DNA from: Lasiosphaeris hirsuta
Lineage: Eukaryota > Ascomycota > Sordariomycetes > Sordariales > Lasiosphaeriaceae
Reading direction: 5' to 3'
Length of the DNA stretch: 64,000 bases
Assembly (NCBI GenBank): GCA_030549175.1
Contig: JAUKUA010000004.1
Location: forward strand, 2,914,001 to 2,978,000
Part shown: positions 1 through 64,000 of the stretch, piece by piece
How positions within the stretch are numbered: the first letter of the stretch is position 1
Layout: each line of letters starts with the position of its first letter
The notes under the pieces: model-generated
Database searches by the model: none
What the model was told of the DNA's origin: nothing
Seen by the model: only the letters and a program-made list of their open reading frames with translations
Made by a program: the position numbers and the translations under genes

Positions 1-736
1 CTTATACCCACTAATCGGATCGCCCACGGCGCCCTCCTTTACCCAGACAACAAACGTTTCGTGTCAAGCTCTAACGAGGATGCTTCTAGCCTTGGAGTTG
101 GCTATCATGTCCTGTCCGTGCCTCGAGGTCATGTTATTACGAGACTCAGACGAGATGCCGACTTGATTCTCTGCCAAAGGAGCCCGGGGAATCGCATGTC
201 TGCCGTTCACGTCTCTTTTGAGATAAACCCCTCTACAATGCTTGTAATTTTATCTGTCCGATCGAAACGGGCTTCGTCCGTCAATTTCACCGCGATCACC
301 AAGTTCGAAGAGAAGGGAAAGCGCGTGCAGGATGCCACAGGGGGGGGGGGGACCCTGCGCAGGAAGCCCCAGAAGGTCATGCCCCTGGAGAACAGGTCAC
401 CGGGACGGTGTCATCCTCTATGGGCAGGACTATGACGTCTCCATTGCATATTACACATTTCGTTTGATATGGCTGGCCACCGGCACCGAGTCTCCGAAAT
501 ACCTCACTATCCAGGGCCACCAGGTATCTTTGCAATTGTTGCAAGATGTCAGATCGCGCGACCGGCCAACAGAGAACGACAACTCGGAAACACTGTCATG
601 GCATATAACCAGGCCAAATACAGCAAAAGGCTCTCTTTTCAAGGACATCCCGCATCTTCGTACAGAAATAGGCAAGGGATCCCACGGCACAGTCTACAAA
701 GCGGTCGACCAAATCTCGGGTACCCTAGGTAGATAG
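1..736 (+). pseudogene. FHA-domain protein kinase relic, frameshifted and truncated
   Basis: The frame is open from the window edge to about 345 and resembles an FHA phosphothreonine-binding domain (segments GYHVLSVPRGHVITRL, SAVHVSFEINPS and VRSKRASSVNF). At a run of G near 341-350 the reading moves by one base into the next frame. That frame continues with DGVILYGQDYDV and then a protein-kinase glycine loop, EIGKGSHGTVYKAVD, at about 664-708. It stops at 734-736, right after the loop, so the rest of the kinase domain (HRD and DFG motifs) is absent; the following 1.3 kb has no kinase coding. The family is fungal FHA-Ser/Thr kinases. The part before base 1 is not visible. One alternative is a sequencing slip in the G run plus an intron at the end, but no kinase exon follows. 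Confidence 0.7.
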
Positions 737-2111
737 GTATGTTAACCTGGCGTTTTAATTTGAAGCGTAGCTTCAAATTGGTTTGTGATCGTAGTGTAAG
801 GTAAGGTATGTAGCCCTGTCAACATAAGGTAGTTAACCTTTGGCATAGTGTTGCGGAGACTGTAAGGTCCTTGCATACACGATCAGAAGTGATTAGCGCT
901 GCGATTTTAGCCCCACTGGAGGGAACGAAACTTCAAGAAGTTCAAAATTTCATAGGCACTGCAGCTTGGTCCCACATCAGCCGAATTTCACCGCATTTAA
1001 CTGCCATTCACGCTGCATGCTAACCGTGGGAAGAATCCCCGGGTTGAGGTATTGGATATAATTTCTGAGAATTTAGCGCTGCGACTTTTTCCTCATTACC
1101 TAGGTAGGTAGGTAGCGGGTGGGATGAGGATGAGGCAACACCAAATTGAAACAGGGCAAAGTTATCCAAGGTACTTCTTAGGTGCACTCATTCTATTGGG
1201 CACGAGACATTTCGAACTTGCACTTGAAATCCCCTGAATGTAAAAACTAAACTATTTGAGAGTGTATTGGAGTAGGTAGTAAGAGTTATAATCTTTATTA
1301 CTTAAGCTTTCCGGCGGATTCAAATTCGTAGAAAGCATCTAGGGCGCGGTGCATAATTTTTCTGGTTTCCAATCTTTGCGAGTTGAAGACGTTGAAGATG
1401 GTGTCGACAGTACGGCAATCGAGAGGGAGCGAAGAGGATCGTGAACAGTGGGGAAAAGGTTTAGGAAGGGAAATCTTTCAGTTTCTCTTTCCCACATGTG
1501 TGTATGTTTGGGTTAGAGGGCATCTCTGCAGCCCTGACGAGTACCGTGACCCTAAACTCGGGGGGCCATGAGAGATTCAGGATGTGGAAGCTTGGCATTT
1601 CAAAATATAACCAAGCCAGGGCTGAGCTGTCACCTGTTACACTGCAGGTTCAGTGTTTCACTTGTAGTTATCGGCGGGCTTCAGTTGGGCCACCGGAACA
1701 ACTGCCGCCGGGGCTCTCCAGTTTATTGGCATCTCTAGAGCCCACTTCGTCCAGCATCGCTGCACTGTATCCACCCATCCAGAGACTTCCCCGCTGGCAT
1801 GTCTGAAGCCAACGCCGACCTAGCTTTGCAGTGCTGATTGGCTGGGGCAACTGTCTCAGATCCTCAGAGTGACTTATGGACAGCCGCTGGCTGGAAGACA
1901 GATGCCTAGGCGGGCAGGTGCTGGCCCGCCTCCATTTTAACGTACGAAGTTTCCATCTGAGCTCGCCCCGCAGTGCGCGAGTGCGCAAGGAAGGCACGAC
2001 GGGATTTAAATCTGCTAGGTGGCGACCACTGCCAGATCAAAAAACAACCTTGGAAGGACCATATTCTACTTTCCACCCCCCCCCCCCCCAAAGTCAACAA
2101 CCTCAGCAGCC
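737..2111. other. Intergenic, no gene seen
   Basis: AT-richer stretch after the kinase relic. It holds two near-identical copies of TTAGCGCTGCGA (about 893 and 1074) and a short GGTA tandem around 1100-1113. A C homopolymer near 2079-2090 lies just upstream of the next start. No convincing coding frame was found. Confidence 0.6.
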
Positions 2112-3674
2112 ATGGAAACCTATCATCCCGAATGCAAACCTCTGCCTGACCATCCGGGTATAGTTGCCTCAACACGTATCCGGACTACCTTCGACATTGC
2201 CTGGACCTGCCTCTCAGTTGTGCTGCTTTGCACATGGGCCGTCTTGCACCTGAACGTGCCTGCCGAGACAGTCAAAGTGAACATACGGCGCAAGATCTAT
2301 CTTTTCGGGAGATCGGTTTGGTGGTGGCTTGTCGCTCTTTTTGCACCCGAGCTTATTGCTAGTGGCTGCACCGTCAAATTCCTTGCTGCGCGGCATGTCA
2401 ACATCATGATGCAGGGTTGGGCAGCAGAAGATGGAGTTACTTGGGCGCTCCCTCACGCCTTTTTCGCCACTATGGGTGGTTTTGCCATCGAATTTGAGGA
2501 AGGACTGATCAAGGTGGAGCAGCTGGGTACCACGGAAGCAACTGGGGTGGCCGAATTGGTTGCAGCGGTTCCAACTCCGAAACCGAGTCCTCCGTCCCCG
2601 GATGTCGAGGAGGTGCGAGACGCAGGGCCTGACAATGCAGCAAACCTGCGCGAAGCGATCAAGTCACTGCAACAAGTACCGCGCCCGCCTTGGCCGTTCG
2701 TCGTGCTCTGCAGGCTCATAACCGAGATCCCCTGGAAAGTTCACACCGCCAATGACAAGGTGGTGCGTGAGGTCCTAGACAACCTCGTGCCTGAGGACAT
2801 CAAGAACCACTCTCCACTTGCGTACTACGACAACGCCATGGCCCTCCGGGGGAACGTGTGGGTGCTGCAGGGCCGTCAGCTGGTGGAGGCGCGCAAGAGG
2901 GGGATCATCAGCCGGCTGCCGCAAGTCACCGAGGCCGAAATCGAGGACCGCAGCAAGGCCGACGCCGTGACCAAGTTCCTCGCCCTGGTGCAGACAACCT
3001 GGTTCGTCACCGAGCTCGTGCTGCGCACCGTCACCCGCCTGCCCATCTCGCAGATTGAGATCCACACGGCCGCCATGGTGGCCTGCAGCACCGTGGCCTA
3101 CGCCGCCAACTGGCACCGGCCGCAGAACATCATGACGCGCGTCAAGCTGCGCGCCGACCGCCTCCCCAACGCCGAGGACATCCGCGAGATCGCCAGCCAG
3201 GGCGGGAACCCGCAGTGGCTTCGGCGCAGCCCGACAAGCATTAGCAACGACAACATCCACGACTGCGGCATCGCCTTCTCGGATCGATTGAGGTCGACCA
3301 AGCTTAATGAGGTGCTGCCCATGCACATGACGGGCGTCTCGTTTGGTCTCGTCTTTGCCGCGGTGCACTTTGCTGCTTGGGGCTTCGAGTTCCCCACGCC
3401 CCAGGAACAGCTGGGTTGGCGCGTCGCGTGTTTTGTGCTGTTGGCGACACCCATTCCGGTGAGCCTCATGATGCTGCATGCCGAGTACTTGACGAAGCGA
3501 CATTTCGCGACGAGGCTACTTGCGGTTGTCGAGTCAAATGTTGTGATTTTGCTGGAAGTGATTTATGTTTTCGCTCGGTTGTTTATTTTGGCTGAGGTTG
3601 TACGGACGCTGTTCTACTTGCCTGCGGGAGCGTACACTGCAACGGCCCTTTGGAATGTGCCACATCTTGGGTAG
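2112..3674 (+). CDS. Multi-pass integral membrane protein of a fungal family of unknown function
   Basis: Single-exon protein of 520 residues. The ATG at 2112 sits in a CAGCCATGG context; an open extension upstream crosses a C homopolymer and is probably 5' UTR. The N-terminal third has the arrangement of a large fungal membrane family: TFDIAWTCLSVVLLCTWAVL (membrane segment about residues 25-46), then HLNVP, then a Trp-rich segment SVWWWLVALFAPELI, and a HAFFATMGGFAIEF motif. A hydrophilic middle (about 160-370) follows, with three more hydrophobic segments near the end (SFGLVFAAVHFAAWGF, VACFVLLATPIPVSLMML and a long one around IYVFARLFILAEVV). No catalytic motif was recognised. The family is widespread in asco- and basidiomycetes without assigned function, as far as I know. 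It stands alone between two accessory genes. Confidence 0.85.
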   Translation: METYHPECKPLPDHPGIVASTRIRTTFDIAWTCLSVVLLCTWAVLHLNVPAETVKVNIRRKIYLFGRSVWWWLVALFAPELIASGCTVKFLAARHVNIMMQGWAAEDGVTWALPHAFFATMGGFAIEFEEGLIKVEQLGTTEATGVAELVAAVPTPKPSPPSPDVEEVRDAGPDNAANLREAIKSLQQVPRPPWPFVVLCRLITEIPWKVHTANDKVVREVLDNLVPEDIKNHSPLAYYDNAMALRGNVWVLQGRQLVEARKRGIISRLPQVTEAEIEDRSKADAVTKFLALVQTTWFVTELVLRTVTRLPISQIEIHTAAMVACSTVAYAANWHRPQNIMTRVKLRADRLPNAEDIREIASQGGNPQWLRRSPTSISNDNIHDCGIAFSDRLRSTKLNEVLPMHMTGVSFGLVFAAVHFAAWGFEFPTPQEQLGWRVACFVLLATPIPVSLMMLHAEYLTKRHFATRLLAVVESNVVILLEVIYVFARLFILAEVVRTLFYLPAGAYTATALWNVPHLG

Positions 3675-4314
3675 GGGTCCGGATCGTTCAATGGCCCAAT
3701 ATTCATTCATATCTTTAACGATGGATTTCCAACGTGGAATTCGTGATCTTCGCACCCAGATAGATTGAAGCTTGGCATGAAGATATCTTGACTTGTACCC
3801 AGCTGGCTGATGGCATGGGTGAAAGGAGGTATACTTACAGATGGCTTGGTCATATGGAACGTGGAACTCCTTGACCACCTCAGACGTCGGGGTCTTGTAC
3901 CCTTTTGAACCACTGTTCTTTCTCAGTTTATGTAGTTCATAAATGGGGAGAAGGAAGTTACATCCTTTCGAGGCTTAGCGCGTGCACACTAAATCCTTCG
4001 AGAGATCTGAAACGGCTAGGGTGCAGATGCTGACGCTGCACCCGCACCTTCCCGCCCTCCCGCAGCCGTCAGCTCCTATGCCAAGCCCTTGCTAGGTGAC
4101 TTGCTGGGGACGGGTCATTTCTGCGATCAAGGGAGATGAGATCCACCCGTCTTTTCTGTTGTTAAGCGAAGAGATCTCATTGTAAATCCCTTGATATTTA
4201 ACGGGCCAATGAGAAAAATATATGGTTGAAATAGGGGAATATGTGCAGACTGGTATAATCCGTCGAAAAATCATGACGCCTCGCTTGAACTTGAATCCAC
4301 AAACGTGCCCTTTC
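3675..4314. other. Intergenic between convergent genes
   Basis: 3' flanks of the membrane protein (plus strand) and the surface protein (minus strand). No coding frame stands out. Confidence 0.6.
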
Positions 4315-5328
4315 TCACGCAGGCAGCTCCCTCGGCTGCGAATCCTGCCCCGGCGCCTCGAACCTCTCCACCTGGTGCAGCTCAGCCGGCTTCTCCGGAT
4401 GCCCCGTGTGGTAGTACTTGACCTCACCCTCGGTGGTTGCCGACGCAGGCCACGCAGCCAAAGCCGGCGTCGGCCCCCTCGCCCCGTCGTGGTACGCCAA
4501 TGTCTGAGGGCCGTCGCCCAGCGAGGTGTCGTGCCGCCTCTTCTTCCTCCAGACGTAGAACGCGGCAATCGCAATGCCGAACACCAGCGCCGTCACGCCC
4601 ACCGCGAGACCCGCCACCGCCCCCGTTGACATCCCTGCCGATGCCGATGTGCCGCCGCCCCCGCCCGACCCCGCCACAATTCCTGTCGGTGATGAGGTCG
4701 AGGCCGTAGCCGATGTGGTCTGCTGCGACGCCGTGTTCGTCACGCTCGTCACGGTCGACGTTGAGCGCAAGCTCTCGGGCAGATCCGACTGCTTCCACGC
4801 GATCTCGATCATGGGCGCGAACAAGTTGATACTCTCGAGCCCCAGGGCGGCATTCGGTATCGTGGCCCACGCGAACCCGTCACTACTACCACTATCACAC
4901 GTCACGGTGCCGACGGTGACGGACGAGGCCACGGCGAGGCACGTCTGCCCGTTGATGTTGGCGCAGGCGAAGCCCGTGGGACAACACCCGACGGCGGTCT
5001 CGCCGGCCGACATGATGAACTGCGGCACCCAGTCGGCGAGGCTGCCGGCCGTGGCCGAGCACGCCGACGTGAACCCCGCCGGGCATATGTACCCCGGTGA
5101 GTAGAAGCCCCAGCCGAAGATGGGCGGGCGCGCGGCCTGGGCACCCCGCGACGTAGCCGGCCAGCACGAAGTGGCGTCGGCGGCGCCCGTCGGCCCGCAG
5201 AGCTGGCCGTACCAGGCTACGTCGCAGGTTGAGCAGAGCCCCACGGCGCCCGAGCACGGCGCCGGCGGCGTGAAGGTCGTCGTGAGGGGCCCGAGGATTG
5301 TCCGCGCTTCCAAGGTGAGGGTGGCCAT
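4315..5328 (-). CDS. Single-pass Cys-rich cell-surface protein
   Basis: Single-exon protein of 337 residues. The N-terminal 170 residues are rich in Cys, Gly and Trp (LTTTFTPPAPC, then several CxxC-like pairs), a pattern I associate with a fungal family of exposed proteins that lack a classical signal peptide. A Ser/Thr-rich stalk (about 190-225) and a glycine run follow, then one transmembrane helix (GAVAGLAVGVTALVFGIAIAAF, about 235-256). The cytosolic tail of about 80 residues begins with basic KKRR. The plan resembles Mid2/WSC-type wall sensors in topology, but no WSC cysteine spacing is seen, so a sensor role is inference. The start ATG is at 5328 in a GGCCATGG context. Confidence 0.85.
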   Translation of the reverse strand: MATLTLEARTILGPLTTTFTPPAPCSGAVGLCSTCDVAWYGQLCGPTGAADATSCWPATSRGAQAARPPIFGWGFYSPGYICPAGFTSACSATAGSLADWVPQFIMSAGETAVGCCPTGFACANINGQTCLAVASSVTVGTVTCDSGSSDGFAWATIPNAALGLESINLFAPMIEIAWKQSDLPESLRSTSTVTSVTNTASQQTTSATASTSSPTGIVAGSGGGGGTSASAGMSTGAVAGLAVGVTALVFGIAIAAFYVWRKKRRHDTSLGDGPQTLAYHDGARGPTPALAAWPASATTEGEVKYYHTGHPEKPAELHQVERFEAPGQDSQPRELPA

Positions 5329-6508
5329 GGTGCTATCGGGTCATCAGCGCCGAGCTGGTTTGGTGGGTTCTCCTCCTTCGTAAATGGTGGTCTAGACGTG
5401 TCGTCGACTCCTCTGGGCAAAGTATACCGCAATGATCCAGCCGGTTATCGTGTACGTCCGGCTAGATCTTGGCGGAAGGAATTCGAGACGCTGAATCAGG
5501 TTGGTAAATAAGGCTGGGATGAAACGACTGTTGCCGTGATCGGTGACACGGAAGCCTTGTTAAGTGTGATTATAGTTGGATGCGAGGAGGAAAAATAACG
5601 AATGTAACGCCAACCAGCACCGTGAGACGGACGGGAAGAGGGGAAAATCGGGAAAATATCTTTATTTGGGGGACGAAAAGGAACAGAAAGAGAGGAAAAT
5701 CGTGCAACTTGGAGCGCGATCAGGTCAAGGGGGGACCATGCTCTGCTCCTCAGGGGATTGGTGGCCCGAGACGCTCTTGCCGCCGCCAAGGACATGGGGT
5801 CGGGTAGCCGTTTCTAGTGTGAATCCTTCGGGCGTCTTTCTCCCCATGAAGCACTAAGAAATCTCTCCTGGGCAGTGAGCACACGCCCCTGGCTGGTTCA
5901 GTTGTGGTCCAAATGCCTCGCAGCGAAGGGAATTCGAGTGCCGCCAGAACGAGGATGAGCTTCACAAGTCATTTAATTTCCTGATGAGCCCGGAGTTGTC
6001 TGTGTCTCCGATGCTGGTGATCGTCAGCTGGGAGATGAAACTGCCATGGCGAAGCACGGCCCCAACTGACCCTGAGCTGAAAGCTCAGTCATGATTCGAC
6101 GTTAGTCTGGATTTGACAGGAACAAGCTTTGGTGTCGATCGCCAGTCGGATTTTGGGAAGTGATAGGCTTAGCCTCATCTCCATCCCGCTCTGTCGGTGG
6201 GTGTGCTCATATCAATTGACAGCGGTTAGTTCCGACGCGCTTAACTTGGATGTAACCTCGAACCAACAGAAGAAAAGCACAAACGCTTGGTTACTTGGCT
6301 GCTTGGTTACTTGTTCTACAAGGTAAGCAAGTGCACTGTACTCCATACCGGTGCCACTACTTTATAAACGACAAATATTGAATATCGATGGCAGCTTCAG
6401 AGTTGGACAAAGCAGTGAAGCCGGATAGGAAGGTTCCTGGTGCAGGTCCCAAAACTTTGAATATCATCACTAGTAGCGGCGCCTGGCGTCTAGCTGTCGT
6501 CACCTACC
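5329..6508. other. Intergenic region
   Basis: Upstream of the surface protein gene and downstream of HRI1. Short open frames on both strands show no family resemblance or splice logic. Probably promoter plus 3' flank. Confidence 0.5.
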
Positions 6509-7313
6509 TCAACTACTGCCAAATTTCTCAACCACGGTCCAAACATCCTCACCAACCAAGATGTTGTCGCCAACCATGGCCTCGATTCCAAAGTACGTCG
6601 CAAAGTCGGTGGGCACCTCGGCATCGCCAATCCGGACCTGCTTCACCCACTCCTCCGTCGCGTCATCCCACTTCAGCCTCTCTACCGTGACATCCCCGTC
6701 GCCCGGCCCCTTCCTCACGATAGCCTGGCAATACTGGCCGAGCCTCACCACCATGCCCCTCTCCAGAGGCGAGGAATCCTCCTCGTCGCGCTGCAGCTTG
6801 AGCACGATGCACACGGTGGCCCCGTGCACGGCGTCAATGGTGTCGGAGTGCCAGACCTCCTCGTAGTCGGTCTCGCGCCCGGTGGTCGGGTTCACCATGC
6901 GGCCCTTCTCGAGGACGGTCCCGTCGGGCTGGGGTAAGTTGTCGCCCTCGTCAATGGCGTTTTCGACGTCGACGGTGCGCGAGTTGATCCAGTGGCGCCA
7001 CTGCGCGTGCGAGATCTGCTGCCCCGGGGGCTCGCTGCTGGTGGGCGCGCGCAGCGACGACGAGGACGTGCCGGCGATGCCCCACTCGAGTGCTGAGAAG
7101 GGGTAGTTTCCTGGTGGAAATTGTTAGCCGGCTCGGAATGGCGAGCACATGGTGCGATGGTTTTGACAAACCGCCGGGTGATGGCTGGGCGTCGAGCAGG
7201 ATGCGGAGATCGACAAAGCGGCGCTCGGGCGAGGTCAGGACAATGGTCGAGGTCGGCTCGCTTGCTTCGTCAGGGAGCCATCGTATCGACTCCCGGATCG
7301 AGATGTCGCCCAT
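6509..7313 (-). CDS. HRI1: HRI1-family protein (two exons)
   Basis: Model: exon 1 7313-7172, intron 7171-7111 (61 nt, donor GTTTGT, branch GCTAAC, acceptor CAG), exon 2 7110-6509; 247 residues. Joining the exons gives an uninterrupted ILLDAQPSPGGNYPFSALEWG across the splice. The C-terminal half includes VWHSDTIDAVHGATVCIVLK and ends with a VGDNILVGEDVWTVVEKFG motif. Yeast Hri1 is a cytosolic protein of ill-defined role, reported to interact with casein kinase Hrr25; its fold is described as two similar beta-barrels. The length agrees with the family (about 240-250). It is transcribed divergently from ERG28 with about 530 bp between the starts. Only the GTTTGT donor is unusual. Confidence 0.9.
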
Positions 7314-7842
7314 TGTGCCTCTGGTGCTGTGCTTTCGCTGTTTGCCTTGCAGCGTGGACAAGTTACAAAAGTCGCGGGGACTTGGATGGTGAAGGTGGGG
7401 TACATCATTCCCGCTGCCGCGCCTGCGGCGCTCAGCGTGACAGAAAATTGATGGGCGGAGGCATCGCCTGACCCTAACCCCCATAGTCGTCGCTTCTTCT
7501 TGTTTCTCTCTCTGAAACAGCCAACATGACATGGAACCTAGACTTTTACAGTGCCATCAATGACAAGGTGTAAAGAGGACTTCGTCCTGACCGTCCTTCA
7601 GTTCGGCTGTTTTGCCATTTTCAATGCGACAAATCATTTTTCAGGGAAAGTTCGGAAGGCACGCGTTGTCTGCAAGGTCCTTTGGGAACAGGGGTCCAGC
7701 CGAACGGATGCTCGGCGGACCAGCTGCACATACAAATAGCTGCCATCAGCCCGCTGACAAGAAAGCTGAACAGCTTCCAGTGCGCACATAAATTTTTGTT
7801 GCATATGCTAGAGACAGGCCGGAACTGCCACCATCGGTCAAC
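7314..7842. promoter_or_regulatory. Divergent promoter region HRI1 / ERG28
   Basis: 529 bp between two start codons pointing outward. No specific operator was identified. No gene fits inside. Confidence 0.5.
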
Positions 7843-8316
7843 ATGTCGCTTCTACCACGACACGAGGGGTTTCTTCCCTACTTCCTCCTCTACGTCAGTG
7901 CCCCGCCCCCAGTCACACAGACGGCCAATCAGATGGCCGATAGCTTACCGGATCCCGTGTTATAGGCTAGCTCTGCCGCCGTCATCCACAGCTTCGTCTG
8001 CTACCTCTCGCCTCCGAGCATTGCCATGGGCCAGTTCAAGGGCCCCGCACGCCCTGAGCCAAACGGCCTGGCATCCCGCATCTACGCCATGAAGAACCTC
8101 TACACGTCCCTGATCCGGGGCTATGCTGCCTATCATATCACCAACCCCGAGGTGTACAACCTGGCCATGCTCACCTTCGTCGGCGTCCTCTGGCTGTACG
8201 GGACCGAGCTGTTCTACTATAGGACCACGAGGGTCAAGGAGTCCATCATCTCTCTCATCACCGCGACCACGGGCATTATTTGGATGAATGCCCAGAGGGA
8301 ATTCTACTCCTCCTAA
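7843..8316 (+). CDS. ERG28: ERG28-like ergosterol biosynthesis scaffold (two exons)
   Basis: Model: exon 1 7843-7893, intron 7894-7965 (72 nt; donor GTCAGT, branch CTTAC, acceptor TATAG), exon 2 7966-8316; 133 residues. Erg28 is an ER membrane protein that tethers the C4-demethylation enzymes (Erg25, Erg26, Erg27). Exon 1 encodes the family opening SLLPRHEGFLPYFLLY. The second half carries the hallmark order RGYAAYHITNPEVYNLAMLTF, then a TELFYYRT motif (family: SEWLIFxT) and a TTGIIWMNAQREFYSS end (family: STxxLVWMxxQxxxY). Hydrophobic segments fit the four-helix topology. The middle (FKGPARPEPNGLASRIYAMKNLYTSLIR) departs from the usual ARTFGTW motif, so it may be a divergent paralog. The donor is not GTRAGT, so the exon 1 junction is the least certain part. 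Confidence 0.8.
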
Positions 8317-9294
8317 CGTGTATCATATCATGTCATCCTCTCATTAACATATTCTCAATTGCCTACCTACACATGTCATCGAGCGCCTGCAACACGGCCT
8401 CAGATCTGATGGCACATCCGCCCTTCCCGGTCTTTGTGCAGCCACTCTCCAGCGCCCGAGCGATGGTGTCCATTTTTCTCCTCGGTTGTTGCGTACTGTA
8501 TCAACATGCCGTATGCCTTTCTACACTCGATAACCCAACCCCCCCCCCCCCACTCCCCCCTCCATGGGGCGCGCTAGCGTCCTGAAGTAGTTCCCCTCTG
8601 AACCACCCGAGGGGGCTGTGTCAGGAATCTGCGTGATGTCGGCGGCCGGGTTCTCGGCAATTCGGGCGACGAGCTTGCACGAAGGGATTCGGTCAGGTTC
8701 TTCTCCGCCTCCGGGATTGGGGCGCCTTCTTCGCCGGCCGTTATCAAGCTGGGGACGGGCATTAGGGTTGTTGCTGCTTCGGAATCCTGTATTGGATCGG
8801 AGGCGTTGGATTTGCTCCCATAGCTTGTCGATGCATCGTCGGTGAGATAACGGCCATTCCCGGTGCATCTATCGCCTCGACTGGCGTCTTTTCACTGTAG
8901 TGCATGGATGTAGAGTTCAGAAAGCACATAGGCTGGGGAGCAAACCTGGGACACTCTTGGAGTAATTCACCTCAGCCAATCATAGTGAGCCTGTCTGTCC
9001 ACTGGATGCTACAATGCTCCCAAATAGACCCTTGATCGATTCGCTAACCTAGACCAGGCCAGCCTGGTTACAGGCCATCTCTGGAATCGCTTGGAGATTT
9101 AGCGATCGGCCAATTAGAGCTCTCATCTGCCCATCGTCGCTTCTACACTAAGGAAGAGCTAAATAGGGACACTAGTGGCCAATGAGGAGCCCGCTATCCG
9201 TGCATCGGACCCCTGCTTTCTTTGGGGAGTCGGGGAGATATCAAACACATATAGAGGCATAGCGATGTGAACCACCGCCGCCGCGGTTGAGGAT
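8317..9294. other. Intergenic region
   Basis: Contains a C/G homopolymer near 8540-8550. The minus strand between about 8870 and 8574 is open with a Ser/Thr/Pro-rich translation but has no start, family or splice support. Confidence 0.5.
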
Positions 9295-9969
9295 TCAAGG
9301 TCTCGTCAGTCCATTAATTCCCAAAACACGCTCCTCAAAACCCTCGAGCAAGTTCCATTCAATAGCGCCCCTGCTGACACCATCGGAGCCGACTGTGGCC
9401 GTGTCAGACAAAAGGGGAGAGGTCGAATTCCAAAGCGAGAGGCCCGGGGCCGACGTCGCCCAATCCCAGGGGCTCGAAACGACCCCAGAGAGCATCATAC
9501 CCAGTCCACAGGCCCCCGCGCATGCCGAAGCGCATGATTCTATGGTTTCCTGTCAACATCCATCCACACCAAGACAGGGGCCGGGCAGCATACATGCAGC
9601 TCAATGACATCACCCGCTTTCCCTGTCACCACCGATCTCGTCTTGTTGATGTACTCTACCGCCGAGTCAAGAAATTCGCAGGGAATGAGCAAAAACCGTC
9701 ACCATACTATCAACATAATTCACAATCTCGAACTCGGAACGACAGTGTAATGCCCGGTGACCACTTACCAATACCTGTGGCTGGTACTTTCCCTCGCCGT
9801 AGCTGACGGTGTTAGGGGGGTCCTTGATACGCTCAGCACTGGATATTTAATAAGTACGGACATCGATTGAGCAGCCTGCTTTTGGACACCTGCTAGAAAA
9901 ATACCTGACTTTAGTCGAAACCGATATCGGCGCCAATACTATCCAGAATTTGAACAGCGACCCCTTCAT
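9295..9969 (-). CDS. Candidate small secreted protein, four exons
   Basis: Hand-built model: exons 9969-9905, 9838-9769, 9653-9594 and 9549-9295, total 450 nt, 149 residues. Splice sites: exon 1 donor GTATTT, acceptor CCAG; exon 2 donor GTAAGT, acceptor TAGAG; exon 3 donor GTATGC, acceptor GACAG. All phases agree. The first 22 residues (MKGSLFKFWIVLAPISVSTK) resemble a secretion signal. The mature part starts SAERIKDPPNTVSYGEGKYQ and includes GKAGDVIELHETIES, followed by a small Cys/Ala-rich stretch CASACAGACGLG, and ends GINGLTRP. I do not recognise the family. The exon 3 acceptor is the weakest site; an alternative at GATAG would end the protein early. It could also be a decaying gene, since each exon is open only over its modelled range. 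Confidence 0.4.
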
Positions 9970-10534
9970 GAATCGTAACCTAAGCGGCTGCTATACTGTT
10001 ACTTCTGTATGATGTGGTTCATACTGCAATTCGTTTTCCTATACATCATTTACCTCCCTTCCGTCATGGCCTGTAACCTGGTGGTCATCACGGCAAGGAA
10101 CAAGCCTGAGATTGCCGGGAGGAATGACGTGCTCTTCTGGATCTTTGTCGTAACCACTGTCCTGGGCAACCACCATCTGGCTGTCAACAATCTGCATGTA
10201 CCAGGGCTAGTTATATTCACTTTATACTTATTTTCCATCCCCTCATCATCTGTTTCCGACAACACCTACACGCCGAGCATCTCGCTCGCCTCTTTCCTCC
10301 TACGGTTCTGATCAACAATGACAAAACGGCCAAGAACGACCACATTCTCAGTAGTTGGGGCTTCCAGTTGTGGGCGAGGCGTTGGAACAAGGCCTGTGCC
10401 TTTCCGGGGTCTGAGCACACCGGATGTTCATGTTTCGAAAGAACAATTGCTTCGGTTTGGGGATGGCTTTGGGTATGCGGTCGGTCCCGAACCAGGAAAT
10501 GACAACTCGAGGGCTGCACATGATCTCCGTTTCC
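9970..10534. other. Intergenic region
   Basis: Upstream of the small secreted candidate and downstream of the ankyrin gene. A hydrophobic plus-strand frame at 10009-10311 has no family resemblance. Confidence 0.5.
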
Positions 10535-11464
10535 TCAGTGATCGTCCTCAAGTTCCATCAGTTCCCTGGCATAGCCCGCCATTTCGTCTCTATACTTGGC
10601 CGACTTATTCCTTCCTTTCGTCTCAATCCTCTCAAACCCCCCAAAGTCCGGAAGGTCAAACAGGCTCCCCACACTCGTCGGCGGCAGCTCAATCCCCACC
10701 TGTCCCAACGCCCCGCCGATCATGAACTCCAACATCCCCCTCACCGTCGGATCATTGTACGTCACATCGCCCAGGTGCTTCGCCCACCTCGTCCCCCTTT
10801 CCTCCCACTTCTCCACATGAGCAATCAAATCCACATACGCATCCAGCATCACCATCCCCGTACCACCCTCCCCTAGTACCCCCTCGACGATCGGCCTCCC
10901 CCCATGCCTCCTCAGCAGCCCCATCATCCGTATCATCAACAACCTATCCTCGCACTTCTCACACCCCTTCACAGGTCTCTTCCTGATATCATGCTTCGTA
11001 CACATCATTTTCGCCTCCACCCCCCTCATCGGCGTAATCCATCCCATGGTCTTCTTGTTCGGATCCGCGCCCATCTCCAGCAGCGCCTGGAGCATCTTGA
11101 AGTCCTTGTTGAAAATCGCGACGGCCAAGGGCGCCCCAGTTCGCCAGCTCCCGTCGATGTTTGCGCCGTGGGAAACGAGGTACTCGACCGCTGGGATGTG
11201 GACCTCGTGGATTGCGGCGAGGAGGGGGGTTTCGTGCCACTTGGGCTTGGATTGGAAGCGGTCAGGGTCTGCGCCGGCGGAGAGGAGGATGGCTAGAGCG
11301 GGGACGCAGCCGGCGGTGGCGACGGGGATGAGGAGGGCGTTGGGATCGGCGCCGGAGGAGATGAGGGTGGTGATGGCTGACGTGTCTGAGGGGGAGGTGC
11401 TGCGGAGTTGGGACGTTGCAGCCTCGTTGTAGGGAGATTTGCTCTTCCTGGTGAAGAAACCCAT
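10535..11464 (-). CDS. Ankyrin-repeat protein
   Basis: Single-exon protein of 309 residues starting at the ATG at 11464 (MGFFTRKSKSPYNEAA); the frame is open upstream but without better support. Ankyrin-type repeats are visible from about residue 25 to 150: ITTLISSGADPNALL, ALAILLSAGADPDRF, TPLLAAIHEVHIPAVEYLVSHGANID and FKMLQALLEMGADPNKK, each with the GADPN-like turn. A CxxH...CxxC-like cluster (CTKHDIRKRPVKGCEKCED) follows, then a helical C-terminus without known domain. Ankyrin repeats mediate protein binding; the partner is unknown. The neighbourhood gives no functional hint. Confidence 0.85.
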   Translation of the reverse strand: MGFFTRKSKSPYNEAATSQLRSTSPSDTSAITTLISSGADPNALLIPVATAGCVPALAILLSAGADPDRFQSKPKWHETPLLAAIHEVHIPAVEYLVSHGANIDGSWRTGAPLAVAIFNKDFKMLQALLEMGADPNKKTMGWITPMRGVEAKMMCTKHDIRKRPVKGCEKCEDRLLMIRMMGLLRRHGGRPIVEGVLGEGGTGMVMLDAYVDLIAHVEKWEERGTRWAKHLGDVTYNDPTVRGMLEFMIGGALGQVGIELPPTSVGSLFDLPDFGGFERIETKGRNKSAKYRDEMAGYARELMELEDDH

Positions 11465-13206
11465 TTTCGACTCGATGTTAGCTTGGTGATATTGAGTCTG
11501 TAGAAAAATGGGCTCTGTCTGCTTGTTAGGAGGATGTGGGTGATGAAATACCTGATGGGTGGTGTGACTTATTCTCTGAGGCTTGCCATCATGAGCTGTT
11601 GTCTCTCGCCAATGTTGCCCTCGTCGACCCCTGCCAACCACACCACCCCTCGCCGCTTTTGCTCAGGCACTTGCCAGGAGGACATCAGTGAAGCGACCGA
11701 AACAAGTTTAGACTGCCTAGACTTCCGAGAATGAAAATTGTAATAGCTACACGACATAAAGTTCCTACACTACCTAGAAGGCCATACGCTGTCCGAAGCC
11801 ATTTGTCGCCGACGCCATCGACAAGTTTAAGGCCGCCCTACAAAAGGTAATATACCAGTGACTCGGAGTTTGGTTTGCCATTGCCATTGCCCCTGCATCT
11901 CTTTTTCTCTGCGCTCCTTTCTTTTCAATTCTTTTCTCTGTTTTGCTTTGTCATTTGCCAAGCTTTCACATCAGAGACCTACATAAGGAGAGGTCCTCCG
12001 ATCACAGATAGTTGAAGAAGGCAGGCGAATTCCCACCAATAAAACCAGACCATTTGCTGTGATTATTTTGATGTGCACTCTATTGTGGATTCTCTTGTGA
12101 TTCTCTTTCGGTGATCCTTTGATCAACCTACTCATTCACTACCTGCTTTTTCATGCCGAAAATCACTTCCTCCCTCTGATCGGAGGTAAAAAAAAACCAC
12201 CTATGTCGACTGAATAGATGACATTCCACTTGGACTGTGGGTGTGTTTCTGTTCTTCTTCTTTTTTTTTTTTTTTTTTTTTTTTTTGCTGCGTGCGTTCC
12301 AACGCCAGTTCACCAGACTTATGATATGAGAGACTGTAACACGAGGGCTACACTATCCTTATAATGCTTAACCACCGGTCCGATGAGGGGGGATTTAGTA
12401 ATCGTAGAGCCTAACACTATCGACAAATACGTCAAAATATTCAAGAAGATGATGACATATGTCCTACGGGTAACCATCTTCCAGAACCGTTCCGAGGGGT
12501 GAGACCTTATTGAAAGGTGCCGGTGACACTTACTCCCTAACAGCTCGAGGCCGCCCTGGCCGTGCTCGATATAGGCAAGTCACCTAGACGAAAAGACAAG
12601 AATTTCTAACAGCAAACCTTATTATGAGCCTTCTGCTCCACCAGCTGCGAGGTTCCGAATTCGCAAGCCCTATCATCTCATCTTTCGGCATAGATAGCAT
12701 AGACAAGAAGTCTAGCAAATGGCCAGATGCCAACGGTTTCAGCTCGCAAACCCCACTCGGCAGCTTCATCAAGGTCGCACGACATGTCGTCTTCTTCCAA
12801 AGCCTCCACGACTATGCTGCTGCTATACGCAACCAAGGTAAGTCATTGCTGGCGCGTTGGCTTCCCTCCCTGTGTGTTGTTTGTAGAGCTATTCTCCCTT
12901 CCTGCGCAGAGTTCTGTCAAATACTACGTGTATCAACCAGATCCAATGTAATTCAGCGTGTTGCAAGTGTCTGTTGTATTGTTCAAGTGCCCTGCCAAGG
13001 CACCGCAGGCCGCACGCAGCGCTCCAGACGCAATTGATCCACTGTACCTGCTTATATAACTAACTTAACACCTGGAGGGGGGGTGCCTCTGACCCGGAGC
13101 GCCAGCGCCACTTGTGTGAGGCTCCGTTTGGGCCTATTAATTTGACACAATTGGTCCATTGTATCTGCTTATGTAACTTGACACGATCAAGGTTTGACCG
13201 TAAAAA
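11465..13206. other. Intergenic region with long T tract
   Basis: AT-rich with a T homopolymer of about 26 nt at 12261-12286. The frame 12624-12840 (plus) ends at a GTAAGT-type donor and could be an orphan exon, but neither a preceding nor a following exon could be placed. Confidence 0.45.
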
Positions 13207-13320
13207 CTTATCCTCTCTCTTTCACAACTTTCCTATCTCTTCCGCACCTCTCCTCTCTCTCTTCCACATCTCTCCTCTCTCTCTCTCTTCCACATCTCTC
13301 CCCTCTCTTTTCCTTCCTCA
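13207..13320 (+). promoter_or_regulatory. CT-rich promoter tract with repeats of CTTCCACATCTCTC
   Basis: Over 110 bp of almost pure pyrimidine on the plus strand, with the phrase CTTCCACATCTCTCC occurring twice and related phrases before it. It lies 50-170 bp before the ATG at 13374. CT-rich tracts are common near transcription starts of highly expressed genes in filamentous fungi, so this is taken as the core promoter of the next gene. Confidence 0.6.
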
Positions 13321-13373
13321 TCAAATGACGGCCTCCAAAATTTCGCAAATCCACTCTGACGAAGCAACTCAAG

Positions 13374-14816
13374 ATGGAAGTTTCTGCGCCCCCGCTCCAG
13401 CCGCTTCTGGCCTCCCTCGATGAGACCACACTTGTCGCATCAGGTCTGGCTGGTCCTGTCACGGCTAACGGCACACGCCGCATGCACAAACGGCGCCTCA
13501 ACCGTTAGAGCGATGAAGAGAACCAGAACATCCCGTTACTCAATGTCCTGGGTCCAGCCGCAGACATGCACAAAGCCTTTGTCGAAGTCCCAAGCAACCT
13601 AATTTCCGGGGCAACTCTTCGATTCATTGGTTACGACGATGTCACCGCTTCGAAACTATGGCTTCGGTGGATTAACTGGCCGTCTGATCCTCCTCTTAGG
13701 GAAGTTGATGACAGTGACCACGGCATGCCATTCATTGAATTCGCCAAAGGTCGCATTGAAGGCAGAGATGACGCTGTGGAGGATGATGATGCTACATGGC
13801 ATGCGTGTTTCAATGTCTGTGGAATTTCAAGATCCACCCAGAACGCAATCATGGATCCTGTCTACAGGCGCGTACGCTTAACTCGGTCGTGCCTCTTCTG
13901 GATCGAAGACACAATGGAGACGCGTTATCGGACCTTGCAATCGATGCAGCGCGCTTCACGAGGACGTGAAATGGCACTCGAGAGAGCCAGAAGTCAACCA
14001 TCCGGGTCTGCATCTACGACGAACCAGGCTGTTAGCTTCTCCTCCCACGGAGGTCGCCGCTCCATTTCCTCGACTCAGCAAGAAGATGTCGGTCTAGAGG
14101 CTGACACGGCCATGTCAGCTCGCGCTCTCGCAGCCCAGAATGCACAAGGGTTTACTCTGCTGTGGAAGGGAATTAGCCAGCTCTACCTCGATGGTATGTA
14201 TACATACCTTCTTTTGCTTGTGTCTCGAGAAATGCTAACGTTTATTGCGCCAGGACTTTTTGACAGCAACGGAAATGTCGTTGGGATAAGTCGCCTTGTA
14301 TCTCTGCCCCAGACAGACTTCTGTAGAGGTCCGGCCTTCTACTTTGTAGTGGATAGAGACATCGCCGTGTATTACGCCAATTACGCCAAACGCCGAGCAA
14401 ACTACTCATCAGCTGTTCTCGTACGGATTGCGATTCCCAACCCGGCAATTGAAGGCATGTCCAGTACCGAACGCCTGACCGTATACTGGCCTAGCGAGGA
14501 ATGGAAAGAGCTTGTTTTCCGCAGCCGTCGGTTTAACCCATACCCTTCCCACTTGCGAAAGTACAAGCAGGCTACCCTCATCATTGGCAGCATCGCAGGG
14601 AAGCCTACTCCGCTTTTCGTTAATATGGATTCACCTAGCCAGATCACTGAGCCTATGGTCCTCAAGAACGCCGCCGGACAGCATGCTGTTCAGTATGTTT
14701 GGCCTCTTGAACCGGCGGGGGAGGATTTCCTGCTGGAACATGGCGCTCCACATTTGAAGGTTTATCACCTCACAAGAGAGGAAAATGAGGCATGGGAAGC
14801 TGCACATCAAGCTTGA
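13374..14816 (+). CDS. Fungal protein with possible ADP-ribosyltransferase-like region; stop or cryptic intron near 5' end
   Basis: The safe coding part starts at the ATG at 13566. An upstream ATG at 13374, directly after the CT-rich promoter, is in the same frame and reads MEVSAPPLQPLLASLDETTL before meeting TAG at 13506-13508; after the stop the frame continues SDEENQNIPLLNVLG into the main body. Either a cryptic intron ends at that TAG (CCGTTAG is acceptor-like; GCTAAC lies upstream) or the codon is a nonsense mutation. Downstream, intron 14194-14253 (60 nt, GTATGT, GCTAAC, CAG) is a multiple of three, so the unspliced frame also stays open. The N-terminal half contains TLRFIGYDDVTASKLWLRW. 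The C-terminal half has DFCRGPAFYFVVDRDIAVYY and VYWPSEEWKELVFRSRR, which recall DUF3990/ADP-ribosyltransferase-like fungal proteins; that link is inference. From 13566 the spliced protein has 396 residues. Confidence 0.7.
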
Positions 14817-15587
14817 GTTAGACGTACGGGTAAGGGTATTGAGCTGCTTTCTTTTAGTGCAATGAGGATCCAGTGTCTTGGGCTTGCTTTGTCGGGTGCT
14901 TTGTCTGGCGGTTGAGGAAGTGCAGGTCAATGCTTGAGTCGGAAACGCGAGATGGCCTAGGGATAAGAATCACCCATGGGTCTATTCAGGTCCTAATATT
15001 TAATAATCACAATGATAATAATTAGGTTGTTTGTACAAATGCAAGACGTTTTATCATTGCCTACCCAAGTCCCAGACCTCTAGGACTAGCTAAGCGTGAA
15101 TTGGGGTAAATGTGCTAATCACTGTGGTAATCACCCCCTCACGCAGTAGTCGGTGCATCGATATTGCCCGAGCCCCCATCATCCTCCATAGCCAGCGGGT
15201 CATCAGCTTCGGTCTGCAGCAACCACCCACACCGGGATCATCACTACGGCTCAGGTTAAGGCAGCAGCAGCTCAGGAGTATGCACGCCTACGGAAATTGC
15301 TGATGGCAACATTGAAGAGAGACACAAGGAGCTGATGTTGGCTGGCAGCAGCCACTAATGAGGGAGCTAGATGGAGGAGTACTAATCATGATGATATGAC
15401 CGAAACCTTTCAGTCTACCACCGACTGGCCAGCGCTTGGCAGTTAGGGAGTTGGGTCAATACACGGGAGTGATGAACAGCCGCTGGAGTGCAGACGACGA
15501 GTGTTATCTGAATGGGTTTCCCTTTCCCCACCCAGCCTGGTCAGCCCCTTCCACTTCTCCATTCCCACATCGCAACAAACTTACCTT
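14817..15587. other. Intergenic region
   Basis: AT-rich after the preceding gene (AATAATCACAATGATAATAATTAGG near 15001). No gene seen. Confidence 0.5.
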
Positions 15588-15989
15588 CTACTTGACCACG
15601 TCCACAAACCTCGGAAACCATCCCCTCAAATGCTGGTACAACACCAACGAATTATTGGTCGGCGTCTCCCCGCCGGACGCCGCGACGCAATAGAAGAGGA
15701 CATACGCAGGGTAGTGCGGGCAGAGGCCGAAGGCGTGCGTGAACTGCGAGAACTCGTGCGCGTCGCGCAGCCCGAGCCCCTGGAAGTAGATGGCGCCGTA
15801 GCGGTCGAACAGGCTGCACAGCCGGTCCGAGGCCGCGAGGGCCGCGATCGAGGCCGTGATCTCGGCTAGCGAGACATCGGGCCGGGCGGGTGTCAGGGAC
15901 AGGGGGTAGGCGCTGTCGGGCGGGTACGGCGCTGGCAGGATGACGGACGGGCCGGAGGGGGTCGAGGTCTTTTTTTGGGTCTGTGGCAA
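15588..15989 (-). pseudogene. TauD/TfdA-type dioxygenase relic, internally deleted and truncated
   Basis: 133 codons from the ATG at 15989 to a stop. The N-terminus (ILPAPYPPDSAYPLSLTP, then SLFDRYGAIYFQGLGL and HEFSQFTHAFGL) matches the start of fungal TauD/clavaminate-synthase-like Fe(II)/2-oxoglutarate dioxygenases. The text then jumps straight to YVLFYCVAASGGETPTNNS, the strand with the conserved GGET motif. This skips the usual segment of about 40-60 residues between them. It ends at RGWFPRFVDVVK followed by a stop, without the distal His and Arg ligands of the catalytic centre. No further exon was found in the 700 bp downstream. The internal deletion and missing C-terminus argue for a dead copy. 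Confidence 0.65.
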
Positions 15990-17001
15990 CGGGCTGCTGC
16001 AACCAAGAGACGCTACAGCAAGCCCGTTGCGGTGTGCGTATGCAATCCAATGAGATAAAAGTCCGGGGCAAAAAAAAGGTCTGGACGTGGCGGCGGCAGT
16101 GGCGTACCAAGTCTCAGATCTCGAGGGAAAATAGAAGCTTCACATTATGCTTGCTCCAACACGTGGGCGACACGCCTTCCCCAGAGCACCTCTTATACCA
16201 GCACCAAACTCGGAGTTCACCGTCACCACATTGGACCCCGATGAACTTGGTCGCTGGATGTGATGCTTCACCACAGCAGTAGCGCATGGCGCAAACATAT
16301 CCCTGCAAGCACGTTGCTCTCCGACATCAACTCGACCCAATACGACCCCTCTCCCCACGCCTAGCATCCAGCGCCCCTGTCGGTGTTTGTCTGTGATGCT
16401 GGTCTCAATCGCCGTGACCGGCCAAACATCCGAGCCGCATTGTGGGCAAAAAGACCCACGACGGGAGAGTGACCCGAACCGGGTCGTAGGTACGGTACGT
16501 TACTTAGCTAGAGAACAACCATAGAAGCGCTGGAGACGCAGAGTGGATCGGTCAGCCATCTCACCATTGGAGTCAGCCAGCACGACATCACCGGCGAGAT
16601 CGCGACATTGACCGCCAGGCCTAAGCGACCCCCAAAGTCGGCCAAGCTCCACTTTGCCCCCTCTATAGCTCTCCTATAGCTTCCCGGGCCAGTATGCAGG
16701 CAGTTCCAAGAGCATGGGGCGACAGTCCTGTTATCGCCAACCGCTGGTAGGTGATGTGGGAATTTTTGCCCCTCCCTGGTGAGAGAGCCACTTGCGTCTC
16801 CCACTACGGCACCAGGCTCGCTCGTCGGTCGCAGTCTAGACGGGGTTGCAGATTTTGACCTGCAGGTGCCAGAACCGGTGGGCTGGAAATGACATATAAA
16901 GATGCGTCGAGACCCGGCCGTCTGGAAGCGAGAGGGACCGTGATTAGTACCATCCCGTCTTCACTCCTCTCCAAGCGTGCGCGGTGCAGAGAGAAACCAA
17001 G
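15990..17001. other. Intergenic region
   Basis: Between the dioxygenase relic and the transporter; the last 300 bp should hold the transporter promoter. No gene seen. Confidence 0.5.
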
Positions 17002-18616
17002 ATGTCGTCCTCGGCCGACATCAAAGATACGAGCATCGAGCGCGGCAGCTCTACCAAGCAGGACCACGATGAGCGCGATGTCGTTGAGCAGACCGTCAAG
17101 CCTGTGTCCAAGTTCACGAGGTGGTATCGGAGCCCCCTCTTCAACGTCATCATCGTCGGTCTCATCTCCTTCACCCAGCCGGGCATTTGGAATGCCCTGA
17201 ACAACACCGGCGCGGGTGGTCAGCAGGAGCCATACCTCGTCAATGGCGCAAACTCGCTGACCTTTGGGTACGAAGTCCCATCCTGCTCATTTCATGGAGC
17301 ATATGGCTAACCTTCTCTGTTAGTATTATGGTCTTTGGCTGCTCCCTCTTTGGCATCCTCGCCAACAAGATCGGCATCAAGACCGTCTTGATCATCGGCA
17401 CCTTGGGCTATGCGCCTTACTCGGCCTCTTTGTACGTCAACAACCGGTACGGCACAGAGTGGTTCGTCCTGTTCGGCGGCGCCACCTGTGGCATTGCAGC
17501 TTCGGCTCTCTGGGCCTCCGAGGGCGCCATCGCACTCGGATACGGCGATGTCAAGGACCGCGGAAAGTTCAGTGAGTTCACCCCAAACACCCCCCCCCCC
17601 CCCCCTCTAAACAGCACCAAACCTAACCCCTCTTCCCAGCCGGAATCTGGCTCGGCCTTCGCGAGCTCGGCCAACTGATCGGCGCCTCCATCACGCTCTC
17701 ACTCAACGTCGACAGCCAAACCCGTGGCAAGGTCGGCTACTCGACCTACCTCGTCCTCATCGCGTTGCAGTGTCTGGGTCTCCCTCTCGCGCTGCTCATC
17801 TCGCCCCCGCACAAGGTCATCAGGAGCAACGGCGAGCGCCTCCGCGGCCCGCTCAGCAGTAAGAAGAAGGTCTTGCTCAAGGACGAGTTCCGGAAGATCT
17901 GGAAACTCTTCAAGCGCCGCGAGATGTTCCTTTTGGTCCCCATCCTCATCGGGTTCCAATGGAACGGAACCTACCTCGGCATCTACATGACCAAGTACTT
18001 CAGCGTGCGTTCTCGCGCTCTCGGCTCGCTGACGTCGGGCATTGCCGCAACCTTCGCCAACATCTTCTGGGGATGGTTTTATGATCTCAAGATTCTCAAG
18101 CGCCCGGCTCTTGCCAAGATCTGCTGGGCCCTCTTCATCGTTGTCATGTTGGCTTCTTTCGGCTGGCAGGTGGCAAATGAGAAGCTCTACAGCAGCACCG
18201 TACCCCGTACTACGCTGGACTGGGATCTCCCCGGCTTCGGGCGCGGCTTTGCGTCGATGGTTATCCTGCGCTTCTTCAACGAGTCTCACTACATGTTTGT
18301 GTACTGGCTTATCGGTACCTTCTTTGACGACCTCGAGACGTTGACGCTGGCGGTCGGCATTGTGCGGTCTTTCGAGTCCATCGGCTCCTGCATCGCTTTT
18401 GGCATTGGTGCCAGCCAAGTGTCACCAATGGTCAACCTTGTGATTGCGTTTGCCATGTTTGGCTTGACCATCCCGGCTACGTCATTCGTGGTCTTTCTGG
18501 TGCCCGAACGCCCCGTCCACCTTCGCAAGATCGAGGACGGGTCATCATCCGAGGGCGAGACAGAGCCCGTTGCCGCAAGCAAGACAGCAGCAGCTATTGA
18601 CGGACCTCACCCTTAG
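17002..18616 (+). CDS. UNC93-like major facilitator membrane protein (three exons)
   Basis: Model: exons 17002-17267, 17324-17571 and 17640-18616; introns of 56 and 68 nt, the second holding a long C run; 496 residues. The MFS fold of the UNC93/DUF895 type is shown by YRSPLFNVIIVGLISFTQPG at the first helix, NALNNTGAGGQ after it, and EGAIALGYGDVKDRGKFTG followed by WLGLRELGQLIGASITL around helix 5. There are about 11-12 hydrophobic segments in total. The charged N-terminus (about 45 residues) and C-terminus are cytosolic. Fungal members are transporters or sensors without firm substrates. Joining exons restores SLTFGIMVFGCSLFG and KFTGIWLGLREL, supporting both splices. Confidence 0.9.
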
Positions 18617-19155
18617 AAAGGGGTTGGTGGTTGTGTGAAGGACTAAGGCGAAAAAAGGATGTTTGTGTCGTGATACCCAAAGTGTGAAATGTGTATACCC
18701 TGAGATTTGTGGAGAGTATCGGAATAATGTGGACGAATGGGGGGGGGAATAATGGGTCTTGGACGAGGCGCGCATAATGAGGTATTAGCCTCGTTACCAG
18801 ATCTGCGCCTTGTGGAAATTTATCGTGGGGGGGGGAGGAATTGAACGTGTCAAATGACAGACCGAGACTGGTGCCAGGTGTTCAGGTGACGTGCTGGTGC
18901 TGTGCTCGTGCCTTGTTGCTGTAATCGGCATTCCCCTGCCGAGTCCGACTGCGGCCAAAGTGCCGAGATTTTACAAAATGGTTGCTCGAGTCGCGCCCCG
19001 CCGGTGCGACACCCGCCGGAAACCGAGACCCTGAAATCGAGTCATTTCCTAGGTGGCTTTGCTTCTCCCTTTTCAACAAATTCCCATGCTGCCAGATTTG
19101 TGACCCGCCGCTGCGATTTCCCTGTGCGCGAGGGCCAAAAGACGACGCGAGAGCC
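18617..19155. other. Intergenic region with G homopolymers
   Basis: 3' flank of the transporter and promoter of the Mpv17-family gene; G runs at about 18740 and 18828. Confidence 0.5.
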
Positions 19156-20106
19156 ATGGCACCGACTTCGCTGTATCGAGCGGTCTTCCGCCGCCACGTC
19201 ACATTCCTGCGCCAGATGCGACAGCGCCGGGCGCAATCAACCAAGAACGATGCCTCTCCGACGACCAAGTCCGCCGGACCAGAATCGGAAATCCCAGTGC
19301 CAAACCAGGTGCCGACGCTGCCGTTTTGGCAGAGGTTGGGCCCGTTGACGAGGGCCGCCGAGGGGTTTGCGCGCATGCAGCGCAAGCGGCCGTATGCGAC
19401 ACAGCTGTGCAGCTCGCTCGTCGTGTACCTCTGCTCTGACCGTATGTCGTCTCCCAGAACTCTCCTAAAAGTCAATACGATTTGGCCTTTGCACATTACC
19501 GCAGAGCGAGTTTGTATTCGAGGCTTGGATAACGTGAGCTGACCTGTTGGTGCAGTTTCGGCACAGAGTATCGGCGGGCGAGAGTACGACCCGACACGGA
19601 CGGCGAGAACGCTGGTAATCGGGGGCATATGTTCAATCCCCAGTTATAAGTGGTAGGTCGTACGGTATTCCCCAAGCTGGGCCGTGAGCTGATGGGTGTT
19701 TTCCCCTTGCAGGTTCGTCTGGCTGTCGCTCAGCTTCAACTACCCGTCGCGTCTCCTGTCGCTGGGAACCAAGGTTCTCGTCAACCAGCTGACCTTCACG
19801 CCCATATTCAACACGTATTTCTTCGGTATGCAGGCGGCCCTCACGGGCTCGGGGCCCACCGAGATTTGGGAGCACATCAAGCGGACGGTGCCAGTCAGCT
19901 TCGTCAATTCGTGCAAGATCTGGCCTGCGGTCACAGCTTTCAGCTTCACGTTTGTGCCACTCGAGTACCGGTCAATATTCGCCGGCGTTTTTGCTGTCGG
20001 GTGGCAGACGTATCTGAGCATCCTCAACCGGCGGGCCGAAGACGATGCTGCCAGGCACAACGCGGTCCTGGTGAGTGCGCCCAGCATCGAAAAGATGGCG
20101 GCATAG
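19156..20106 (+). CDS. Mpv17/PMP22/SYM1-family membrane protein (three exons)
   Basis: Model: exons 19156-19441, 19556-19652 and 19713-20106; 258 residues. The basic, Ser/Arg-rich N-terminus (MAPTSLYRAVFRRHVTFLRQ) fits a mitochondrial presequence. The family core begins LTRAAEGFARMQRKRPYATQ (usual form: WxxYxxxLxxxPxxT). After the splice come YDPTRTARTLVIGG, then WFVWLSLSF (usual WY..L). The C-terminal signature follows in order: CKIWPAVTAFSFTFVPLEYR, then GVFAVGWQTYLSIL. Four membrane spans are expected. Yeast Sym1 acts in the inner mitochondrial membrane under heat/ethanol stress; other paralogs are peroxisomal, so the compartment is inferred from the presequence only. Gene order: same strand as the dihydroorotate dehydrogenase gene 440 bp downstream. 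Confidence 0.88.
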
Positions 20107-20547
20107 GGTTTGCATTCGGGGTACTATAGACCTGGCTACATGGTTAGGCGTTTGCATTCTTAAGGGCATTGTTGGCGGCATTATCTTGTTTGGCGTGGAT
20201 TTTAATTTGTTGGAATAGACTTGGGAAGGACAGAGCCATAGATATCAACTTGGTTGCATCTTTGAGGTTTCAGAATTGGAGCTGTGATGGCGGGGTGACG
20301 GGGTACTAGGTAGTTAATGCGGATGCTGCGGGAAGGGGAAGAGAAGCGACCCAGTGCACAGCGTGCAGTCTCCCACCTGCCAATCGGCACTGTCTGATCT
20401 TCAGCTCCCGCCCCAGGTCGGCTCGAGCTCTGGGTGAAATTTGCTAGTTCCCAGCTTCATCCCACCGTCACGAAAACCCCTCCCCACACTCATTCCTCTC
20501 CCCTCGAGCCATTGACTACCGGCTCGGTCGAGCACCTGTTGCCCACC
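20107..20547. other. Intergenic / promoter of dihydroorotate dehydrogenase
   Basis: 440 bp; the frame of the next gene is open upstream to an ATG at 20434, but that extension lacks a good start context. Confidence 0.5.
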
Positions 20548-22014
20548 ATGGCGGCTCCCTACCTTCGAGCTCGACACGCCCTGTTGTCGACCTCGTTGCG
20601 GCCTCTTACGACCCCGCGACTGGCGACTGGCGGCGTCCAGTTCCTGCTAGGCACTATTGCGCACCGCCCCGCCTCGACGAATGCTTCACCCGGCGGCTCG
20701 TCACGCTTCAGGATCTTGGCCGTCAGCACCTCCCTAGCCGCCACCCTCCTCCTCACCTACTACTACATCACCGACACCCGCGCCTCGATCCACCGCTGGC
20801 TGATCCCGCCTGTCCTGCGCCTCATCTTCCCCGACGCCGAGGACGCGCACCACGCCGGCACCGTGGCCCTGCGCAACCTCTACTCGCTGGGACTGCACCC
20901 ACGCGAGCGGACCTCGGTGCTGACCCCGCAGTCCCCCGACGCCGCCAACCCGCTGTCGGTCACCGTCTTCGGCACCCGGTTGACAAACCCGATCGGCATC
21001 TCGGCCGGCCTCGACAAGGACGCCGAGATTCCCGACGCGCTGTTCGCGCTGGGCCCGGCCGTCGTCGAGGTCGGGGGGTGCACGCCACTGCCGCAGGAGG
21101 GCAACCCCCGCCCGCGCGTCTTCCGGGTCCCCGCGGTCGAGGGCATGGTGAACCGCTACGGGCTCAATTCCAAGGGTGCGGACGCCATGGCGGCGCGGCT
21201 GCGGGGCCGGGTCAGGCGGTTCGCGCGAGGCCTGGGGCTCAGCGAGAGCGAGATGCTGGACGGCGAGGCGCTGGATGTGTCGCCGGGCAGCCTGCAGCCG
21301 GGCCGGCTGCTGCTCGTGCAGATGGCCAAGAACAAGGGGACCGATGGCGGGGATGTCGAGGCTGTCGCTCGCGACTACGTCACGTGTGTCAACCGGCTGG
21401 CGCCGTATGCGGACGTGCTGGTCGTCAATGTCAGCAGCCCCAATACCCCGGGGCTGCGGGACTTGCAGGCTACGGGACCGCTGACGCAGATTTTGGGAGC
21501 CGTGGTGGACGAGGCCAGGCGCGCCGGCCGCAAGGTCAAGCCGAAGGTTATGGTTAAGGTGTCGCCGGATGAGGATGATGATGCCCAGATGGAGGGGGTG
21601 GTGCAGGCGGTGTGGATGAGCGGTGTAGATGGTGTCATTGTGGGCAACACGACTAAGAAAAGGGCTGGGCTGGTCCCGCAGGGCGTGCGGATGAGCGCCA
21701 GGGAGCAGAGGGCGCTGATGGAGGAGGGTGGGTTCTCAGGTCCGGCGCAGTTCGACCAGACATTGAAGCTAGTTGCCAAGTATCGCAAACTGCTCGACAG
21801 CTACGCCCTGCAGTCATGGCACGAGGGAGAGCCCGAGGCCCAGAAGATCGTCTTTGCGACGGGCGGCATCACCACTGGCGAGCAGGCACTCAAGGTGCTC
21901 AATGCAGGCGCCAGCGTGGCCATGGTTTATACGGGGCTGGTCTACAACGGGTCTGGTTTGATCACGAGGATGAAGAGCGAGATGGCACAGGAGCTCGCGA
22001 AGAAGACGGAATAA
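20548..22014 (+). CDS. Dihydroorotate dehydrogenase (quinone), class 2, mitochondrial
   Basis: Single exon, 488 residues from the ATG at 20548 (CCCACCATGG context; an in-frame ATG at 20434 would add 38 residues). It oxidises dihydroorotate to orotate with ubiquinone, the fourth step of pyrimidine synthesis, at the inner mitochondrial membrane. The mitochondrial presequence (about 1-50) is followed by one anchor helix (ILAVSTSLAATLLLTYYYIT, about 56-75), as in class 2 enzymes. Core motifs: NPIGISAGLDKDAEIPDAL, VEVGGCTPLPQEGNPRPRVF, NRYGLNSKG, the active-site loop NVSSPNTPGLRDLQ (second Ser, about 297, being the class 2 base), and VFATGGITTGEQALKVLNAGAS for the phosphate of FMN. The enzyme appears complete. 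An insert around residues 215-265 carries extra charged sequence, common in fungal forms. Confidence 0.95.
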   Translation: MAAPYLRARHALLSTSLRPLTTPRLATGGVQFLLGTIAHRPASTNASPGGSSRFRILAVSTSLAATLLLTYYYITDTRASIHRWLIPPVLRLIFPDAEDAHHAGTVALRNLYSLGLHPRERTSVLTPQSPDAANPLSVTVFGTRLTNPIGISAGLDKDAEIPDALFALGPAVVEVGGCTPLPQEGNPRPRVFRVPAVEGMVNRYGLNSKGADAMAARLRGRVRRFARGLGLSESEMLDGEALDVSPGSLQPGRLLLVQMAKNKGTDGGDVEAVARDYVTCVNRLAPYADVLVVNVSSPNTPGLRDLQATGPLTQILGAVVDEARRAGRKVKPKVMVKVSPDEDDDAQMEGVVQAVWMSGVDGVIVGNTTKKRAGLVPQGVRMSAREQRALMEEGGFSGPAQFDQTLKLVAKYRKLLDSYALQSWHEGEPEAQKIVFATGGITTGEQALKVLNAGASVAMVYTGLVYNGSGLITRMKSEMAQELAKKTE

Positions 22015-22774
22015 TTACTCACAAAGCGAGGGATGGATGCATACATAGGGATCGCATAGGGATGTGTAAATACGTTGCAACATACTCGCTATAGTTTGCG
22101 ATCGGCTCGTTGTCTTGTGCTGTCTTGCGGTGTCTTGCCCACGGGGTTGCGAGCCGCGTATCCGACAGATGGAGAATGCCGGGGCTCAAATCAGGGGCAT
22201 AGAAAAACGCCGCCCTGGATTGGGCTGGGCTCACCTGGATCCAGGTCTTGCCGCCGTGATTGGGCGGCGTGTCCGAAGTCGACGGCGCGGAATGGCACGG
22301 ATGCAGGGCCATACGCCTAGCTAATGCGCCCTTGATGCGCCTGCCCGCCCGGCCGCATGGGAAACCAACCGAGCTGCGCCGGGACTGGTCCCGCTGTAGG
22401 ATTGACTGGAGACGTGTGTGTCAGCCCTGAACCAGCTTTTTGCACGCTTGTTTGTTGGACGGAGTGTGCTGTTCCATCCCTTTTTTTGGGGGGGGGGTTT
22501 TTTTTTTTTTTCTGTCTTGTCATTTCTGTTTAAAAGGCGTTGCCTGGCGGCGCGGGTAGGTATGTGGCGTGGTCGTCACCTCGCTCTTTCCATCCAATGT
22601 CACACCCAACAGCACACGCTCTTGCTTTTTCTGTCTGCCTGAAACGAGTATTGCCGGTCCCGGGGAGGCGCCACACCCTCTCTACAACCCCTCACTCGAC
22701 AGGTTGTCATCGCCGACTTTGATCGCGGGTCGGAAATGTGAAACAGCACACACTCGCTCAAAGAGCTGGCGACA
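22015..22774. other. Intergenic region with G/T homopolymers
   Basis: A G run followed directly by a T run near 22487-22511. The final 100 bp is CT-rich. No gene seen. Confidence 0.5.
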
Positions 22775-24729
22775 ATGGATCTTGCCGGCATCGCCAGGCT
22801 TAGCGACTCCCTCGCCACCACCATCGCCGCACTGCAGGTCCTCTGCGAGGACGAATGGAGCGATCCCGCCCTCGCCGTGACCGTCTCGAGGCTCACCGCG
22901 GGCCTGCGCGCCGCCCAGAGCACCGTTGCCGATTTGCGCCGGGGTTGGGATGAGTCCCAGACTAGTGATAATACAAAATTCATCCCGCTGTTTTACGACA
23001 GCTTGGGTGTCTGCACGACCAGCTGTGCCACCCTCGTCGGCAAGGTCGACGGCGTGCTTGCCGTCTGGGACGCGCGGGAGGGCAGCGACGGAAGCGATGG
23101 GGACTCGCTGGCTGGGCCTAACACCTTTCGGAAACCGTCACCGAAGCGGAGACCCGACGAGAGAGCGAATCAGTTCTTGGGCTTCGATGGTGTTGTTGAG
23201 CTGCTGGACGACGGTCTGAAGGTGCTCTTGAAAGCGAAGTCCCTGTAAGTTTTTTTTTTTTTTTTTTTTTTTTTTGCCCTTCAATTTTCAGTGTGGTATT
23301 GACCTTGTGCCTACTAGGAGCTCTTTGGCAGATCAGCAGGTGCTGCTGGAAAGCAGTGTATCTCGCGAAATCTTTCAGCAGCTCGAGCGAGGCGAGCTCG
23401 ACATCACAACCAAGAGAACCCGGAACCGCCGATCCTGGACTTTGGTACGCCCACCTTCTCGACTATCCAGACTGCTTGGTGGCGAGACTGCCAATCGCCC
23501 TCGGGCAAAGTCCCCTAAGCCTTTGATTTCAAGGGCCAAGACTTGGCCACTACTGAAGCGGAAAGAGAAATTGGAGCTTGATGGAGCTGCTCAAGCGGCG
23601 GTAGAAGCCCGCATGAGGTCAGCTCGCATCGATTTGGAGCTTGTGGCCGATTTTCGTACCAAGAGGAAGTGTTCCGTCTTGTTCGCCTCGGGGGCACACG
23701 AAGTCAAGATGATGCTTTCAGACAATATCGCATCGTCGAGCGAAAGCCAGGGCCTGGAGACAGAACTGGACTTGTCGAGCGCGGTAAATTCTGTCAGAAA
23801 GCACATCCTGCTCGAGTGCAGAAAAATGCTCGAGGCTACACTGGACTCAGAAGTTGAGCCCTCTGTTCTCGGCGAAGACGAGTCGGCGGTGGTTAACGGC
23901 CTCATCGAACTAATGAGGGATAAGCATGCATCCCTTCAAAAGATTTCCCAGTCGCTCCAGGAGCTGTGGTCTTCCCCGACCTTTCGAGAAGCATGCGCAA
24001 AACGGGGGAGACCTGAGCCATTTGATAAGCTGTAAGTTCCGCCCCTGGAGAGCTGGCTAGGAGATGCCTCTACGACTAACACGAAAAATCAATTATAGAA
24101 TCATGGAGTCTGTGTGTCGCGCGGCGGCAAACGATTACGTCCCAACTGCGGTGGACCACCGCCGCTTTTTTATGAACAAGAGGTACCTTCCACACCACGG
24201 CACCTTTGACTTCATTTCCGACGCCATCTCGATCAGTGTCATCGACCCAGAATGCGTTCGGGGACACAAACAGCGGCACATGACGTACGAGCTGTACCAG
24301 GACGCAACGAGTGTCATAATTCCAATCGACATGGCACAGTACGACGAGACACCTCTCGAAGGTGGCGGGAAAACAAAGCTGGCCGAGGCGATTGAAGGTG
24401 TTTCCAACTTCAAGAGATACCACCGATCATCCAGCGGGCTCTCGGCGTCGATTATGGTCATCTTCCATAGCCTCGACGAGTTCAGGCGGAAGCTTGACTC
24501 GGAGGAATCGTCATTTTCAACCTTCTACCCCTCTTATACCGGAAAAGGTGGGCTGAAGGAAGCGACGGACTGTGTGCTTCTCACACTGCCCTGCTCCGAG
24601 GATGACCATATTTACGTGCACGGGGGAGAGTTGTGGGATGCGTCGACGGTGAGATTCATTCTCGCGTCTGTCAAAGATACGATGCTACATCGAGCATTCA
24701 TGCATGGAGGGGTTTTTGCCGTTTGCTAG
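22775..24729 (+). CDS. Degenerate heterotrimeric G-alpha-like protein with extra N-terminal domain (three exons)
   Basis: Model: exons 22775-23244, 23318-24031 and 24099-24729; introns of 73 nt (26-T tract) and 67 nt; 604 residues. Residues 1-156 form a separate helical region (MDLAGIARLSDSLATTIAAL) like fungal N-terminal adaptor regions of signalling proteins. From about 250 the order of elements follows a G-alpha subunit. First comes a helix plus strand, SARIDLELVADFRTKRKCSV, where the P-loop should be. Then the helical-domain phrase LWSSPTFREACAKRG, then CRAAANDYVPTAVD (G-alpha: RIAAPDYxPTxxD). YELYQDATSVIIPIDMAQYD matches the strand after switch II, then FYPSYTGKGGLKEATDCV, and VRFILASVKDTMLHRAFMHG at the end. 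All nucleotide motifs are lost: ASGAHEVKM (280-288) for GxxxxGK[ST], DPECVRG (444) for DxGGQ, FHSLDE (517) for NKxD, and GGELWD (570-575) for TCAT. GTP binding is therefore unlikely. The fold assignment is by eye. Confidence 0.75.
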
Positions 24730-24863
24730 AAATGAATAGATAGTGCATCAGATTCTGGCTTGCAACTAATTACAAAAAACTCCATCCTGAATCCCCCCCC
24801 TTGTCCCCCCATCCGGACTCGAATGATCTCATGTTGTCCTACCAGTAGCAGTGACCCATCATA

Positions 24864-25908
24864 TCAGGCTAGGCGCGGCATTATGTTAGCCATGAGTCCC
24901 GACGCGAACTCGGGAATGTCCTCCACCAGACTCTCAAACTCGGTAGGGAAATGCTTCATCAGATCTTCCGCAATGCAAGCGCAGTAGGTTGACACAAGCT
25001 TTCGTAGCTTGTCCTTGGACATCGTATTGTTCCACACATAGTTGACCAGCTTTGGAATGGCGTCTAGGCGAACCGGGTGCATGACAAAGTGTTGCAGGGT
25101 GACGTGGAGTTTGTACGAGGCGAGTTGCCGCAGTAGAGCGATGTTGTACCGGTCGCCCAAGACGTAGAGGCCGGCGTGGCAGAGCATGATTCCCGAGTAG
25201 TCCTCACTGCTCGTGTTTGGCTCGGGCTTGTGGGCGGCTATGTATTTGTCTTGGGGTGGAGGGTAGTCGGTGCTGTCGACAAATGCCCTCATGCTCGCGA
25301 TTTTCTTGTCCATCTTGACTGTATTCATTCCGCAATAATCGCAATAGTGCGCCATCTGGGCCGGGCTCTCTTTTGATCGTCCCCAATCGTCCTGCGATTG
25401 CCTAAGACACACCCCTGGCCAAGAAACTAGAGAAAAAGGACCAGGGGGCTCTGTGGTGATTTTTTTGCCCTTTTTTTTGGACTTTGCCATAGTAGGGAAA
25501 GGTTCTATTATCGACTGGTCGTCAACCTGAATGGTCACAGTCTGCCCATCTGTTGATTCGTCGGGGATAACAACTGGATGAGGATCCGTGTAATTGCCCG
25601 AGTACGCCCACTGACAGAACCGAACAAATGTGCCCACGTCAACGTCTGACCATTCGACTTCCTGTTGGGCGGCCTCTTTCATATGCCCATTGACCAGAAC
25701 GTTGAGGGGCTCGGATTGCTGGGAGAGCAAGCTGCTGTGCATGTAGAACTCCTTCTTGTCGGGCCCGACAACAAGCTTGAACGGCTTCGAGGTCATCAAG
25801 CTGCAGCAGCCATGATGAGGGTCGTGTTAGTTTTGTGCAGAAAACGGCAGATGGCAATCGAGATGCATCCTACCTTTCATAGTCAAGTTTGCCATCGGCC
25901 GTCGCCAT
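24864..25908 (-). CDS. BTB/POZ-domain protein (two exons)
   Basis: Model: exon 1 25908-25874, intron 25873-25801 (73 nt, GTAGGA, CAG), exon 2 25800-24864; 323 residues. The BTB domain occupies about 10-120: LDYESLMTSKPFKLVVGPDK, then FYMHSSLLSQQSEPLNVLVN (usual form: VHKxxLxxxSxYF), then VEWSDVDVGTFVRFCQWAYSG. The C-terminal half, including ALLRQLASYKLHVTLQHF, is helical as in other fungal single-BTB proteins. BTB domains dimerise and can recruit Cullin-3, but no substrate-binding module is visible. It converges on the pseudo-G-alpha gene with only 134 bp between the stops. Confidence 0.88.
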
Positions 25909-27497
25909 GACGATGAGTGGACTCGCGGGAAGGTGCTGGTTTCCACAATGAATGGGCTACTGAGATATAGGAAATTTGCAAAATGTGCTTCGAAGGACCG
26001 GGTCCTGCAAATTTATCGAGGTTCAAATGGACGTCATTCCACAAGAACACCTCAGGCAGAAACCATCCAAAGCAGCAGGCCTCATTGCAGGAGGTTCTCC
26101 CTATAAGATTGTAGTTGTGTCTTCTCGTGCATTCGGGAGCCGGTGGTTGCAGATGCACCGCCAGCAGATTGGTTCGCTCCGTTTGTGTGCTCTACGTATC
26201 TTGGTCGATAGCCGCTTCTTTCCGTCCCGTATCCTCAATCGGCTGCAGTGTGCCGAGGCCATCAGTGGTCGTTCATCCTGACCAACTACAAATAAATGAC
26301 TTTTTCAAATACTTCTTGCACTGTCTTCCTGAATGGTGCATATGGTTCCTGTCGAAGCGGGAGCAAACAGGCAGCTTTGAGGTCAACTCCACCTGATGTA
26401 AGTGCCCGTGGAACTGCAGCGCTCGCTATTATTGCCTTGCTTTACCAGGTTATTTCCTCAGCCAACCAAGGCCAAGGTCCTATCTTGGACAACCGGGCAC
26501 CCAAGACCCAAGCTACCCAGAGACTCAGCCCCCCTGGTGGCGCCTTCCATCCTCAGGTTCATGACTTCCCCATCGTCCAACCAGCTTCAACTGCAAAGCC
26601 ATATTTTGACAGGACACAGCTAATTTACACTCACACTCCTTACGTATCATTTTCTTCCTTTCCTGTACTGGGCCATCCGTGGCTGCTGTTGAAGGAACCC
26701 AAGGCGACCCCGATGCTTCCCCATTTTGCCTTGAGACTGATCACGCTCACGATTTGGTTCGAGACCCGGGCATTCAGCTGTCAGCATTGACAACGGGGAC
26801 GCTGCTCTCCGCGACGGTAAGTAACCCCCGGACTGTAAAGGGAAGGCAAACAGCGTTAGCGGCCTTAAGAGGACATGGCAGCAGGGAGCCGGGTTTGGAG
26901 CCTCTCCCCTTTAGTCCAACGCTCAATAATTCCAGGGGTACCGAGACTTGGTTAGTCCAGATCCAATGCCCCGAGGGTGTATCGCCCACCGGATGACATC
27001 TATCGACACCTAGACAATCAAGATTTCATGAAGGCCCAGTGATGGTCAAGCAGGGAGCACGCTACTCTCCGGATTTCTCGCGCCAACCCCTGCGATGGCA
27101 GGCTGTGCTGGGATGAGCCGTGCCTCCCCGCAAAATCCTGCGAATACCATCGCGCGAGGTCCAAAGAAGGTTTGGAGTCTCCCCGCGAATTGACTGAGTG
27201 AATGTGCATGATCCTACGCTAGCTTTAGCCGTGACTTGATGGGAGACACGGCCTCCACAATAACACTCTGCTTCTCGGCCTCTTTTCCTTCTCGAATTTC
27301 TCACTGCTACGGTATCTCGGGCTGGTTTACCAGGTAATGAATCGAGAGGACGAGAGAGGTTCTCTTGTCAAATTACAAACGAGATGGAAATTTCTGCCTA
27401 AATAGGGCGGGTCGACGCAGGTTCTCAACGTTGACAGTCCTTTCCAGAGCATCGTAACTCCACCCGCATAGCAAACAACGCCCCGACCTTTGACAAG
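25909..27497. other. Intergenic region, 1.6 kb, no gene found
   Basis: Several short frames on the plus strand (longest 26296-26790) have no domain, no splice continuity and poor starts. The last 200 bp serves as promoter for the DUF1996 pseudogene. Confidence 0.5.
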
Positions 27498-28940
27498 ATG
27501 CATCACGGCTTCCTCGCCGTCGCCCTGGCGCTCGCTGTTCCAGGCGTCCACGCCCTGCTTCGATTCCAATGCTCACAGCTTGTGGTTGAGCGCCTAGATC
27601 CGTAAGTCCCATCACGACGACACCGAGGAGCAACACTGACCATGGAACCCCAAGACTGGTATTCCCAGGAGCCTCCCAATCCCCCCACGCCCACCAGATT
27701 GTTGGAGGCAACGGCTTCAACGTGACCATGGACCACTCGCGGCACGACATTGCCCAAGAATCCACCTGGTAACCTGGTAACCCATTTCCCCTCCCCCCCC
27801 CCTCCCCCCCCCCAACCACCCCAAACCGTTCCTCCCACTGAACCCCTCCAGCACAACCTGTACCTTCGCCGAGGACTTCAGCAACTACTGTGGACCGCGG
27901 TCCTCTACTTCCGGGCGCGCAACGGGTCCGTGACGCAGGTGCCGCAGCGCGCCAACATCGGCTTCGAGGGCGCGCGCAGCGGGGGCATGACGGTGTACTA
28001 CACCCCCTCCTACCAAAACTCTCGGGTGACGGCCTTCCAGCCGGGGTTCCGGATGATCATAGGCAACCCGTCCCTCCGCACCGCCTCCGCCGCGGCCGCC
28101 GCTGGCAACCGCCAACTAACCTTCACCTGCCTGCAAGACCTCAGCACGCGCACAGGCGGGACGGCAACGATGCCGGCGGGGGCGTGCGCGGCGGGCACAA
28201 TGTCCAACGTGCGCTTTCCGACGTGCTGGGACGGGCGGAACCTGGACAGCGCCGACCACGCGAGCCACGTGGCGTACCCGGCGCCCGGCGGCGCGTTCGA
28301 GAGCGGCGGGGCGTGCCCGGCGACGCACCCGGTCCGGATCCCGCAGCTCTTCTTCGAGGTCATCTAGGACACGCTCGCGTTCAACGACAAGGCGCTGTGG
28401 CCGGCCGACGGGTCGCAGCTGTTCATGTGGTCATACGGCGACTACACCGGGTACGGGACGCACGGGGACAACGTCTTTGGCTGTACGTTTTAATTCTCTT
28501 CCCCCCATGAGTGCTCGCGAGGTGGTAGTAGTTGGTGCTGACAACCTGCAACAGGGAAAGGCGACGCCCTCCAGAGGGCCATGGACACCAACTGCGACAC
28601 GTGCACGACGCAGCTCAAGGCGCAGTCGGTCACGACGGGCAACCAGTGCACGCAGCAGCAGAAGGTGGCCGAGCATATTGACGGATGGCTCCCGCAACTG
28701 CCGGGCGCCATCGAGATCACCGGGCCGCAGCCAGTCGTGTCGAACCCAACGACTACTTCAAGTTCCACAACTGCGGTCCAGACGACGCCGGCTACTACGG
28801 CTGTAACCGACCCGGGGAACGGTGGGTGCCAGGTGGCCAAATGGGGCCAGTGTGGTGGTAAAGGCTGGAGTGGCTGCACATCCTGTGCATCAGGCTCGAC
28901 TTGCAAGGTCTTGAACGAGTATTATTCACAGTGCCTGTAG
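27498..28940 (+). pseudogene. Secreted DUF1996 protein with C-terminal CBM1, disrupted
   Basis: Intron-exon layout: exons 27498-27601, 27655-27768, 27852-28482 and 28555-28940, with good GT/AG sites. Signal peptide MHHGFLAVALALAVPGVHAL, then DUF1996 motifs CSQLVVERLDPLVFPGA, HAHQIVGGNGFNVTM and STCTTCTFAEDFSNY. At 27889-27892 one extra base (TACTGTGG where the family has Tyr-Trp) shifts the frame; past it the DUF1996 text resumes (VLYFRARNGSVTQVPQRANI). At 28365-28367 a TAG replaces the Trp of FFEVIWDTLAFND. The last exon encodes a Ser/Thr linker and a family 1 cellulose-binding module with [13 protein letters not shown] and a YYSQCL end. DUF1996 proteins are secreted, often co-induced with cellulases; function unproven. 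Two independent lesions make a dead gene likely; the TGG-to-TAG change fits a CpA-to-TpA mutation on the other strand. Confidence 0.85.
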
Positions 28941-30006
28941 GAGTTGGATGGTTCAAAAGGTAACAGTTCCTTAACGGGTGTTCAAATTCCAGATACTCTC
29001 CAGCCTTCTCACTGATACAGACAGTCGGGAGGAGTACCCTACACCATATTCCCCAACACCGTCCAGCTCCGCCGCGCCACCCACACTTTATGTGGCCAGC
29101 ATCCGTAACGAGGCCGAACAGTGCCCGGAATATTCCACGCACACGCCAAAATGTGCCCTTTATCCCTCAGAGTCCAAGCCCAGTCCGATCCAGTCTAGTA
29201 CGTATAAGGCAAACTTTGCCGCCCGTCCTGCGTCCCAGATACATCCTCAAGACAAGTGCTTGCCTCGACCAAAAAAAAAAAAAAAGGATTTTCCTGCCTA
29301 GTCTTTTATTTGGGTGTGAGTAGAAAAAAAAAATAAGAATAATAGTAGCCCAGTACTTCCTTGGATTACAACAAAAAATATGTCGGTGTGAAAAAGAAAA
29401 GTCTAGATATGCGCAAGATTGCTCCTAAAACCATCAAATGTCAAATAACCCCCCTCCAGTGGTAGGTATCCAAATGTCAATGCGCCTCATTCTGCAATTG
29501 ACCCTCGGCTGGGGCACCATGTCCGCACCAAGACCGGAAGAGGCGACTGACGGGTATCCTGGTTGGGTATAAAATCGATAAATAAGAAGAAAAAAAGATC
29601 GCCGAAATGAAGGAGTCATAGTGTCGTTATCGTACGTGGCCGTGCATCACAAATGCAACATAGCCCATGCACAACCCGTCGGGAGGAGAATGATGTCAGG
29701 AGAGTATGATGGGAGTAAAAGAGAACAACAGAATCTAAGGCAGCTGATCCATGAGACAACGATATTGGGAGTTTGCGGATTTTCAAGTTTTTTTTTCCCG
29801 GTTTTTTTTTGGGTGGACATTGGTGGACAAAAAAAAGAACATTGACATGTAAAGGAGTGAATATGGTCGGTGGTGGAGCAAAGAAATGCCGTCGGCTGTA
29901 GTTTGGATAATAATGGGAAGGAAATAGTAAAGCGAGTGTGTAATGTTGTCTCAAAGATCAGCTTGCCTGTGTTGTTGTGGTTCTCTCCGCCGCCGCCTCA
30001 AAACTC
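28941..30006. other. Intergenic between convergent genes
   Basis: A-rich and T-rich homopolymers (about 29271-29284 and 29790-29810). 3' flanks of the DUF1996 pseudogene and the disordered protein gene. Confidence 0.5.
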
Positions 30007-32565
30007 TCATGAGGTCGCAGTATGGTCAGTGCTCTCCAGTAGTGTCAAGCTTCGACGCTTCGCATCGACCGATGAGCGGGGACTTATCGACAAAAGCCGT
30101 GCACTTCCGGCGCTGATACGCCGGACGTGCTCCTTCGAAAGGTTGATGCTCGTTGCGCGTTTGAGGCCTTCGCCCATACCTTCATCTTCGCCCTCACCAC
30201 TGTCATCGCTGGCGGGGTGGACATCGATTTCGCCCTCCTCGCCAAAGGCTTTCAACAAGCCCTCGCGGCTCTTTATTCGGCCGGCAGTATGGGTGTGGAT
30301 GACGGTTGGCTGATGTCCTTGGACAGAACCCCAGTGGGCTTCCTCTTCACCGTCGCTTGATGGCCGTGGATCGCCAGCGGACCTGCGGTTCCAGCTGGGC
30401 CGCTCGGAATTGACAGGCGCGAATTGGGCCAAGTAATCATCCTCGGTGATGGATATATCCTCGTTCACCGCGTCGTGCTCCCGGGGTTGTTCGTTGTCCG
30501 AGTCTGATGTTCGCTGGGGAAACTGGCCGTAAGGACTTGAGGTGGTCTGCAAAACTCCCGAAGATTTTCGTTTCCTTGCCAGGCGGCCCGAAAGCCATGA
30601 TCCTTCGGAATCTATCGACGCAAGTGACATGGTCTGGAGTTCTGGTGACACACTGGGCTCATCTGGACGGCCAAATGTTGATGGGGTCTGACGCATGGCC
30701 TCCATCGACCGCTGCTCGGATGCAGGCGTGTCATACCGGTCTATTTGGGGTGGCGGGGCAAACCCAATGTGGTCAGGGTCGCTGTTTGGGTCAGGCGAGG
30801 CCTCGGCGATGGTTGGGGGAATGGGGTCCGCTTCTGGCGACTGTATTCGGGAGTCGGGCGGCGACAGGGGCAATTCCGGGAGATCTTCGCGGAAACGTGA
30901 CATTGTGCGCTTAGGTACCCCTGAATTGGCACGTCGTGGTACGAAGTTGACCGGTGCTGCGGGCGGCTGCGTCGTCTGCATTGAGTCTCGTGACGTGTTG
31001 GAGAAGGACGACGGCCCTTCTGAGGCGCGCTTGTTCCTGCCGGCCCATCGGAAGAAGGATGTCCATGCACGGGGACCCCTGGAGCTGCTTGTCTCTGACC
31101 CCTTGAGCGGCGGTTCTGAGCGTTCGGTTTTGGAGTCCGATTCCTGCGGGGACTTGGACCTAGATAGTTTGAGCCTGATGAAAGAGCTCTTTGACGCCGG
31201 ACTGGTTAGCGGTGGCGGCGGTGGCGGCGGTGGCGGCTTTGCTTCGACTACGAGCTTCGGGCTCTGTAACGGAATGCTGTCTGTCCGGTGGAAAGCCGAC
31301 AGCGGGTCTGGCTGCGATTGATCTTCCGGGCCACCGGTCTCCGAATTGCCGCCTTCTGGGCGTTTGCCCTTTTGCTTCGGCGACTCGGCCGGCTGCCGTA
31401 CCCTCGATGACGTGACCACAGCCGATGTTGAATCAATGCCCAAACCTACAACTTCCCGACCCAAAACGCCTCTTTCCAAATTCGGGGGAGAATCGCGACC
31501 TTGTTTCCTAGCCTCGGCTTCTGCAGCCCTCTGCGACTCGGTCCGCCGCGTGAGTTCCCGCTCCAGTTTCTCCTGGTCTCGTTGGCGTTTTCTTTCTCGC
31601 CTCCGCTGGTCCCTTTCCATGACGTCCCGCAAATCACCCGCACTGAGCTCATCTGCAAGATCATGGATTCGCTTGTGTGCCTTGAGTGTTGCTTCGGGTA
31701 TCGGCGCTGAGAGCTTCCTTTGTTGCTGAGACGGCCCCCTTGTTAACTTTGGGCCGCCGTCGCTACCCCCAACCCCTGGCCTCGAGTGTGTGTCGTAGCG
31801 CAGCGTCGGCCTTGGTGCGAGGGCTTCGAGGGCAGAAACTCGGAAGGAAATGTGCTCCGAATCCGAGGACAAGCTCGAGCGCAACGACTCCGCCGGTAAG
31901 GATATGTCTGATGATCGGTTATACTTGTCCCACTCCTGCTTGGAGGACCCTTTGAAACCAATGCTGAACCCTGTCCTGACTCTCCTGCTCTCCTTCCTCA
32001 AGGGCCGAGGCACAGTCCAATCGTCTGTTGCTGACCTGTGAGGCATGAAGCTGCTCATTGCCTTGATCTCGGCCTCACGCTGGTCGTCCTTGCGCCGTTT
32101 CTTACTCGACTTCTTGTGAGGGAGATGGTCGCCATCGCGTTTGTTGTGGAGGGTAGGTACACGCTGAAAGATATCGTCATTCAGAGGACTCTCAGTTGCT
32201 CTGCCATTGTCTCTCGTCCTCCGTCGACTAGCAGCGTGCTCGAAATCGGAGGGATCCTGCGTGGTCGCAGGTCCTTCTCTCCTGGCCCTTGTGCTCATCC
32301 TCCGACCAAGGTTGATGGAGTCGTTACGGCCTGGCGAGAAGCTATACGTCCGCGGTTTGCGCTGTAGCTTGTTGGGCCCTTGGCGCTGTACCTTTTTGCT
32401 CTGCTCTGCTATGGGGGCAGCGTCGGGCATAGTGATATCCTGCAATGTCTGGCTGCGGGGGGGAAGCGTGTGCTCGACCGTCCGGCCTCTGGACTCCTCA
32501 AAATCGGTTGTGCTTGCTCGCACCCGCTTCCTGCGGCTCTTTCGCCGGAATGGCCACATCGCCAT
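30007..32565 (-). CDS. Large, mostly disordered basic/Ser-rich protein, unknown function
   Basis: Single exon, 852 residues from the ATG at 32565 (CACCATGGCGATGTGG, MAMWPFRRKSRRKRVR). The N-terminus is strongly basic with several possible nuclear-localisation clusters (KKSSKKRRKDD at about 160). One predicted helical segment stands out at about 315-365: LKAHKRIHDLADELSAGDLR followed by a run of Arg/Glu/Gln (ERDQRRRERKRQRDQEKLER). A proline run PPPPPPPPP lies near residue 460. The rest is Ser/Pro-rich low complexity with an acidic patch near the C-terminus. I recognise no enzyme domain; the architecture suggests a regulatory scaffold, which is inference. A conserved MWPFRRK-type start and the long uninterrupted frame argue strongly for a real gene. 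Confidence 0.85.
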   Translation of the reverse strand: MAMWPFRRKSRRKRVRASTTDFEESRGRTVEHTLPPRSQTLQDITMPDAAPIAEQSKKVQRQGPNKLQRKPRTYSFSPGRNDSINLGRRMSTRARREGPATTQDPSDFEHAASRRRTRDNGRATESPLNDDIFQRVPTLHNKRDGDHLPHKKSSKKRRKDDQREAEIKAMSSFMPHRSATDDWTVPRPLRKESRRVRTGFSIGFKGSSKQEWDKYNRSSDISLPAESLRSSLSSDSEHISFRVSALEALAPRPTLRYDTHSRPGVGGSDGGPKLTRGPSQQQRKLSAPIPEATLKAHKRIHDLADELSAGDLRDVMERDQRRRERKRQRDQEKLERELTRRTESQRAAEAEARKQGRDSPPNLERGVLGREVVGLGIDSTSAVVTSSRVRQPAESPKQKGKRPEGGNSETGGPEDQSQPDPLSAFHRTDSIPLQSPKLVVEAKPPPPPPPPPLTSPASKSSFIRLKLSRSKSPQESDSKTERSEPPLKGSETSSSRGPRAWTSFFRWAGRNKRASEGPSSFSNTSRDSMQTTQPPAAPVNFVPRRANSGVPKRTMSRFREDLPELPLSPPDSRIQSPEADPIPPTIAEASPDPNSDPDHIGFAPPPQIDRYDTPASEQRSMEAMRQTPSTFGRPDEPSVSPELQTMSLASIDSEGSWLSGRLARKRKSSGVLQTTSSPYGQFPQRTSDSDNEQPREHDAVNEDISITEDDYLAQFAPVNSERPSWNRRSAGDPRPSSDGEEEAHWGSVQGHQPTVIHTHTAGRIKSREGLLKAFGEEGEIDVHPASDDSGEGEDEGMGEGLKRATSINLSKEHVRRISAGSARLLSISPRSSVDAKRRSLTLLESTDHTATS

Positions 32566-35159
32566 GGTGTTTGAAGCGACGAGGGGCACCCGGCCTTGGT
32601 TTCTGTGTGGGGACGGGCTTATAAGTCACAGCAGAAAGCCACGCGGGCTGTTCGGCTGATGTCAATTAGTCTTGGGGGAAAGTGGCGTTGGTCTATTATG
32701 CCCATGGTGGCTGGAAGAATACGTCGGCCAGGTTGGTGATACAAGCTGCGAATTCGTCGTGAGGGCTCAGAGCTGTGTCTAGAGCATGCCCAGTCTGTTC
32801 TTCAGAGAATGCTGAAGGGTTGTGTCTGGTAGACCCGGGGGCTGGGAGGCGGGAAATGCGCGTCGTTTGGCTTAGCTGTGCCTGAGACTGTGTGAAGAAG
32901 AGAGACGGGGCTGTGTTGGGAGTCCCGAAATGGGTATGTTCTATTTGGCGCGGTACGACGGGGGCGGTATATCGTCATGTACTGCAGTATCGCTATCGCT
33001 ATCTGCTGAGGCCTCTGCTCTGTGTCGTAGTGTATGCAGTGTGCTGGAATGGCAACAGAAATCCGGTTCTGGCGCGGGAGAGACTGAGAGTCGATGTCGC
33101 GCAAGGGAATGCGACAAGAAAGGATCGACGCTCGATTCCCTGCGCTGTGCTGCGTCGGTAAGGCGGGGGGGGGAGGGGATGTCTGAGGGAGGTCGAAGGG
33201 ACCTGCCGCCAGAGGGTCTGGGTCTGGGAATCACTACGTATTTGACAGCCGGACGGCAATAATCCTGCAGCGGCCCTCCCAGAAAAAGGAACTTAAGGAA
33301 TTGCAAGGGAGCAGAGACAGGGAGCAGCAGGGAGCAAAAGCAAGGTACCCGGTGCGCTCTCCCTGGGCTTCCCGACGAGCAGGGCAGCTGCTGTCCGCGC
33401 GAGCCACAAGGGTCTAAGAGGTCTAAGAGGGTGGAACCAGAAACAACTGAGCGCTCACGGCGCTGTCTGCCCGTCCCGAAGTGGGAGCAAGTGGGAGCGC
33501 AAAAGCAGGAAGCAGGAAACGGAGCGGGCCAAACTGTGGCCCCAGCTCCCATTCCAGTTCCTCCACAGATCTGGGAGAAGGAACGTGGGTCTCGTGTTAG
33601 CTTCAGTCCCCCCCCCCCCCCTCCGTCACGACCGACCACTCCTACCATCTCGACCAACAAATAAAGTCGCTCACTGGCGTCTTGACCTTTCCGCTTGCGC
33701 GTACCTGTTTGGGACTCAAAGTACACTCCATCACCTGGCGGCCACACACCTATCTGCTCATCCTCTAGCAGCGAGACATGGCAATTGCAAGATTGCAAAA
33801 TTACAAAATTACCAACAGCAACCGTCGACTGTCTCTTGCCGCTGGTAGGCTCTCGTCGCCACCTCGCACTTCGCATTACGATGGGTATACGGGTACCGAG
33901 CAATCTAACAGGACGAAAATTAAATGATTCAATTTTCAACCGAGCCCGCCGTGACAACGTGACGGCGCCCCAATGTTTGGCCGCGGATTTTGTTTGCCTC
34001 GTACATACATCATGCCTCATGCCCCGTGAGCTTGAGCCCTCTAGGTCCCAGCTCACTCATCAGGCTCTGGTAAGCGACTCTGGCCTTCGTGGCCAGCATC
34101 GCGATGCATGGCCAGGATGGCGGACGAGGCTGCATCAATTGGACGATAAGTAACTGCCACTATCGATTGATGCATGTCGGTTTTTTTCCTCTCTCACTGC
34201 TCGCTGCTCCAGGGAACCTCCCACCATGGATTCTGCATCTTGGCGTTTGCCCCTCCAAAACGGCTCCAGGGATTACGGGGTGCAGACATGGCTCCCATGT
34301 CTTCCTGTTTCTCTGTGACGCCGTGACGCTGCGACGCTCTGACGCTGACACGCCGCCCAAGCTCTGCTGCTTTGCTTCTTCGGTCTCGTCAACCAAGCCC
34401 CGAAAGGCGAAGCCAAAAGCCATCACCGAGACGAAGAGCATTCCGAGCCCTTGTCAAAGCGCGGGGTGCCTGCTGGGGGCTGGCTGTATTTAGAGAGAAG
34501 CTGGCAAGGCAACCTCTGTCCAACGCATCGTGTTGCGCATCATCTCGCTGTGCGATGTGCGCATGGCGGATGGCGGCTGGAAGGCTGCAGATTAGCCAAC
34601 GGACAGCGCAGCGCGGGACACTATGCAAGGCAATGGAAGCACGCCCTCGCTCGTATCCATCGGCGCCGACCAACAGCACCCTCTTCCACATCCATCGCGT
34701 ACACTGCATCTATTGCTCCCAAGGACGACTTCCTGTGCGCTTCCCCTCCTTTCACTTCCGTTAGGGATCCTTAGCGGTGAGGCTCAAGCTGCGAAGAAGA
34801 AGAAAAAAGCAGCAGGCCCTCAACACACTCCACTCAGGGTCGTAGGGTTGCAAGCCAGCGTCGCGACCAGTGGGGGGGAGGGGGCCATCCTAGACCTTGT
34901 CTGGACACGATCGGGACCAATTATGTCATCGGAGAGCCGTAGGGCAGTTCTGACCAGGGATGACAGACCGACGTGCATTGGCGCCACCGAGTGCTGGACA
35001 TCTTCAGGTCGTCGCGCCGTTGCCATGTCTCACTCCGCCCACCAAGCAGAACGACGGGAGGTGGGCAACGGGTGAGGCAGGGTGAGGTGTCGCGTCGCAG
35101 AAATAAAAAAGAAGAAATCACCCGCATGTTCCCTCCCTGAGCAAGGCGCCTAGACGTTG

Positions 35160-35195
35160 CTGCAGTCGCTGCAGTCACTACAGTCACTACAGACT
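35160..35195. repeat. 9-nt tandem array, four imperfect units
   Basis: CTGCAGTCG, CTGCAGTCA, CTACAGTCA, CTACAGACT in direct succession. Confidence 0.9.
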
Positions 35196-35460
35196 AAGTC
35201 AGTGGCTGCAGTTGAACCGGCCCGTCGAGATGCTGGCTCGGCTGGCGGACTGCAACCGAGGTTGACCAGTACTGGACCGTATCGAGACGCTCTGCCTCCG
35301 ACCAGAGACATGCGTCTTGGAACGCAGCAATCAATCCACAGGCCGCGAGTTGCTGCATGGGCGGACAGCTCTACAATGCCTGTCGGCCTGACACGTGTAG
35401 GCTGCACTGGAAGCTGTCTGCGCCCAACAGCAACCCTCTGCGCCGATTGCAGCAACTGCA

Positions 35461-35505
35461 AGATACGCCAGATACGCCAGATACGCCAGATACGCCAGAT
35501 ATGCC
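35461..35505. repeat. 9-nt tandem array, five units of AGATACGCC
   Basis: Four perfect units and one with a single change (AGATATGCC). It lies 265 bp after the other 9-nt array, with an unrelated unit. Confidence 0.95.
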
Positions 35506-37739
35506 CCTGGTTCACGCAGACAAGACAACGGTCGGCTCGGCCGGCACTGGGCGCTTTTCGGCGCGGCATGCGTGCTGGTGTAGCTCAAGGTCGCAGACAT
35601 CCACCAACGAGCAGCATCCAAGAACTCAATCGGAGAGACATGACCAAATCTGAACGATTGAGCTCTTTTGCACGATGCCCACTGGCAGCTCCGCACCCTT
35701 GACGCAACCCGGGGAATACTGGCCCAAGCCCCGAACCGTGAGCCTCCTCGCGAAGCCCACTTCACATGCGGCGACAGCCACAAACCTGTCGGCACACAAG
35801 TGGCGAGCCGGTGATTGGGTGTGGCCGACTCGTGGCTCACTCTCGAATATTGATGGCCAAACGGGTTTGGGGGGCACTGGGCACTGACCCCATGAGACGC
35901 AAATCGGAGCTTTTGTTCAGAATTGAGCTCAAATGCGGGGGGCCAATCGTCGCGCTGGAGCCAGCTTTTGCAACAGCCACCAACGAGCCCGCTGGTGATG
36001 GTCATGGGAGGCAGAGATTCAGAAGAGGAAGGTGACTTGGCGGAGAACGAACAGTGGCTGAAAATCCACGCCAGCGCGTTTCATTGCCAGCCCTCCAAAC
36101 CCATGGGCTGCGGCGTGATTTGGTTCCGTCGCCCGTCAAATGCAACAGGGCTGTCCGGGCCTTAGCATGAGAGGTATTCCTGCCCGTCTGACATATCGAT
36201 CAAGGCAATTTCAGCTCAGTCGCGATGGGCATAGACCGTCCGGATTATTGGGGAAAGCAAAACCGCGAAAATGCGCCGCGGGTTGTCGCGTGGAATCGAA
36301 GAAAGCCATGGGGGATTTTTCCCCTGACGGCGCAGATCGGAGCCCCACAATGCTCGACATCATCCACGCGTCGCCTGTCTCGCCTGTCTCGCCCGCCCCG
36401 CTGCCCGCTGCCCGCCAGATTGGATGATGCCATCTGCCACAAGCCGTGTGCCCGTACGACCTCCCATCTCTTAAAACGAGCCCCCAGAGCTTCCCCGAAC
36501 CTTCTCGCAGCGACGGTGATCTTTCGGGCGCCTCATCCCGGGACATGCTCTCCTCACCTGATGAGTTTGTTCACTCTCCATTTGAAGGGTCCAGGCAGGG
36601 TTGTATGCATATGTTGTCAGCCGTCAATTAAGATGCAACACGGGGTCAGGGTCTGGGATTCCATTCCGTGTAGCTGGCTCGCCTGAAAACGGGAAAAGAG
36701 TTCGATGGGAGAGCCAGGCAAGGAGGGGAAACCGTTTCATTGCCAAGGACCCGGCGGCTGGGTCTCAAGCTTCAATGCGCGGGCGACAACACGACAGCAC
36801 CATCTCAGCACCGCACCGCACTGCTCCTGGGCGCGGTATTTTGTGTATGTGTATGTGCATGTACAGACGCTGCAGTGGCCGGATTCTTAGCTTCTCGGCG
36901 TCTCACAATCGTACGACGACGCTGCGATGCCCGGGCAAACGACACGGCGCTTTGGTGGTACCATCTTGCCCGCAGGCACACAATCCACAGCGGCTCATCG
37001 TCTCTCATCGGAAAACTCAACAACATCCTCCACTCGGTGGCTAGGGCCCTAGGCCGAGCTAAGCGGGCCTCGCCGGATCCGTCACCGGCGCTTCCAGATC
37101 GGCGCTGGATCAGGTCAATTGGGACGCTCGCTAGTACTGCCCTACCTTCTTTTACACTAGTAAAGTCAATTCCAGCAAGCTCGCCGTCGCCAACATTCCC
37201 TCTTTCCGGAAGATCGGCTATGGCATGCAGGAACGCAGCGGGCCAACTTTACCAAGACACTTGATAAATGATGCTGAGCGGCGACACCGGCAAGGGGGTA
37301 CATTTAGCCCCGACTCAGCTTTTACCCAAAGCCGGATCTCACGCGGGAGGATTGAGGATCAATCTTCTATTGCACATCCGCCCCTACGAGTCGGCTCCTT
37401 TCTCGCTTCTATCCGCCAGTTCGCGCCCGGTTATTTATAGTGTGACGCGCCACTTGGCATCTATCACTGCGAGTTCCCGGAATGCTGATGATACTGATGA
37501 TGCTGGTGGTCGACATATATAGACAGTGACCTATGGTTGAGTATCATCCTTTTGCCGTTGGGTGTTGGAGATACGTGTATCGTGTGGGATCTGACGGCCG
37601 TCTGTCTCCCTCCTGAAGCCGACTCTATCGGGCTCCGCAGATACATCATGATACCAAACAGAGACATGATGCATGGGCCTTGATCGACTACAATCCAATC
37701 CTTGTCTGCTTGTTAGTACGGGACTTGAACTTCGAAGCC

Positions 37740-37958
37740 CGTTGTGCACGTGGGAAAGGCCTTGCAAAAAAACCAAATATGCATTTCAAAATAACAGAAG
37801 TGCTGTTGTTTCATTCTAGATATGGCTTCAAAATTTCCCTTCGCGCTTTAGAGGGAAGGTCTCACGGGGGGATATTGGAGCCCCGGAAAGGCTTTCGAGC
37901 AGCGAAAACAGCATATTTGGTATTTCAGCAGGCCTTTTCCCATCCTAGAAAAGCCTTG
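37740..37958. repeat. AGGCCTT-rich repeat flank, proximal side
   Basis: Repeated short phrases GGAAAGGCCTTGC, CCGGAAAGGCTTTCG, GCAGGCCTTTTCCC and GAAAAGCCTTGTC; the same phrases recur past the start of the next gene. Confidence 0.5.
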
Positions 37959-39027
37959 TCAACCTTGGGCGGGAGAATAGGCCTTATATACCTGAAGTGC
38001 CCCCTCGATGCTCTGTATCAGCCCAAAGAAGATGGTGAAGCCAACCGCTACCCAGAGAGCATACCATTGGGTGCCCTCACGCCGGTCATTCCACCACTGG
38101 CGGAGTGTCCTCGGCTTTGCCTGATGTCGTATTAGGCACATGGGTATAAGAGTGGTCTAGTCGCACAGGGCAAAAGGGGTTTTCATTTGCCAAAAAGTGT
38201 CATACCTGATCATAGACCATCTTCAACCGTACCAGCCTATCATGCCAGAATTGGTAGGCATCGATGTTCGTCATTGTTAGCGGCCCGCACGCGAGGATGC
38301 CGTCGTCGTCGTCTATTAGTGTCGGTTTGAGGCGCCGGTAATACCACGACTTGCTGTCTTTGTACCACTTGTTCTGCGGGAAGAGCAGCGCAAGTGTTTG
38401 AATTGTCTCTTGGACGAAACCGTGGGGGAACAAGCGGTGCTCCTGGTTCATGAGGAAGGAGGCGTGGTGGAAGATCATGACGGTGGTCTCACCCTCAATG
38501 TCGACCATCTCGAGGTGGTCGAGCAGGTTGTTGGTCAGCTCGACTTTGAACCCGCCGATGGCGTCTAGGTTGCGGGCGTTGAAGTCCATGTCGAGCTCGA
38601 TCCCGCTCTGTCTGCCGCCGTTGGGTCTCTGCACCGGGAAGATGCTCGCCGTGAAGTCGCGGATCGACCCCGCGTCCCAGGACCGGAACGCCCGCCCCGT
38701 CCACATCCGGTTCGTCATTGCCGGTACCCCGACGTCGACCATTAGTAGTAGCCGTGCGGCCAGATTTACGGCCCCCGTTATTAGCTCGGCCTTGTCGAAC
38801 TGTGTGTTGGGAACCGCGACTGGGTACCTGCCCTCGACGCTCTGGAGGACCTGCTGCCGCGTTAGGCCCTGCTTTCCAATCTCTTGGGCCAGCTGGATAA
38901 TGTCGTCGTGCTTTGAAAACGGGAGGTTGGTTCCGAGGGAGTGGTAGACCGTTTTGCACTGCTCGGTGTAGTACTTGAAATATGGTTCTAATGCCGTAGG
39001 CGTGTACGGTCTAACCCTGGTTTCCAT
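37959..39027 (-). CDS. Fungal protein with C-terminal membrane anchor, unknown function (two exons)
   Basis: Model: exon 1 39027-38206, intron 38205-38121 (85 nt, GTATGA, CAG), exon 2 38120-37959; 327 residues. The splice joins LVRLKMVYDQ to AKPRTLRQWWNDRREGTQWY. The layout is that of a large ascomycete family: N-terminal RPYTPTALEPYFKYY, a central conserved region with RTLFP-like IFPVQRP, TIQTLALLFPQNKWY and LTMTNIDAYQFWHDRL. The C-terminal signature RRxGTQWYALWVAV runs into one membrane helix (about 298-318) and a short tail ending VYKAYSPAQG. Family members are often found in gene-poor accessory regions; molecular role unknown. It is flanked on both sides by AGGCCT-type repeats. Confidence 0.85.
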
Positions 39028-39059
39028 GTGTTAGCGTGGAACACTCCCGTTAAGAGGGA

Positions 39060-39280
39060 TATTAAAGTCTCAGCAAGGCCTTTCCATCGTGAAAAACGGC
39101 GTTCTGGCATGTCGAAATGGATATTTGGTTTTCGACTCGGCTTCTTTGGCGTTCCAAAAAAAAAAAAAAAAAAAAAAAAGGCCTATTTGAGCTTCAAATA
39201 GGCCGTTCAAACATCAAGAACGGCATTTCAACAACTTTGAAAAGGTATCGCTGGTAATTCAAAAGGCCTTTCCTACCCTG
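39060..39280. repeat. AGGCCT repeat flank with perfect 25-nt palindrome and A tract
   Basis: 24 A at 39156-39179, then a perfect hairpin at 39180-39204 (arms GGCCTATTTGA / TCAAATAGGCC, loop GCT). AGCAAGGCCTTTCC (39070) and AAAAGGCCTTTCC (39260) match phrases on the other side of the neighbouring gene. Confidence 0.7.
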
Positions 39281-39988
39281 ACGGGCTCCCGGTTGGTGTG
39301 GTGGCTGCCCAGAACGCATTTGCGATCCGGAGCTGCGTAGCTGTTGGGACTGGTGAGCAAATATGGTCGAGTTGCTGCATCGGCATGGTGTTGCTGTGTG
39401 TCGGCGCCATTTGCGGAGAACGGAGTCGGATGGTGTGCGATTCAGCTGTTGAGATCTGAGAGTTCGTGGCCTCGGTGAGCAAGGTGACGGCGGTCGCGAT
39501 GACTCGTAGAGTGTTGGATTTCACCGCAAAGCGACCTTAGGTTGGAATTCAGCCCCGGGCCGTTGCCGTTGAAATGGCCCTCTTCCAGAATACCTACTGC
39601 GATGAACATCAATGCGTGGATTGACTGAATCCTGGTCACTTCGGAGCACGAACTTGAAATGGCCAAGCTCCAGGGCGGCCGCCTGTGAGGCTATGTTATG
39701 GTGTTTGGCAGGAAGGCCAAAAGGGGGAGGGAGGGGGGTGGCAGTGCTTCGGCAGCCATTGTGCTTGGCCAAGGCTGCCTCAACTGACGACGATCCTGAG
39801 AAGCCTTTACTTACCCCGCTCGCTCTCGAGCTGAACTGAACACCAAAAACCGGAACTCATCTGTCGAGATACTCAATCTAGCCGCTTCACCGTACCTAAC
39901 TAGCTACAACGACTGAGATGAAGTCTACGACGATACGCAATCGCCAATTTACCTATTCCGGGTTTTCTCCTTCAACTGGGTCATAGTC
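39281..39988. other. Intergenic / promoter region
   Basis: Upstream of the trypsin-like gene; no coding frame of note. Confidence 0.5.
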
Positions 39989-42598
39989 ATGAATTTGTTT
40001 CGAAGAGAAGAACCCCCTTTTCTCCCCAACGCAGCACAGTATGCCGGCAGTTATCGCGGAGCCACGCCCGATGGCCTAAAGTGCTGGGAGGTCATAGACC
40101 CGCGGCAAGAACCTTTCAAGGACATTCTCGACGCGGCTTGCCTTGTGGTGTCTAGGTGCCGCGCCATTCCGCGATCGACGCTCGTTCTCCTGGATGTTTT
40201 TCTTCGAGGAAAGGATCTGAATTCCTGCACGCCTTATTTGATGCTCTCGGGAGCCAGCCAGCGCCACAGAAAGGCCGCCATTAAACATCTCAGACGCAGT
40301 TCCTTGACACAGGAATACCCGGGCCTGAAGCTGGATCATTGGGACTGGCCCCCGCATGTGCCAGATATCACCATGGCTGGGAGAGAGGGAAAAGCGGTCG
40401 ACAAAAACCTGCTTTACCAATGTTCCAAGTTCGAGATTCATCAGCTCCTGTCGGGTTTCGGGCTCGAGGGGGGCTCGACCGAAATCCTATCCATCACGGC
40501 GACAAGTGATGGCGACGGGGCGATCCCGCAGTCGGGAGTTCTCAGCTGCGCTGTCGTGGTGGGCCAAGAGAGGTTCTTCCTGGTGCCAGCTCATATTTTC
40601 ATGCCGCCCCCGGCGGACGATCCCGGCGAGGACTTTGACGGTGATAGCGATGGTTCCGAATCGGATGATGGATCGGAGATGCTACGAGCTGGTAGTGCCA
40701 CACCGCCGACTGAGCACCTTGCAGACTCAGATTATACAACCGACGATACGAGACAACTGAGTCCCGCCATCAGCCCGGACACCCCGCAAAGCGGTGTCGA
40801 GGAGTGGCGCTCAACTCAGCTGCCTTCTGCCACCGACGAGTTCTCCGTTTTCGCATCAGAGCTTGACTACGCTTTAGTCCAGATTCCTCACCACGAGAAA
40901 CTGCACGAGAAGCTCCATTGTCTCTCAAAGAAGACAGTTCAGCAAATCCGTACGGGCCGGTTTGCTATCTCGACTATAACGCCGTCCTGTGGTTTGATCG
41001 AGGGTTGGCTTGACGGGCGGCCGACTATGATGCGGCTGCCATACGGCAGCAGGTTTACGAGCCTTTATCCTATCAGCTTTCCCTGTGCTGTCAGCAAAGG
41101 GGATTGCGGGTCTCTTGTGATCGATAAAGACACCAAGAAGGTGTACGGCTTCATAGCAGCCGCAAGCGTCGAAGGCAGAGTGGCGTATATGGTCTCGGCA
41201 GACGAGATCCTCCAGGATATGTCGATGAAGCTGGGCAAAGAAGTCTCGGACCACCAGCGCCTATCAGGGATTACCGCAGCTCTATCGGGGATCACCGCCG
41301 CTATCGCGGATTATCTTACGCCGCCGATGTCAGCACTGTCGATACACGAGCGCGGAGAGGCGGCCGACCGACCCTCGAGTGCCGTGTCATTGCTAACTGT
41401 CTCGGTCTCCGACCAACCACCGAGTACTACATCGGAACATACTGTCTCGGTCTCATCCACGATAGACCAGCCCCCGAGTACAATGTCAGAACATACTCTC
41501 CTCGGGGCAGCACCGCAGCCAAATATGGAGACTGCCTCAGTAACCTCACCCACAGCGAAACGGCGGCGCACAAGTATTACGTCGGAACATACTTTCTTGG
41601 CGTCCCATGGAGAGACGACATTAGTACCATCGGCGGCCGACGCCATGTCCGTACGTACTGTTGGGACGGCGCTGCAATTCAATCTAGATGAAGTCCTCTC
41701 CAAAGATGATGTCAGCGTAGAAAAGCAGGCCATGGTCTCGGATTGGGCTGAGAGTGTGCTGAAAGCCCCGTGGCAGGGGAACGTGGATCCGCTGCACATG
41801 CTTGAGAGCGGACCCGATGGGGAGGGGCGTCTCGAGGCAGGGGCGCGCTATCTTTCTCGAGAGTGCCAGGCGCTCAAGAAGGAGCTTAGCCAACTACAGA
41901 GGCAGAAGGTTGTTTTGAAGGACTTTTTGCAAGACCGTGCTCAAGAGTGCTCGGTGCTCAGGAGGGAGCTTGAACGGCTACGGAGGGAGAACCTTGATCT
42001 GAAGCACGACAAACAAGACAGTTCTCAAAAGTACGAAGCGCTCAGGAGGGAGCTTCACCTGCTACGGAGGGAGAACGCTGCTTTGGCGCGCAATACACAA
42101 GACGGCGAAGCGCTCCGCGGGTCCGTAAGGGGCGGCAGCTTCCTGGTCAGCGCTGCTGATCATCAGTTTGAGATCGAGAACTTGAGGCTTAAGGAGGAGA
42201 ACATAAGACTCAAGGCGCAGTTCCGAGACGATGAGTTTAGAAGGGCGGGGGCTGAGGAGTCGCATCTCCGGTCAGCGAATGTCACCGCAAAGCTCAGGGA
42301 AGAGAACGAGCGGTTGATGAGTGTCAACAACGCACTGCGTGCGTCTAACGCGCAATCTAGAGATGAGGCGTCTGGGCTTACGGGGGAGGTCCTGGCCGTG
42401 CACCGCCGGTATGACGAGATGAACCGTCGCTTTATACGGCTGCGCGAGAATTTGGATGAGAGCCTTGTAGCAAACAAGGATCTGCGATTGGATAACGACC
42501 GCTTGAGGGCGCGGAACGAGTGGCTGATGACTGAGGGGAGGGATAGGAGTGACAGAGACAGAGACAGAGACGTGGAGATTAGGGTATCGCGGAGGTGA
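39989..42598 (+). CDS. Trypsin-like peptidase-fold protein with long C-terminal coiled coil
   Basis: Single exon, 869 residues. The N-terminal region (about 40-130) includes AIPRSTLVLLDVFLRG and YLMLSGASQRHRKAAIKHLR, a pattern I have seen ahead of trypsin-like domains in fungal proteins. The peptidase-like domain spans about 160-415: strand FFLVPAHIF with His202, ELDYALVQIP with Asp293, and KGDCGSLVIDKDTKKVYGFI with Ser375. All three positions of a His-Asp-Ser triad are present, with an acidic Ser/Asp-rich insert (210-260) between His and Asp. Residues 430-560 are Ser/Thr-rich with SEHT repeated three times. From about 620 to 860 a coiled coil runs with internal repeats of SxLRRELxxLRRENxxL. 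Proteolysis is inferred from the triad only. The composition suggests a scaffolded or oligomeric protease, possibly in fungal immunity. Confidence 0.8.
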   Translation: MNLFRREEPPFLPNAAQYAGSYRGATPDGLKCWEVIDPRQEPFKDILDAACLVVSRCRAIPRSTLVLLDVFLRGKDLNSCTPYLMLSGASQRHRKAAIKHLRRSSLTQEYPGLKLDHWDWPPHVPDITMAGREGKAVDKNLLYQCSKFEIHQLLSGFGLEGGSTEILSITATSDGDGAIPQSGVLSCAVVVGQERFFLVPAHIFMPPPADDPGEDFDGDSDGSESDDGSEMLRAGSATPPTEHLADSDYTTDDTRQLSPAISPDTPQSGVEEWRSTQLPSATDEFSVFASELDYALVQIPHHEKLHEKLHCLSKKTVQQIRTGRFAISTITPSCGLIEGWLDGRPTMMRLPYGSRFTSLYPISFPCAVSKGDCGSLVIDKDTKKVYGFIAAASVEGRVAYMVSADEILQDMSMKLGKEVSDHQRLSGITAALSGITAAIADYLTPPMSALSIHERGEAADRPSSAVSLLTVSVSDQPPSTTSEHTVSVSSTIDQPPSTMSEHTLLGAAPQPNMETASVTSPTAKRRRTSITSEHTFLASHGETTLVPSAADAMSVRTVGTALQFNLDEVLSKDDVSVEKQAMVSDWAESVLKAPWQGNVDPLHMLESGPDGEGRLEAGARYLSRECQALKKELSQLQRQKVVLKDFLQDRAQECSVLRRELERLRRENLDLKHDKQDSSQKYEALRRELHLLRRENAALARNTQDGEALRGSVRGGSFLVSAADHQFEIENLRLKEENIRLKAQFRDDEFRRAGAEESHLRSANVTAKLREENERLMSVNNALRASNAQSRDEASGLTGEVLAVHRRYDEMNRRFIRLRENLDESLVANKDLRLDNDRLRARNEWLMTEGRDRSDRDRDRDVEIRVSRR

Positions 42599-43150
42599 TG
42601 GAATGACAGCCGATGCTTTTGGGGTTTCTGGAAGGGGAAGCTTAGTCACTTGGCGAAACAGGTTTTGTCTTTAGCGTTCGTAGTAAGAAATAATAACTAC
42701 ACATGGCACTTCCATTGACGCTACCGTATGGACAACACAGACCGCCGAGTCCGCGGTGATCAGGCAGGCAGCACATTGCCAACGTGGGCGCATTTTAGAT
42801 TTTTGACAATGCTATGTCGAGTGAAATCGTGAAAAGGAACTGTCTTTGCTCCGACGTTGGCTCCACGAGCTGTATATGCGTCTATCCAAATAATAACTAT
42901 CGGGGCATGCAACAACCAATCAATCGCTCAAGCTGAGCTGGGCCACCCGCAGTTTCCGCAGCAACCACCCCACCATGTTTTGCCAACAGCGAGCGACGCC
43001 AGTCTCCAAAATGCGCATCGAAAATTCGCCATTGACTATCGCCCCAAAGCCTAGAGAGCCGCATTCGCCGTACCACTTCACATTCCGGCACTGCAAACCA
43101 CGCAACCGCCGACACAGCCCCGAACTACATACAGCACACAGGCTGCTACA
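42599..43150. other. Intergenic region, NUF2 promoter
   Basis: 552 bp; no gene. The NUF2 5' flank includes CACATTCCGGCACTGCAAACC. Confidence 0.5.
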
Positions 43151-44606
43151 ATGGCGTTCAACCCGCGAATGTCGATCCTGCCGCCCGTGCAGCAGACGCG
43201 GACGCGCAAGAAGGAGGAGGAAGCCGCCTACGCCAACATGCGCCTGCCAGACCGCGAGATTGTCGGGTGCATCAACGAGCTGGGCATCCCATTTACCATC
43301 GCCGACCTGCAGAAGCCCAACCCGATCCAGGTCCAGATGATCTTTGAGTGGTTTGGCGAGCTGCTGATGAACAAGACGCGGGTGACGGTCGAGCCGGCGA
43401 TGAAGGCGGCGGTCGAGGACGCCTACGGCAGCGGGGACGGGATGGGGGACGCGCTGATGCCGGCCGACACGCGCAACCTGATGGGCTTCTACGCGTCGCT
43501 GCGGCACCTGATGCTCGACTGCGGCGTCCAGGATTTCAACTTTGTGGACCTGCACAAGCCGTCGCACGACCGGCTGGTCAAGATCTTCAGCTACGTCATC
43601 AACTTTGTGCGCTTCCGCGAGAGCCAGACGAGCGTCATCGACGAGCACTGCAACCGGGCCGAGAGCACCAAGACGCGCATCGAGCAGCTCTACGCCGAGA
43701 ACCAGAACATGGAGGCCCAGCTCGACGACATGCACGCCAACCGCCGCCAGATGGAGGCGCTCGTGGCCGAGAAGACGAAGCGCAACGAGGACCTCAAGAA
43801 GCGCCTGCTCGAGCTGCGCCGCAACCAGGAGCGCGTGGCCGCCCGCCTCGAGGAGGCCAAGACCAAGAAGGGCGAGCTGGCCGCCGAGCTCGAAGACAAG
43901 ACGGCCGCCAAGCTGGCGCTCAAGCAGGAGAGCGCCAAGCTGCGGCCGTACGTGCTGCAGAGCCCGTCGGCGCTGCAGGCGTCCCTGACGGAGCTGAGCA
44001 ACACGCTCAACGCGGACAAGTCGCACATCGACTCGCTGGACCGGCGGGCGCGCGCGCTGCAGACGTCGACCGACTCGTTTGCCGTCGTGTCGACCGACGT
44101 GGCCTCGTGCATCAAGTTGCTGGATGAGATCTCGATCGAGCTGGCCAAGGAGGAGGAGGAGAACGCCAAGAATGCGAAGCAACGCGATGCGCTTACGGAG
44201 CGCGGCGCTAATGTGCGCGAGGTCGAGCGGACGGAAGCCCTGCTGCAGCGGCAGCTGTCAAAGTGGGCGGAGCGTACCGAGACACTGCGCGCCCAGAGCC
44301 AGGAGAAGGCGGCGAGGGCAAAGGAGAAGATGGAGGAGCTGAGGGCGGTGCACAAGAAGCTGACTGAGGAGCGGGGTGATAAGGGCAAGGACATTGAGAG
44401 GAGGAGAGTTCGAATTGAGCAGACGGAGAAGAAGGTATGCGCTGATAACTCTTTGGTGTCTGTTGATGCGGTTGCTAACAGTGTGGTGCTAGATGCTGGA
44501 TCTCAAGGAGAACATCGAGAATGAGGTGCATGCGGCATATGATGAGTATCTCAAGATGGAGTCGCACATCAAACTCTACATTACAGAGATGGAGCAGGCC
44601 ATCTAA
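43151..44606 (+). CDS. NUF2: Kinetochore protein NUF2 (two exons)
   Basis: Model: exon 1 43151-44434, intron 44435-44492 (58 nt; GTATGC, GCTAAC, TAG), exon 2 44493-44606; 465 residues. Nuf2 pairs with Ndc80 in the outer-kinetochore Ndc80 complex that binds microtubules. The N-terminus has a calponin-homology-type head: [20 protein letters not shown] and [11 protein letters not shown], then [19 protein letters not shown] and [19 protein letters not shown]. From about 150 to the end it is coiled coil (for example [20 protein letters not shown]). The second exon restores the usual end ([20 protein letters not shown]). Length matches the family (about 450-470). Convergent with the next gene. Confidence 0.97.
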
Positions 44607-44811
44607 CCTGCCAGCATATTTTTGTTTGTTCAATGTCGTGATGCTGCGGATTGCTTTGGGATGGGGGTTGGGAGGATAACAATACCATGGGCCGGCGTTT
44701 GATCGGTTACGAAATGAAGCATTGTTTGGGTTGTATGGGTATCTAGCCGCTCAGAGATGAAGCGAGTGTTGGGGAAGGAATGACAAAATGCACTGTCTGT
44801 CATGTGAGAGT

Positions 44812-45609
44812 TTATCCGAGTGAGTTGCCATTGTCCTGATCCCAGTTTCCTGGCTGGAACCGAAACCACCGCGCCAAAACCCGCTTGACATCAACAGTCC
44901 TACCTGTCCACCCACCCCCCGCCAAATCGGGCCCCGTTCTCCGTACGCTGCCACTCAGAACGGGCAACCTCTCAGCTAACAACTCATCCAAACCAGCTGC
45001 CCCTCCCTCCCGCGTCCTCACTTCGAGAATGGCCGGCTGGAAACCCACGCGCATCGCCGCCTCCACAAGCACGGCAGCCGTGTTGCCGAGCCCCTGCACG
45101 CTCCACTCGCTCGTGTCGCGGTGCAGATCGAGGAAGCCGTAGATGAAAAGCAGGGGCGTCTTCGGTGGTGCCGTGGTAGTGCCGTTGCTGCCGCGTAGCT
45201 CCGAAGCAGCCGCAGGCGGCGCGGGCACCCTCGACTCGTCGACGGAGAAGACGGACAGGAAGGCGCGCAGGTGGGACACGGTGGGGATGAAGACGAGACG
45301 GATGTGCCGTGCCACGGCGACCTGGTAGAGCGGGGCGGCGAGTAGTTGGGCGGCTTGGGTGGTGGTGGGGGTGGTGGTGGTTGGGTTCAATTCATCTTGG
45401 GCAGAATCATGTGTTGTTGGCCCGGCTGCCGTTTCTTGGATGACCTGGTGGGTGAGCGAGGTCAGGAAGTCGGCGCGGCTGGAGCAGATGATGAGAGTGG
45501 TGGGGAAGGTGCAGTGGTGGATGATGTGCCAGAGCAGCTCGGTGGGAAGGGCGGAGGACAGACAGAGCGGGTGCGGCGGCTGTGGTGCAGACTTCTGATG
45601 CCATCTCAT
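44812..45609 (-). CDS. Possible RecA-fold / RAD51-paralog-like protein, weakly assigned
   Basis: Single exon; the ATG at 45609 (MRWHQKSAPQPPHP) gives 265 residues, while the frame is open further upstream to 45870 and the start is uncertain. Alternating beta and helix patterns appear: PTTLIICSSRADFLTSLTHQ, HIRLVFIPTVSHLRAFLSVF, then a strand plus helix PLLFIYGFLDLHRDTSEWSV and NTAAVLVEAAMRVGFQPAIL. The end is VDVKRVLARWFRFQPGNW. This recalls small RecA-fold accessory proteins such as Shu-complex subunits, which help Rad51 in repair, but no Walker A is present and I would not rely on it. It starts 376 bp from the divergent APL6 gene. Confidence 0.6.
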   Translation of the reverse strand: MRWHQKSAPQPPHPLCLSSALPTELLWHIIHHCTFPTTLIICSSRADFLTSLTHQVIQETAAGPTTHDSAQDELNPTTTTPTTTQAAQLLAAPLYQVAVARHIRLVFIPTVSHLRAFLSVFSVDESRVPAPPAAASELRGSNGTTTAPPKTPLLFIYGFLDLHRDTSEWSVQGLGNTAAVLVEAAMRVGFQPAILEVRTREGGAAGLDELLAERLPVLSGSVRRTGPDLAGGGWTGRTVDVKRVLARWFRFQPGNWDQDNGNSLG

Positions 45610-45985
45610 GTCCTCGCATCCGATATCCAGCTTTGCTTGTGCTTGCATTGCTTTAGCGCAATCGAAGCGACAGGCAGATCGTTGTTTCATCATCTGCCTT
45701 TGCGCGGACCGGTCCGCACCTGCCTTGCCTCGCCGTGCGCTGCGGGCAGGATCGAACTTGGCCCAGACACTGTGGATCCACTGCAGGGCAGCACAGCTCC
45801 TCCGTCCCCCGCTTGTGCGTTGGAGGGGTTTAGGTGCATAACCAGCCAATGCACCCCACCCCGCCGCCAAGCGAGAGACCTCGCCATCACGTCACTCGAC
45901 CAAGCGGCCAGCAGCGCCTGAGTCGCACGCATCAGCCGTCGACTTGCCCTCGGAGCTCTGGCTGCGTCGCGAACAACCGCCAGCC
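45610..45985. promoter_or_regulatory. Divergent promoter region upstream of APL6
   Basis: 376 bp between outward-facing starts; no specific site identified. Confidence 0.45.
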
Positions 45986-48455
45986 ATGGAGTCAATAGCC
46001 AGGATATCGAGTCTGCTCGAGAGCGGTGGGTGCCCAACTGCCCCTAGATTTCCCGTGTCCCCTGCGACGCCGCTGGACACCGCTGACTTTCTCCCTGACA
46101 GCTCGGGAGCTCACACTCGATGCTGCCTCGGCCGCCGCCCGAAACTCGCGAAGCTCAACCAAGCCCCTGGATAGAGCCCAGATCAAGAAGCTTCTCGACA
46201 GCCGCAATGAGCGTGAGGTGCTTGACGGGCTGCGGCGCGTCATCATGGTGCGTCAAGCCTCTCCTGGCATTCCTTTTTGTCGCCGACGCTGACCCTGCCG
46301 TCTCTAGATGATGTACCGGTCGCAAAAGACCCTGCCCCTATTCTCTTCGGTCGTCAAGAATGTCGCCTCCCCGAGCCTCGAGATCAAGAAGCTGGTCTAC
46401 ATCTACCTCATCCACCATGCCGAGCAGGAGCCCGACCTCGCCCTCCTCTCCATCAACACCATCCAAAAGTCGCTCTCCGACCCGAACCCACAGGTGCGCG
46501 CCCTCGCGCTGCGGACCATGTCCGGCATCCGAGTCCCGGTTATTAGTCAGATCGTGTCGCTGGCCATCCGCAAGGGTGCGGGCGATATGAGCTCGCACGT
46601 TCGGCGTGCCGCTGCTTTGGCCATTCCCAAGTGCTACCGGCTCGACCCTTCCCAGCTGCCCCAGCTACTCGAGTACCTCTCGACGCTCCTCGGCGATAAG
46701 CAATACTATGTCGCCGGCGCTGCTGTCACGGCCTTTTTGGAAGTTTGCCCCGAGAGGTTAGATCTAATACACAAGCATTATCGTGGACTGGTCAAGATGA
46801 TCGTGGACATGGATGAGTGGAGCCAGCTTGCGACGCTGCGGCTGATGGCTATTTACGCCCGGAGGTGCTTTCCGAGGCGAACCAAGACGGTTAGAAGCAG
46901 TGACAAGACTGGTAATCTCGAAAATTTCTACGGCGACGGGGCAGACGCCAGCTCTGAAGGCGAGCAGGTGCTTGTCGTCGACCCGGACCTGGAACTGCTC
47001 CTCAGCAGCATCAAGCCCCTGCTTCAGTCCCGCAACTCGGCCGTCGTGGTGGCTGTCGCGCGGTGCTACTCTGCCGTTGGCACTCCTGCATATGTCCAAA
47101 CTTCCATTGGGCCACTCATAGCCCTGCTCCGTGGCGCCCAAGACATTGAGCAGATCGCCCTCTTCAACATTGTTTCGATTTGTCTCAGCCGTCCTGCCGA
47201 TTTTGTCAGATACGCCACACACTTCCTCGTCCGCGCAACTGATGCTCAGCCCGTGTGGGAGCTCAAGCTTGAGATTCTCACGCTCATCTTCCCGCACTCA
47301 CCGCCACACATAAAAAGCCTTGTCCTCAACGAGTTGGAGCACTTCAGCAGAGGATCCGACAAGGCCCTCGTTAGGGAAGCAGTAAGGGCTATTGGACGTT
47401 GCGCACAAACCGACACAGCCGCCTCGCAGAGGTGTCTGCGGTTGCTGCTTGGCCAAATCACTAGTCTGGACGGAACGTTGGCCGCCGAGAGCCTTACCGT
47501 TATTCGACATCTCATCCAACAAGACCCAGCAGCACACGTCGCGACCGTTGTCAGACTGGCAAAAAACCTTGACTCGGCAACAGATCCGCAGGCTCGTGCC
47601 ACCATCATCTGGCTGGTAGGAGAGTTCTCGGGCCTCAACGGCGAAGACAACATCGCCGCCGACGTGTTGCGCATCCTCCTCAAAGACTTCGCCTCCGAGT
47701 CTGAGATTGCGAAGCGTCAGATTGTTCTCCTCGGCGCCAAGGTCTATCTCCACTACGTCAACCGCCAGATTGAGGAGTCCCAAGGCGGCCCCGAAGGGGA
47801 GCCGGGACCCGCTCCTGCCCTGCTCGAAGACGACGACCACGCTGTTGCCAAGCTCTGGCGCTACGTTCTGTTGCTAGTAAGATACGACACATCGTACGAC
47901 CTGCGTGATCGCACCCGCCTGTACAAGGCGCTTCTTAGTGTCCCACAGCTTGCAACCCTGATGCTCCTCGCACCGAAGCCTGCACCGCAAGCTCCAAGCC
48001 CGTCCGAGACGAGGAAGGGATACACCCTCGGCTCAGCAGCGCTAGTGCTTGCGGGCGGGGGTGGCGTGCATGGGCTCAGGGGGTACGAAGACTTGCCCGA
48101 GTGGGTGCAGCCCGGAAGGGAGCCGGACCCGGCCCTGAGGGATAGCGATGTCCCGGTAGGAAGCAGGTATAGCGAGAAGCGGGTCGTTCCAGCGGCCGAA
48201 GCCTTGGACGCTGCGGTGAAGGCGGCGCCGACGGCGGGCAGGTCAACCAATGGGCTCGGCGCAGCCGTTGGAGGGAAGACGCTGGATGATTGGTTGGCTG
48301 AGGACGAAGGTGGAGATGAAGAGGAGAGTGAGGAGGAAGAAGAGGACGACGATGAAGAAGAAGAAGAGGATGATGGCGAAGAGGAGGAAGAGTTTGAAGA
48401 GGAAGAGGAAGATGATGAAGAAGATAGGGGGGAAAGTGGTAGGCTTATTGCATAG
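45986..48455 (+). CDS. APL6: AP-3 adaptor complex beta subunit (three exons)
   Basis: Model: exons 45986-46025, 46102-46247 and 46308-48455; introns of 76 and 60 nt; 777 residues. AP-3 beta (Apl6) sorts cargo from Golgi/endosome to the vacuole. The adaptin trunk is clear: SSTKPLDRAQIKKLLDSRNE and REVLDGLRRVI, then MMYRSQKTLPLFSSVVKNVA (exon 3 start) and VRALALRTMSGIRVPVI, followed by HEAT-type repeats to about residue 600. The C-terminus is short and ends in an acidic tract of Asp/Glu (about 722-770), the counterpart of the phosphorylated hinge; the ear domain found in animals is absent, as in other fungi. Exon 2 ends at ATG and exon 3 begins ATGATG, giving three Met in a row; the site could shift by one codon. 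Confidence 0.95.
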
Positions 48456-48735
48456 AGCCATCGTAGAAGTGTAAACACGGATCAAATTTATGCAAGCATC
48501 CGTGGATGGTGGTTGACAATTATGATCCCCTCAAAGAAGGTACCGTACTGAAGTAACGGATCAACGGTGTTTGTGTAAGCAACATAAATTATTATGGACA
48601 GTAGCCCCTTAGGCTTACAGATCGAAAGCACCTATCCGAGCCCCAACTAGGGAAGGTAGCTGCACGATACCACCAGCTCGCAGTTTTGTATATACCACAC
48701 AGTACATGACCCTCTGTAGGGGTCTTGGACGCAGC
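48456..48735. other. Short convergent 3' region
   Basis: 280 bp between the stops of APL6 and the Tudor-like gene. Confidence 0.5.
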
Positions 48736-49513
48736 TTATTTCCCAGGCGGTTGTTTTATCTTCTTGCCTGTATTCGCTTGCTCCGCCGCCCCACTCTCGC
48801 CGCCCTCGGGCGCGTCTTTCCTCTTGGTGCCATGCGCATTGTCGCTCTCCACAACCTGGTCCTCCTCCGGGCTCGGACTGGCCGAGACGAGGTCGACCTC
48901 CTCCTCCTCCTCCTCCTCCTCCTCCTCCTCCTCCTCCTCCTCCTCCTCCTCTTCCTCCTCCGCTTCTTCTTCTCCCTCCTCTTCCTCCTCCTCCGTCGCC
49001 GCCGGCTTCTTCCCCGCCTTCCTCACCTCCTTCCCCTCCGCCGTCACCTCATCCAACCCCTCCGACGCCCCCATCTCGTACCCCTCCCCCTCGTCCTCCT
49101 CATCCTCCGTCCCCTTCGGATCCCCACCCTCCTTCTCGTCGCTCACGCCCTCGCCCGCGTCTTTGGCATCCGCCTGTGCCTGTGCCTGTGCCGGTGCCTG
49201 TGCCTGTTGTGCCTTCCCGCCGGACTCGGAGCCCTTCTGGTCTACCGTCACCTCCGATGCCCGCTTGACCACATCGTTGCCGGCGCGCTCGATCCGCACC
49301 GCCGGGTTCTCCGCGTCCGCTTTCTTTGTCACTGTGTTGCCGCGCGCCGTCTCGAGCGAGAGGCCGTCGCTGTGCGATACCTCGGCGACTGTGCCCGCGG
49401 GGTGGCCGGCGCCCCAGTCCCACGAGACTGTCACACTTTGTCAGTATTATGGGCGTAGAGGAGAGGGGGGACGGACCTTTGTCTCCTACTTCAGGGGTTG
49501 CGTCCTTGACCAT
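48736..49513 (-). CDS. Hypervirulence-associated (Hva) TUDOR-domain protein with poly-Glu tract (two exons)
   Basis: Model: exon 1 49513-49477, intron 49476-49428 (49 nt), exon 2 49427-48736; 242 residues. The N-terminal 75 residues form the Hva_TUDOR (DUF2945) domain: PEVGDKVSWDWGAGHPAGTV, AEVSHSDGLSLETARGN and NPAVRIERAGNDVVKRASEV. The domain is small and beta-rich; its ligand is unknown. The rest is low complexity: an Ala/Gln repeat coded by a CCTGTG-type hexanucleotide (49171-49207), a Gly/Glu region and a run of about 26 Glu. The C-terminus is basic (GTKRKDAPEGG ... KKIKQPPGK), suggesting nuclear localisation. The family name derives from a fungal pathogen screen; no toxin activity is implied here. 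Confidence 0.88.
48898..48960. repeat. CTC trinucleotide array coding poly-Glu on the minus strand
   Basis: About 18 uninterrupted CTC units followed by interrupted ones, inside the Tudor-like gene. Confidence 0.95.
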
Positions 49514-49785
49514 GACGCAGTCTTGGGTGCTTTGGTGGTTGTTTGGGGGCGGTGGGATTCGCATCGAGTGAGGGGAGGGAAGGGGGAGGTGGTGGGAGGG
49601 TCGGCTCGTACGGGTCTGTCGTCATTGTTATCAGCGTGGCTTGCGTGAGTAGTGGAATGCGGGAGGGTTCTGCGGATGACGACAGCGGCGCTTCGAGGCT
49701 GGGCCGAATTGGACTTCATGAATCATTGAAATTTTCCCCCTTTCCTTCATCATTAACGGGCCGAGGAATTGAAGCCAGGGAGTGC

Positions 49786-50253
49786 TCAACATATTTCCGT
49801 TTCTCCCAGTATATATTCGATTAACTCGGATACGTCTGGATCTTTCTTAGTAGTTACTTCCCTGACAGTCCCTGCAAACGGTTTGTCCCCATCTCCCGTA
49901 ATGACACCACTCGCCCTAATACCCAGCAGGTCGCAGAGCTTCCTTCTAAGCTGCACCTCATCAGCCATTGGTACCGGTTCAGTTCCAAGAGGGCCTTGGC
50001 TGATGATTCTTGATATCAACATCGTAACTCCTGCGAACGCCGATGGTAGAAACAAGAGATTAAATAGTACTTTGACTAAATGACCATCTTGGACGGTGCC
50101 GGTTATTCTGCCAAGATTAACAGGCAATACCCTGACATACAAGTAAAATGAAAAGTCTTCCTCCAGGTTGGAATTGATGCATTTCTGAATAGGATGGATT
50201 CGAGGATAGTGAGGGTTGGAAGGGGTTAGATATTGTATGAACTGGTCCGGGCC
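49786..50253 (-). pseudogene. Unidentified coding relic, 5' end missing
   Basis: 156 codons open from a TGA (50256-50254) to the stop at 49786, with no ATG before the middle. Translation is protein-like: PHYPRIHPIQKCINSNLEED, then FYLYVRVLPVNLGRITGTVQ, a hydrophobic segment LVKVLFNLLFLPSAFAGVTM, then LRRKLCDLLGIRASGVIT. I do not recognise the family. It may be the last exon of a longer gene whose upstream exons are lost, since the preceding DNA does not continue it. It could instead be a real exon with an acceptor at CTGAG just before it. Confidence 0.4.
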
Positions 50254-50844
50254 TCAGTTGTGGCAAGGAAAGTCTCCGCGCCTAACCCGCATGAGAGTGT
50301 AAGGCAGTATGCCCCCCAGCCCAATTTCCAGTCAGTGCTTGTCCTTTTTTTGATCAACTGTCAGAGCCTAACTCGGAACTCTTGTTGCGAACTCTGTTGG
50401 GCGTCATATACGCACATAATGCAAAGATGAGGCAAAAGGCCTATATTGTTGCTACGGAGGGGAAAGGAAGGCCAGGATCTTGCAGATCCTGAAGGCGTAG
50501 ATGGTGTGGGCTGGGAGCTAATGGCGGGCCGACTGTGGGATAATAGCGGGTCAATATCGGGAGGTCCCTCCAACAAACTCTCCCCGGATGACTTCTCCGG
50601 ATAAAGCAAGAACGAAACAAAGTATTGAGGATGTGTGGCAGTTCGAGGAACCCCATGACCGTGTAATGGGCGATAGAGACAGACATGCCAAAATCGGTAT
50701 CTGGCCTGTGGTAAGCCTTGGAAGAACTCTCAGAGTGCGGAGAAACCGGGCCATGAGATGTAGTGTTGTTGAAAAAGCCAGGGGGCTAGGGAATAGCTGC
50801 AGATCCAGATCAGAACGCCGCGGACAAACGGTCGGCTAGCCTCT
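50254..50844. other. Intergenic / decayed region
   Basis: Short frames on both strands without recognisable similarity. It lies between two coding relics and may be old receptor sequence beyond recognition. Confidence 0.4.
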
Positions 50845-51305
50845 GGTAGCTTCAAATATTCGAGTGTAAGTTTCGCTCAGATCCTTGGGGAGATTTTGTA
50901 GTGCTGTTTGAAGTTGTGTTTGATCACGGAGTTGCTCGATGGATTGTCTCATCTCGGTCGTGAGAATAGGAGGCGCAAGATCGGCTCTGGGTTTTACCGC
51001 AGAGTGTCTTCAGCTGCTCAATAGCAAAGGACGCCAGGACAGTCTTGCCGGTACTAGGGATACCATATATCTAAAGCAGCCTGTCAGTGGAGGAGACACT
51101 CGGGGGAGCGAGGCAGCCAGGCGCTGGTATGGGGCTCGTGTTTCTTGATGGCGACATTGTGCAGCAACGACGGGTTGGCCCGTTCAAGCCACTGATGCAC
51201 TTCACGACGATGCTTCAACGGCTGATTAGACCAGTCGCGACCATGGTGTACGGTTTGTCTAGAAACCTACCTGAGATGTCGTCTTGAACTTGCAGCAGTC
51301 CTGCC
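50845..51305 (-). pseudogene. Decayed N-terminal half of a NACHT-type NLR/STAND protein
   Basis: Fragments in the order of a fungal NACHT protein, broken by stops and frame changes. They are LLQVQDDIS (about 51300), HRREVHQWLERANPSLLHNV and AIKKHEPHTSAWL (51218-51090), a P-loop phrase GIPSTGKTVLASFAIEQLKT (51062-51003), then SIEQLRDQTQLQTALQNLPK and DLSETYTRIFEA (50960-50850). Between the P-loop and the last fragment most of the NACHT domain (Walker B and sensor) is missing. In intact family members these proteins act as innate-immunity-like or heterokaryon-incompatibility receptors. The copy cannot make a working protein. Confidence 0.75.
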
Positions 51306-51349
51306 TCGATATCTTTAACGAGGCGTAGGGAAGAAGTTGCTCAAAGATT

Positions 51350-51870
51350 GATGGGAGAATGCCTCAACAAGCTCAAGACGGGATCTGGCGCACATGACGC
51401 CGCCTACGAAGACGCAATGGAGCGGATCAATATCCGGGGCGCTCGCCGACCATGCCTCTGTTGCTAAGAATGCCTTGTCATAGATTGTTTGTGCGAAAAG
51501 ACACCTGTCCGTGTCAGAACTTCTGGCCGCACTCGTTACCGAAATCGAGCTTGACCAAGAAAATCTCCCCGACATTGACTATATAACATTGGCCTATGCC
51601 AGCCTGGTGGCGATTGACGAGAAAAGCAAAATAGTTCGGCTTGTTCATTACACCGCACAAGAATACTTTGTGCGGACTTGGGAAACTTGGTTCCCAGAGG
51701 CACCTGTTGGCATCACCAGCGTCTGTCTGACCTACTTGCCCTTTGACGTATCCGACCATCCCGCGAGGAGGTTTGCGGATATGCAGGAAGACTTGTGGAT
51801 GGAATACAGTCTTTACTCCTGTGCCGCCGATCACCGGTTCACTCATTATTCCGAAATCCGCATGAACTAA
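51350..51870 (+). pseudogene. Decayed central part of a NACHT-ankyrin NLR, opposite orientation
   Basis: Begins with DAAYEDAMERIN (about 51395-51435), breaks, then continues in another frame: SELLAALVTEIELDQENLPD, IDYITLAYASLVAIDEKSKI, VRLVHYTAQEYFVRTWETWF and VCLTYLPFDVSD, to a stop at 51870. This is the winged-helix-like region following NACHT in NACHT-ankyrin proteins (typical text: VRLVHYTTQEYF). The ankyrin repeats that should follow are absent. It points away from the minus-strand fragment of the same kind of gene, with about 50-100 bp between the two. Confidence 0.8.
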
Positions 51871-52639
51871 TTCTACAGAGGTTGACGAGTAATATCTCGC
51901 CTTTTTAAGCAAAGTAACTTCGGCAGCCGCCGTTCCTGGGAGCGGTGCCAGCAACGCCGGAGTTAGAAGATGACGCTGTCTTGGAAGCGAAGACTGATTC
52001 GATTTCTGAGATGAGGAGCACTGGGCCAAAATCTCTAGCAAGTAATTTAGAGCCAGCATACGCGAAAAGCACAGCCCATTCAAGCCCAAGTTCCCGGGGA
52101 CTCGAGGGCCTCAAGTCACTAATCAACAGCGTCTCGCGCTATGGTTTCGCGGCGCCAGGCCATGGGGTTCGGCCAGCGGGGTGGCGCGTGATAAGTAGCA
52201 AGTTGTCTGGCTAAGAACTGCCTACGAAGATAACTCTTTTTACCTACACCGCTTTCCATCTTCGGCCTGAAACCAAGCCACTGTAAGGCTCCCAAACCGC
52301 CAAATCCATCGACATCGGCACCTTCTTCGCTTCCGTGATGCCTTCAACGCGGCAAAAAAATCAATATAGGCCGGCGCACGAGATGGAGCGCAAGTAATAC
52401 GCTCCCTTGCCATCACACTTTTCAATACTATTGTTACCCGCAATTGAAAGAGGGGTTGTAAGGTGGCAGAAAAAGACCTCCCTGGCGTGCCCTGGCCAGG
52501 ACCGGGTTTAAAAGGGTGGTCGTAAAGTCGGGTGGCGATTTGACTGATTGGAAAAAAAAAAACCTGGCCAGTACGGCCATGTCTTGGCTATTCACTTTGC
52601 AAAAACCGTCTCTCGTGAGTAGATGCGGTACACCTAGGC
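51871..52639. other. Decayed region after the NLR relic
   Basis: Scattered stops; no ankyrin repeats recognised. Some phrases may be eroded coding sequence. Confidence 0.4.
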
Positions 52640-52710
52640 TCACGACGGGCTTCGGCAACTTTCTCGATACTATCATGCTCCTTGCTTGACTCTTATCCGC
52701 ATCTCCCACG
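52640..52710 (-). pseudogene. Fragment copy of the RTA1-like gene's last-exon end
   Basis: About 60 bp align by eye with 60254-60315 (shared stretches TTCTCGAT, ATCATGCTCCTTG, TTGACTC, TCCGCATCTCC), roughly 80% identical with small gaps. On the minus strand both copies read GDAD[RK]SQ. The copy here is not attached to any membrane-protein exon. Confidence 0.55.
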
Positions 52711-53988
52711 TAAGGTATATAGTGCCACTGGGGCGGCCATACTGCACCAATTAGACCACAGTTAAAGACATTAGAAAGTTGATGCCAAGGTACGGATAGA
52801 TCAACTCTGTCCAGATATTCCAGGGGCCAGGGAAACCGTTATGGCCGCTCTCGTCGTTTAAGATCACTCCCACAACAAAAGCTGCCGTCGCATGGCTCTT
52901 TGCAACTTCCGCGAGCAAAACGAGCAGACTGTTGAAACAGCTGGCCCACCGGAGAACTCTATTTCTCTGCGACTCGGAGGTGGAATTTGTGACTCTTTTT
53001 ATTTTCCATCATTACCATCCCGTAATCCTTATCTCGTCCAGACCACCAAGGTGGTGCATGCTGCTGTTATCGCCAAGCGTGCCAAGCGCTTGATCTGATT
53101 GGCAGGGGCGCCGGCACAGGCGAACCGTTCCCGTCGCCCTGGTCCCGCATCGCGCGGGGGAGCACCCACACCAACACATTGCGTTCTCGGTTGACGACAC
53201 CCCGCATTGCATTACCGTGCAGCTCTACGGGATAGGTGGCAAGCCTTCTTTATCGCCAGCGCTGCAAGTGCATTTCAACCGGTGCCGGTTTCCAACTTGC
53301 AGGCACTGCCTCCCCCTCTTAGCAACCCGACACGTCGCTCGCCGAGCATCGCAGACGTTGGAAGGGACTCCCCTATAAGTTAAAACTTATCCATCTGCTT
53401 TTCTGATGTTACTATCGTCTCGCAACCGCCGCTTCACATACCCTTCATTCATCGATTTGAGCTCCGAGTACCATGCCGATTGTTCGACTGCAAGTTGGCT
53501 CCCACGCTCACATGAAAGATCAGCATGGACTGATAAACCCGCTTATGTATGTACAACTAACTACCTTACCTACCTTGTTTTAACCTGGCGAATCTAACCT
53601 AAAAAAAAAATAAACATGTGCTTTCTAAGCAACTAAAGAATTGGTCCTCCAATTTCCCACTTGTGATACGGTTTCTGCCAATTGAATCTAATCTTAATAT
53701 CGCCAAAGCATCCCTCGATTCACTCTAACCTACACTAGGTCACGAATTCCGGCAGGTTCGGGTCCTCAGAGGCCCCAGCTGGTGAGAGACAAGTACCATT
53801 GTCTTGGGACTTGACCTCCAATACCTCCCATACTCCGAATAACGATAGTGCCCTTCTTCCCCCGCCGCCGATTCCAGGTAGGTAGGGACGGATAAGCTAA
53901 GAACCCCCGTTTCTCTGAACAGCTCATATCTCCTCCAAAGCCTACCACACCATGGACGGTGTTGGGCAGTCCGTGCAAGTAAAGCGTG
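52711..53988. other. Intergenic region
   Basis: No gene recognised; AT-rich around 53540-53720. Confidence 0.45.
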
Positions 53989-55478
53989 TCACATAAACTT
54001 CTTGGGATACCATGCCTTCCTTGTTGTCCCATCATCCTCCTCGGACACATGGAAGTAATTTTTCTCCGCCTCATCATAGGTCCAATAAATATCTGGAAAC
54101 TCCCTCATGCTACTTCTTGATGAGCTTGTTGACATCCTCCTGATAGACGGCGATCCATCAGCTTCTAGATGGCAATGGCCAGAGGCGGATGCTTCGGCAA
54201 TGGGTCTCCCCGTTTGGCGGTGAGAATTTTCCTCTTCGATGGGAAGCAGGCTGGGGCTTGTAGCGACGGTTACAATGGAAGGATTATGTGGGGTTTTGCA
54301 TGTATCAGAGGTCGGTGAAGATGTATGTGTTCCTCCATTCGAGTTCTGCGATGAGTCCTTTGAAACATCGCCAATATCTACCGTATAGCTCTCGGCCCCC
54401 AAGTTTCCTGCTGGTCGTGGCCAGGGGTCTTTCGAACATGTGCTTCGGGGTGATATGGCATCCTCCTGGGCCTCTGGCTCCTCGTTGGAATGACTTGGCA
54501 GTCTCTCCAACACCCTTGAACGAGCCCGTGTAGTTGAGTTTTGAGGGCTGTCCTGACTTGACGACGGGGAGTCGAAGGTCTCGGGATATTGAGCTGTGTT
54601 GAGGCATGTCCCCCTAGGCCCCGAGGCTAGCATTTGAGGATCATCGCTGCAAAAGTCTGCGTTACGAAGCTCTATGTTTCGATGTGGACTGTCGACTACT
54701 AAATTTTCACCAGGGCCGCTAGGTGAGACAACCTTGGCGTGTTGCTTTGGCTTAGCAACTCCGGGAAGTAAGATCGGGTCAACGAAATCACAACTGTCTC
54801 CGCTGGACCGTGGTTGAAGAGGGCTAGGATAAGAGATGGCAGCTCGCGATTGTTCGGTACTCGTCCCCGAATTAGAATGCTTCGACAGATGTCGCAGTGA
54901 CTTCCACGAGGGTGTCTGCCCCCTCTTCACGTTCCCAGGCCCACAATGTTGGATTTTCCGCGACTCTTTCAGACCTTGTTGAAATGGGGAGAGGTCTGTT
55001 GCAGGGGTATCGGGTGACCTGTTGTGGTAGAACAGTAACACAATCGGTCGTACGACGCGGCTGTCGACGTGGCTATCCACCTCCCCCACACGATGTGTCG
55101 ACTTGTAGTAACACGAATCCGGTAGCTTGAACTTCCAAAGGATGATAGCCTCAAGTTCCGAACCAGTTATGAGGGGTTCCTCGATGGTTTCTCCAAGCCA
55201 CCGGCGATCTACAATGTTCTCGGTCGATGTTGGATCGTATTGTCCTCGTACGGACGCCTGTTTGGGGTTTAGGTTCACGGCGGCGACGCCCTCTTGTACC
55301 ACCTGAACACGGAGTACTTCGATTTCGAGACTATCGGGAGATTCCTATCAAATAGCAAGTTAGTCTCCAATGCCTCATAGGGCCGAAGGGGAGGTGGGCA
55401 AACTAATAATGTGCTGTCATCTTCGCGCTTGCGCCGCTGGAACCCCCCCAAAAATCGTAGCAATCCGAATCGACACAT
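53989..55478 (-). CDS. Unknown protein, disordered middle, conserved-looking ends (two exons)
   Basis: Model: exon 1 55478-55404, intron 55403-55345 (59 nt; donor GTTTGC, branch ACTAAC, acceptor TAG), exon 2 55344-53989; 476 residues from MCRFGLLRFLGGFQRRK (an in-frame ATG upstream at 55532 is possible). The splice joins KREDDSTLL to ESPDSLEIEVLRVQ. The N-terminal 120 residues look folded (VDRRWLGETIEEPLITGSEL, EAIILWKFKLPD). Residues 150-430 are Ser/Pro/Thr-rich and probably disordered. The last 40 residues form a compact aromatic motif, DIYWTYDEAEKNYFHV and GTTRKAWYPKKF. I do not recognise the family. Divergent from the DUF6594 gene with about 430 bp between starts. Confidence 0.75.
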
Positions 55479-55909
55479 AGCGCTGGTGACTGCGCGTTGA
55501 GCCAAAACATCTGAGATGGAAGTTGGTAACACGAGGTTCAGAGTGAGCCGCTAGCTCATCCTCCCTAAATGGAGGAGACGATGATGATAATGCCGGAAAC
55601 CTGACTAAATGCAACCTCCTGGAACGCCTTGCCGCCCCGCCTGACGGTCTGCCCATTCGGACTCCGCCACAAGCTTACGTAAGCGAAGACACCGCCACCA
55701 ACCCAAATTGATTGAACCAGCCATAAGAAATGAAAGCACCTCAGGGCATCCCAAGGTCGGCGATTGCCCCCGCCAGCGCTCGATGAGACGGACGGCAGGA
55801 TGATTCTTGCCCCAGGCAACATTAGGACGGTTGCGCTTTGCCCTTGTTCGGCGCCCGCCTTCCATCTTCCAAAATCCTGCTTCACATTCCTTGTGTCGAC
55901 GCAGGCATC
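55479..55909. promoter_or_regulatory. Divergent promoter region
   Basis: 431 bp between the unknown protein and the DUF6594 gene; no defined site. Confidence 0.4.
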
Positions 55910-56976
55910 ATGGAAGCCCACGCAAATGAATATGCTCCCCGACCCAGGGGTTACACCAAACTGGCAAAGTTTATGGTTGATTATGAACATGTTATGCTCA
56001 AGCAGTATAGAGAGCTTGCAGTCCGAGACCTTCTGTATTTGCAAGCCGAGCTCTGTGATCTCCAATACGACTACGCCCAACAGGCACAGTTAGATTCGCA
56101 GGACCAAAATGAAGAACGGCGGAGGTATGATGTGGAATGGTGGCACTTGCAATCCGAAGCTTCCAGAGGCGGAGACGGGAGGCAATGGCAGCTGGCGCTC
56201 CAGATAAGAAAAAAACTGCGAGAATACTGTGAGTCAAGAGATAAAGAACAATGTGGTTCAGAAAAAAAGCATGGGAAGCGTGGGTAACCATTGTGATGTG
56301 TGTAGATGCTGCGATCAAACAATACCAAGAAATTGCGGCGATGAGGCGACCGTCGGGTCATCAACAGGACATGGTGAATGCGTTCATTCACAGCGACTCG
56401 TTGGGGGGTAACTGTCAGTTTTTGGGCAGAGACCTAGGCGGCGAGCGACCGTTTCCATCGGTCTTTAGCGGCCGCAACAAACAGGACCTCATCTTCCTCG
56501 GCGAGGACACTGGTGAAGATGATATTTTATCCCGCTTGCTCAAGGGACCTGGAATGCGGATGTTCCACCGTGTGTGGAAGCCCCTGAAGGTATGCTTTCC
56601 CACCATGTCTTCTTACCAAAGTCTTTTGGACCCAATTAATGACCTTGGCAAACAGAAAGCAGAAAGCAGAGGAGGGGAGAGCACCGGAGGGGAGAAAGAG
56701 GCTTCATACCTGCGTCACTACTCCGATCGTAAGCTGAGGTTCGCATCAGACGTCTTTGGCTCTGCTGTCTCCAGTATCATCCCAAGTCTGGCCATCATAG
56801 TGCTCTTTTTCGTAGAAGACCTCCTCAGACGCCTGGCTTTGGTCTGCCTCTTCTCATTTCTCTTCTCTATCTGTATGTCTCTAGCAACTAGGGCAAGGAG
56901 GATTGAAGTGTTCGGAGCAACCGCTGCCTTCGCCAGCGTGCAGGTGGTTTTCGTCGGCACAACTGCAGCTAGCTAA
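55910..56976 (+). CDS. DUF6594-type fungal membrane protein (three exons)
   Basis: Model: exons 55910-56228, 56306-56589 and 56656-56976; 307 residues. The second intron (56590-56655, 66 nt) is a multiple of three and leaves the frame open if unspliced. N-terminus RGYTKLAKFMVDYEHVMLKQ followed by YRELAVRDLLYLQAELCDLQ is the DUF6594 opening (GYPxLAxFMxxxxxxxxxxRFxxLxxRxLLYLQxEL). The helical middle includes IKQYQEIAAMRRPSGHQQDM. The C-terminus has RKLRFASDVFGSAVSSIIPS and two or three membrane helices (about 245-305; IIVLFFVEDLLRRLALVCLF). Function of the family is unknown; members often occur in accessory gene clusters. Confidence 0.85.
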
Positions 56977-57732
56977 AGGAAACCATACTAGTAGTTATTT
57001 TGACTTCGCCCCCTTGCGTGCCCGCAATCCTAATGCGAGGCTCTCGGAATGGCTGAAAGAATCCATGCGACTTCTAGTCCCAGGGCTCCGCTTCTAGGTG
57101 CGATTAGCCCAGGCAGCAAGGCAAGGTAGTACCGGTAAAAATGACGGGCAATGTGCTGTCTGTAAAGTGGCTAGGGGCCTGAACATGGAAAGTGGCTTGG
57201 GGTCTGCGAAGAGTTGTGTGGCCGATTGGCGTGCCCCTGATGTGACTGCGTCACATTGATGCCGCGTCAAAAGTCCAGGTAGGCGAGTAACGATTTGCTC
57301 CCCACCAAGAAATTTCCGTCTTCGAGTGTCCTCCTGACAACCTCCCCCCTCTTAGCCCTCTTAAAGAGCTATCCATCCTCCCTTTTCCTTCCCTTGCAAA
57401 ACTTTCCACCGGGAGGCTGGCGCGGAGAGCATTACTATCATCATCTCCCTCCCAAAGCTTGCTTCGAATCTCAGCGGTGCAGAGCGCGGCGTTGTCTGCC
57501 GTTACAACCTCAACCCCCACCACAGATCTCGGTCGCCCTCTTCTCTTTTGCCGCTGCACCATACATGGCTGCTCACTGTTGGTAAGGCGTGTCGGTCGTC
57601 TCGATTCTCTCCCATCGTTCCCGCAAGTTACCCAGAGAGTCCTTTCATCCGACACCAGAAAATATCCCGTCCATCCACAACAATCGAAAGGTTGCCGCAA
57701 AATATACTGCACGGAGATAACCACTGGTCATA
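56977..57732. other. Intergenic with CT-rich stretch
   Basis: CT-rich around 57330-57405, probably the promoter and 5' leader of the retropepsin-like gene. An open minus-strand frame here (57251-57724) is antisense to the CT-rich stretch and not convincing. Confidence 0.45.
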
Positions 57733-58854
57733 TGCCCCCCAAAGCTGCGACTGTTTCTCTTCCACTTGGTGAGAGTCTTGGTATCCGGTTGTAAGTCCAG
57801 CCTGTGACCCTCAGCTTGCTTCGCAAGCTAACAGGCCTGCAGCCAGCGCGCATCACATGTAACAGATGCCGCAGTGAATATCCCGGACGAATCGAGTCGC
57901 CATTGGGCATCCAATGTACTTGTCCGACAGCTCGTTCGTCTTTAACCTCCTATTCTTTCGCCAGTCCTTTCTAGGATCTATACCACGATACCCCCCACGA
58001 ATCGAAATCGTCGCGCTCCCTGACCTGCTCCAAAGGTCGGGTTGATCATGAGTGGCTTCACCTCTGCTTGGTACAACGTGCCCTGGGCAGTTATCAGTGG
58101 AGGTGTGCCCCAAAGCGTCAAGACCAAGGTCGATACCGGTAGCGATCACTCGATGATTCAATACCGCAACGTGAAGCAGCTAGGCCTCGAAAGGTTCCCC
58201 GTCCTTGGAGACCCTTTCTTGTTAAAAGGCTTTGGCGGCGGCTGTGAACGCATCATCGAATTCGTTTGGCTTGAAGTCGAGTGCCCCCTCATCGAACTTG
58301 GGAGAGTGACGATCCCTATGTACGTTACTCAGTCGAAAGAGATTGATGGTCTGCTCATCGGCACGCCAATGATCGACGAATATGAGCTCGACCGGAAGAT
58401 CCTCGCCGCAAAGGACCGCCACCATGGCGGCCTGCCTCCAGGTTGGAGTACCGAATCTAGTTCCAGCAACAGCAACACCGTTCACACCCTCTATGATGAC
58501 CGGAACAATGGTATCATAACATCCTCAATCCTTCGAGAGGCCCGACACCTTGCTGACAGTATTACAGCCATACGGAAGAGAGATGAAGAGATCCGTAGTC
58601 AGGGGGCCGGCGAAAGGATCGAGGCCATCAGCTCAATCATGCGCGCCAAACAAGCCTCGAGGGTATCGCCTGTGGGGTGGACAGCCACGTCTTCCTCGAC
58701 GGCGTCACACTCCTCTTCTCGAGTCACCACGTGGAAGTCAACAAACGCGTCGGCAGACTCCTCAACCTTCAGCGCCGGTGAGGATGCCGCGTCAACAGTC
58801 GCAACTTCGGTGTCGTCTGCCTCGGCCTTCAGGGATACTGTTGTGGAGAAGTAA
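57733..58854 (+). CDS. Stand-alone retropepsin-like aspartyl protease-fold protein, 5' structure uncertain
   Basis: Safe part: the ATG at 58048 to 58854, 268 residues. Residues 25-45 have VKTKVDTGSDHSMI, the aspartyl-protease active-site loop (D-T-G-S at 29-32); the family's closing strand-Gly motif appears as GLLIGTPMI (101-109). This is a single half-domain, as in retroviral-type proteases, which work as dimers. The C-terminal 150 residues are Ser/Thr-rich with a helical LREARHLADSITAIRKRDEE segment. No reverse transcriptase, integrase or terminal repeat was seen nearby. Upstream (57733-58040) coding-looking text exists in other frames: LPLGESLG, a CxxC pair ITCNRCRSEYPGRI...CTC, and IPRYPPRIEIVALPDLLQ. 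Linking it to the protease needs introns I could not place cleanly or two one-base gains, so the 5' part may be damaged. Confidence 0.65.
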
Positions 58855-60230
58855 TGTTGCTGCGTGGCTGCAATAATGACTTGAAGTTGAAACAAGAGTT
58901 TTTAGCTTTTAGATCTCCGTTGATCTTCGGCGGGTTCCCCGGATATATACATCATCCAAGTGGGGAGAGGCCCCACCGCCTGACTTGGGAGCGATTGTTT
59001 GCCCAATTCTTTGAGCATGGAATTTTTGTTCTCCAACCAAGCAAACATAGCCACCACATTGTTAGCTTTACATTTATAATGTGCAATTAGGGAGCTCATG
59101 TTCCACGAGGCAATATCTTGGGCTTCGGGGATAGGTTGGGAAAGCTATGGCGTTCGCTGCACACGAGCATAGACGTCTATTGGGGATTGTCGTCGGCACG
59201 GTGCACACAGTAAGGTGTTTGAAGAACACTGGCTTTGTGTCGGGACGGATAGCTAGATAGGCATCCTTCCGGAAGCCTCAAATGGCAAAAGTTGGGTATG
59301 AACATTACGGCGGGGACAGCATCAAGAGCGAGGGACGGTATCATGGCTTTAACGATGGCATAGGGTGGTTATTGTCGTTGAGCTTTGCCAGTTGGCTGGG
59401 GCAGCATGTGAGGATGTAGATATATTCCCTGCGCATACCCTACTTGGCTTGACATGAGAGACAAACCCCAAACCCCCCCCCCCAACCAAAAAAATTAAAA
59501 AAAAATTGAGCGGAGCTGGGAACACAGCTAGGCCACTCAAATCCGGAAGTAGATAGTACGCCATATCCAATGTCGGCTTTCTATCCACATCTTCCACAGT
59601 TCTCTTATGTTACGGCCAATGACCAGACGGCGACAAGCAAGAGCGACAAGAACGACGACTTGTCTCACTGCCGTTGGGGACTTGGGAACTTGAGTTTTTA
59701 CGTAGGCTCTCCTCGACATCTAGCTCCTGTCTTTTGCGGCAAGTTTTTGGTGTCGCGGTTGCGGCCACTAGTGGGGCATTTCTCTGAGTGTTGGCGGCTT
59801 CGGCTAGCTGAAAGGCTGCTTACTAGGTGTCAACAGTCTCCTAGCGCACCGTGCTGCCCACCCTCCCGCCGCCGGCTGGCGCTGTCGCAACACAACAGCC
59901 CTCTCAAGGCGCCCCCACCCCGCATCCCGACGAAGCCTGCGTCGGCCGCCTGAGATAATGCCTCCTTAGGGCCGCATGCCGCATCCAAAGACACGAGTTG
60001 AAGTACCTACCGTAGCGGGAAAATGAGGGGCCCCCCTTTTTGCTGCGCGTGCAGCTGGCACACCTTAAACTTTAGGCCAATCAGAGGGCCGGGAGAAGCG
60101 TAACAAGGCTTGTTGCCGCAACAAGACTAACTTGAAGAGTTTTGAAGACTTGTTACAACAATAAAGCTTGTTGTGCCCTAGGGGCTCCCGCTTTGGGTAG
60201 TCAACCGACGGTCAGCTTTTCCTTCCCTCT
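58855..60230. other. Intergenic region, 1.4 kb
   Basis: C/A homopolymers at 59475-59507. A CTTGTTG / CAACAAG hairpin (60109-60125) sits among further CTTGTT copies up to 60175. No gene seen. Confidence 0.5.
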
Positions 60231-61487
60231 TCATATGCTCCTAGGCTTCCTGCGGGCTTGGGCAGCCTTCTCGATATCATGCTCCTTGTCTTGACTCCTG
60301 TCCGCATCTCCGATGTGCACATTGTCACTCGCTGTTATCTCTCTATCCCGAGCCTGATCTTGAGAGCTTCTCGTGACATTATTTGTGCCATTAGCTGACA
60401 TCCGAGCAGCCATCTGTGGAAACAGAAACCCGGGAGGGAAGGCAGCAAGCAGGAGGCACGGAATGAGTACCATGCTACCAAGATATCCATCAGCAGACAA
60501 CTCGGCAGCTCAGGGAGAAATAGAGAAACTCACAATCCCTCTAGTGTGATGAACGACGGCTCATCCCGCATGATATTGTTTCCCCAGCCCCCAGCCATCT
60601 CCGCAATCCTGTCATGTATCAGTCCGCCTCTTCTCCGACACTTCACAACGTGAACAGGAGGACACTTACCGATAAACACACCTAACCAGTATCCCGGCAT
60701 ACGCCGCCGTCACAGCGCACCCAAAAGCCCGAAACCGCCCATCCCTCCACAACCTTACCACCTCCCCCTCCGCGCGCTCACTCCGCACCCACCCCCTGAC
60801 CCTAACATAATAATCCCCCGCCACAGTCCCAAAGAACAACAACACCACCACCTGCAGGGTAATCCCCGCAATAATCGCGCGGTTCCCATGCCGCAGCATC
60901 GCCGCGTCGTCATACCCAGCACTCGCGGCGAGCGCGCCGCCGATGGCCTGCACGAGCAGGCACGAGACGTCGAGCGGGACGAAGACGAAGGGGTACAAGT
61001 GCGGGCGCACGCGCGAGAGGGCCGGGTGGAGGGCGAGACAGACGTGCTTGAGGGTTAGGTAGATGGAGATGCAGACGAGGGTGGGGGCGAGGATGATGGC
61101 GCAGATCTGCGTCTCGAACGCGTGCTTGTTCCACGGGTTGGAGGAGAGCGGGATGCGGGCGGCGTAGCCTGGAGGGGGTTAGTTGGCGGAGTTTGGGATA
61201 GGGGCAGGCCCCGAAGTGAGGAAGAGGGGGAATGTACCGGCCAGCTCGAGCATGCACCCGGTGGTGACGAAGGCTGTGAAGCTCCATGTCTTTTTCCATA
61301 TTCCTGCTGTTAGTGCGGCGAGGCCTGTTAACCCGAATGCTAGCGCAAAGAAGATGTTGATCCCCTTGTTCGGGTAGTAGCCTAGTGTTGTTGCTTGGAC
61401 GGGGCAATACAGCGAGACTTCGCCGCAAGAGTAGTAAAAGTCTCTGAAGGAACCCCCGTCGACGCCGTCTGGTAAGTTCGTGGTCAT
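60231..61487 (-). CDS. RTA1-like seven-pass membrane protein (four exons)
   Basis: Model: exons 61487-61238, 61168-60670, 60608-60534 and 60474-60231; introns of 69, 61 and 59 nt, all phases consistent; 355 residues. The RTA1/RTM1 family is annotated as lipid-translocating exporters and gives resistance to aminocholesterol-type compounds in yeast. Features: YYPNKGINIFFALAFGLTGL at the first helix; the second helix joins across the splice as LELAGYAARIPLSSNPWNKH; then FVPLDVSCLLVQAIGGALAA with the usual D...QA/GGG pattern, VVVLLFFGTVAGDYY, YAGILVRCVYRIAEMAGGW and EPSFITLEGFMVLIPCLLLA. The C-terminal tail (about 60 residues) is hydrophilic. A Cys pair in the N-terminal outside loop (CGEVSLYC) fits the family. 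Confidence 0.92.
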
Positions 61488-62333
61488 GATTGTGGCGTGA
61501 TGACTTGGGATATTGAGACTGGGGACAACTCGTCGACTAGACGGGAAGAGGAGTCAATAGAAGGCAGACCCTGTATTTCCTGTAAATCTGATCCTCGAGA
61601 TCTCAGAACTCTCAAAAAAAAAAAAAAAAAAAACAGTGAAGTACCATCACAGGAAAATACCTTATCCCCCATCGCCAGCCTCCATCTCAGGGGAAGCGGG
61701 GGTCCTGACTACCTATATATACACGAACACCATCTCAGTCCAGAATGTTGAGATGACACACCCGATGGCAACCACCTCCCAGAAATGCCGACCAACTTGC
61801 TGCAATAGGCAAAGCGGTCGTACCAGCCCGGGGGGTTCCCCTCCTACTGGCACCCATCCCGCCGGATTCACCTCACTCCACCATCCCGGTCCCGGTGGTG
61901 TGGTTAAGCATGTAGGTGCCGCTTGGCATCGGGTACGAATGCGACTGTGGCCACCCCCGGGGGTGGCGGGGTTATCGCGTCGACTGGTGCAACAATACTT
62001 CGCCGCTGTCTCACTGGATTTCTGCCGTGGGTGATGGAGCGGGTTCTAGTGCGGCTCGGACCTTCATACCATTTCTAGGTCGGAGGTTGCGGAAGAAGAT
62101 GTTCTAAACATGTGAGGTTGGAACGATAATGAGGAATCTTGTCTGGGGAATATCGCCAAGAAACCTGGGTGCTGGGAGGCGTTGGTCCCCCACAATCACG
62201 GGTTCACTGTGACTCGCGATGAACTAAACACGGAGGCTCCTAAAGGTTGTGGGGTAAATGGCTGGTATCGATAGAGTGCAACGTTTGAGCGTGAAGCTGC
62301 AAGTCTCCTGGCTACTGTTTACACGGCTGTTGA
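61488..62333. other. Intergenic region with A tract
   Basis: A tract of about 19 nt at 61615-61633; a CT/CC-rich part follows. No gene recognised. Confidence 0.5.
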
Positions 62334-63636
62334 TCACTCTTTTCCACCAAGCCAGCGGTATACGACTGAGAAATCACGCCCTTTACACCTCTCTTCCTTT
62401 TCCGCAGACTCATATACCTCGGACGCCTTGTCCGCCAACGTGAGCTTTGCATCGGCTTCCTTGGCCGCAAGGATAGCAAGACGCAAGTCCTTGCGCATCA
62501 AGCCAATGCCAAATCCACCACTGTAGTCACGGCTGGCCGGGGATGTCTCCACAACACCAGGCACGGGGTTATTAACCTCGCTCGGCCAGCACTTCCCGGT
62601 ACTGACGTTGATGACATTAGCGAGCACCTTCGGGTCCAGTCCCCAACGAACACCAAGGTTCATCGCCTCCGCCGTCGCAATGTTCTCAATTGCGAGCAGG
62701 TAGTTGTTGGCGAGCTTGGCTGATAGTCCAGCCCCTTGGGGTCCACAGTGTAATACCCGCTTGCCCATACGAAGAAGTATCAACTCGGCACGAGCGACGA
62801 GGGAGTCTGGAGCTCCCAACATGAACGTCAGGGTCCCCGCTGTGGCACCGACAACACCTCCCGACATTGGCGCATCAACAAAGTTGCCCTGGCCGTTCGG
62901 TAGAGCCGATGACACCGCAGACGCAACTTCGCGAGACGAGGAAGGGTCGATGGTCGAGCAGTCGATGAAGAGACGGGGCTGTGATCGCCTCGATAACTGT
63001 CTCTCGAGAATTGACTGATACGCCGATTTGACATGTTGAGGCTCTGGTAGGCAGGTGATTACTGTGTCCTTTGCGAAAAGCAAATGTTAGCCGCCTGCTA
63101 TCAAATAGTTCTCAAGGTGCTAAGCATAATAACAGGCTTTGTTCTTTCAGAGGATTGGCTTTGTTGTATAACATAAAATCATACTATGAAACCAGCTTGT
63201 GCTGGCCCCAACTTAGAAAAGTCATTTTAATTGGAAACAAACTCATCATTTAGAAGGCAGCATTTGCGCACACGGGAGTCAAGGGGGGTTATACATACTG
63301 CTTCTCTTGATGCCTTGGCGGCAGTGTCTGCCACCTGGGCAGCAGCGCCGCCTGCCTGTTGTGTCTTCATCTCTTGGGCAAGCGTTTCCGCCGCGCCCTT
63401 GTTGATGTCAAACAACCGGATGGTATCTGTCGGAGCTAGCTTGGACTGGAGATTCCGAGCCATTTGGTATCCCTAGCGACAGTATGTTAGCTGAATGTTC
63501 TCAATGGCTATTGCGCGATGAAACGTACCATTTGTCCCAGGCCAATGAAGGCATAGTTATCCAACCGACGCGAAGTAACAGAGAATGTTCTCCTGTGTGT
63601 CCGCGCCACCCTGCATATCCTGGATATGGGTCTCAT
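62334..63636 (-). CDS. 3-hydroxyisobutyrate dehydrogenase, mitochondrial (three exons)
   Basis: Model: exons 63636-63529, 63472-63299 and 63068-62334; introns of 56 and 230 nt; 338 residues. It oxidises 3-hydroxyisobutyrate to methylmalonate semialdehyde with NAD in valine breakdown. The Arg-rich presequence MRPISRICRVARTHRRTFSV is followed by YAFIGLGQMGYQMARNL, the NAD-binding glycine motif (GxGxMG at 32-37, restored by splicing). Next come DTVITCLPEPQHVKSAY, the substrate loop FVDAPMSGGVVGATAGTL (about 158-175), and GAGLSAKLANNYLLA with catalytic Lys near 212. The end of the protein contains GIGLMRKDLRLAILAAKEAD. All catalytic elements are intact. The second intron is unusually long for this window. 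Confidence 0.93.
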
Positions 63637-64000
63637 GTTGGAAGTTAGGGTAGTGATGGTGGTGGTGAGGGTAGTGATGGTGGTGGTGGTAGTGACGTAG
63701 TATGCTTAGTCTTCTTTCCAGGGAGAAGACACAAGCAAAGTCGACCTGAACTCTTCAAAGCGAATTGAAAAGCGCACTCTAAAGCGGCCCTCTGCGACGG
63801 TAATATTTCCAATCAAGTCGAGCGCGGATGGATGGAATGTCGAAGGCGGGCCCGAGGGGGGCAGCTGGTGAGGACGGTATGGTTACCCGAGGGTAGAGCC
63901 GACCATTGCCGCGCTCCCCTCACGGCCCTGGCCTAGTCGGAGGAATGTCTTGGAAGATTGATCACCAGACAAAGCCGGATCTCGAAGGGGCTAGGAAACA
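63637..64000. other. 5' flank of the dehydrogenase gene with GGT-rich minisatellite
   Basis: About two and a half units of AGGGTAGTGATGGTGGTGGT at 63646-63695 lie just upstream of the start codon, in the probable 5' leader. Nothing else was recognised up to the window end. Confidence 0.6.

Follow-up and report, generated by a model that had tools for sequence, protein, structure and literature searches.

The window, a stretch of 64,000 nucleotides from contig JAUKUA010000004.1 of the sordarialean ascomycete Lasiosphaeris hirsuta (NCBI family Lasiosphaeriaceae), carries at 22775..24729 on the forward strand a gene of three exons and two introns, for which a GT...AG splice model yields 604 codons (Table 1). 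The spliced product is identical to the deposited L. hirsuta protein B0H67DRAFT_610283 (604 aa), which is annotated as "hypothetical" only, with a precomputed G-alpha domain. Thus, the intact frame and the two clean introns of the original prediction were confirmed. Three alternative open splice choices differ at intron 1 only, by 1–3 residues; a long T run is located immediately 3' of the donor site of this intron. Searches of the L. hirsuta genome with the whole protein, the Immersiella relative described below and the N-terminal 251 residues returned this gene at high score and gave no second copy. Among the best candidates scored, the other matches within the genome were weak and either fell on canonical G-alpha loci or reached E = 0.14, and the gene appears to be single-copy in L. 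hirsuta. For the neighbourhood, 10 of the 92 listed open frames of at least 150 aa were scanned with Pfam. A dihydroorotate dehydrogenase frame (20398–22011, +; PF01180, 196.6 bits) lies directly upstream, and a BTB/POZ-domain frame (24867–25826, −; PF00651, 25.9 bits, cut-off 20.5) follows immediately downstream in convergent orientation. Frames for a Nuf2 kinetochore protein and an adaptin N-terminal region (43055–44521 and 46308–48452, both +) are ordinary housekeeping neighbours.

Table 1. Features of the L. hirsuta gene in coordinates of the window.
Feature	Position	Strand	Description
Exon 1	22775..23244	+	Start codon and N-terminal region, residues 1–156 plus two bases
Intron 1 (GTAAGT...TAG, T-rich)	23245..23317	+	Splice model; product matches the deposited protein
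Exon 2	23318..24031	+	Linker with three family-wide motifs, alphaN, beta1/P-loop position, most of the helical domain
Intron 2, phase 2	24032..24098	+	Position and phase as in all three canonical G-alpha genes
Exon 3	24099..24729	+	Remaining helical domain, Ras-like half, beta2 to alpha5, stop
AlphaN-like helix, residues 251–272	23598..23663	+	12/22 invariant in three members
P-loop position, residues 280–288	23685..23711	+	ASGAHEVKM replacing GSGESGKST (alignment)
Switch I position, residues 414–430	24154..24204	+	RxKTTG lost (alignment)
DVGGQ/switch II position, residues 444–463	24244..24303	+	First D alone kept; canonical Trp lost
NKxD position, residues 518–521	24466..24477	+	HSLD (alignment)
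TCAT position, residues 571–574	24625..24636	+	GELW (alignment)
Alpha5 helix, residues 577–594	24643..24696	+	16/18 invariant; best window of the G-alpha part

A word-based protein search, by which remote relatives may be missed, yielded three family members among 5.8 billion proteins, namely those of L. hirsuta, Lasiosphaeria hispida and Immersiella caudata. The L. hispida protein is 81% identical to that of L. hirsuta with one single-residue gap, the I. caudata protein 34%, and all three frames are full-length (603–611 residues). NCBI files the three species under Lasiosphaeriaceae; in its available text, PMC7565071 lists Lasiosphaeris hispida beside L. hirsuta and places Immersiella in the Schizotheciaceae. 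We infer that the L. hirsuta and L. hispida members are congeneric and that the family spans two lineages of the Sordariales, whereby the three known sequences probably come from two genera.

The region from about residue 251 to residue 594 matches the Pfam G-alpha family (PF00503) with 61.1 bits against a cut-off of 48.8 (E = 1.3e-16), and the three members score 61.1, 62.3 and 50.0 bits, all above the cut-off. A phmmer search against the solved structures (PDB) gave a G-alpha match at E = 1e-7. With a profile built from the three members, G-alpha-i1 was matched at E = 3.1e-18, whereby positions 254–594 aligned onto G-alpha-i1 10–346 and the alignment spans alphaN, the P-loop position, the helical domain, the Ras-like half and alpha5 in this order; the alphaN helix is retained as VEARMRSARID (residues 252–262). 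An independent line of evidence for G-alpha ancestry is the position of intron 2. In each of the GNA-1, GNA-2 and GNA-3 genes of L. hirsuta, a phase-2 intron splits the codon located 12 residues ahead of the D/N of D/NYxP, and intron 2 splits the codon of residue 395, likewise in phase 2 and 12 residues ahead of the D in DYVP. The chance that a random intron matches one of the five intron sites of GNA-3 is about 0.005, which is a rough figure. Two fold models were of low confidence (mean pLDDT 41.5 and 37.2); for the first of these low-confidence models (pLDDT 41.5), 50 of the 50 Foldseek matches listed were G-alpha entries, and VIA-align matched it to G-alpha as well. The original prediction of a G-alpha ancestry is therefore borne out by Pfam, phmmer, the profile and the shared intron, but it had missed the origin from GNA-3.

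In order to place the family among the G-alphas, the canonical L. hirsuta genes were spliced, that is C10 (ending with LRLCGLI), C8 (starting with MCFGGR) and C9 (starting with MGACMS and ending with LKDSGIL), the last of which was identified as gna-3 from the agreement of its ends with published primers. GNA-3 was the top BLAST match of all three members (E = 2.7e-23 to 1.6e-26), followed in the same comparison by GNA-1 (2.2e-14 to 5e-16) and GNA-2 (2.6e-5 to 1.2e-6). In a maximum-likelihood tree of the three members, the three canonical G-alphas of the same genome and two animal chains, the family joins GNA-3 with an SH-aLRT of 97.8 and a bootstrap of 98, and the grouping stays at 96/93 when alpha5 and the tail are left out. 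The AU test rejected the four alternative placements tested (p = 0.016–0.026); by the stricter SH test, three of the four are retained at p = 0.052. The family branch is very long (1.7), so the grouping might be a branch-length artefact. Overall, the family is only 20–28% identical to GNA-3. In the Immersiella member, alpha5 and the tail together read STVRFILAAVKETMLHRALVDSGMF and are identical to GNA-3 at 14 of 25 positions. These comparisons show an affinity to GNA-3, and the gene is best explained as a paralogue that has diverged from this group III G-alpha gene. Group III of the fungal G-alphas, to which Neurospora GNA-3 belongs, also includes MagA of Magnaporthe and GanB of Aspergillus. 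Unlike GNA-3, the family has lost the five nucleotide motifs, and its start is replaced by about 250 extra residues.

The motif positions were read from the alignment to GNA-3, and the sequences are given here in the order L. hirsuta, L. hispida and I. caudata. GSGESGKST (G1) is replaced by ASGAHEVKM, ASGAHEVKM and LVSRESKLL, RTKTTG of switch I by FMNKRY, FMNKRF and GKPG (gapped), DVGGQ (G3) by DPECV, DPKCV and DPSHL, NKVD (G4) by HSLD, HNLD and HHVK, where the sole match of HHVK falls on the variable place, and TQAT (G5) by GELW, GELW and GELS. Around switch I, L. hirsuta has DHRRFFMNKRYL in place of DVLRARTKTTGI. Thus, of GxGESGKST, RxKTTG, DVGGQ, NKxD and TCAT, 0–2 letters each are kept in every one of the three members. 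The substitutions which had been quoted for G1, G3, G4 and G5 from the L. hirsuta sequence are those seen in the alignment. The claim that every motif is lost applies to all five motifs in all three members, but not down to the single residue, since D444 of DVGGQ survives in three of three members and two of them also keep D521 of NKxD. K287 is perhaps located at or beside the P-loop Lys, a pairing that is uncertain due to a two-residue alignment gap in two members at G1. From the chemistry of G-alphas, a protein without these motifs should neither bind nor hydrolyse GTP. It would therefore be expected to be free of guanine nucleotide and fixed in a single state.

Conservation among the three members is unevenly distributed over the G-alpha part. 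The alpha5 helix, with 16 of 18 residues identical, ranks on top of the 337 windows of 18 residues and is equalled by none of them, and with so few variable positions both faces of the helix, and thus all of its sides, are held. Receptors and RIC8 read this helix in ordinary G-alphas. Between the canonical groups of the genome, alpha5 is identical at 8, 3 and 7 of 18 positions (rest of the protein 49, 42 and 50%), as compared to 15 of 18 shared by the L. hirsuta and Immersiella members (window shifted by one; rest 36%); this contrast sets orthologues against paralogues and is a hint, unlike a matched control such as an orthologous GNA-3 pair at equal distance. The conservation of alpha5 suggests a bound partner on top of core packing, whereby part of it has to be structural because the helix also packs against the core. 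For alphaN (residues 253–268), 11 of 16 positions are invariant, a value reached by 18 of 339 windows including alphaN itself. At the P-loop position 2 of 9 residues are invariant and at the NKxD position 2 of 6. The switch I position (9/17, a level that 38 of 338 windows reach) and the TCAT position (4/8) indicate that constraint extends beyond alphaN and alpha5. The switch II position is among the less conserved parts, with 4 of 20 residues invariant, and it is shortened in Immersiella. In ordinary G-alphas, alphaN and switch II touch G-beta-gamma, switch II being a main G-beta contact. With switch II residues lost, the evidence speaks against a contact to G-beta-gamma of the fully normal kind. 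The C-terminal tail, which in G-alphas enters the receptor, is DSGMF in Immersiella, near to the DSGIL of GNA-3, and HGGVFAVC in L. hirsuta.

About 250 residues stand in front of alphaN. The original prediction had described an extra domain of 156 residues; however, this figure marks the end of exon 1 and not the start of the G-alpha homology. No Pfam family scored above its cut-off within the N-terminal region, which was modelled as helices in the low-confidence fold models. Three short stretches recur in every one of the three members, namely LESSxSRxxFxxLE, WxxxxxPxRLxxLLG and TWPxL; they are encoded by exon 2 (from 23318) at residues 167–180, 197–211 and 228–236, and their surroundings are variable. 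These three linker motifs could be docking or phosphorylation sites, and the N-terminal region as a whole may provide targeting or partner sites. The first 250 residues contain 3, 4 and 4 scattered cysteines in the three members, and a Cys-rich cluster as in plant XLG is absent from this part of all of them. The proteins start with MDLA, MDLA and MDTT and so are without Gly2. In G-alphas, a Gly2 start goes along with myristoylation, which is not universal: GNA-1 starts with MGC and GNA-3 with MGA, and the canonical GNA-2 starts with MCF, likewise without Gly2.

Taken from its sequence, the conserved motif-less protein probably works as a partner-binding protein and not as a switch. Our preferred reading, which we hold tentatively and at somewhat less than an even chance, is that of a GNA-3-derived, nucleotide-free pseudo-G-alpha which keeps partner surfaces and acts on the GNA-3 branch, as a dominant-negative brake or an adaptor. 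Here, alpha5 would sit in the GNA-3 site of receptors, of the exchange factor RIC8 or of both, and alphaN would touch G-beta-gamma, both of which are committed guesses. The new region of about 250 residues, which replaces the usual start, might supply a second partner or address. The outcome would be a built-in brake or adaptor of the GNA-3 branch and a fungal counterpart of plant XLG. A competitor or adaptor within the GNA-3 branch is suggested because no stretch is better kept than alpha5 and no G-alpha compared is closer than GNA-3, and a classic trimer is less likely because switch II has drifted. As candidate partners, the L. hirsuta genome offers G-gamma at a single place, with two adjacent matches, and RGS proteins at five places. 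In Neurospora, RIC8 is described, in the available part of the source, as a GEF that acts on GNA-1 and GNA-3 and more strongly on GNA-3 (PMC3485287), and in the excerpted account of cellulase control GNB-1 antagonises GNA-3 (PMC9604755). The brake model is opposed by the few invariant residues of switch II and by the L. hirsuta tail, which is unlike that of GNA-3.

Precedents for such a protein exist to different degrees. Pseudo-GTPases such as Rnd, CENP-M and others keep the GTPase fold as a binding module after loss of the motifs; Rnd and CENP-M are small GTPases, whereas the fungal protein has the G-alpha helical domain and alphaN. The P-loop mutant G42R of G-alpha-i1 binds G-beta-gamma in both nucleotide states tested (PMC3285607). 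It resembles the fungal family in its altered P-loop; unlike the family, it carries a single change and still hydrolyses GTP (PMC3285607). According to the accessible text of PMC8584482, plant XLG proteins combine an N-terminal extension with degenerate motifs and bind G-beta-gamma independently of nucleotide, and motif deviation in G-alphas is also reported there from Dictyostelium and Naegleria. The original prediction knew of no function for a degenerate G-alpha, for which plant XLG, as described in that text, provides a precedent (PMC8584482). The fungal family likewise consists of an N-terminal extension and a degenerate G-alpha half. Nucleotide-free action has been shown or argued for plant XLG in the same text (PMC8584482), whereas for the fungal family it would follow from the motif loss. 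XLG proteins are there described as unique to plants and carry a Cys-rich N-terminal motif, which is not seen in the fungal family (PMC8584482). Since the fungal family joins GNA-3, in a tree whose other chains are canonical L. hirsuta and animal G-alphas, its origin would be independent of plant XLG, and we infer that the two are convergent. More tentatively still, and with some doubt, fungi may have gained their own extra-large nucleotide-free G-alpha independently of plants. As a GNA-3 paralogue without GTP binding but with alpha5 and alphaN retained, it would supply some Sordariales with a genomic dominant-negative in competition with GNA-3 over receptors, RIC8 or G-beta-gamma.

For Neurospora, three G-alphas are given in the available portion of PMC9604755, and for filamentous fungi three G-alpha groups in that of PMC8877820; across 222 fungal species the number of G-alphas varies considerably, as stated in the accessible text of PMC12842992. 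In the open-access literature surveyed, partly for other points, no degenerate fungal G-alpha was found, which is weak evidence of absence. A conserved motif-less extra G-alpha descended from one of the three would be, within the literature surveyed, the first counterpart of plant XLG from a fungus, and it would allow GTP-free G-alpha roles to be studied in relatives of Neurospora.

The chief rival to the brake or adaptor reading is a reuse of the fold. It might be that the nucleotide-free G-alpha fold serves as a scaffold for an unrelated partner outside G-protein signalling, and that alpha5 is bound by this new partner or by the N-terminal region. We consider this possible, if on balance doubtful. 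It is in line with the drift of both switch II and the receptor-entering tail, and with an N-terminal region for which the genome search gave no second copy and which has its three linker motifs common to all members. However, alpha5 and alphaN, which stand out by their conservation, are the parts through which ordinary G-alphas contact receptors and G-beta-gamma, respectively. It is less likely that the protein is an XLG-like, positively acting and nucleotide-independent alpha subunit of a second heterotrimer, with the N-terminal region as signal output. The layout, as known for plant XLG from the available text of PMC8584482, and the kept alphaN would fit, but switch II is lost and the few cysteines of the first 250 residues form no Cys-rich cluster. 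Very unlikely is an unconventional nucleotide binding, where a ligand is held in a rebuilt pocket: an invariant Lys located at the P-loop Lys position or next to it, together with the invariant Asp opening DVGGQ, would speak for it, whereas the GESGKST pattern, RxKTTG, GGQ, the NK of NKxD and the TCAT residues are absent in all three members.

That the gene is a decaying pseudogene or a gene-model artefact, as its fast divergence from Immersiella could suggest, is disfavoured to the point of being negligible, given the three full-length frames, the one single-residue gap between the closest two, the lack of the about five stops expected under drift, and a decayed-looking G-alpha fragment of the same genome which does carry in-frame stops. 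The drift estimate comes from 1000 simulations, in which the L. hirsuta coding sequence was let drift neutrally to 81% protein identity; 5.0 stops were expected, and zero stops occurred in 0.4% of the runs. The expected number of frameshifts is 6–18, assuming 5–15 indels per 100 substitutions. Neither the L. hispida nor the I. caudata gene shows a frame break, and the earlier statement that this is not a simple pseudogene agrees with the three intact frames and the missing stops. The third-position GC content is 0.66, as compared to 0.69–0.71 in the canonical genes. The G-alpha fragment mentioned above lies on contig 11 (251051–251302), contains two in-frame TGA codons and is apparently decayed, in contrast to the intact gene; beside it, inspection by eye showed further G-alpha-like pieces in both of the other frames.
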